Shown: positions 1 to 32,606 of the stretch, piece by piece
Numbering within the stretch: position 1 is the first letter of the stretch
Layout of the letters: each line of letters starts with the position of its first letter
Assembly: GCA_008501735.1 (NCBI GenBank)
Contig: QQUF01000054.1
Location: 1-32,606 of the forward strand
Source of the DNA: Calditrichota bacterium
GTDB lineage: Bacteria; CLD3
Reading direction: 5' to 3'
DNA: 32,606 nt
Translations under genes and position numbers: made by a program
The notes under the pieces: generated by a model
Seen by the model: only the letters and a program-made list of their open reading frames with translations
Told to the model about the DNA's origin: nothing
The model's database searches: none

Positions 1-495
1 GATCTCAAGAATCTTGTTTTCTCTTCCAAGCTCAACTTTTGTTGCATCATAAATGTCGTTTATTGCCTCAAGTTTTTCATCAACTGCTAAAAAGTTTGGA
101 AAAGCCAAATCCTTGTCATTCAATTTTTTCACAATTCCGTCGCTAAACCAGTGGTCAGCCATTGAAAGAATGAAGCTTTCAGATTTCACTTTTTTAGCTC
201 CTGCCAAAACAGAAGTCCCATTTCCAGCTTTCCAACTCCTATTGGGTACAAAATTAATTTTGACTTTTAAATTCAGCTCTTTCACTTGTTCTTGAAGTAA
301 TTTCCCTTCAAAGCCTGTTACCAAATGCACAGTTTTAATTCCGTGCTTTGCAAAATTATCTGTAATAATTTCGATTAATTTTTTGCCTTCAATAGGAAGA
401 AGACATTTGTGACTGATGTGCAAAAAGTTTTTGATTATTCGTGAACCTTCTCCCGCAGCAATGATTACTGCTTCAGAAGTAAAGTTTGATTCCAT
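1..495 (-). CDS. Nucleotidyltransferase, inositol-phosphate cytidylyltransferase-like (3' end outside window)
   Basis: The reading frame starts at ATG 493-495 and stays open for 165 codons to the window edge, so the C-terminal part is missing. The N-terminus carries the nucleotide-binding motif of the NTP-transferase fold: AVIIAAGEGSR at residues 9-19, followed by K30 in KCLLP. A second block, GNGTSVLAGAKK (about 91-102) with SMADHWFSDG (111-120), resembles the NG.S..A and M.DH motifs of CTP:inositol-1-phosphate cytidylyltransferases, where the Asp binds the metal. Those enzymes make CDP-inositol for inositol lipids or di-myo-inositol phosphate and are often fused to a CDP-alcohol phosphotransferase, so the missing part may contain one. 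The fold is seen clearly; the substrate is inference, and a sugar-1-phosphate or phosphocholine enzyme is possible. An AAGG lies about 10 nt upstream of the ATG. The gene is divergent from the sigma-factor gene to its right. Confidence 0.72.
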   Translation of the reverse strand, partial: MESNFTSEAVIIAAGEGSRIIKNFLHISHKCLLPIEGKKLIEIITDNFAKHGIKTVHLVTGFEGKLLQEQVKELNLKVKINFVPNRSWKAGNGTSVLAGAKKVKSESFILSMADHWFSDGIVKKLNDKDLAFPNFLAVDEKLEAINDIYDATKVELGRENKILEI

Positions 496-690
496 CGTTC
501 TTTACCTTAAAAAAAATGAAGCCAAAGATAACTTCCAAATTAAAATTTCGCAAATAAAGAAATTACTTTTGATTTCAACAAATGTCTCAAAATGAGAATT
601 ACGATTCCAACTAAATCATTCTGAAACACTTTTTGCCTTTGATTTAAATCACAACCTCTATTAAAGGACTTTGAAAAGGGTTTTTGAAAT

Positions 691-706
691 TTGGCACACG
701 ATTTGG
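691..706 (+). promoter_or_regulatory. Imperfect sigma-54-type (-24/-12) promoter match upstream of the ECF sigma gene
   Basis: TTGGCACACGATTTGG has the -24 element TGGCAC and, exactly ten bases after its GG, a -12 element TTGG where the consensus has TTGC. It lies about 55 nt before the ATG at 762. A short palindrome (TCTCA-AAA-TGAGA, 585-597) lies about 100 bp further upstream, where an enhancer-binding protein could sit. The -12 C is missing, so the match is weak. The rest of the 266-nt divergent spacer (496-761) shows no other recognisable site. Confidence 0.3.
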
Positions 707-761
707 AATTGTTGGAGAAAAGACTAACCTTAATTTCAACTTTTTTAGTGGAGAAGTAGTT

Positions 762-1355
762 ATGAATACAGTTACCATTAGCAATTCAAAAGAGGCAAAA
801 TTTCAAGATTTAATTCGCCCCCACAAAGCAATGTTAAAAGGTCTTGCTTACAAAATGACAAGAAATTCTGAAGATGCTGAGGATTTGGTTCAAGAAACTT
901 ACTTCAGAGCTTACAGGTTCCTTGACAAATTTCAAGAAGGAACAAACTTTAAAGCTTGGATATTCAGAATCCTAACAAATTCTTACATCACAATTGTTCG
1001 CAAAAAATCAAGACTCCCACAAGTTTTGAGATATGATTTACTTGAAGATTATTACCTCTACGACAACATAGATTACTCAAAAGACCATTCTCCAAAACTC
1101 CAAAAAACTGATGCAATTAGTGATATGCTTTACGATGACGAAGTCAAAAAAGCATTGGAAACTTTACCAGCAGATTTTAGACGTGTCGTTTTGCTTTGTG
1201 ACATTGAAGGTTTTTCTTACAAAGAAATTGAAGAAATGGAAGAAATTCCGCTCGGCACTGTAATGTCAAGAATCTACAGAGGTCGAAAACTTTTGCAAAA
1301 ATCTTTATTCAGTTACGCTAAAAGAAGAGGTTTTGTGAAAAAAATGGCAAGTTAA
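762..1355 (+). CDS. ECF-family RNA polymerase sigma factor, SigR/ECF12-like
   Basis: This 197-residue protein directs RNA polymerase to a stress regulon. I chose ATG 762 because GGAGAAG (750-756) lies 5 nt before it; the frame is open further upstream to ATG 684, but those codons do not look like protein. Region 2 is clear ([18 protein letters not shown], then [17 protein letters not shown]), as is region 4 with its helix-turn-helix ([22 protein letters not shown] ... [17 protein letters not shown]). The GTN.KAW..RILTN block, [19 protein letters not shown] and the tail YAKRRGFV closely resemble what I recall of actinobacterial SigR, which responds to disulfide stress. SigR is normally followed by a zinc anti-sigma factor; here the next gene is convergent and is a peptidase, so no anti-sigma gene is adjacent. 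Only 24 nt separate the two stop codons and no terminator is visible between them. Confidence 0.9.
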
Positions 1356-1379
1356 AATAAATTTTATCGGTGACTTATG

Positions 1380-2303
1380 TTAGGACTCATTTGATTTCAA
1401 AATTTCCTGCATTCTCCACTTAGCCTCAAGTTGCTTGCGTTTCTTCTTTTTCCTAAAGAAAGCAAGTATGAACAAAACAGGAATTATAAACGCCCAAACA
1501 TAGCTTTCAAATCCCAAAAGAAAGTACCAAAAATATTGAGTCCTAATATGAGTTCGCCATTCTTGTTCAAATTGCCAAACACCTTTCCCAATTGATGCAA
1601 TCATCGCTTCATTAAAATTTTTAGAACTTTTGAAATTCCCAAGAATATTTCCAATCACTTCCTTTTTATAATTTTTCACCAAAAAATTTATTGCCATTAC
1701 AGACTGTGCGTAAGCCAAAGTTGCTTTCGGGCTGTTGAAACTCATTACTTTGTCAATATCATTCAAAGAAACTAACGAGTCCAAAAGTGAAGCCTGAGAA
1801 ACTGCAACTGCGTGTTCAAATGAAAGTTCTTTTGCAAAATACATTGCTGTTCCTTCATTGAACCAACGTGGAACTAAGTAACCTGCTTTTGCAACTGCAT
1901 TATTCAAAAGAATGTGTGCAAGTTCGTGAAGTGCAACTTTGTGAATTTCTTGAGTGTAACCTGCTTTTCGTGGTGATTGCAGAACAATCCGATTTTTTCC
2001 GTAATCGGCAATTCCTCCGCTCCATTCGGGAATTCTTCCGCCAGTCAACAAATCCCAATCTTTTTGGTCAAAGGGAATCCAAAGGCTAACTGTATCAATT
2101 TGAGAATTTCCCATTGCGTAATTAATTTTCGGGTAATTTACAAGAAGATGAGTTCCGACTTTCCGAGCAGTTACGGAATCTGCCAAGCTGTAGTGGATTT
2201 TTATGTTTCCAACTGCAAGAACTTCAAATTTACTTTCTTGAGTAAAAGCGAATGAGTTTGCGAAAATTAGAAAAAGAAATGTGAATAAAATTTTATTTAG
2301 CAC
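1380..2303 (-). CDS. Membrane-anchored zinc peptidase of the MA/gluzincin type
   Basis: The 307-residue protein begins with a signal peptide (hydrophobic 4-19, predicted cut AFT|Q at 21/22). The metal site is HELAH at 126-130, followed by WFNEGTAMYF with E150 as the likely third zinc ligand, the spacing of gluzincins with a peptidase-MA-like domain. A transmembrane segment (about 255-283) is followed by a very basic tail (FRKKKKRKQ), so the catalytic domain should face the periplasm with a short cytoplasmic tail. The start is GTG (2301-2303); no strong ribosome site precedes it. Only 14 nt separate it from the bshA stop, so the two are probably cotranscribed and perhaps translationally coupled. 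The substrate is unknown. The Zn-binding motif and topology are seen; activity is inferred. Confidence 0.78.
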   Translation of the reverse strand: MLNKILFTFLFLIFANSFAFTQESKFEVLAVGNIKIHYSLADSVTARKVGTHLLVNYPKINYAMGNSQIDTVSLWIPFDQKDWDLLTGGRIPEWSGGIADYGKNRIVLQSPRKAGYTQEIHKVALHELAHILLNNAVAKAGYLVPRWFNEGTAMYFAKELSFEHAVAVSQASLLDSLVSLNDIDKVMSFNSPKATLAYAQSVMAINFLVKNYKKEVIGNILGNFKSSKNFNEAMIASIGKGVWQFEQEWRTHIRTQYFWYFLLGFESYVWAFIIPVLFILAFFRKKKKRKQLEAKWRMQEILKSNES

Positions 2304-2317
2304 AGAATTTCTGAAAA

Positions 2318-3433
2318 TCAGCCCAAAATATTTTCGTAAAATTGTTCGTAGAGAGGAATTACCCTGTCTACGCTAAAATATTTTGCACGTTCCAAAGCAT
2401 TTACAGAAAATTTTTGCCGTAAACCGTCGTCTTTTGCTAAAGATAAAATTCGCTCAGCCAAAGCGTCAACATCGCCGACTTCTGCCGTAAAACCTGTTTC
2501 TCCGTGAAGGTTAACTTCGGGCAAACCTCCAGCATTCGACGAAACAACAGGAACTCCACAAGCCATTGCTTCCAAAGCTGCAAGTCCGAAACTTTCCGAA
2601 TCAGAAGGCATAATGAAAATGTCTGAAATCGAGAGCAAGTCACGAATTGATTCTTGTTTCCCAAGGAATTTAACTTTGTGGCAAACTTTTAATTCTCTGC
2701 ACAATTCCTCGCATTTTGAACGTTCAGGTCCATCACCAATCATCAAAAGTTGTATTGGAACTTTCTCGTGAATTTTTGCAAAAGCCAAAATTATGTCTTG
2801 AACTCTTTTTACAGGTCTAAAGTTTGAAATGTGTGAAAGGACAATTTCATTTTTCTCAGCCATTGAGTCACGGAAAATCTGACATTCTCCTCTGTTAAAT
2901 TTTTCCATATTTATAAAATTTGGAATCACTTCAATCGGAATATCAACACCAATTTCCTTGAGCGTTCTCTGTTTCAAGTAACTCGAAACAGCGGTAACTC
3001 CGTCGTTTGTTTCAATCGCAAATTTCGTAATCGGCAGAAAAGATTTTGAAGAACCGACAATCGTAATGTCTGTTCCGTGAAGAGTTGTAATCAATTTTAG
3101 TTTGTGAGCGTAAGACATTCTTTTCGCCAAAAAACCACTAATTGAATGCGGAATTGCGTAGTGACAGTGAAGCAAATCTAATTTTTGGTAGGTCGCAACT
3201 TCAAGCATTTTTGAAGCAAGAGCCAAAGTGTAAGGTGGATATTCAAAGAGCGGATAATCTGCATTTTCAACTTCGTGGAAAAATACGTTTTGGTGGAAAG
3301 CTCCAAGTCTCAAAGGCATTGCGTAACTGATGAAGTGAATTTCGTGTCCGCGAGTTGCGAGTTCAAGTCCTAATTCAGTTGCGACAACTCCACTTCCACC
3401 GTAAGTCGGATAACAAGTGATTCCGATTTTCAT
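2318..3433 (-). CDS. bshA: N-acetyl-alpha-D-glucosaminyl L-malate synthase (bacillithiol step 1)
   Basis: BshA is a GT4-family retaining glycosyltransferase that joins UDP-GlcNAc and L-malate, the first step of bacillithiol synthesis in the cytoplasm. The 371-residue length is normal for the family. The N-terminus is the BshA signature: MKIGITCYPTYGGSGVVATE, then HEIHFISYAMPLRL and the malate-side region HCHYAIPHSISG (about 89-100). HGTD at 119-122 and the nucleotide-sugar motif E280-SFGLAAL-E288 (EX7E) are intact, followed by GGLPE. It starts at ATG with GGAAT about 10 nt upstream. A rho-independent terminator of the preceding ubiX operon ends only 27 nt before the ATG, leaving little room for a separate promoter. 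bshB and bshC are not in the window. The SigR-like sigma factor two genes away may be functionally linked. Confidence 0.95.
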   Translation of the reverse strand: MKIGITCYPTYGGSGVVATELGLELATRGHEIHFISYAMPLRLGAFHQNVFFHEVENADYPLFEYPPYTLALASKMLEVATYQKLDLLHCHYAIPHSISGFLAKRMSYAHKLKLITTLHGTDITIVGSSKSFLPITKFAIETNDGVTAVSSYLKQRTLKEIGVDIPIEVIPNFINMEKFNRGECQIFRDSMAEKNEIVLSHISNFRPVKRVQDIILAFAKIHEKVPIQLLMIGDGPERSKCEELCRELKVCHKVKFLGKQESIRDLLSISDIFIMPSDSESFGLAALEAMACGVPVVSSNAGGLPEVNLHGETGFTAEVGDVDALAERILSLAKDDGLRQKFSVNALERAKYFSVDRVIPLYEQFYENILG

Positions 3434-3460
3434 TTAAATTTATTCCAAATTAAAGATTAC

Positions 3461-3484
3461 AAAAAAAATGTCCTAAAAAGGACA
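3461..3484 (-). terminator. Rho-independent terminator after ubiX
   Basis: On the minus strand a 6-bp stem TGTCCT/AGGACA with a TTTT loop is followed by eight T residues (3461-3468). It lies about 60 nt after the ubiX stop and 27 nt before the bshA ATG. Confidence 0.7.
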
Positions 3485-3543
3485 CGAAAGAAACATAAAA
3501 AAGTTCAAAAAGCTAAAACTAAAATTTTCCATTTCAATTCCAA

Positions 3544-4140
3544 CTAACTCCATTCTTTTAAAAGCGAGTTGTCAATTCCGAGTAAATTCAAAATTCTTGC
3601 GACAATAAAATCTGCAATTTCATTAATTGTTGTTGGCTTGTAGTAAAATCCTGGATTTGGCGGAACAATGTCTGCTCCAGCTTCTGAACAAGCAAGCATA
3701 TTTTTTAGATGAATTCTGCTAAAAGGCGTTTCACGAGGCACCAAAATCAATCTTCGTCTTTCTTTGAGCGTAACGTCTGCGGCTCGTTCAATCAAATTAC
3801 TCGAAACTCCGTTTGCGATTCCTGCCAAAGTTTTCATTGTGCAAGGAACGACAACCATTCCGAAAGTCTTAAAAGAACCGCTTGCAATCGAAGCTCCAAT
3901 ATCTTTTACCAAGTAAGAAATGATTTTGCCCGAAGTAACTTTGAAATGATTTTTAAAAAGCTCGTCCAAATCGCCACTAATTTTCAATTCTCGTTCTTCA
4001 AAAAAGACTAACTTTCCCGCTTCCGAAAACACAAGGTGAATTTCGAAATCAAGTTTCAACAAAGCCAAAATCAATCTTTCCGCATAAACCGAACCACTCG
4101 CTCCAGTTACAGCAACAACAATTCTTTTTCTATTTTCCAA
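3544..4140 (-). CDS. ubiX: UbiX-family flavin prenyltransferase
   Basis: UbiX attaches a dimethylallyl group to FMN, making the prenylated flavin used by UbiD decarboxylases (for example in quinone synthesis). The 198-residue length is typical. Visible family features are the FMN-binding start VVAVTGASGSVYAERL (about 8-23), VVPCTMKTLAGIANGVSSNL and the C-terminal block RRRLILVPRETPFSRIHLKNML. The start is TTG (4138-4140): the frame is closed by the upstream gene's TAA at 4144-4146, only AAA lies between, and no ATG or GTG follows before the conserved core. It is the third gene of an operon behind the ATPase and DUF4276 genes, with a 3-nt gap, so its expression probably depends on them. No ubiD partner is in the window. 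Confidence 0.93.
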   Translation of the reverse strand: MENRKRIVVAVTGASGSVYAERLILALLKLDFEIHLVFSEAGKLVFFEERELKISGDLDELFKNHFKVTSGKIISYLVKDIGASIASGSFKTFGMVVVPCTMKTLAGIANGVSSNLIERAADVTLKERRRLILVPRETPFSRIHLKNMLACSEAGADIVPPNPGFYYKPTTINEIADFIVARILNLLGIDNSLLKEWS

Positions 4141-4143
4141 TTT

Positions 4144-4800
4144 TTAACTTTCTTTCAATTTGTTTACCCAACTACAAAAATGCGGACATTCTTCCATCAT
4201 TTTTTTAAGCCCAATTTCCTTAGAAGCTAAAATTCCGTGAGTCGGTTTTTGGTAAGCAGGAAATATTTTTTCGATTCGTTTTGAAGGTGCTGTGTTTGGA
4301 TTCTCGTTAATTTCTTCGGGAGTCGAAAACTTATTTTTAACTTTTTCTAATTCTTTGGCTTTGTTTTTTTCATTTAAAACCGATGCAATGTTTTCAGGTT
4401 CGGAAAATAAAAGTGCTTCAAATTCGTGTAATGCGAAGTAAGGAAAAAAACGAGAGTCGTTAAATTCTGCTTTAAAGTTTTGTTCAAGAGTTTCTACTTT
4501 TTGAATTGAAGTTAGATTCTTATTTGAATCTTCTTTCGGAAATTCTTTAGGCAAACCATAAAAATCATACATTGTTGTTACAATTTTTGCACTACTGTCT
4601 CGAAGAAGAATTTGAATTTCTCTTTTGATATTTTCATAATTCGGAAATCCACCTTTAAAGTTTGGTCCGCTTCTCACTCTTTTAGTCATTAAAACTTTTG
4701 GAGTAATAAAGATACCAAGCCTTTCAAAATGAGGTACAAGAAGTTCCTTAACAAATTTTTCTTCCGTTTGTCCTTCGACAGAAATCAAAATCTTGCTCAT
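4144..4800 (-). CDS. DUF4276 family protein (Toprim-like), partner of the ATPase
   Basis: This 218-residue protein matches DUF4276. It has VEGQTEEKFV near the N-terminus (E9, T12, E13), YDFYGLP (D79), HEFEALLF (125-132), and the C-terminal pattern NENPNTAPSKRI ... PHFCSWV. The VEG.TE and D motifs recall the acidic metal site of Toprim nucleases and primases; nuclease activity is inference. DUF4276 genes commonly sit next to SMC-like AAA ATPase genes, as here, an architecture shared with OLD-type and other predicted phage-defence pairs. The ATG is 3 nt after the ATPase stop, and GGAAG inside the end of the ATPase gene can serve as its ribosome site, so the pair is probably translationally coupled. 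Its own stop lies two codons before the ubiX start, in the same frame. Confidence 0.8.
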   Translation of the reverse strand: MSKILISVEGQTEEKFVKELLVPHFERLGIFITPKVLMTKRVRSGPNFKGGFPNYENIKREIQILLRDSSAKIVTTMYDFYGLPKEFPKEDSNKNLTSIQKVETLEQNFKAEFNDSRFFPYFALHEFEALLFSEPENIASVLNEKNKAKELEKVKNKFSTPEEINENPNTAPSKRIEKIFPAYQKPTHGILASKEIGLKKMMEECPHFCSWVNKLKES

Positions 4801-4803
4801 TCT

Positions 4804-5868
4804 TTAAGGTCTTCCTCCAAAAATATTTTTCTCCCAAAGTTCACCAAGTGCGTAATCTTCCAACCAATTTTCGATTTCTTTTTCATCTAATCTTTTAAAA
4901 ACACTTTGATTGTCTTCACGGTCAACAACAACTAAATCTTTTGGCTCAAATTGATTCACTAAAGTTACGGATTGAGTCGAAACTAAAACTTGTGTTTTGG
5001 TCGAAGCAGATTTTATCAAACTTGCTAAAATATTTATTGCGTAAGGATGAAGTCCTAATTCAGGTTCGTCTAAAATTATTGCAGAAGGCAATTCAGGTTG
5101 GAGCAAAAGAGTCGCCAAACAAATAAATCTCAAAGTTCCGTCTGACAAGTGAGAAGCATTAAAATAGTCATCACTTCCAACTTCTTTCCATTTAAGTTGG
5201 ATTTTGTCTTCGTTTAGCCTTGAAGGTTGCAAGTTGAATTTACCAAAAAATGGTGCAACTAACTTTATTGTTTCTTCAATATTTTTAAAATGGTCTGGAA
5301 ATTTTTGTTGTAAGAGGTAGAGAAAAGCCGCCAAGTTACCTGCGTCAGTTCTTAAAAAATGATTGTCTTCCAAATCTCCTGTTAGTTTCACCTTGGCAGA
5401 GTCGCTTGTGTCGTGGAAGTGGTAAACTTTCCATTCTCTCTCAATTTTAGCAATTAAAGTTGATTCAGAAGGTGCATTGCTAATCCAATCATGTTTACTA
5501 CCTTTAATTTTAGTTGAAGTCTCTATCTCATCTTTTCCCCAAAACTCTTGTTTAATAAAAAATCTGTCATTATTGTTAGGTTCTAATGAAACACTAATTC
5601 TATCTTTAAATTTTTCGTCAGAAATATCTAAGTTGATTTTTAGGAAATTAGAATTTTTTCTCCCAAAATGTAAAAAAACATCTGCACCTCCTACTTGGGC
5701 AGTATAATTTTGTAAATTTTTACTGATAATTTTATTAAGAAACTTAAAAACACTGATAAAATTAGATTTCCCGACACCATTCGCACCAATAAAAATATTT
5801 AAATCATTTAGTTTTAAATCTAATTCTCTAATAGATTTGAAATTTTGAATTTTGATTCTGTCTAACAT
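4804..5868 (-). CDS. AAA family ATPase (SMC/OLD-like, AAA_21/AAA_15 type)
   Basis: The 354-residue ATPase begins RIKIQNFKSIRELDLKL, the usual start of SMC/RecF-like ATPases. Walker A is GANGVGKS (28-35), the ABC-type signature is LSDGTLRF (241-248), Walker B is IILDEPE (about 264-270), followed by a D-loop LGLHP and STQS (297-300) where many relatives have a His. The middle (about 55-200) is a lineage-specific insert. No nuclease domain is fused; that role may fall to the DUF4276 partner. The ATG is at 5866-5868, downstream of a plausible promoter and of the gpmI terminator, so the operon ATPase-DUF4276-ubiX seems to start here. Function in defence is inferred from architecture only. By eye the region is slightly more AT-rich than its neighbours. 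Confidence 0.85.
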   Translation of the reverse strand: MLDRIKIQNFKSIRELDLKLNDLNIFIGANGVGKSNFISVFKFLNKIISKNLQNYTAQVGGADVFLHFGRKNSNFLKINLDISDEKFKDRISVSLEPNNNDRFFIKQEFWGKDEIETSTKIKGSKHDWISNAPSESTLIAKIEREWKVYHFHDTSDSAKVKLTGDLEDNHFLRTDAGNLAAFLYLLQQKFPDHFKNIEETIKLVAPFFGKFNLQPSRLNEDKIQLKWKEVGSDDYFNASHLSDGTLRFICLATLLLQPELPSAIILDEPELGLHPYAINILASLIKSASTKTQVLVSTQSVTLVNQFEPKDLVVVDREDNQSVFKRLDEKEIENWLEDYALGELWEKNIFGGRP

Positions 5869-5897
5869 TTTTTATCCGTTTGTTTCTTGTCTTAACA

Positions 5898-5926
5898 ATC
5901 TTAATCAATTCTCTAAAAATTGTAAA
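5898..5926 (-). promoter_or_regulatory. Possible sigma-70-type promoter of the ATPase operon
   Basis: On the minus strand TTTACA (5921-5926) and TAAGAT (5898-5903) are 17 nt apart, about 30 nt before the ATPase ATG and just after the gpmI terminator. In AT-rich DNA such matches also occur by chance. Confidence 0.35.
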
Positions 5927-5931
5927 CAAAC

Positions 5932-5960
5932 AAAAAAGGGAATAACTTCCGTCATTCCCT
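5932..5960 (-). terminator. Rho-independent terminator after gpmI
   Basis: A 7-bp stem (AGGGAAT/ATTCCCT, 5937-5943 and 5954-5960) with a 10-nt loop is followed on the minus strand by six T and more T-rich DNA. It lies about 45 nt after the gpmI stop. A run of T also follows it on the plus strand, so it could work in both directions. Confidence 0.8.
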
Positions 5961-6003
5961 AAAATTTTTTTCGTGTCTTTTGTGTGTTTCGTGGGCAAAA
6001 AAA

Positions 6004-7530
6004 TCACCCCAAAATCATACTTTTTCCAGTCATTTCTTCAGGCTGTGGAATTTCCATCAAATCAAGAATTGTTGGAGCGATGTCGGAAAGTTTTCCGTCT
6101 GCACGAAGTTTTGAGGCTTTTCGGTTTTCGTCAATCAAAATAAACGGAACTTTGTTGAGCGAATGAGCTGTCATTGGATCACCGTTTTCAGTAATCATTT
6201 CATCTGAATTTCCGTGGTCGGCAGAAAGTAAAACTGCTCCACCTTTTGCCAAAAATGCAGGAATGATTTGTGAAAGACAATTGTCAACAGTCTGAATCGC
6301 TTTCGTTGCTGCGTCAAGAAATCCTGTGTGACCAACCATATCGGGATTTGCGTAATTCAAAACAATCAAGTCGTGTTTTTCACTTTCGATTGCTTCGAGG
6401 AGTTTTTCGGTAACTTCAGGAGCAGACATTTCAGGTTGTAAATCGTAAGTTGCGACTTTTGGCGAAGGAACGAGAATTCTATCTTCATTTTTGAAAGGCT
6501 CTTCTCTTCCGCCGTTAAAGAAAAATGTTACGTGAGCATATTTTTCAGTTTCAGCAATTCTTAACTGATTCATTCCTCTTTCGGCGATAATTCCGCCAAG
6601 AATATTTTTCAAAGAAACAGGTGGGAACGCAATCGGAAAACCAAAATCGCTTCTGTACTGAGTCATTGTTGCGTAATGAAGGTTTAGCTTTTCAGTCGGA
6701 AATTCGTTAAAGTTTTCGTCGTTAATTGCTTCGGAAATTTCACGAACTCTGTCAGACCTAAAGTTGAATGAAAAAACTGCGTCGCCTTCTGAAATCTTTG
6801 CAATTGGTTTACCCTCTTCGAGAATTACAGTCGGCAAAACGAACTCGTCTGTTTTGTCATTTTTGTAAGAATTTTCCATTGCAGAGACAGGATTGTCGTC
6901 AGAATTTCCTTCACCGTGAATCATTACTCTGTAAAACTTTTCGACTCTGTCCCAACGTTTGTCTCTGTCCATTCCGTAGTAACGACCTGAAATCGAAGCA
7001 ATTTTCCCAACTCCGAGACTTAATGTTTTCTCGTGAAGTTGTCGGATAAATTCGACTCCGCTTGTTGGCGAAGTATCTCTTCCATCAGTCAAACAATGAA
7101 TGTAAACTTCTGTAAGTTCGTTTTTCTTAGCAAGTTCGAGTAGTGCAAAAAGATGTTCAAGACTACTGTGAACTCCTCCATCTGAAATTAAGCCAATTAG
7201 GTGAAGTGGCTTTTTGTTAGATTTTGCGTAGTTTACCAAACCGACAAGTACTTCATTGTCAAAGAAACTTTTGTCTCGAATCGCAAGGTCAATTTTTGTG
7301 ATGTCTTGGTAAACAACTCTTCCCGAACCAATGTTCATATGTCCGACTTCGGAATTTCCCATTTGTCCATTTGGAAGACCAACTTGCTCTCCACAAGCGT
7401 CAATTGTTGTGAAAGGATAATTTTTTACAAGTGAATTGTAAAACTCGGGATTTGCATTTTCGATAGCATTTCCATTGGCTCCAGGATTGTACCCAAAGCC
7501 ATCAAGAATAACTAAAAGAACTTTCTGCAT
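6004..7530 (-). CDS. gpmI: 2,3-bisphosphoglycerate-independent phosphoglycerate mutase
   Basis: GpmI interconverts 3- and 2-phosphoglycerate in glycolysis and gluconeogenesis through a phosphoserine intermediate at a dimanganese site. The 508-residue length fits. The phosphatase-like metal site starts with D10 in VILDGFG, the nucleophile is S60 in GQMGNSEVGH (55-64), the substrate region is CLTDGRDTSP, and the second metal cluster includes NYANPDMVGHTG and LSADHGNSDEM near the C-terminus. It follows gltA with a 3-nt gap, so the two central-carbon genes form an operon, ended by the hairpin at 5937-5960. The start is ATG (7528-7530). Confidence 0.97.
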   Translation of the reverse strand: MQKVLLVILDGFGYNPGANGNAIENANPEFYNSLVKNYPFTTIDACGEQVGLPNGQMGNSEVGHMNIGSGRVVYQDITKIDLAIRDKSFFDNEVLVGLVNYAKSNKKPLHLIGLISDGGVHSSLEHLFALLELAKKNELTEVYIHCLTDGRDTSPTSGVEFIRQLHEKTLSLGVGKIASISGRYYGMDRDKRWDRVEKFYRVMIHGEGNSDDNPVSAMENSYKNDKTDEFVLPTVILEEGKPIAKISEGDAVFSFNFRSDRVREISEAINDENFNEFPTEKLNLHYATMTQYRSDFGFPIAFPPVSLKNILGGIIAERGMNQLRIAETEKYAHVTFFFNGGREEPFKNEDRILVPSPKVATYDLQPEMSAPEVTEKLLEAIESEKHDLIVLNYANPDMVGHTGFLDAATKAIQTVDNCLSQIIPAFLAKGGAVLLSADHGNSDEMITENGDPMTAHSLNKVPFILIDENRKASKLRADGKLSDIAPTILDLMEIPQPEEMTGKSMILG

Positions 7531-7533
7531 TTT

Positions 7534-8829
7534 CTAACTCTCAGTACGTTTATGCATCGGAATGTATTTGCGTTCTGTTGAACCTGTGTAAATTTGTCTT
7601 GGACGACCGATTTTTGATTTTGGGTCGCTCATCATTTCTTTCCAGTGAGCTAACCAACCCGGCATTCTTCCGATTGCGAAAAGGACTGTAAACATATCGA
7701 CAGGAAATCCGATTGCTCGGTAAATAATTCCACTGTAAAAATCTACGTTTGGATAAAGTTTCTTTTCTTTGAAGTAATCATCGTTGAGAGCAACTTCTTC
7801 GAGTTGTTTTGCAATGTCAAGAAGCGGGTCGTTTACGCCAAGTTTGTTAAGAATTTTATCGCAGTAAGATTTGATGATTCTTGCTCTTGGGTCAAAGTTC
7901 TTGTAAACTCTGTGTCCAAATCCCATAAGCCTGAAAGGGTTTTCTCTATCTTTTGCGAATTCGACGTATTTTTTGACGTTTCCACCATCTTTGTTAATCC
8001 ACTCTAACATTTTGATTACTTCTTGATTTGCTCCTCCGTGTCTTGGTCCCCAAAGTGCACAAATTGCAGCAGAAACAGCCGCGAAAATATTTGCTTGGCT
8101 ACTTCCGACAAGGCGAACAGTTGAAGTTGAGCAATTTTGTTCGTGGTCAGCGTGAAGGATAAAAAGCAAGTCAAGTGCTTTTGCGATATCAGGGTCAACT
8201 TCGTAGTCTTCGCAAGGGATTCTGAACATCATATTTAAGAAGTTTGAAGAGTAATCTAAAGAATTGTCAGGGTAGTTTAATGGTTGACCGATTGAAGTTT
8301 TGTAAGAGTAAGAAGCAATTGTAGTGATTTTTGCGATGAGTCTAAAAATTGAAATTTCAACGTCGTTAGGGTCAGTTGGGTTTATTGAATCTTGGTAAAA
8401 AACTGAGAGTGAACAAACAACAGATGAAAGTAAAGCCATTGGGTGAGCGTGACTTGGGAAAGCATCGTAAAATTTTCTAATGTCTTCGTGAACCATTGTG
8501 TGGTTAGAAATTTTGTGAGAAAATTGTTCTAAAGTCTCAGCGGTTGGAAGTTCTCCGTGAATCAAAAGGTAGCAGACTTCGATAAAATTTGAATTCTCAC
8601 ACAAATCTTCAACAGAGTAACCGCGATACCTCAAAATCCCTTTTTCACCGTCAATGTAAGTAATTTCGCTTTTGCAAGAACCAGTGTTTCCATAACCAGG
8701 GTCAAGAGTAACAATTTTTGTCGAACCTCTTAAGGCAGCAATGTCAATCGCTCTCTCATTTTCTGTTCCAGTAATGAGCGGAAGGTCAATGCTTTTATCG
8801 TCATAACTTATTTTGGCTGTTTTATCCAT
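7534..8829 (-). CDS. gltA: Citrate synthase, bacterial type I
   Basis: Citrate synthase condenses oxaloacetate with acetyl-CoA to open the TCA cycle. The protein has 431 residues. The catalytic residues line up with the E. coli enzyme almost number for number: H264 in GPRHGG, H306 in GFGHRVYKN, and D363 in PNVDFYSG. The block ILHADHEQNCSTSTVRLVGSS (225-245) and the long N-terminal domain (YGNTGSCKSEITYIDGEKG...) mark the large hexameric type common in Gram-negative bacteria. The start is ATG 8827-8829. It is the first gene of a gltA-gpmI operon and is divergent from htpG across a 294-nt spacer; I could not pick a convincing promoter for it. Confidence 0.97.
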   Translation of the reverse strand: MDKTAKISYDDKSIDLPLITGTENERAIDIAALRGSTKIVTLDPGYGNTGSCKSEITYIDGEKGILRYRGYSVEDLCENSNFIEVCYLLIHGELPTAETLEQFSHKISNHTMVHEDIRKFYDAFPSHAHPMALLSSVVCSLSVFYQDSINPTDPNDVEISIFRLIAKITTIASYSYKTSIGQPLNYPDNSLDYSSNFLNMMFRIPCEDYEVDPDIAKALDLLFILHADHEQNCSTSTVRLVGSSQANIFAAVSAAICALWGPRHGGANQEVIKMLEWINKDGGNVKKYVEFAKDRENPFRLMGFGHRVYKNFDPRARIIKSYCDKILNKLGVNDPLLDIAKQLEEVALNDDYFKEKKLYPNVDFYSGIIYRAIGFPVDMFTVLFAIGRMPGWLAHWKEMMSDPKSKIGRPRQIYTGSTERKYIPMHKRTES

Positions 8830-9123
8830 TTTAAAATCCTATTTATTAGTCAAAGGTGTAAAATATAAGAACTTGAAATTTAATGACTTTGCTTTAGAAA
8901 ACAAAGCGAAAGACTTTTTAACAAACAACTTTTGAATAAATTTTTTCTCTACTTTCTGTCATGTTTTCTGAATTTTGTCAGGTTGGCACACAAACATAAA
9001 TTTAAGATTTTAAAAAGTCGCTCCTTAAGGCTTGAAATCTATTTTTTAATTTTTGGCAAAGTTCTTGCCTAAGTAAATTTCACTTAAAATGAAAATTCTA
9101 AATAAAAAATAAAGAGGTGAAAA
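8830..9123. other. Divergent regulatory spacer between gltA and htpG
   Basis: No gene is visible in these 294 bases. Apart from the sigma-54-type site near htpG, I see TTGGCACAC at 8983-8991 (also present upstream of the ECF sigma gene), a 10-bp inverted repeat GACTTTTTAA/TTAAAAAGTC (8912-8921 and 9010-9019), and an imperfect hairpin (about 8886-8913) that would lie in the gltA leader. No CIRCE-type operator is present. Confidence 0.5.
9053..9069 (+). promoter_or_regulatory. Sigma-54-type (-24/-12) promoter match upstream of htpG
   Basis: TTGGCAAAGTTCTTGCC has TGGCA at -24 and TTGC at -12, with exactly ten bases between GG (9055-9056) and GC (9067-9068), the invariant sigma-54 geometry. Only the last base of TGGCAC differs. 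Transcription would start about 12 nt downstream, roughly 40 nt before the ATG. Whether the organism carries rpoN cannot be seen here. Confidence 0.45.
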
Positions 9124-10968
9124 ATGCCTAAAGCAAAAGCTAAAATTGAAAAAGGAAATATTTCGGTACACACCGAGAATATTCTTCCAATCATAAAGAA
9201 ATGGCTCTATTCTGACAGAGATATTTTCCTTCGTGAACTCGTTTCAAATGCTCACGATGCAATCGCAAAACTTCAACACTTGACTCTTACTCGCGAATTT
9301 GAAGGCGAAAGAGATTACAAAATCACAGTCAAGCTTGACACTGAAAAGAAAACTCTTACAATTTCAGACAACGGAATTGGAATGACTGCCGATGAAGTTA
9401 AAAAATATATTAACCAAGTTGCCTTCTCAGGTGCAGAAGAATTTGCAAAAAAATATGAAGGTGGAGACCAAAAAAGTCAATTAATCGGACACTTCGGACT
9501 TGGTTTCTACTCAGCTTTTATGGTTGCCGACAAAGTCGAAATCGTTACTCTTTCTTACAAAGAAAGTTCAGAGGCTGTGAAGTGGTCTTCAACAGGAACA
9601 ACAGAATTTGAAATTTCTACAACTGAAAAAGCAGAAGGCGGAACAGACATAATTTTACACTTAACAGAAGATTCTTCAGATTTTAACAGTGAATACCAAA
9701 TTCGTGAAACTTTGAAAAAATATTGTAGTTTCATTCCTGTTCCAATTACTTTTAACGATGCACAAGTCAATGAGCAAAAACCAATTTGGGTTAGCTCACC
9801 AACTTCCCTCAAAGACCAGGATTACTTAGATTTTTACAAATACCTTTTTCCGTTTTCCGATGAACCTCTTTTTTGGATTCACATTAACATTGACTTCCCA
9901 ATTAATTTGAGTGGAATCCTTTACTTTCCAAAACTCAAACATCAATTCGATTCTTCACAGAAACATATTAAACTTTATTGCAACAAAGTTTACGTTTCGG
10001 ACAACTGCCAAGATTTGATTCCTGAATTTCTTACTGTTTTACAAGGTGTAATTGACGCTCCTGACATTCCGCTCAACGTTTCAAGAAGTTTCTTGCAAAA
10101 CGACCCGAATGTTCGAAAACTCGCTGAACACATTCAGAAAAAAGTTGCCGACAAGCTCAAAGAACTTCACAAAAAAGACAGAGCAAAATTTGAACAAAAC
10201 TGGGAAGAAATTAATCCTTTCGTAAAATTCGGTGCCATCAGCAACGACAAGTTTTACGAACAAGCAAAAGATTTCTTAATTTTTAAATCAACAGAAGACT
10301 ACTACACAACAATTGAAGATTATCTTGAAAGAAACAAAGAGAAACACGAAAAGAAAATTTTCTACATTTCAGACGAAATCGCACAATCTTCCTACCTTGA
10401 ACTTTTCAAAAAAGAAGGTCTTGAGGCAATCTTTCTGAACTCGGTAATTGACTCGCATTTCATTCAACATTTGGAAATGAAACACGCAGGAGTCCAATTC
10501 CAAAGAATCGACTCCGACGTTAGCGAACACCTTGTTGACAAAGACAAAACCGAAATCGTTGATGCTAAAACAAACAAAACTGCAAGTCAAACAATCGAAG
10601 AAGTTTTCAAGAAAAATCTTACTTTGGAAGGTTTGACAGTCAAAGTTGAAAGTTTAAAATCAGAAGAATTGGCGGGAATGATTGTTCTTTCTGAGCAAAT
10701 GCGAAGACTCAAAGAAATGTCTGCAATGTACCAACAAGGAAACAACGGAATGGATTTGATGAAAGAACACACTTTAGTTGTCAACGCAAATTCCAAAGTT
10801 GCAAAATTGATTAAAACTAAAGCAGAAATTCTTCCTGAAGGCGAAGATGTGAAAATGCTTTGCGAACACATTTACGATTTGGCAATGCTTTCACAAGGTT
10901 TACTTGAGAACACCAAAATGCCAATTTTCGTTGAACGCTCAACAAAAATTCTCGGAATGGTTAAATAA
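9124..10968 (+). CDS. htpG: Hsp90-family molecular chaperone HtpG
   Basis: HtpG is the bacterial Hsp90, an ATP-dependent dimeric cytoplasmic chaperone. The 614 residues match the family length. The GHKL ATPase site is complete: LRELVSNAHDAIAKL with E38 and N42, DNGIGM (82-87), and the lid region GHFGLGFYS (122-130). The middle domain has the family blocks DIPLNVSRSFLQ and NPFVKFG. The ATG is preceded by a very good ribosome site GAGGTGA (9114-9120). Upstream lies a sigma-54-type promoter match rather than a CIRCE operator. A strong terminator follows, so the gene seems to be transcribed alone. Confidence 0.97.
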   Translation: MPKAKAKIEKGNISVHTENILPIIKKWLYSDRDIFLRELVSNAHDAIAKLQHLTLTREFEGERDYKITVKLDTEKKTLTISDNGIGMTADEVKKYINQVAFSGAEEFAKKYEGGDQKSQLIGHFGLGFYSAFMVADKVEIVTLSYKESSEAVKWSSTGTTEFEISTTEKAEGGTDIILHLTEDSSDFNSEYQIRETLKKYCSFIPVPITFNDAQVNEQKPIWVSSPTSLKDQDYLDFYKYLFPFSDEPLFWIHINIDFPINLSGILYFPKLKHQFDSSQKHIKLYCNKVYVSDNCQDLIPEFLTVLQGVIDAPDIPLNVSRSFLQNDPNVRKLAEHIQKKVADKLKELHKKDRAKFEQNWEEINPFVKFGAISNDKFYEQAKDFLIFKSTEDYYTTIEDYLERNKEKHEKKIFYISDEIAQSSYLELFKKEGLEAIFLNSVIDSHFIQHLEMKHAGVQFQRIDSDVSEHLVDKDKTEIVDAKTNKTASQTIEEVFKKNLTLEGLTVKVESLKSEELAGMIVLSEQMRRLKEMSAMYQQGNNGMDLMKEHTLVVNANSKVAKLIKTKAEILPEGEDVKMLCEHIYDLAMLSQGLLENTKMPIFVERSTKILGMVK

Positions 10969-10994
10969 AGATACCTCAACTGAGTTTAAGATTT

Positions 10995-11029
10995 AAAGCT
11001 CGTTACTTTTAACGGGCTTTTTTTATTTT
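10995..11029 (+). terminator. Rho-independent terminator after htpG
   Basis: AAAGCTCGTTA pairs with TAACGGGCTTT (11 bp, one G-T pair) around a CTTT loop and runs into TTTTATTTT. It lies 26 nt after the htpG stop. Confidence 0.92.
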
Positions 11030-11111
11030 AACAATCATCTTGTCCAAAACTGATTTTCCTTTTAATTTAAAGACTTACAAACTCCAACCCTGTTTCAATT
11101 AAGGAAAAATT

Positions 11112-14100
11112 ATGTACAACTTTACAAAGTTAATTTGTCTTTTAATTTTCGTTCCAAGTTTGGCTTTTACACAACCTTGGATGAAAGACGTTGACAGAAG
11201 CCAACAAGACAATTTTTATGAAATCCAAAGAGCCTTCAACGATTATTGGAAAGGCAAAACAATCGGGAAAGGTCAAGGTTGGAAACCATTCAAACGTTGG
11301 GAAGCGTTTATGGAACCAAGAGTTTATCCAACAGGACAAATCTTTTCTCAAACTTCACTTTGGGAAGCGTGGGAACAAAAGAAAGCGACTTTTGGAAACA
11401 ATAAAGGTGCAAATCAAATTTCAAATGCAAATTGGACCTCAATGGGTCCTGCACAAGTCATCACTTTTCCCGGAAATCCGAATTCTTACGGTTGGGGTTC
11501 AGGAAGAATAAATTGTATCGCAGTTGACCCGACAAACACGAACACAATTTGGATTGGAAGTCCTGCAGGTGGACTTTGGAAAACAACTGATGGAGGAACA
11601 AATTGGACAAATTTCACTGACGACTTACCGACTCTCGGAGTTTCTTCAATCGTGATTAATCCGACAAACACAAACGAAATGTTCATCGCAACAGGAGACG
11701 GAGATGCAGGCGATACTTACAGCATTGGAGTTTTGAAATCCACTGACGGAGGAGCAAATTGGAACACAACAGGTTTGAGCTGGAACGTTACGAGTTTGAA
11801 AAGAATCACAAAACTTTTGATGCACCCGACAAACACAAATGTTTTGATGGCTTCAACAGGTGACGGAATTTACAGAACTACAAATGGAGGAACTACTTGG
11901 GTTAACGAAGTCAGCGGAAATTTCCAAGACATCGAAGTTGACCCGAACAACAGTTCAGTTTGGTACGGAGCAAGAAACTCAACAGGAATTTACAAATCAA
12001 CTGACACTGGAAACAATTGGACTCAACTTTCCGGTGGTCTTCCTTCTTCTTCAAGTAGAATCGCAATTGCAATTACAGGAGCAACAAACCCGTCAACGAT
12101 TTACGCACTTTTTAACCCTGCAACAACAGGAATTTGGAAATCTACGAACGGCGGAACAACTTGGACAATGACAAACAACACTGTAAATCTTGGCTCACAA
12201 GGTTGGTACGACATCACTCTTGGAGTTTCACCAACAGACGAAAACCTTGTAATTGCAGGAATGGTAAATAATTTCAAATCAACTGACGGAGGTGTGAATT
12301 TTACTTCGTCTGACAATGTTCCCGGTCAAGGTTCGATGCACGTTGACCATCACGCTTTGGAATTCATAAGCGGAACAACTGCACTCGCAGGAAACGATGG
12401 CGGAATTTACAAAACAACGGATTCAGGTAACACTTGGACAAATATTAGTGGAAACTTGAACATTCGCCAATTTTACAGACTCGGAGTTGCACAGACCTTA
12501 CCTGATTTTATTCTTTGCGGAGCTCAAGACAACGGAACAGCAAGGCGTAACACAAACGGTTTTTGGGAAAAAGTTTTCGGTGGTGATGGAATGGAATGTG
12601 CAATTGACCCAACTGATGAAGACGTACTTTATGTTTCTTACCAAAATGGAAATTTTTACAAATCCACAAACGGCGGAAATTCTACTTCCTCAATTAATTC
12701 GGGAATCGCTGAAAGTGGTGCTTGGGTAACTCCTTTCGTAATTAATCCGACAAACACTAACACACTTTACAGAACAACAACTAAAGTTTACAAAAGCACT
12801 GACGGAGGTTCAAGTTGGTTAGCAATTAGCGGAGTTTTGACAGGTGGAACTTTGACAACTCTTGCTCTTGCAACCTCAAACACAGATGTGATTTACACTT
12901 CAAACGGTTCAACAATTTACCGCACAACAAATGATGGTGGAACTTGGACAGACATTTCTTCAAACTTGCCAAATAACTCAATTACTTACATCGCAATTCA
13001 CCCAACAGACGAAAACACAGCTTGGGTGACAATGTCAGGTTTCACTTCTTCAAGTGGCGAAAAAGTTTACAAAACCACAAACGGCGGAACGAGTTGGACG
13101 AATGTTTCAGGAACTCTTCCCGATATGCCAGTAAACTGTGTTGCAGTTGACCCACAAAATCCGAATGACGTTTACATCGGAACTGATTTGGGAATTTTTT
13201 ACTCTTACTCAGGTGGTGGAAATTGGGCTGATTTTAGCACAGGTTTACCAAACGTTGTTGTGAACGAACTCGAAATTCATTCAGGAACAGGAAAAATTAG
13301 AGCCGCAACTTACGGAAGAGGTTTGTGGGAAAGTCCACTCGAAAGTGCAGTTCCTGTAAACATTTCTACAAGTTCAAATTCTGTAAACAAACTTTTGGCA
13401 GTCAATCAAACTGCAAACGAAACTTTTACGATTTCAAACACAAGCACGAACACAAATCTTTACTTCCAAGCTTCACTCCAAAACGTAACTCCAACAGCTC
13501 CAATTGTTCAGAAAAACCAACCTGCACAAATCGCAAGTTTGCCGAATTTGCCAAAAGGCAGTTTGGTCCAAAACGGAATTGGAAATCCACAAACTGAGAA
13601 TGCAGGAGGTCCTGACGCTTTTGGTTACGAATGGAAAGATTCAAACGAGGCAAATGGACCTACTTACTCTTGGAACAACATTTTAGGAACAGGAAATTTG
13701 GTGAATTGGACAGCAATTTCAACTTACGACGCGAAAGACGAAGGAAACGCACTTTTGCCGATTGGTTTTAGTTTCCCTTACTACGGAAACAATTTTTCAA
13801 ACGTGTATGTCGGAACAAACGGCTTTTTGTCTTTTGATAATTTTTCAGGAAATTTTTGGACAAACCAAGGATTTCCAAACAATTCAAATCCGAACAATTT
13901 AATTGCAGGATTTTGGGACGATCTTAACGGAGCTTCACAAGGAAATGTTTACTACCAAACAATCGGTACGGATTTCATTATTCAGTTTGAGAACTGGCCT
14001 CGTTACGGAACAAGTGACGGACAAACTTTCCAATTCATTTTGAGCTCTAACGGCAAAATAAAAATCCAGTACAACTCAATGAACGGAACTCTGACAAGTG

Positions 14101-15932
14101 CAAGTATTGGAATTGAAGATGCAAATGGAACTGACGGTTTACAAGTCGTAAACAACGCAAGTTACGTTACAAACGGACTTGCTATCGAATTTGGAGTTGC
14201 AAACGATTGGATTACGATTTCACCTGAAAACGGAACAATCGCAGGAGGAGGAAGCACAAACTTAACTCTCGCTTTCGACTCAAACGGACTTACCGACGGA
14301 ACGGTTTACACAGCCGATTTGGTAATCACTTCAAACGCTGCAAACTCACCGAATTTGACTGTTCCGATTAACCTTGCCGTTGGAAATGCAAATCTTCCTC
14401 CAGTTGCAAACGCAAGCAACGACCAAACTGTAACAGAAGGAAATTTGGTAACTTTAGACGGCTCCGGAAGTTCAGACGCAAACAACGACCCAATGAATTT
14501 TCTTTGGGCACAACTTAGCGGAACTTCAGCAAGTTTGAATTCAAACTCTTCTCAATCACCGACTTTTACAGCACCTGAAATTAACGGAAGTGATGTTTTG
14601 ATTTTTGAGCTTACTGTTTCAGATGCAAGTACTTCTTCAAAAGACACAGTCGAAATTATAGTTCACGACAAAGCTCCAACGATTGCAGTTTCTCCAAATC
14701 CCGTTGTTGAGACTTTGCAAACAAACCAAACTTCGACACAAGTTTTGGGAGTTACAAATTCGAGTGCAGGTTCTTCGGATTTGACTTTCGCAGCAGAATT
14801 GAAAAATGTTACTCCAACTGCTCCTGTTGTCTCAAACAAATCACAGACTCAAATTGCAGAGACTTTGCCAAACTTAGGAAAAGGAAGTTTGGTGCAAAAC
14901 GGAATCGGAAATCCACAAACTGAAAGTGCAGGAGGTCCTGATGCTTTCGGTTACGAATGGAAAGATTCAAACGAGCCAAACGGACCAACTTACTTTTGGA
15001 CAAGTATTGCAGGAACAGGAAACTTGGTGAATTGGACAGCAATTTCAACTTATGACGCGAAAGACGAAGGAAACGCACTTTTGCCGATTGGTTTCAGTTT
15101 CCCTTACTATGGAGCAAATTTTTCAAACGTGTACGTTGGAACTAACGGCTTTTTATCTTTTGGCAATTTTTCAGGGAATTATTGGACGAATCAAGGTCTG
15201 CCAAACAGTGGAGTTCCAAACAACTTAATTGCAGGATTTTGGGACGACCTTGACGGAAGTTCACAAGGAAATGTTTACTACGAAACTATTGGAAATGATT
15301 TCGTTATCCAATTTGACAATTGGCCCTCTTACGGAACGAGCAATGGGCAAACTTTCCAATTTATTTTGAGCTCTAACGGTAAAATTAAAATTCAGTACAA
15401 TTCAATGAATGGTACTCTGACAAGTGCAAGTGTTGGAATTGAAGACTCAACAGGAACCGTTGGTTTACAAGTCGTAAACAATGCAAGTTACGTTACAAAC
15501 GGTCTTGCAATTCAATTCTCAGCACAAACTGAGTGGCTAATTCTTTCACCTGAAAACGGAGTTGTTACGGATTTGGCAACAGTGAATTTAAACTTGGATT
15601 TTGACTCAAACGGACTCGCGGACGGAACTTACACAGCGGATTTGGAAATTAATTCTGATGCTTCAAATTCTTCAACTTTGACTGTTCCTGTTGTGCTTTT
15701 AGTTGGTCCTGTTTTAGGGCAAATGACAGCTGTAACAATTGTTCAAAATGTTGGTGGAGTTGTTCTTTCGTGGAATTCTGTTACAGGAGCCACAAGTTAT
15801 AAAATTTACAGAAGCACAAACCCTGAAACAGGCTTTTCACAAGTCGGAACTTCAAACGGAGCGAATTGGACTGACACAAATGCTTTGAGTATTGGCAGCA
15901 CTTACTTTTACAAAATTACAGCGAATAACTAG
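11112..15932 (+). CDS. Large secreted Vps10/BNR-repeat beta-propeller protein with duplicated module, PKD-like and FnIII domains
   Basis: The 1606-residue protein starts at ATG with AAGGA upstream and has a signal peptide (cut near AFT|Q, residue 20/21). Residues about 100-745 hold roughly a dozen sortilin/BNR turns of the form STDGG.NW or TTNGGT.W, which build beta-propellers; the opening (INCIAVDP, IWIGSPAGGLWKTTDGG) is typical of large extracellular proteins of Bacteroidota. Then come module A (about 750-1092), a PKD-like domain (PPVANASNDQTV... 1094-1185), module B (about 1187-1536, a near copy of A), and a fibronectin III domain (1537-1606) ending at YFYKITANN. No C-terminal type IX sorting domain is visible. 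The role is unknown: adhesin, sugar-binding or hydrolase-associated surface protein are options. It is a single gene, flanked by the htpG terminator and a large palindrome. Confidence 0.85.
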   Translation: MYNFTKLICLLIFVPSLAFTQPWMKDVDRSQQDNFYEIQRAFNDYWKGKTIGKGQGWKPFKRWEAFMEPRVYPTGQIFSQTSLWEAWEQKKATFGNNKGANQISNANWTSMGPAQVITFPGNPNSYGWGSGRINCIAVDPTNTNTIWIGSPAGGLWKTTDGGTNWTNFTDDLPTLGVSSIVINPTNTNEMFIATGDGDAGDTYSIGVLKSTDGGANWNTTGLSWNVTSLKRITKLLMHPTNTNVLMASTGDGIYRTTNGGTTWVNEVSGNFQDIEVDPNNSSVWYGARNSTGIYKSTDTGNNWTQLSGGLPSSSSRIAIAITGATNPSTIYALFNPATTGIWKSTNGGTTWTMTNNTVNLGSQGWYDITLGVSPTDENLVIAGMVNNFKSTDGGVNFTSSDNVPGQGSMHVDHHALEFISGTTALAGNDGGIYKTTDSGNTWTNISGNLNIRQFYRLGVAQTLPDFILCGAQDNGTARRNTNGFWEKVFGGDGMECAIDPTDEDVLYVSYQNGNFYKSTNGGNSTSSINSGIAESGAWVTPFVINPTNTNTLYRTTTKVYKSTDGGSSWLAISGVLTGGTLTTLALATSNTDVIYTSNGSTIYRTTNDGGTWTDISSNLPNNSITYIAIHPTDENTAWVTMSGFTSSSGEKVYKTTNGGTSWTNVSGTLPDMPVNCVAVDPQNPNDVYIGTDLGIFYSYSGGGNWADFSTGLPNVVVNELEIHSGTGKIRAATYGRGLWESPLESAVPVNISTSSNSVNKLLAVNQTANETFTISNTSTNTNLYFQASLQNVTPTAPIVQKNQPAQIASLPNLPKGSLVQNGIGNPQTENAGGPDAFGYEWKDSNEANGPTYSWNNILGTGNLVNWTAISTYDAKDEGNALLPIGFSFPYYGNNFSNVYVGTNGFLSFDNFSGNFWTNQGFPNNSNPNNLIAGFWDDLNGASQGNVYYQTIGTDFIIQFENWPRYGTSDGQTFQFILSSNGKIKIQYNSMNGTLTSASIGIEDANGTDGLQVVNNASYVTNGLAIEFGVANDWITISPENGTIAGGGSTNLTLAFDSNGLTDGTVYTADLVITSNAANSPNLTVPINLAVGNANLPPVANASNDQTVTEGNLVTLDGSGSSDANNDPMNFLWAQLSGTSASLNSNSSQSPTFTAPEINGSDVLIFELTVSDASTSSKDTVEIIVHDKAPTIAVSPNPVVETLQTNQTSTQVLGVTNSSAGSSDLTFAAELKNVTPTAPVVSNKSQTQIAETLPNLGKGSLVQNGIGNPQTESAGGPDAFGYEWKDSNEPNGPTYFWTSIAGTGNLVNWTAISTYDAKDEGNALLPIGFSFPYYGANFSNVYVGTNGFLSFGNFSGNYWTNQGLPNSGVPNNLIAGFWDDLDGSSQGNVYYETIGNDFVIQFDNWPSYGTSNGQTFQFILSSNGKIKIQYNSMNGTLTSASVGIEDSTGTVGLQVVNNASYVTNGLAIQFSAQTEWLILSPENGVVTDLATVNLNLDFDSNGLADGTYTADLEINSDASNSSTLTVPVVLLVGPVLGQMTAVTIVQNVGGVVLSWNSVTGATSYKIYRSTNPETGFSQVGTSNGANWTDTNALSIGSTYFYKITANN
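13557..14193 (+). repeat. Internal duplication, copy A
   Basis: This stretch encodes GSLVQNGIGNPQTE ... through NNASYVTNGLAI. Copy B lies exactly 1326 bp (442 codons) downstream and I saw no indel between the copies. By eye the copies are very similar in protein and DNA; differences are mostly third-base changes plus scattered substitutions. Confidence 0.9.
14883..15519 (+). repeat. Internal duplication, copy B
   Basis: Second copy of the module at 13557-14193, constant offset 1326 bp. It shares DAFGYEWKDSNE, NWTAISTYDAKDEG, YVGTNGFLSF, AGFWDDL and KIQYNSMNGTLTSAS with copy A. Confidence 0.9.
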
Positions 15933-15943
15933 AAACAAAGAAT

Positions 15944-15972
15944 CCATCGAATAGCTTAAAGCTATTCGATGG
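15944..15972. terminator. Perfect 14-bp palindrome between convergent genes, likely bidirectional terminator
   Basis: CCATCGAATAGCTT and its exact reverse complement flank a single A. It lies 11 nt after the stop of the secreted-protein gene and 42 nt after the stop of the lipoprotein gene on the other strand. T-rich DNA follows on both sides but there is no clean T run, so termination is likely but not certain; it could also be a dispersed hairpin element. Confidence 0.6.
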
Positions 15973-16014
15973 AAAGTATTCAGAAATTTTCTTCTAAAAC
16001 TAAAAAGAAAATTC

Positions 16015-16503
16015 TTATTCAAAAGTTGTATAAAAATCATTGACAGCGGCTTTAACTCCTTGTAAGTGCTTCTCTCCATCTTCTTTGGTTTCGGCTTCTA
16101 CAAGTCCGTCAATGTGCGGAATTATTATTGTTAAGTAATTATGAAGCTGGTTGTGAGCCTCACCTTGCATTGTGCATTCTGCTATCAAGTTTTTCATCTC
16201 ATTTTGAAGCATTACACCTAACTCATTAAATTCTTCAAGAGTTTTCACATAAGAAGATTTTGCAATTTGTGAAATCTTTTGCATTGAGTTGTGAGTGTGT
16301 TCATCAACTTCCCACTTTTTACCTTCGTTAGGTTTTACATCTTCTTTATGAGACTTATGAACGTCGTCACTGTGGTCGTGTCCTTCGTGGCTTTCAGTTT
16401 TGTGTTGGTGAGTTTCTTCTTTGGGTTTTTCTTTTTTGTCGCCACAACCAAAGGTAACAAAAGCACTCAAAGAAATGATTAAGAGTTTAATTTTAAAATT
16501 CAT
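16015..16503 (-). CDS. His-rich lipoprotein, probable metal-binding
   Basis: The 162-residue protein has a lipoprotein-type signal (hydrophobic 7-18, then TFGC with C20 as the likely lipidated residue, although -3 is Thr rather than Leu). A charged linker holds seven His in residues 32-52 (HQH, SHEGHDH, VHKSH), a pattern of Zn/Cu/Ni-binding proteins. The rest (about 63-162) looks helical and begins KKWEVDEHTHNSM; it carries C110-TM-QGEA-H117-NQL-H121, which could be a metal site. I recall similar CTM.G.AH.QLH proteins in other Bacteroidota but cannot name a function. ATG 16501-16503 is preceded by AAGGA. It is the last gene of the kinase operon, 25 nt after the small membrane protein gene. 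Confidence 0.7.
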   Translation of the reverse strand: MNFKIKLLIISLSAFVTFGCGDKKEKPKEETHQHKTESHEGHDHSDDVHKSHKEDVKPNEGKKWEVDEHTHNSMQKISQIAKSSYVKTLEEFNELGVMLQNEMKNLIAECTMQGEAHNQLHNYLTIIIPHIDGLVEAETKEDGEKHLQGVKAAVNDFYTTFE

Positions 16504-16528
16504 TTTGATTCCTTAGTTTTTGTTTTTC

Positions 16529-16816
16529 CTAGAAAATTTTCGAGAATATCCTTTTCAGGCTTGTAAAATAAAGTTTTATTAGGAATTTGTTTGGTATGTC
16601 TTCTTCGTGAAGATTGTAACCACCAGAGTAAAAAGGTATTTCGGAACGACTAAAACCACCAAAAATCATTGGCTCAGGTTTACCATTAAAAAAGTAAGAA
16701 AGCACAATTCCAACAAGAACTATCGGAATTCCCAAAAGGTAGTTTTCACTTCCAACTAACCAAAATCCTCCTCCGATGAGAAAACTTCCTACAGCAATTT
16801 TCAAGTAAATCTTCAT
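16529..16816 (-). CDS. Small membrane protein, two transmembrane segments
   Basis: This 95-residue protein is not one I recognise. Two hydrophobic helices (about 4-22 and 26-43) are followed by a soluble tail of about 50 residues with NGKPEPMIFGGFSRSEIPFY and a basic, aromatic end. It starts at ATG 16814-16816, 6 nt after the kinase stop, and ends 25 nt before the lipoprotein start, so it is cotranscribed with both. The position suggests a role linked to the kinase or to the lipoprotein, but nothing in the sequence shows which. Confidence 0.65.
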   Translation of the reverse strand: MKIYLKIAVGSFLIGGGFWLVGSENYLLGIPIVLVGIVLSYFFNGKPEPMIFGGFSRSEIPFYSGGYNLHEEDIPNKFLIKLYFTSLKRIFSKIF

Positions 16817-16822
16817 TTAATG

Positions 16823-18061
16823 TTAATTTACAATAATAGGAAGTGCTATCTTGAACTTTGTTCCAACCCCGATTTTACTTTCAAGTTCGATACTTCCTTT
16901 ATGTTCTGAAATTATACTTTGCGAAATCGAAAGTCCTAAGCCTGTTCCTTTGTTTTCAGCTTTAGTTGTGAAAAAAGGTGTGAAAATTGACTTCTGAATT
17001 TCATCAGGAATTCCAGGACCTGTATCACTAAGTTCAATTAAAATTTTGTTTTCATTAAGTGCACACCTTATTTTCAATTCGCCTCCAAGACCCTCCATCG
17101 CTTGACCTGCATTTTGGATAATGTTCATAAAAACTTGCTCAAGTTTTGTTTTGTTTCCACGAACTTTTGGAATCTGTGAAGGGAAATCTTGAGAAACAGC
17201 GACGTTGTTCATTTTCAGAAGTTTTTCTGTGAGAACCAAGCATTCGCTAAAAGCATCACGTAAATCAATTTCTTCTGTATTAGTCTCAGGAGATTTCCTA
17301 ACAAAGTTCTTAATCGTTTCCACGAGTTTTGTGATTCTTGTTACTTGCCCTAAAATTGAATCAACATATTTGTGTAAATCGCTTTTTGGCTCGATTATCA
17401 TTTTTACAAGCTGTGCTTGACCTGAAATGATTGAAAGTGGATTTTTTATGTCGTGAGCGATTGTCCCAGCCATTAACCCAAGTGAAGAAAGTTTTTCAGA
17501 TTGCACTAAGGCTCTATAAGATTCCGAAATTTTATTGTTGGCTTTGTCTAACTCAAAATTAATTTCGGTTAGTTTTTTCAATGAATCTTCAAGTTCTTTT
17601 GTTCGCTCTTTGACTTTAAACTCAAGCTCTGTATTTGCTCTTTGCAAGTCCATTTGAAGGCGTTTTGTTTCGGCAATTGCTTCGTAATGCTCAACAGCAC
17701 GGTTCACAGTAGTCCGTAAAAAATCAATATCCCAAGGCTTTGTGATGTATTTGTAAACTTCACCTTTATTAATCGCTTGAACTGCATTTGCAACGTCAAC
17801 ATAACCTGTCATAATTATTCTGATTGTGTCAGGAGAGATTTTTTTCACTTCCTCAAGAAACTCAATTCCAGACATTCCAGACATATGTTGGTCACTCAAA
17901 ACTAAACTGAAATTTATATCTTCAAAAATTTTTAAAGCTTCTTCACCACTAACTGCTGTAAAAACATTGTAAGTGTTGTCGAATTCAAAAATATCTTTGA
18001 CGAGGTCTAAAACATCAGGTTCATCGTCAACAATCAAAATTTTATGTTTGTTAGAAAGCAA
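16823..18061 (-). CDS. Response-regulator/histidine-kinase hybrid (REC-coiled coil-HisKA-HATPase)
   Basis: The 412-residue cytoplasmic protein has a receiver domain first (KILIVDDEP, phospho-acceptor D57 in LSDQHMSGMSG, T85, K108 in YITKPW), a long coiled coil (about 125-185), the dimerisation/phosphotransfer helix with H203 in AGTIAHDIKNPLS, and an HATPase domain with NIIQNAGQAM (N box), DTGPGIP (G1) and GTGLGLS (G2). There is no transmembrane or sensor domain, so it probably takes phosphate or a signal from another kinase; no cognate regulator is in the window. The start is TTG (18059-18061), supported by AAAAGGA about 8 nt upstream; no ATG is available before the receiver motif. It follows valS by 26 nt and leads into the small membrane protein and lipoprotein genes. 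Confidence 0.92.
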   Translation of the reverse strand: MLSNKHKILIVDDEPDVLDLVKDIFEFDNTYNVFTAVSGEEALKIFEDINFSLVLSDQHMSGMSGIEFLEEVKKISPDTIRIIMTGYVDVANAVQAINKGEVYKYITKPWDIDFLRTTVNRAVEHYEAIAETKRLQMDLQRANTELEFKVKERTKELEDSLKKLTEINFELDKANNKISESYRALVQSEKLSSLGLMAGTIAHDIKNPLSIISGQAQLVKMIIEPKSDLHKYVDSILGQVTRITKLVETIKNFVRKSPETNTEEIDLRDAFSECLVLTEKLLKMNNVAVSQDFPSQIPKVRGNKTKLEQVFMNIIQNAGQAMEGLGGELKIRCALNENKILIELSDTGPGIPDEIQKSIFTPFFTTKAENKGTGLGLSISQSIISEHKGSIELESKIGVGTKFKIALPIIVN

Positions 18062-18087
18062 AACAAGTTCCTTTTCTTAAAAGAATC

Positions 18088-20712
18088 TTAATCTAAAGCA
18101 GCGAGATTTTCTTTTAGCTTTTCGACTTTCTGTGTCCAATCTGAAAGTTTATTTCTTTCGTTTTCAACAACTTTGGCAGGAGCAGAATTCACAAATTTTT
18201 CATTCGCCAATTTTTTTTCAACGCCTTTAAGTTGAGAACTAAGTCTGTCGATTTCTTTTTGGATTTTTTCTTTTTCCTGTCCAAAATCAATCAGCCCTTC
18301 AAGAAGGACAAAAACTTCAATATTTTGTGCAAATTTTGAAGCCGAATGTCTTGGTTTTGTAACGTCAGAATCCAAAGTTAAATTTCCAATTTTTGCCAAC
18401 GACTTTAGAAAGGTTTCATTTTCTTTGAGCGAAACTGAATCTGTTTTCAAAATTACGTCAACATTCTTGGAAGGAGCAATTTTATATTCACCGCGAATCG
18501 TACGAACTGCTGTTATTACATTTTTAAATTCTTCCATCGAGTCTTCAACTTTTGCTTCAACCAAATCATCTTTAAAAGCAGGAAATTCAGCAACTGTTAT
18601 TGACTCACCTTCTTTTCTTGGACGGATATTTTGCCAAATTTCTTCGGTAATGAAAGGCATAAAAGGGTGAAGAATTCGCATTGCAGAATCGAAAACCTCA
18701 ATCGCTACGGCAAGTGCTTCTTTTGCATTTTTTGGATTTTCTTCGTCGTAAAGTCTGATTTTAATCATTTCGACGTACCAATCGCAAAAATCATTCCAGA
18801 TAAATTCGTAACAACTTCTGATTCCATCAACAAACTTGAATTCTTTGATTGATTCTTCAACATTTTTGATTGTTGATTCTAACCTTGAAAGAATCCATTT
18901 GTCCTCAAGTTGTGTAATTTTTATTGAAGAAAATTCAGCAGATTCACCGATTCTGTCTTTGTGCATCAAAAGGAATCTTGCAGCATTCCAAATTTTATTT
19001 GCAAAATTTTTACCAAGTTCACATTTGTCATTTGAATAAAGAATGTCTTGTCCAAGTGGCGAAAGCCTTGTAACTGTAAATCTCAAAGCATCTGCTCCGT
19101 ACTCGTCAATTACGTCAAGTGGATTTGGAGAATTACCAAGAGATTTTGACATCTTTCTCCCTTTCTCATCGCGAATAATTCCTGTGAAGTAAACATTCTC
19201 AAACGGAATTTCATTCAAAAAGTGCTTGCTTGCGATAATCATTCTTGCAACCCAAAAGAAAATTATATCAGGTCCTGTTACGAGTGAGTTTGTTGGGTGA
19301 AAATATTTCCGTTCCTCTTCTGTGTCCCAAACTGCGTAAGACCAAAGCCACGAACTTGCCCAAGTATCCAAAACATCTTCGTCCTGTTTCCAAGTTCCTT
19401 GAATTTCAGAATTCTCGTTCGGGTTAGTTTTGAATGCCTTTTGTTCACCGGTTTCTTCACAAGTCCAAACAGGTATTCTGTGACCCCACCAAAGTTGGCG
19501 AGAAATACACCAATCTTTAATGTTTTCCATCCAATGAAAGTAGGTTTTTTCCCAGTGTTGCGGATAGAATTTGACTTCTCCATTTTGAACTGCTTCAATT
19601 GCAGGTTTGGCAAGTTCTTCCATTTTCATAAACCATTGCTCAGACATAAAAGGCTCAATCGGAACGTTCCCTCTTTCCGAGTAACCGACTTTGTTTGTGT
19701 AATCTTCAACTTTTTCTAAAAACCCAAGTTCTTCAAACTTTTTAACAACAAGTTTTCTTGCTTCGTAGCGGTCAAGCCCGATAAATTCTTCAGGAACGTT
19801 TCTGTTCAAACTTGCATCTTCGTTCAAAATATTTATGAATTCAAGATTGTGCCTTTGCCCGATTTCATTGTCGTTTACATCGTGAGCAGGGGTAATTTTT
19901 ACAACTCCAGTTCCAAATTCCATTTGAACGTAATCGTCTGCAATGACTTCGATTTCACGTCCAACAATTGGTAAAATTACTTTTTTGCCAACAATGTCTT
20001 TGTAACGTTCATCTTCCGGATTTACAGCTACAGCAGTATCACCAAGCATTGTTTCAGGTCTTGTTGTCGCGACTGTAACAAATTCATTTGAGTCTTTCAT
20101 TGGGTATTTGAAATGCCAAAGTTTTCCTTGAACTTCTTGGAAAATTACTTCCTCGTCAGAAATTGCAGACTTGGAAACAGGACACCAATTTACCATTCTC
20201 AAACCTTTGTAAATTTTGCCTTCGTTGTAAAGGTCAACAAAAGTGTCAATTACAGATTTGTAATATTCGTCGTCCATTGTGAAGCGTTCTCTTTCCCAAT
20301 CGCAAGAAGCACCAAGTGAGCGAAGTTGTTTGATGATGATTCCACCATATTTTTCTTTCCAAATCTGTGCGTGTTCGAGGAATTTTTCTCTGCCGATTTC
20401 AAACTTGTCGATTCCTTCGTCTTTGAGCATTTTGGTAACTTTTGCTTCTGTTGCAATCGAAGCGTGGTCAGTTCCCGGAACCCAACAAGATTCAAAACCT
20501 TTCATTCGGTGGTAACGAATGAGAATGTCTTGAATTGTGTTGTTCAAAATGTGACCCATTGTCAGCATTCCTGTAACATTCGGAGGAGGAATTACAATCG
20601 AATAAGGTTCTTTTTCAGGATTAACTTTTCCTTTGAAAAAACCTGATTCTTCCCAAAATTTGTATAATTTATTTTCAACTTCAGAAGGAGTATAATTTTT
20701 CGAGAGAGTCAT
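18088..20712 (-). CDS. valS: Valyl-tRNA synthetase
   Basis: ValS charges tRNA-Val and edits mischarged threonine. The 874-residue class I synthetase has the HIGH-type motif as PPPNVTGMLTMGH (42-54), the editing-domain block TTRPETMLGDTAVAV, and KMSKS in GRKMSKSLGNS (about 515-525). The C-terminal arm is a coiled coil (about 805-870), as in bacterial ValRS. The start is ATG 20710-20712. Upstream, a 143-nt spacer from recQ contains a 12-bp hairpin but no T-box sequence. It seems to head a run with the kinase, small membrane protein and lipoprotein genes. Confidence 0.97.
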   Translation of the reverse strand: MTLSKNYTPSEVENKLYKFWEESGFFKGKVNPEKEPYSIVIPPPNVTGMLTMGHILNNTIQDILIRYHRMKGFESCWVPGTDHASIATEAKVTKMLKDEGIDKFEIGREKFLEHAQIWKEKYGGIIIKQLRSLGASCDWERERFTMDDEYYKSVIDTFVDLYNEGKIYKGLRMVNWCPVSKSAISDEEVIFQEVQGKLWHFKYPMKDSNEFVTVATTRPETMLGDTAVAVNPEDERYKDIVGKKVILPIVGREIEVIADDYVQMEFGTGVVKITPAHDVNDNEIGQRHNLEFINILNEDASLNRNVPEEFIGLDRYEARKLVVKKFEELGFLEKVEDYTNKVGYSERGNVPIEPFMSEQWFMKMEELAKPAIEAVQNGEVKFYPQHWEKTYFHWMENIKDWCISRQLWWGHRIPVWTCEETGEQKAFKTNPNENSEIQGTWKQDEDVLDTWASSWLWSYAVWDTEEERKYFHPTNSLVTGPDIIFFWVARMIIASKHFLNEIPFENVYFTGIIRDEKGRKMSKSLGNSPNPLDVIDEYGADALRFTVTRLSPLGQDILYSNDKCELGKNFANKIWNAARFLLMHKDRIGESAEFSSIKITQLEDKWILSRLESTIKNVEESIKEFKFVDGIRSCYEFIWNDFCDWYVEMIKIRLYDEENPKNAKEALAVAIEVFDSAMRILHPFMPFITEEIWQNIRPRKEGESITVAEFPAFKDDLVEAKVEDSMEEFKNVITAVRTIRGEYKIAPSKNVDVILKTDSVSLKENETFLKSLAKIGNLTLDSDVTKPRHSASKFAQNIEVFVLLEGLIDFGQEKEKIQKEIDRLSSQLKGVEKKLANEKFVNSAPAKVVENERNKLSDWTQKVEKLKENLAALD

Positions 20713-20808
20713 TTTATTTTTTATCCTTAAAACTTATTTTTTACAGAGATTTAAATTAAGACTACGAAAATAAGAAAGTCTTTCTTGGAAACAAAATTAA
20801 GAATCTAA

Positions 20809-20841
20809 ACCCATCAGATGGCACTCAGTCATCTGATGGGT
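20809..20841 (-). terminator. 12-bp hairpin after recQ, possible terminator or repeat element
   Basis: ACCCATCAGATG and its exact reverse complement flank a 9-nt loop (GCACTCAGT). It lies 14 nt after the recQ stop and about 97 nt before valS. On the minus strand it is followed by T-rich DNA but no T run. Its ends (CCATC...GATGG) match those of the palindrome at 15944-15972. Confidence 0.55.
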
Positions 20842-20855
20842 AAAAGAATAAAAAG

Positions 20856-23030
20856 TTAAAACTTTGCAGTCCGAATCAAAAAATACATTCTTAAGATTTT
20901 AAGTTCTTCGTAAGAAATTTCCTCGTTCATCGCTTCGTAAATTGGTCTAAGAAGTTCGTGCCCTAATTCGTTAAAAAGGTTCAAAGCCTCAATTTGTTTT
21001 TCTCGCGGAACTTTGGAAAGTTTGATGACTTCCAAACCAAGCTCTTTTCTGATTTTATTTCCGTCAAGTAAATATTTTTGCAAGTGAGAGAAAATCGTGG
21101 ATTCTTGAACGCCAAATTCTTTTTTAAGTTCTGATACAGATTTTCCCGCATTGAACTTTTCGCCCACGACAAAATGCCTCTTTACTTTTGAAGAACCTCT
21201 TGAAACTTTGTAAGTGATTTTATTTTTTGATTTTTCCGCAATCCCTTTTGCTTGGCAGTAAGCAAAAATCTCATTCAAAAATTTCAAGCCGTACTTTTCT
21301 AACTTTGCATCTCCAACTCCGTTAATTGCCAACATTGATTCCTTTGACTGTGGAAAATAAGTCGCCATTTCAACTAAAGCTTTGTCTGAAAAAATTACGT
21401 AAGGTGGGACGTTTTCGCCGTCTGCCAAATTTTTTCTTTTACGCCTCAATTGTTCAAAAAGTTCTGTGTCGTAATCTAATTCCAATTCTTGAGTAACTCT
21501 TTTCTCTTTCTGCGACTCCAAAAGTTTTCCTAAAAATTTCTCTTTTCCCTTCAAAACTAAAAAAGACTTTTCGGTCAGTTTCAGCCTTCCGTAGTCAGTG
21601 TCTTTTAAAATTAATCCCTTTTTTAAAAATTGATTTACAAAGTCCAACCACTGTTTTTCAGAAAACTCAACTCCGATTCCGTAAGTCGAAAGTTCTTGGT
21701 GGTCAAATTTCAGAATGTTTTTTGCCGAAGAGCCACGAAGAACTTGTGCGATGTGTTTTGCTCCAAAAATTTCACCTGTTCTTTTGACACACGAAAAGAA
21801 CTTTTGTGCTGCAACTGTGAAGTCTTCCAAACCTTCGTCGGTTTCCAAACAATTGTCGCACATTCCACAATTTTCAGATTCGTAATTTTCACCGAAGTAC
21901 TCCATCAAAGGAATTCTCCTGCAAACTCCAGATTCAGCGAAACTCACCATTTTTTGTAAATGCTCTTCTGCGATTTGACGTTCGGAAGGTTCTTTTTGGT
22001 CGATGAAATATTTTAACTTTCTGACATCTCCGTAACTGTAAAGCAAAAGGCAATCCGATTTCAAACCGTCTCTTCCGCCACGGCCAATTTCTTGGTAGTA
22101 ACCTTCGATGTTTTTGGGTAAGTCAAAGTGAAGAACAAACCTCACGTTTGGTTTGTCAATTCCCATTCCAAAAGCAATTGTTGCAACGATAATTTGAACA
22201 TTGTCTCGAATGAAATCTTCTTGGTTTTGGGTTCTCTCTTCCGCACTCAAACCTGCGTGGTAAGGTTTTACTGAAAATTCATTCGCTTCCAAAATTGCCG
22301 TCAGTTCCTCAACTTGCTTCCGTGAAAAACAGTAAATTATTCCCGATTGGTCTTTGTGTTTTTCCAAAAATTTGACTGCTTGGAAAGAAGGGTTGTCTTT
22401 GGTAACGACTTGCAGTTTCAAATTCTTGCGATCGAAACTCGCCAAAAACTCGTTTGCAGAATTTAGGTTAAGACTTTTTTTTATGTCTTCTCTGACTCTT
22501 GGAGTTGCTGTTGCAGTCAGTGCGATGCAGACTGCTTTTGGGAATTTGTTTTTAACTCCAAGGATTTGTCTGTATTCAGGACGAAAATCGTGTCCCCATT
22601 CCGAGATACAATGAGCTTCGTCAATCGTCAAACAATCGATTTTTTGAGTTTGTAAAATGCTTTGCACACTTTCAGTCATCAGTGCTTCGGGAGCGAGGTA
22701 AAGTAGCTTGATTTTGTTTTGCCGGACCAATTCTACATTTTCAAAATATTCTTGCGGAGAAAGTGTGCTGTTAAGGAAAATTGCAGGAACTCCTAGTGCT
22801 TTCATTTGCTCAACTTGGTCTTTCATCAAAGAAATTAAAGGCGAAATTACAATTGTTAATCCATCAAAAATTAAGGCAGGAATTTGGTAACAAATTGATT
22901 TTCCGCCTCCTGTTGGCATAATTACAAGAGTGTCTTTCTTATTCAAAACATTTTGGATAATTTCCGCTTGTAAAGGTCTAAAAGTATCGTAACCAAAAAC
23001 ACTTTTTAGAATTTCTTGTGGGTTTTTCAT
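20856..23030 (-). CDS. recQ: ATP-dependent DNA helicase RecQ
   Basis: RecQ is a 3'-5' helicase acting in recombination and repair. The 724-residue protein has Walker A TGGGKS (40-45), DEAH (137-140), the aromatic loop SEWGHDFRPEYR just after it, motif V/VI region ATIAFGMGIDKPNVRFV and QEIGRGGRDG, and the zinc-binding Cys set C370, C388, C391, C394. A winged-helix region follows, then an HRDC domain (about 520-595) and an extra C-terminal helix-turn-helix (about 600-724), the longer RecQ form common in Bacteroidota. The start is ATG 23028-23030. It is 32 nt downstream of mscS on the same strand. Confidence 0.96.
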   Translation of the reverse strand: MKNPQEILKSVFGYDTFRPLQAEIIQNVLNKKDTLVIMPTGGGKSICYQIPALIFDGLTIVISPLISLMKDQVEQMKALGVPAIFLNSTLSPQEYFENVELVRQNKIKLLYLAPEALMTESVQSILQTQKIDCLTIDEAHCISEWGHDFRPEYRQILGVKNKFPKAVCIALTATATPRVREDIKKSLNLNSANEFLASFDRKNLKLQVVTKDNPSFQAVKFLEKHKDQSGIIYCFSRKQVEELTAILEANEFSVKPYHAGLSAEERTQNQEDFIRDNVQIIVATIAFGMGIDKPNVRFVLHFDLPKNIEGYYQEIGRGGRDGLKSDCLLLYSYGDVRKLKYFIDQKEPSERQIAEEHLQKMVSFAESGVCRRIPLMEYFGENYESENCGMCDNCLETDEGLEDFTVAAQKFFSCVKRTGEIFGAKHIAQVLRGSSAKNILKFDHQELSTYGIGVEFSEKQWLDFVNQFLKKGLILKDTDYGRLKLTEKSFLVLKGKEKFLGKLLESQKEKRVTQELELDYDTELFEQLRRKRKNLADGENVPPYVIFSDKALVEMATYFPQSKESMLAINGVGDAKLEKYGLKFLNEIFAYCQAKGIAEKSKNKITYKVSRGSSKVKRHFVVGEKFNAGKSVSELKKEFGVQESTIFSHLQKYLLDGNKIRKELGLEVIKLSKVPREKQIEALNLFNELGHELLRPIYEAMNEEISYEELKILRMYFLIRTAKF

Positions 23031-23062
23031 TTTCGCTCGCTTTTAAAATTGAAAAGACAAGA

Positions 23063-23887
23063 CTAATTTTTAAGGTTTAAATCTTGCTTTCCTGTTTCTT
23101 TTAGGAAAAGTGTTCTGTGCGGGAATGGAATTTCGATGTTTGCTTCATCAAGTCTCATTTTTACAATTTCGATAATTTCAGATTTTGCTTGAAGAAAGAC
23201 GTTTGTCGGAATCCAAGCTCGAATTATAAAATTGAAACCCGACTCACCGAAAGCATCAACGTAAACAGTTGGCTCTGGTTCTTCTAAAACATTTGGGTAA
23301 GATTTTACAGCTTCAAAAATCACTTTTCTCGCAGTTTTAATGTCCTCTTTAAAGGCAATTCCGATGGGAATGTCAATTCTCCTGATATTATGACGATTGA
23401 GGTTCTGAATCGTTTCTGTAAGTAAAGTTGAGTTTGGAATTCTGATGTAAACATTGTCCCAACGCCTGATTTTTGTCGAAAGCAAATCTAAGGAAGTTAC
23501 AACTCCGCTAACTTGTCCGATTTGAACTCCTTCACCAATTACAAAAGGTTTGTCAAAAAGCAGAAAAATTCCCGAAATTATGTTTGAGAAAGCAGTCTGA
23601 GCAGCAAAGCCAATTGCCACAGTAAGAAATCCAGCAGTTGCAACAACAGCCGTTAAATTGACTCCAACAGTGTCAAGAGTCATTAAAATCACACCAAATC
23701 CTAAAGACCAAAAAATTATTTTTTGAGTAACAAGTTGGACGTGAATGTCATTGCTACTTTTGAGAGCGATTTTTGAAACAACCTTGGCAATAATTTTTGA
23801 CAAAATCATTCCGATTGCAAGGACAAGCAAACCGATTGCAAATGTCTCGTAATTTAGATTTTGAATTCTATCTAACAGATTATCCAT
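23063..23887 (-). CDS. MscS-family mechanosensitive channel
   Basis: The 274-residue inner-membrane channel has three transmembrane segments: about 15-38, 50-70 and the pore helix TM3 (about 75-107, GFLTVAIGFAAQTAFSNIISG, rich in Gly/Ala as in MscS). The beta domain starts after DKPFVIGEGVQIG and carries the typical LSTKIRRWDNVYIRIPN, followed by the alpha/beta C-terminal domain. It probably opens on membrane tension during osmotic downshock. ATG 23885-23887 has GGTGA close upstream. It is 11 nt after the DUF432 gene and before recQ; pairing with DUF432 is discussed there. Confidence 0.92.
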   Translation of the reverse strand: MDNLLDRIQNLNYETFAIGLLVLAIGMILSKIIAKVVSKIALKSSNDIHVQLVTQKIIFWSLGFGVILMTLDTVGVNLTAVVATAGFLTVAIGFAAQTAFSNIISGIFLLFDKPFVIGEGVQIGQVSGVVTSLDLLSTKIRRWDNVYIRIPNSTLLTETIQNLNRHNIRRIDIPIGIAFKEDIKTARKVIFEAVKSYPNVLEEPEPTVYVDAFGESGFNFIIRAWIPTNVFLQAKSEIIEIVKMRLDEANIEIPFPHRTLFLKETGKQDLNLKN

Positions 23888-23898
23888 TTTTCACCAAT

Positions 23899-24642
23899 TT
23901 AAAAGCCATAATCTTTTGCTGCACCTCTTTTACCAATTCCTGGTAAAAGAGAAAAAAAGCTATGATTGATTTTTTCTTCTTTTGCTGAAATTAAATTATT
24001 TGAATCAGAAACCACAGTTCGTGAAGAGTAAGTTAGACTAATTTCCTCTTCACGTAGCAAAGTAATTTTTATCTCATTTGTGAAAAGTTTTTCATCTTTA
24101 GCAAAGATTCCAAGATTCTCGTGATAAATTATGACTTTCGTCAATTCGTGAAGTTCTTCATTTTTGTTCGTAATACTTAATGGAATTAATGCCTCTGCAA
24201 AATCTGTTATCATTTCTGAGTGGTCAAATCCAATTTCACTTTGTTTGAAATAACAAAGCACTGCTTTTGTTACTTCGCCAAGTGAAGTCAAATTCAATTT
24301 CAATGATTTTGTTGAACCAAGGATAATTGTTTTGTTTGAAACCTTGAGAACCAAATCGTGATAAATTGGCAATTTCACAAAAAAAGTAATTCTCTCAACT
24401 TTTGCCAACTCAATTTTATTCAGAAATTTAATAGTAAAAGGTCTGTCATAAAAAGCAGGTTTTAGGCAAATTGTAGCCTTTGATTCTTTTAAAGCGAAAA
24501 TTTTTGTCTCTAAAGTTTCGCCTTTTTGTGAAACAACTTCCAAGACCTCATTTTTCAAAATTAAGGTAAATTTAAAATCACCAAATTCAAGAATTTCTTC
24601 TTTGCCTTCTTGGAGCGAGATTTCAGAGTAAAATTTGTTCAT
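23899..24642 (-). CDS. DUF432-like protein paired with the MscS channel
   Basis: This 247-residue protein has no signal peptide or membrane segment and appears rich in beta strands. The stretch NLTSLGEVTKAVLCYFKQSE (about 116-135) with the preceding FFVKLPIYHDLVL fits the pattern I recall for DUF432 (YG.p..G.lcRyw.S), a family first noted in archaea and often found next to mechanosensitive channel genes. The match is partial, so the assignment is moderate. It precedes mscS by 11 nt and both are likely cotranscribed, so a cytoplasmic accessory role for the channel is a reasonable inference. Its last codons (FFSLLPGIGKRGAAKDYGF) overlap an 11-bp hairpin in the mRNA. ATG 24640-24642 follows the lysS terminator closely. 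Confidence 0.6.
   Translation of the reverse strand: MNKFYSEISLQEGKEEILEFGDFKFTLILKNEVLEVVSQKGETLETKIFALKESKATICLKPAFYDRPFTIKFLNKIELAKVERITFFVKLPIYHDLVLKVSNKTIILGSTKSLKLNLTSLGEVTKAVLCYFKQSEIGFDHSEMITDFAEALIPLSITNKNEELHELTKVIIYHENLGIFAKDEKLFTNEIKITLLREEEISLTYSSRTVVSDSNNLISAKEEKINHSFFSLLPGIGKRGAAKDYGF
23925..23951 (-). other. 11-bp hairpin in the mRNA at the end of the DUF432 gene
   Basis: CTCTTTTACCA pairs exactly with TGGTAAAAGAG around a 5-nt loop. It is inside coding sequence, about 25 nt before the DUF432 stop and about 37 nt before the mscS start. It has no following T run, so it is not an ordinary terminator; it could stabilise mRNA or separate expression of the two genes. Confidence 0.4.
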
Positions 24643-24648
24643 AAAAAT

Positions 24649-24694
24649 CTCAAAATTTAAATTGAGGATTTCACTTTTGGTAAGGGAAATCCTC
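24649..24694 (-). terminator. Probable terminator after lysS, with an alternative hairpin
   Basis: GAGGATTTC and GAAATCCTC (24664-24672, 24686-24694) form a 9-bp stem with a 13-nt loop right after the lysS stop, followed on the minus strand by T-rich AATTTAAATTTTGAG. A second small stem CTCAA/TTGAG (24649-24653, 24662-24666) shares bases with the first, so the two exclude each other. Confidence 0.6.
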
Positions 24695-24701
24695 GAATAT
24701 T

Positions 24702-26189
24702 TTATTCGTTGCTTGGTCGCATTTGTGGAAAAAGAAGAATGTCTTTAATCGAATCGTTGTTCGTCATTAACATAATTAATCTATCAAGTCCGATTCCAAC
24801 TCCAGCTGTTGGAGGCATTCCGTACTCCATTGCTTCAAGAAAATCTTCGTCAACAGGATGAGCTTCTTCGTCTCCTGCATCTCGAAGTTTTGATTGTTCT
24901 TCGAGTCTATTTCTTTGATCAATCGGGTCGTTTAACTCTGAGAAACAATTCGCAAATTCTTTTCCTGCAATGAAAAGTTCGTAACGTTCAACAATTCTGT
25001 CATCTCCATTTCTGTGAGTTTTTGCAAGCGGAGAAATCGCTTTCGGATACTCAATCACAAAAGTTGGCTGAATTAAATGCGGCTCAACAACTTCACTAAA
25101 AATTTCATCAACAAGTTGCCCGTAGTTAAGCCCTTTTTCGACTTCAATATTTTTAGATTTACAGAAAGCGTAAAGTTCTTCTTCCGTTGCATCTAAAATT
25201 TCAAAATTTCCGTGTTTTTTGACTAAGTCAGACATTGACTCACGAGCAAACTTTTGTGAGAAATCAACGTCGAATCCTCTAAAATGAAATTTCTGAGTTC
25301 CGACTGCTTCATCAGCAACAAAGCGAATTAGTTCTTCGACAAAATCCATTGCTTGATTGTAGTCTGCGTAAGCCCAATAAAACTCAACCGCTGTAAATTC
25401 AGGATTGTGAGTTTTGTCCATTCCTTCGTTACGGAAATTTTTACAGACTTCGTAAACTTTCTCGAAACCACCGATGATTAATCTTTTTAAGTAAAGTTCA
25501 TCAGCTATTCTTAAGTAAAGTTTCATATCCAAAGTGTTGTGGTGCGTTTCAAAAGGTCTTGCAGCTGCTCCTCCGTAAATCGGTTGAAGAATTGGAGTTT
25601 CGACTTCAAGAAATTCATTTTGGTCTAAGAATTTCCTTAGAGCAGAAATGATTTTGCTACGAGTTATGAATGTTTTTTTAACCTCAGGATTCACAATCAA
25701 ATCAAGGTAACGTTTACGGTAACGTAATTCTTTGTCCGCAAAAGCATCGTAAAGAACACCGTCTTTTTCTTTCACAATTGGAAGCGGGCGAATATTTTTT
25801 GAAAGCAATTCAATGGAATCTGCGTGAATCGAAGTTTCACCTGTTTTGGTTTTAAAGACGTAACCTTTCACTCCAAGGAAATCACCGATGTCTAATTTTT
25901 TGAAAATTTGGTAATTTTCGACACCAATAATATCTCTTGCAATGTAGAGTTGGATTTTGCCAGAATCGTCTGTGATGTGGCAAAAAGATGCTTTTCCCAT
26001 TTTACGAATTGCAGAAATTCTCCCTGCAAGTGCTACGGTTTCATTTTCCGTAAAGGAATCAAAGCCGTCAAAAATCTGACTTGCTTTGTGAGTGCGTTCA
26101 AAAGAGTAAGGATAAGGATTTACTCCTGCTTCACGGATTGCTTGTAGCTTCTCTCTTCTGACTTTTAGTAATTGGCTGAGTTCTTCCAA
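24702..26189 (-). CDS. lysS: Lysyl-tRNA synthetase, class II
   Basis: LysS charges tRNA-Lys. The 495-residue protein has the N-terminal anticodon-binding OB fold (about 50-150, VALAGRISAIRKMGKASF), class II motif 2 FRNEGMDKTHNPEFT (about 255-269) and motif 3 GVGIGLDRL (about 462-471) with the usual end DILLFPQMRP. The start is TTG (26187-26189): an in-frame TAA lies immediately before it, AAGGA is about 9 nt upstream, and no ATG exists before VRREKLQAIREAGVNPYPY, which is the conserved start of the family. A strong terminator ends only 24 nt upstream, so the gene may be expressed by readthrough or from a promoter overlapping the hairpin. Confidence 0.96.
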   Translation of the reverse strand: MEELSQLLKVRREKLQAIREAGVNPYPYSFERTHKASQIFDGFDSFTENETVALAGRISAIRKMGKASFCHITDDSGKIQLYIARDIIGVENYQIFKKLDIGDFLGVKGYVFKTKTGETSIHADSIELLSKNIRPLPIVKEKDGVLYDAFADKELRYRKRYLDLIVNPEVKKTFITRSKIISALRKFLDQNEFLEVETPILQPIYGGAAARPFETHHNTLDMKLYLRIADELYLKRLIIGGFEKVYEVCKNFRNEGMDKTHNPEFTAVEFYWAYADYNQAMDFVEELIRFVADEAVGTQKFHFRGFDVDFSQKFARESMSDLVKKHGNFEILDATEEELYAFCKSKNIEVEKGLNYGQLVDEIFSEVVEPHLIQPTFVIEYPKAISPLAKTHRNGDDRIVERYELFIAGKEFANCFSELNDPIDQRNRLEEQSKLRDAGDEEAHPVDEDFLEAMEYGMPPTAGVGIGLDRLIMLMTNNDSIKDILLFPQMRPSNE

Positions 26190-26213
26190 TTAATTATTCC
26201 TTGACTTTTGGTT

Positions 26214-26240
26214 AAAAAAAAAGGAGCAAAATGCTCCTTT
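26214..26240 (-). terminator. Rho-independent terminator between the ferredoxin gene and lysS
   Basis: AAAGGAGCA pairs with TGCTCCTTT (9 bp) around a 3-nt loop, followed on the minus strand by nine T (26214-26222). It lies 27 nt after the ferredoxin stop and its T run ends 24 nt before the lysS start. Confidence 0.92.
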
Positions 26241-26267
26241 AGTAAAAAAATTTATTTTCGCTAAAAT

Positions 26268-26555
26268 TTATGCGAGCAATTCAAAATTAACAGCTTCCCA
26301 TTCCTTAGTATCGAACATTGTAATTGTTTCCCAAGGGCAATCTTGAGCACACTTTTTACAACCGATACAAAGGTCATATTCGACTTCACAAACTCCGATA
26401 GCACGAATACCTTCTGGGTCTTCTACTTTAATAATTGCTTCTGTCGGACAAACATCAAGACAAACCTCACAACCTGTACAACCGTGTTGGTCAACAACTG
26501 CAATTACTTTAGGTTTCTTTTTTCTTGGAACTAATTTGTCGCCTGGATGAGCCAT
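26268..26555 (-). CDS. Two-cluster [4Fe-4S] ferredoxin
   Basis: The 95-residue protein carries two complete cluster motifs, C26-TG-C29-EV-C32-LDV-C36-P and C63-IG-C66-KK-C69-AQD-C73-P, separated by an unusually long 26-residue link that contains one further Cys (C56 in AIGVCEVEY). The N-terminus is basic and soluble (PGDKLVPRKKKPK) and there is no membrane segment, so it is a cytoplasmic low-potential electron carrier. Its redox partners are not in the window. It is the last gene of the pheS-to-ferredoxin run, 89 nt after rny, with AAAGG before the ATG and a strong terminator after the stop. Confidence 0.9.
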   Translation of the reverse strand: MAHPGDKLVPRKKKPKVIAVVDQHGCTGCEVCLDVCPTEAIIKVEDPEGIRAIGVCEVEYDLCIGCKKCAQDCPWETITMFDTKEWEAVNFELLA

Positions 26556-26644
26556 TTTAAAGCCTTTGTTTTAAGATTAAATTAAAATTCAAAATTAAGC
26601 ACTAAAAGTACGTTTTAGACTTCCTGAAATCAAGTTAAAAATCT

Positions 26645-28204
26645 TTACTTCGCAAAGTTAATTGAGCGGTATTCGCGGACGATTGTAACTTTGATTTGTC
26701 CGGGATAGTGAAGTTCTTCTTCAATTGCATTTGCAATCTCAACTGCTAAAGCTTCGCTTTCTTCGTCATCAACAATGTTTGGCTCAATAATTACCCGAAC
26801 CTCACGTCCTGCTTGAATTGCGTGAGCTTTGATTACTCCGTCATAACTTTCAGCAAGTTTTTCCAAATCTTCCATTCTTGTGATGAAATCTTCCATTCCT
26901 TCACGTCTTGCATTCGGACGACTTGCAGAAATTTCATTGGCAAGTTGGACTAAAACAGCAATCGGATTTGTCAAATTTGTGTCGTCGTGGTGTTGCCTGA
27001 TTGCCTGTAAAACTTCGTCTTTTTCACGATATTTTTTCGCCAACTCGTAGCCAACAACTGAATGATTTCCTTCCATACTTCTGTCAACAGCTTTTCCGAT
27101 GTCGTGAAGCAAACCTGCTCTTTTTGCAACAATCGGGTCAAAACCAAGTTCCGCAGCCATTTGTCCTGCAAGCAGTGCAACTTCAACACTGTGCTGTAAA
27201 ATATTTTGCCCGTAAGTCATTCTGAATTTTAGCATTCCAAGATATTTGTAAAGTTCTTGAGGAACATTTACAACACCGATTTCAAAAGCAGTTTCATTAC
27301 CGATAGAAGATAAATTTTCTTCAAGTTCTTTTTGGCATTTTTCAACAACTTCTTCAATTCTTGAAGGGTGAATCCTTCCGTCATCAAGTAAAATCTCAAG
27401 TGCCATTCTTGCGACTTCACGTCTAAATGGGTCAAAACTTGTAATCATTACAGCTTCAGGAGTGTCATCAATAATTATCTCAACTCCTGTGATTGTCTCG
27501 AAAGAACGAATGTTACGACCTTCACGACCGATAATTCTTCCTTTCATTTCATCACTTGCAAGTGAGATTACTGAAACAGAGCTTTCTGTTACGTGGTTGA
27601 CAGCAGATTTTTGCATTGCATCAAGGACGATTTTCGCTGCGTCAGATTTTGCTTTTTGATGGGCTTCTTCGATGATTTCTTTGATGTCTTTGCCAACTTC
27701 AATTCGAGCAGTTTCTTTCATACGCTCTTTGAGGATTTTTACGGCTTCTTGCTTGGAAAGCTCTGCAATGCGTTGAAGCTCTTCTTCGTGTTTTGCCAAA
27801 GTTTCACTTGCTTGCTCTTCACGTTCTTTCGCATCGTTGATTCGTTTGTTAACTGAACCTTCGAGTGAGCGTAAATCTCTTTCTCGTTTGTCGAGAAGCT
27901 CAGATTTACGAAGAAGATTTAATTCATTTTTTTCAAGAAGTGAGTCTCTTTTGTCCAACTCTTTTTCGAGTTCTTGGTAGTTTCTTTCAAGTTCCTTCTC
28001 CTTCTCACTTAACTCACGAAGCATTTCTTCAGCTGCTTGGTCTTTGAGTTCCTCAGCAGCTTTATAAGCTTCGTCAACAATTTTTTTAGCCGATTGTTCT
28101 GCATTTACAATTTTGTCTTTGCCAAGTTTCTGAAACATCAGCCAACCTGCGGCAAAACCTGCTCCAACAGCAATTACAGCTACAATTATTAAAGTTATAT
28201 CCAT
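26645..28204 (-). CDS. rny: Ribonuclease Y
   Basis: RNase Y is a membrane-tethered endoribonuclease that starts mRNA decay. At 519 residues it has the standard length and order: an N-terminal transmembrane helix (about 4-24), a long coiled coil (about 28-195), a KH RNA-binding domain with KGRIIGREGRNIRSFE (about 220-240), and an HD domain with GLLHDIGKAVD (about 362-373). The end REYRSINFAK is conserved. ATG 28202-28204 is preceded by GGAG. It follows zapA by 81 nt, a spacing too short to hold a 6S RNA gene; I see no gene in the gap. Confidence 0.97.
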   Translation of the reverse strand: MDITLIIVAVIAVGAGFAAGWLMFQKLGKDKIVNAEQSAKKIVDEAYKAAEELKDQAAEEMLRELSEKEKELERNYQELEKELDKRDSLLEKNELNLLRKSELLDKRERDLRSLEGSVNKRINDAKEREEQASETLAKHEEELQRIAELSKQEAVKILKERMKETARIEVGKDIKEIIEEAHQKAKSDAAKIVLDAMQKSAVNHVTESSVSVISLASDEMKGRIIGREGRNIRSFETITGVEIIIDDTPEAVMITSFDPFRREVARMALEILLDDGRIHPSRIEEVVEKCQKELEENLSSIGNETAFEIGVVNVPQELYKYLGMLKFRMTYGQNILQHSVEVALLAGQMAAELGFDPIVAKRAGLLHDIGKAVDRSMEGNHSVVGYELAKKYREKDEVLQAIRQHHDDTNLTNPIAVLVQLANEISASRPNARREGMEDFITRMEDLEKLAESYDGVIKAHAIQAGREVRVIIEPNIVDDEESEALAVEIANAIEEELHYPGQIKVTIVREYRSINFAK

Positions 28205-28285
28205 TCAAAATCTCCGTACTAAATTAAGGACGAAAAACGATAAAGAATGAACCTAATGATTTTAATTTTTAAAAATGTTTAAGAA

Positions 28286-28579
28286 TCAAAATTCCGATGG
28301 TAAGTCAAGAATCTCTTTGGTTTTTGTTTCAATCAAATCTTCAAGTGTTTGGTTTTTATTTCGTTCCTTGAAAAGTTCAGAAGTAATATTTAAAGCAGCT
28401 AAAACTGCAATCTTGGCTACACCTTCTGTTGTCTTTAAATTAGAGTATTTTCGCATTTCAGTATCAACAAACTTGGAGATTTCTTCAATCATTTCAACTT
28501 CGTCAACACCAACTTGTAGCGGATAACGCATTCCAAAAATTTCCACAACTTTTGATTGTGTTTCTGTGCTTAATGCCAA
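28286..28579 (-). CDS. zapA: Cell division protein ZapA
   Basis: ZapA bundles FtsZ filaments at the division site. The 97-residue protein has the family layout: an N-terminal domain with VEIFGMRYPLQVG and MIEEISKFVDTEM, then KIAVLAALNITSELF leading to a helical, coiled-coil C-terminus. The start is TTG (28577-28579), backed by GAGGA 6 nt upstream, which overlaps the stop region of the preceding coiled-coil gene; no ATG is available before the conserved domain. The order pheT-coiled coil-zapA-rny is a familiar one in Bacteroidota. Confidence 0.88.
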   Translation of the reverse strand: MALSTETQSKVVEIFGMRYPLQVGVDEVEMIEEISKFVDTEMRKYSNLKTTEGVAKIAVLAALNITSELFKERNKNQTLEDLIETKTKEILDLPSEF

Positions 28580-28588
28580 ATTTTTCCT

Positions 28589-28795
28589 CTACAACTGTTC
28601 AAGTTTTTCCAAAATACCGTAAAGTTTCGATTTAACAATTTCTTGATTCTTAAGGTTCTCTTTTAAAATTAGGTTCTCTTTTTCGAGTTGTTCAGCCTTA
28701 AGTCTGTGTTTTTCATTTTCTTTCAGCAACGATTCGACAAGTTCTTTAACCTGTTCTAATCTCTCGGATAAGTTATTTTCTGAGTTCTGCTCCAA
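28589..28795 (-). CDS. Small coiled-coil protein, ZapB-like
   Basis: The 68-residue protein is almost entirely one coiled coil (residues 8-66; heptads with LEQVKELVESLLKENEKH and LEKENLILKENLK). Size and form resemble ZapB, the FtsZ-ring layer protein that binds ZapA, and the gene lies 9 nt before zapA; direct homology cannot be judged from such a simple sequence. The start is TTG (28793-28795) inside the end of pheT, giving a 23-nt overlap in another frame, with GGAA about 8 nt upstream. No other M, V or L start fits the frame well. The overlaps suggest translational coupling pheT to this gene to zapA. Confidence 0.7.
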   Translation of the reverse strand: MEQNSENNLSERLEQVKELVESLLKENEKHRLKAEQLEKENLILKENLKNQEIVKSKLYGILEKLEQL

Positions 28796-31160
28796 AAGTT
28801 TGTTCCGAAATTTTTAGAATTTTGTCCATAGCTTCATTTACTTCTTTGTCGGTCAAAGTTCGCTCAAACGACTCGAATCTGAAACTGAAAGCAATACTTT
28901 TTTTATTCTCTGCTAAGGGTTTTCCTTCGTAGAGGTCTGAAATTTTTATTGAAGTTAAATTCTTAATTTTACTTCTGTTAAGTTTCTCAACGATTTCTCC
29001 CGCTTCGGTTGTTTTGTCCAAAACGAAAGCGAAATCTCTTTCAACAAATGGGTGTTTGTTAAGGTGAGAAAACTTGCTGACAATTTGGTAAGTTTTTTCA
29101 CATAAATCAAATGCAAATTCAAAAACAAAAACATTCTTTGCCGAAACGTCAAATTCTTTCAAAATCTTTGGCGAAACTTCACCGACAAAACCGATTGTTT
29201 TACCGTTCCCAACAACTTCTAAACAATTTTCTGTGAAGTAAGGTCTTTGCCCGACTTTGAAAGTAATTCTTTTAAATCTTGTAAATTCCAAAATTGATTC
29301 CGCATAACCTTTGATGTCATAGAAATCAAAATTTTCTTGTTTTACAAAAGTGCTTACTTCGTTTCTGTCACCTGAAAGCAAAAGAATTGCCTTTTTGATT
29401 TCTTTAGCTTTGTTGTAAACATTTTCATCTCTGTAGAAAATATCTCCAATTTCAAAAAATCTGAAAGAAGTGCCTGACTTTTTGTTCAAATTTTCTCTCA
29501 AGACTTCCAAGAATGCAGGAAGCATCGAAGTTCTTAAAGCTGCGTAATCTCTGCTTAGTGGATTCGCTAAAATTATCGGCTCATTTTTTTCACTAAATTT
29601 TCCTGCAAGTTCTGTCGTTGTCATCGTGTTTGTGAGAGTTTCGTGGCAACCCAAACCTGTCATAAATCTTCTGAGTTCGTTTCTGTAATTAACTTGTGAT
29701 TTTGCAGAATGAAAGTCAAGTTCGGCAGTCTTTTTCAATGGAACAGAATCATAACCAATTATTCGCACAACCTCTTCAATCAAATCAATTTCTCTTTCAA
29801 TGTCAGGTCTGTAAGTCGGAACTAAGTAAGTACCTTCTGACTTTTTCGTGATTCCAAGATTGTCAAGAGTTGTATCAATTTGGTCTTGTGAAACTGCAAT
29901 TCCAAGGATCTTTTCGACTCTTGCCTCTCTAAGTTTCACTTCTTTTGGTTCAATCGGATTTGGGTAATTGTCAACATAACCTTTGTAGGCTTTTCCACCT
30001 GCAACTTCTTCAAGAAGTTTCGCTGCGAGTTCCAAAGCATAAATTGTAGCATTTGGGTCAGTTCCTCTTTCAAATCTGTAAGAAGCATCTGATTTCAAAC
30101 CCAAGTTCACAGAAGATTTTCTGACGTAAGAAGGTGTAAAGTATGCAGCTTCAAGCAAAACTTTTGTGGTGGTGTCGTTGATTTCAGAATTTTGTCCACC
30201 CATAATTCCACCGATTGCAACAGACCTTTCTCCATCGCAAATCATCACAGTCTGTCCGTCAAGTTCTCTTTCAACGTCGTCAAGAGTTGTAAATTTTTCA
30301 CCTTGAACCGAACTTTTCACAACGATTTTTTTGCCCTTAACTTCCGAATAATCGAAAGCGTGCATTGGGTGACCAACTTCAAGCATTACGTAATTTGAAA
30401 CGTCAACAACATTGTTAATACTTCTAATTCCTGCTGCTTCAAGTCTGTTCGCGAGCCATTCAGGAGATTTGCCAACTTTGATTCCTTCAACAATTTTTGC
30501 AGAATAACGAGGACAACCCTCAGGAAATTCGATTTCAACTTCAATTTCGTCGGCAGTGTTTTTGCCGATTTCTGTAAATGTGTGAGTTGGTTTTACAAAT
30601 TTTTTGCCTTCTAAAGTCGCAATGTCTCTTGCAACTCCAATGTGTCCGAGAACGTCAGGTCTGTTTGGAGTAACTGCAATTTCAACAATTGTGTCAGCAT
30701 CTTTGAAGTAATCGTTGAAAAGGGTTCCGATTTCTGTCTCTTCGTTCAAAACCAAAATCCCATCTGATTCCTCTGAAATTTCAAGCTCGGAAGCAGAACA
30801 AATCATTCCTTGCGAAAGTTCGCCTCTGAGTTTTGATTTTTTAATTTTGAGACCGTTTGGCAAAACTGAACCAACTGTTGCAACTGCCACTTTTTGACCT
30901 TTTGCAACGTTTGGAGCTCCACAAACAATTTGTAAAACTTCTTCACCACCAACATCAACTTGGCAAACCGAAAGTTTGTCTGCATTTGGGTGCTGAATTC
31001 TGTCTGTAACGTAACCGACAACTACTTTTTCGGAAAGTTGAGGTTTTTGAGTTTCAACGGACTCAACTTCGAGTCCTGAAAAAGTTAATTTTTGAACTAA
31101 AGTATCAATGTCAAAAGGTATTTCAATTAATGATTTTAGCCAATTAAGAGAAATTTTCAC
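28773..31160 (-). CDS. pheT: Phenylalanyl-tRNA synthetase beta subunit
   Basis: PheT forms the alpha2-beta2 enzyme with PheS, providing tRNA binding and editing. The 795 residues cover the full domain set: N-terminal MKISLNWLKSLI, the EMAP-type tRNA-binding domain (about 40-150, HPNADKLSVCQVDVG), the B3/B4 editing region (CPRYSAKIVEGI...), B5, and the C-terminal FDX-ACB anticodon domain (about 700-795, FVERDFAFVLDK). The start is GTG (31158-31160) with GGAG upstream. A 73-nt spacer separates it from pheS, longer than most gaps in this operon, without a visible terminator. Confidence 0.97.
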   Translation of the reverse strand: MKISLNWLKSLIEIPFDIDTLVQKLTFSGLEVESVETQKPQLSEKVVVGYVTDRIQHPNADKLSVCQVDVGGEEVLQIVCGAPNVAKGQKVAVATVGSVLPNGLKIKKSKLRGELSQGMICSASELEISEESDGILVLNEETEIGTLFNDYFKDADTIVEIAVTPNRPDVLGHIGVARDIATLEGKKFVKPTHTFTEIGKNTADEIEVEIEFPEGCPRYSAKIVEGIKVGKSPEWLANRLEAAGIRSINNVVDVSNYVMLEVGHPMHAFDYSEVKGKKIVVKSSVQGEKFTTLDDVERELDGQTVMICDGERSVAIGGIMGGQNSEINDTTTKVLLEAAYFTPSYVRKSSVNLGLKSDASYRFERGTDPNATIYALELAAKLLEEVAGGKAYKGYVDNYPNPIEPKEVKLREARVEKILGIAVSQDQIDTTLDNLGITKKSEGTYLVPTYRPDIEREIDLIEEVVRIIGYDSVPLKKTAELDFHSAKSQVNYRNELRRFMTGLGCHETLTNTMTTTELAGKFSEKNEPIILANPLSRDYAALRTSMLPAFLEVLRENLNKKSGTSFRFFEIGDIFYRDENVYNKAKEIKKAILLLSGDRNEVSTFVKQENFDFYDIKGYAESILEFTRFKRITFKVGQRPYFTENCLEVVGNGKTIGFVGEVSPKILKEFDVSAKNVFVFEFAFDLCEKTYQIVSKFSHLNKHPFVERDFAFVLDKTTEAGEIVEKLNRSKIKNLTSIKISDLYEGKPLAENKKSIAFSFRFESFERTLTDKEVNEAMDKILKISEQTFGAELRK

Positions 31161-31233
31161 TTACTTGCTCCGAATAATATTTTTTGGTTTAACCGAATAA
31201 AGTCGGCAATCCTATTTATTTTCTAATTTTTTA

Positions 31234-32238
31234 CTAAAACTGTTTTAAGAATCTTATGTCATTTTGGAAAAAGAGTCTCAAATCAGGAATTCCGTACTTA
31301 AGCATTGCAACTCTTTCGATTCCAAGTCCGAAAGCATAACCTGAATAAATTTCACTGTCGTAACCAACTGCTTCCAAAACATTCGGGTCAACCATTCCTG
31401 CTCCAAGAATTTCAATCCAACCTGTTTGTTTGCAAACGTTACAGCCTTTGCCTTTGCAAACAACACAAGTAACGTCAACTTCTGCACTTGGCTCTGTAAA
31501 AGGGAAGAAACTTGGGCGGAATCTTGTTTTTGTAGCTTTACCAAAAAGTGCTTTTACAAAAGCATCAAGAGTTCCTTTGAGTTCCGTAAAAGTTACATTT
31601 TTGTCAACATAAAGAGCTTCAATTTGCTGAAAGACAGGCGAATGAGTTGCGTCAGGAGTGTCGTTTCTGTAACATTTTCCAGGAGCAATTACACGAACAG
31701 GTGGTTCTTGCGATTTCATTGCGTGAATCTGAACGTTAGAAGTGTGAGTTCTGAGAAGAACATCTCCTTCAACAAAAAATGTGTCGTGCATTTCTCTCGC
31801 TGGATGGTCTGGAGGAAAGTTTAGAGATTCAAAATTAAAGAAATCTGTCTCCACTTGCGGACCTGTCGCCATTTCAAAACCCATTGCAAAAAAGATGTCT
31901 TCAATTTGTCTTTGAGTTTCGGTTACAACGTGCAAAGTTCCTGCGTTTGGTTTTCTTCCGGGAAGTGAAAGGTCTAATTTTTTGGTTTTGGCAGAAGAAG
32001 TATTTTCAGTTAGAGAGTTTACTTTTTCGGTCAATTCATTTTTCAAAGAATTGAGAATCTGCCCTGCAAGTGCTTTGTCAGTAAAATTTCTCATTTGGCT
32101 GAAAGCATCTGCAACTAAGCCTTTTCTACCCAAGAATTTATTTTTCAAATCTTCAAAGTTTAAGTTTCCATTTTCAAAATTTTTCAATTCTTCTTGGAAA
32201 CTCGACTTGATTTCTTCAGCTAATTTTTTTACGTCCAT
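31234..32238 (-). CDS. pheS: Phenylalanyl-tRNA synthetase alpha subunit
   Basis: PheS carries the class II catalytic site for charging tRNA-Phe. At 334 residues it has the N-terminal coiled coil (about 1-95), HDTFFV ... LLRTHTSNVQIHAM, motif 2 CYRNDTPDATHSPVFQQIE, and motif 3 AFGLGIERVAMLKYGI near the C-terminus. A CVVC-KGKG-CNVC-K cluster near 253-263 is a variant seen in many bacterial PheS. The start is ATG 32236-32238, without a strong ribosome site. The rplT terminator ends only 24 nt upstream; a pheM-like leader peptide is not visible. Confidence 0.97.
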   Translation of the reverse strand: MDVKKLAEEIKSSFQEELKNFENGNLNFEDLKNKFLGRKGLVADAFSQMRNFTDKALAGQILNSLKNELTEKVNSLTENTSSAKTKKLDLSLPGRKPNAGTLHVVTETQRQIEDIFFAMGFEMATGPQVETDFFNFESLNFPPDHPAREMHDTFFVEGDVLLRTHTSNVQIHAMKSQEPPVRVIAPGKCYRNDTPDATHSPVFQQIEALYVDKNVTFTELKGTLDAFVKALFGKATKTRFRPSFFPFTEPSAEVDVTCVVCKGKGCNVCKQTGWIEILGAGMVDPNVLEAVGYDSEIYSGYAFGLGIERVAMLKYGIPDLRLFFQNDIRFLKQF

Positions 32239-32262
32239 AATCTTTTACAAATTTTGTTAGAT

Positions 32263-32296
32263 AAAAAAAAACCACAGAACTAACTCTGTGGTTTTT
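32263..32296 (-). terminator. Rho-independent terminator between rplT and pheS
   Basis: A 12-bp stem (AAAAACCACAGA/TCTGTGGTTTTT) with a 6-nt loop is followed on the minus strand by eight T, partly from the stem. It lies 35 nt after the rplT stop and ends 24 nt before the pheS ATG, the place where E. coli has the pheST attenuator. Confidence 0.88.
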
Positions 32297-32331
32297 GAAT
32301 TTAAGAAATTCTATTTACAAGTTTAGCAGTT

Positions 32332-32606
32332 TTATTTGATTTTTTCTGCTAAAGCTTTAAAGGCATTTGGGTCGTTGATTGCCATTTCAGAAAGCTGTTT
32401 TCTATCGAGGTCAATGTTAGCTAATTTCAATTTATTGATAAAAACTGAATAGCTCATTCCGTGTTCACGAGCAGCTGCATTGATTCTGATTATCCAAAGT
32501 TTTCTGAATTCTCTTTTACGAACTTTACGGTCACGAGTTGAGAATGCCATTGCTCTATCAACTGTTTCCATTACAGTACGGATAAGTTTTCTTCTTCTGC
32601 CTACAA
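32332..32606 (-). CDS. rplT: 50S ribosomal protein L20 (5' end outside window)
   Basis: L20 binds 23S rRNA and is needed for 50S assembly. The frame is open to the window edge; the ATG at 32571 is internal, since the codons before it read [11 protein letters not shown], which continues the L20 sequence. About 91 codons are present out of the usual 115-120, so the basic N-terminal tail is missing. Family blocks are [30 protein letters not shown] and [16 protein letters not shown]. In many bacteria rplT precedes pheS, as here. Confidence 0.95.

Follow-up and report, generated by a model that had tools for sequence, protein, structure and literature searches.

HEC-01 was reportedly defined as a candidate system in a 2024 preprint by Payne et al. 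Its acronym stands for Hma-embedded candidate (PMC12111858); among the papers searched, activity is reported for HEC-04 and HEC-06 only. HEC-01 is listed in Desulfovibrio piger (PMC12724379). In the literature searched, which was seen in part and did not include the defining preprint, we have found no antiviral assay of HEC-01, and DUF4276, the family of its second protein, is named in none of the papers searched. Described systems which combine an ATPase with a Toprim domain include PARIS, where AriA controls AriB, and GajA, whose ATPase region governs its Toprim region (PMC12409363, PMC12839542, PMC12796447). OLD/Toprim modules near BREX have been argued to act when restriction is blocked (PMC12839542).

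The stretch of DNA which we have analysed, called the window from here on, has 32,606 nt and comes from a Calditrichota bacterium (contig QQUF01000054.1). It contains a pair of genes which is an additional copy of HEC-01, an anti-phage candidate already named and barely characterised. Its ATPase matches the PADLOC model HEC-01A (PDLC04175, E 1.1e-143, residues 2-354 of 354) and the DUF4276 protein matches HEC-01B (PDLC04188, E 3.2e-82, residues 1-217 of 218): both over their full length, adjacent and in the expected order, with 3 nt between them. What sets this copy apart is its position outside any other defence operon, at the head of a short putative transcript with ubiX. We consider it probable that it is a stand-alone HEC-01, working as a split OLD-like sensor-effector unit.

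With PARIS the window pair shares the division into ATPase and Toprim-like protein, and AriB is found among the top fold matches of the latter. However the partner has no DUF4435 match (only DUF4276 is found at E<=0.1) and no AriB match in PADLOC at E<=1, while the ATPase reaches 3.4e-29 with AriA, far from its value with HEC-01A. The Toprim of a class 2 OLD protein is the top fold match, and six active-site positions are parallel to those of the OLD class 2/GajA group, as far as the published description was seen. In OLD classes 1–3 the ATPase and Toprim are fused, whereas the window has two separate ORFs, and the DxD motif of OLD and Gabija has become DxY. The UvrD-like helicase GajB of Gabija has no counterpart, since none of the seven flanking window proteins scanned is a helicase. 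The ATPase is also homologous to mad3 of MADS (PADLOC 1.3e-31, NCBIfam MAD3 1.1e-30), but its 107.2 bits lie below the curated cut-off of 420, and a Pfam scan of 9 window proteins identified no other mad gene. Finally, PtuA of Septu and retrons is a strong fold match of the ATPase (8eea, Z 19.4); the partner of PtuA is an HNH protein, whereas in the window it is Toprim-like.

Motifs and folds of the two proteins

Both ORFs are present and intact from ATG to stop on the minus strand, at the places and with the 3 nt gap given in the original prediction (Table 1). The motifs on which it relied are there as well: GANGVGKS, LSDGTLRF and IILDEPE in the ATPase, VEGQTE and YDFYG in its partner. The SMC/OLD type proposed for the ATPase agrees with its Pfam matches (AAA_21 3.8e-32, also AAA_15 and SMC_N) and with its AlphaFold2 model (pLDDT 89.2), which matches the SMC head 5h68 (Z 21.7) besides PtuA. 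The partner matches DUF4276 with 4e-58; the E-values of both genes are far past chance. NCBIfam and PHROGs gave no match for the DUF4276 protein. The pair had been described as one which could not be named, and here PADLOC supplies the name. As a whole, the original interpretation is partly supported: it stands for the parts and the likely kind of the pair, it lacked the name, and its promoter has found no backing above chance; nor is there a compositional mark of recent insertion. Neither of the two findings which it named as refuting it has turned up, the predicted fold being Toprim-like and the pair no fixture of this site.

Table 1. Features of the window around the HEC-01 pair. The alignments have 47 ATPase and 55 DUF4276 rows; their invariance is partly built in, since loci were picked by motif patterns.
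Feature	Position	Strand	Remarks
Terminator-like hairpin after ubiX	3468..3485	-
ubiX, outside the system; probably ends the transcript of the pair	3544..4140	-	Pfam Flavoprotein 2.4e-44; starts 3 nt past HEC-01B
HEC-01B, DUF4276 protein, predicted Toprim-like fold	4144..4800	-	218 aa; Pfam, PADLOC, AF2
K185, proposed catalytic Lys of helical region (BpOLD K562)	4246..4248	-	55/55; 22/23 profile-found loci
E126-F-E128, proposed metal-B ligands (BpOLD T506-x-E508)	4417..4425	-	both 55/55; 23/23 profile-found loci
D79-F-Y81, first DxD Asp retained, second replaced by Tyr	4558..4566	-	D and Y 55/55
E9-G-Q-T-E13-E14, putative counterpart of the Toprim Glu E400 and second Glu E404 in BpOLD	4759..4776	-	E9 54/55, E13 55/55; BpOLD spacing
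HEC-01A, ABC-type ATPase of SMC/Rad50/OLD kind, no coiled coil	4804..5868	-	354 aa; Pfam, PADLOC, AF2
TQS, presumed H-loop position, residues 298-300	4969..4977	-	Gln in 47/47
Walker B and catalytic Glu AIILDEPE, residues 263-270	5059..5082	-	DEPE 47/47
ABC signature-like LSDGTLRF, residues 241-248	5125..5148	-	D243 46/47, G244 47/47
Walker A GANGVGKS, residues 28-35	5764..5787	-	G28, N30, G31, G33, K34 invariant in 47
Weak sigma-70-like promoter candidate before HEC-01A	5898..5926	-	9/12 matches, not above chance; model may not suit organism
Terminator-like hairpin after gpmI	5937..5960	-	intergenic gap, then T-run; count not above shuffles
gpmI, upstream of the pair	6004-7530	-

The ATPase alignment contains 46 of 81 loci plus the window. 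The distant ATPases linked to DUF4276 mostly have EEPE at the Walker B position. The tripeptide TQS, which we take to be at the H-loop position, is found there in 79/79 loci, and most distant partners have THS, with His. Three loci (L167, L171 and L172) combine THS in the ATPase with DxY in the DUF4276 protein, which shows that one mark can occur without the other. The C-terminal tail ELWEKN..GGRP of the ATPase is conserved.

For HEC-01B an AlphaFold2 model (pLDDT 91.1) was built on 55 aligned DUF4276 proteins, from 54 of the 81 loci and the window. The top VIA-align row is 6nk8, the Toprim region of Burkholderia pseudomallei OLD (BpOLD; Z 9.3, 169 aligned residues, rmsd 4.3). It is followed by PH0156 (2p62, Z 8.7), AriB of PARIS (8ux9, Z 8.3, 182 aligned) and the Toprim of X. 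campestris OLD (Z 8.0-8.2), with GajA and retron Eco8 slightly lower; one unrelated row, 3ngl (Z 7.7), appears among them. The best rows, those from the OLD proteins, PH0156 and AriB, cover the model over its entire length. With Foldseek on its own no match reached E<=0.001, and phmmer and profile searches against PDB sequences found no relevant match. Alignment with OLD-like Toprim rows by hhalign is weak, with a probability of 19% for the DUF4276 clade and 30% for a wider DUF4276 set; E9 falls on the OLD Glu in both sets, D79 on the first Asp of the OLD DxD in the wider set only. The model thus agrees with the Toprim-like partner foreseen at the outset. We speak of a predicted Toprim-like fold across the whole domain, and not of a canonical Toprim nuclease, because the DxD motif is absent.

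A putative active site with an altered motif

According to the description of BpOLD that was seen, its metals are held by E400, D455, D457, E404, T506 and E508, with K562 close by; D457, the second Asp in DxD, contacts metal A through waters only, and the change D457A alone has no discernible effect (PMC6755086). In HEC-01B the residues E9, E13, D79, E126, E128 and K185 would parallel E400, E404, D455, T506, E508 and K562, with the same order and a similar spacing, a correspondence which follows the order of the sequences and not a superposition. K185 lies 57 residues past E128; in BpOLD the distance from E508 to K562 is 54. The conserved Glu after the first strand, a feature of Toprim domains, is present as E9, and the DxD motif is replaced by DxY in the whole clade.

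Two sets of loci serve as a check on the invariance built into Table 1. DxY is found in all 33 loci detected through the other motif only and in 22/22 profile-found loci with residues at that position, the window being counted. Among 20 rows of more distant DUF4276 proteins, 16 retain DxD. The alignment of other-motif and distant proteins left out the window (L001) and three ORFs in the wrong strand or frame (L003_778, L013_1537, L015_1513); L010 and L013_1479, on the wrong strand, were aligned and excluded from the DxD count. The change to DxY therefore appears to be fixed in the HEC-01B clade, in all the members examined. E9 is replaced by Lys in 2 of the 21 profile-found loci with that residue. 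One such protein (L065:5705-6361, at the same place as L005 and L154) has the remaining site intact; L169 also lacks the Glu.

The behaviour of D457A in BpOLD makes DxY compatible with a functioning nuclease. The DUF4276 clade might be a distinct catalytic Toprim variant, with Tyr permanently in place of the second Asp and an ATPase partner in which the H-loop His is mostly Gln, an idea which we regard as doubtful. If it were true, HEC-01 would form a class of its own among split OLD-like immune enzymes, with an altered metal chemistry or substrate and signalling in an ATP-bound state of slow hydrolysis. The residues E9, E13, D79, Y81, E126, E128 and K185 provide a short list for asking whether DUF4276 is a nuclease, and DxY raises the question of how a Toprim functions without its usual second Asp.

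The locus in the window and in its relatives

The window copy is surrounded by housekeeping genes, as judged by Pfam. On the upstream side there are gpmI and citrate synthase, with htpG farther away on the other strand; downstream of ubiX there is a glycosyltransferase gene, bshA, on the minus strand. The names gpmI and bshA are presumed from the Pfam matches. The positions of the hairpins after gpmI and after ubiX indicate that the ATPase, DUF4276 and ubiX genes likely form one transcription unit; the terminator scan gave 2 hairpins, against 2.1 expected from shuffles. The promoter scan gave 5 candidates against 7.9 expected, so that the own promoter which had been proposed for the pair has no support other than its position.

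This lineage is thinly sampled, with one other genome in the family and seven more in the class. A profile search found the HEC-01 clade in none of these eight relatives. The genome of the same family (G001) has three other DUF4276 matches, with their pairs elsewhere in the genome, and a DUF4435 gene of AriB type is found in it (G001:C147:9685-10338); their presence suggests that ATPase/Toprim pairs have been exchanged in this lineage. Seven relatives have ubiX. None of them carries the pair beside it and their upstream neighbours differ; ubiX appears to be a chance neighbour, and a function linked to it was rejected. G001 has gpmI on one contig and ubiX on another, and a clean empty site can therefore not be demonstrated. 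At L039:2388-2870 its ubiX overlaps an upstream gene which resembles by eye an NYN/YacP-type RNase, unlike the neighbour in the window.

The pair has 31-32% GC, its flanks 38-39%. These values correspond to the 14th-17th percentile of the ORFs of the genome (a background of 148 ORFs, naive calls included) and codon use is ordinary; a recent compositional island was rejected. As for the insertion which the original prediction had suggested, the pair is no fixture of the site and is absent from it in all relatives examined; there is no compositional mark of a recent event.

A protein of 1606 aa with a secreted appearance is encoded elsewhere in the window (11112-15932, plus strand). It has two near-identical blocks: the stretch from around SLVQNGIGNPQTE through FGYEWKDSNE is found twice, likely an internal duplication.

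HEC-01 in other genomes and its possible function

HEC-01 is a widespread candidate, in which a previously unnamed pair has now been placed. At least 549 motif-found encodings are present in the genome collection, and the profile finds the clade in 22 of 386 genomes, including the source genome. The two genes are nearly always adjacent, as is apparent from three counts. A related ATPase lies directly upstream of DUF4276 in 25/27 family matches (15 of 98 genomes); the exceptions are an insertion between the genes (L004) and an ORF chosen on the wrong strand (L010). Among the close, motif-found loci 79/81 have an ATPase sequence immediately upstream, including two which are truncated or split (L086, L087); the other two (L059, L080) end at a contig end. 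The ATPase partner is beside DUF4276 in 22/23 profile-found loci, with an insertion between the genes in L161. DUF4276 starts 10 nt or less from the ATPase stop in 52/53 cases, most commonly with a 4-nt overlap (21 cases). At L046:7620-8760 (G055) a stretch which looks by eye like an insertion sequence separates the two genes and removes the DUF4276 start.

In 6/81 loci the pair is flanked by a DrmD-like helicase and a type III methylase, and a third gene, also helicase-like, follows downstream. One or more of the three clusters (helicase, methylase, type III helicase) are found in 11/81 and none, within the flanking DNA examined, in 70/81. PADLOC gives DrmD as the best match of the helicase (about 1e-203), with HmaA weaker, and type III for the methylase (1.5e-230 and 1.5e-205). 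On an Aeromonas plasmid the order is WYL regulator, SNF2 helicase, ATPase, DUF4276 and methylase. A scan of the neighbours covered 68 of the 81 loci (GC 0.30-0.62), with 105 proteins close to the pair and 87 far from it. Immediate neighbours match single methylase models in up to 9/105, distant genes any defence model in 3/87 at most. These counts, taken per family model, are modest evidence for a link with defence; the remaining neighbours are mostly housekeeping genes. A link with defence operons is supported for a minority of loci; most loci, the window included, lie outside them.

For HEC-01 we infer complex formation, trigger, substrate and anti-phage outcome as follows. HEC-01A, an SMC/Rad50-type ATPase without coiled coil, would dimerise or oligomerise on ATP; HEC-01B, as a Toprim-fold two-metal nuclease, would dock on it, perhaps on a surface formed by the conserved ATPase tail. 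The ATPase complex would keep HEC-01B silent and monitor infection, for example through a phage protein which blocks restriction or through DNA ends. Once triggered, HEC-01A would release or license HEC-01B, which might, like PARIS, cut host tRNA or, like OLD and Gabija, DNA, and halt the infection. A backup effector reacting to blocked restriction would fit the presence of HEC-01 inside restriction-type operons, in analogy with the OLD/Toprim modules near BREX.

It is also possible, if less than probable, that invading DNA is the direct target of the nuclease, which would work together with helicase/methylase systems of restriction type instead of killing the host through its tRNA, the stand-alone copies being a small restriction-like unit against phages or plasmids. 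Class 2 OLD nucleases are described as nicking and degrading DNA with the same set of residues (PMC6755086), and some HEC-01 loci are inside helicase/methylase operons. However the window pair has no modification gene, which would leave the marking of self and non-self unexplained, and PARIS, the nearest analogue among two-gene systems, is described as cutting tRNA (PMC12409363). Embedding in restriction-type operons favours defence over an addiction or plasmid-stabilising toxin-antitoxin module, in which the ATPase would restrain a toxic nuclease and any defence would be incidental. We find such a module rather unlikely, as both proteins keep their catalytic motifs across a wide divergence. 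In its favour are the adjacent, co-inherited genes (ATPase and DUF4276 distances correlate with Mantel r 0.72 for 78 pairs, shuffle maximum 0.08, uncorrected for host phylogeny) and the presence of the pair in 12 of 72,556 plasmid records, one of them beside VapBC.

The DxY motif of every clade member examined and the patchy loss of E9 could mean that HEC-01B is a non-catalytic Toprim, which binds nucleic acid without cutting it. This is unlikely: the near-invariant E13, D79, E126, E128 and K185 are hard to account for without catalysis, and BpOLD, as mentioned, tolerates the change of its second Asp. A housekeeping pair for repair or RNA processing, with a functional link to ubiX or general metabolism, is very unlikely. 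It would agree with the likely transcript shared with ubiX, and the archaeal OLD protein Cran1 is described with a role in the cell cycle (PMC12796447), but the distribution of the pair is too patchy, it is absent around ubiX in the seven relatives, and ubiX is near none of the 81 HEC-01 loci. The stand-alone sensor-effector unit is the reading which we prefer.

Some stand-alone pairs are found beside genes of DNA metabolism: a gene resembling MutS by eye lies downstream of one (L048:6027-9414) and PriA upstream of another (L058:1061-4806). Phage records gave no match to the pair and one IMG/VR contig did; a search of E. coli genomes with the DNA of the Photorhabdus pair gave none. A quick tree of the ATPases groups the window with Thermodesulfobacteriota, Planctomycetota, Verrucomicrobiota and other rows, a mixing of phyla which is consistent with transfer and does not prove it. 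The plasmid with VapBC is an 11-kb mobilizable plasmid of Acinetobacter (L175, NZ_CP114258.1), in which the pair stands alone, beside VapBC and tet(39) (4114-9060).
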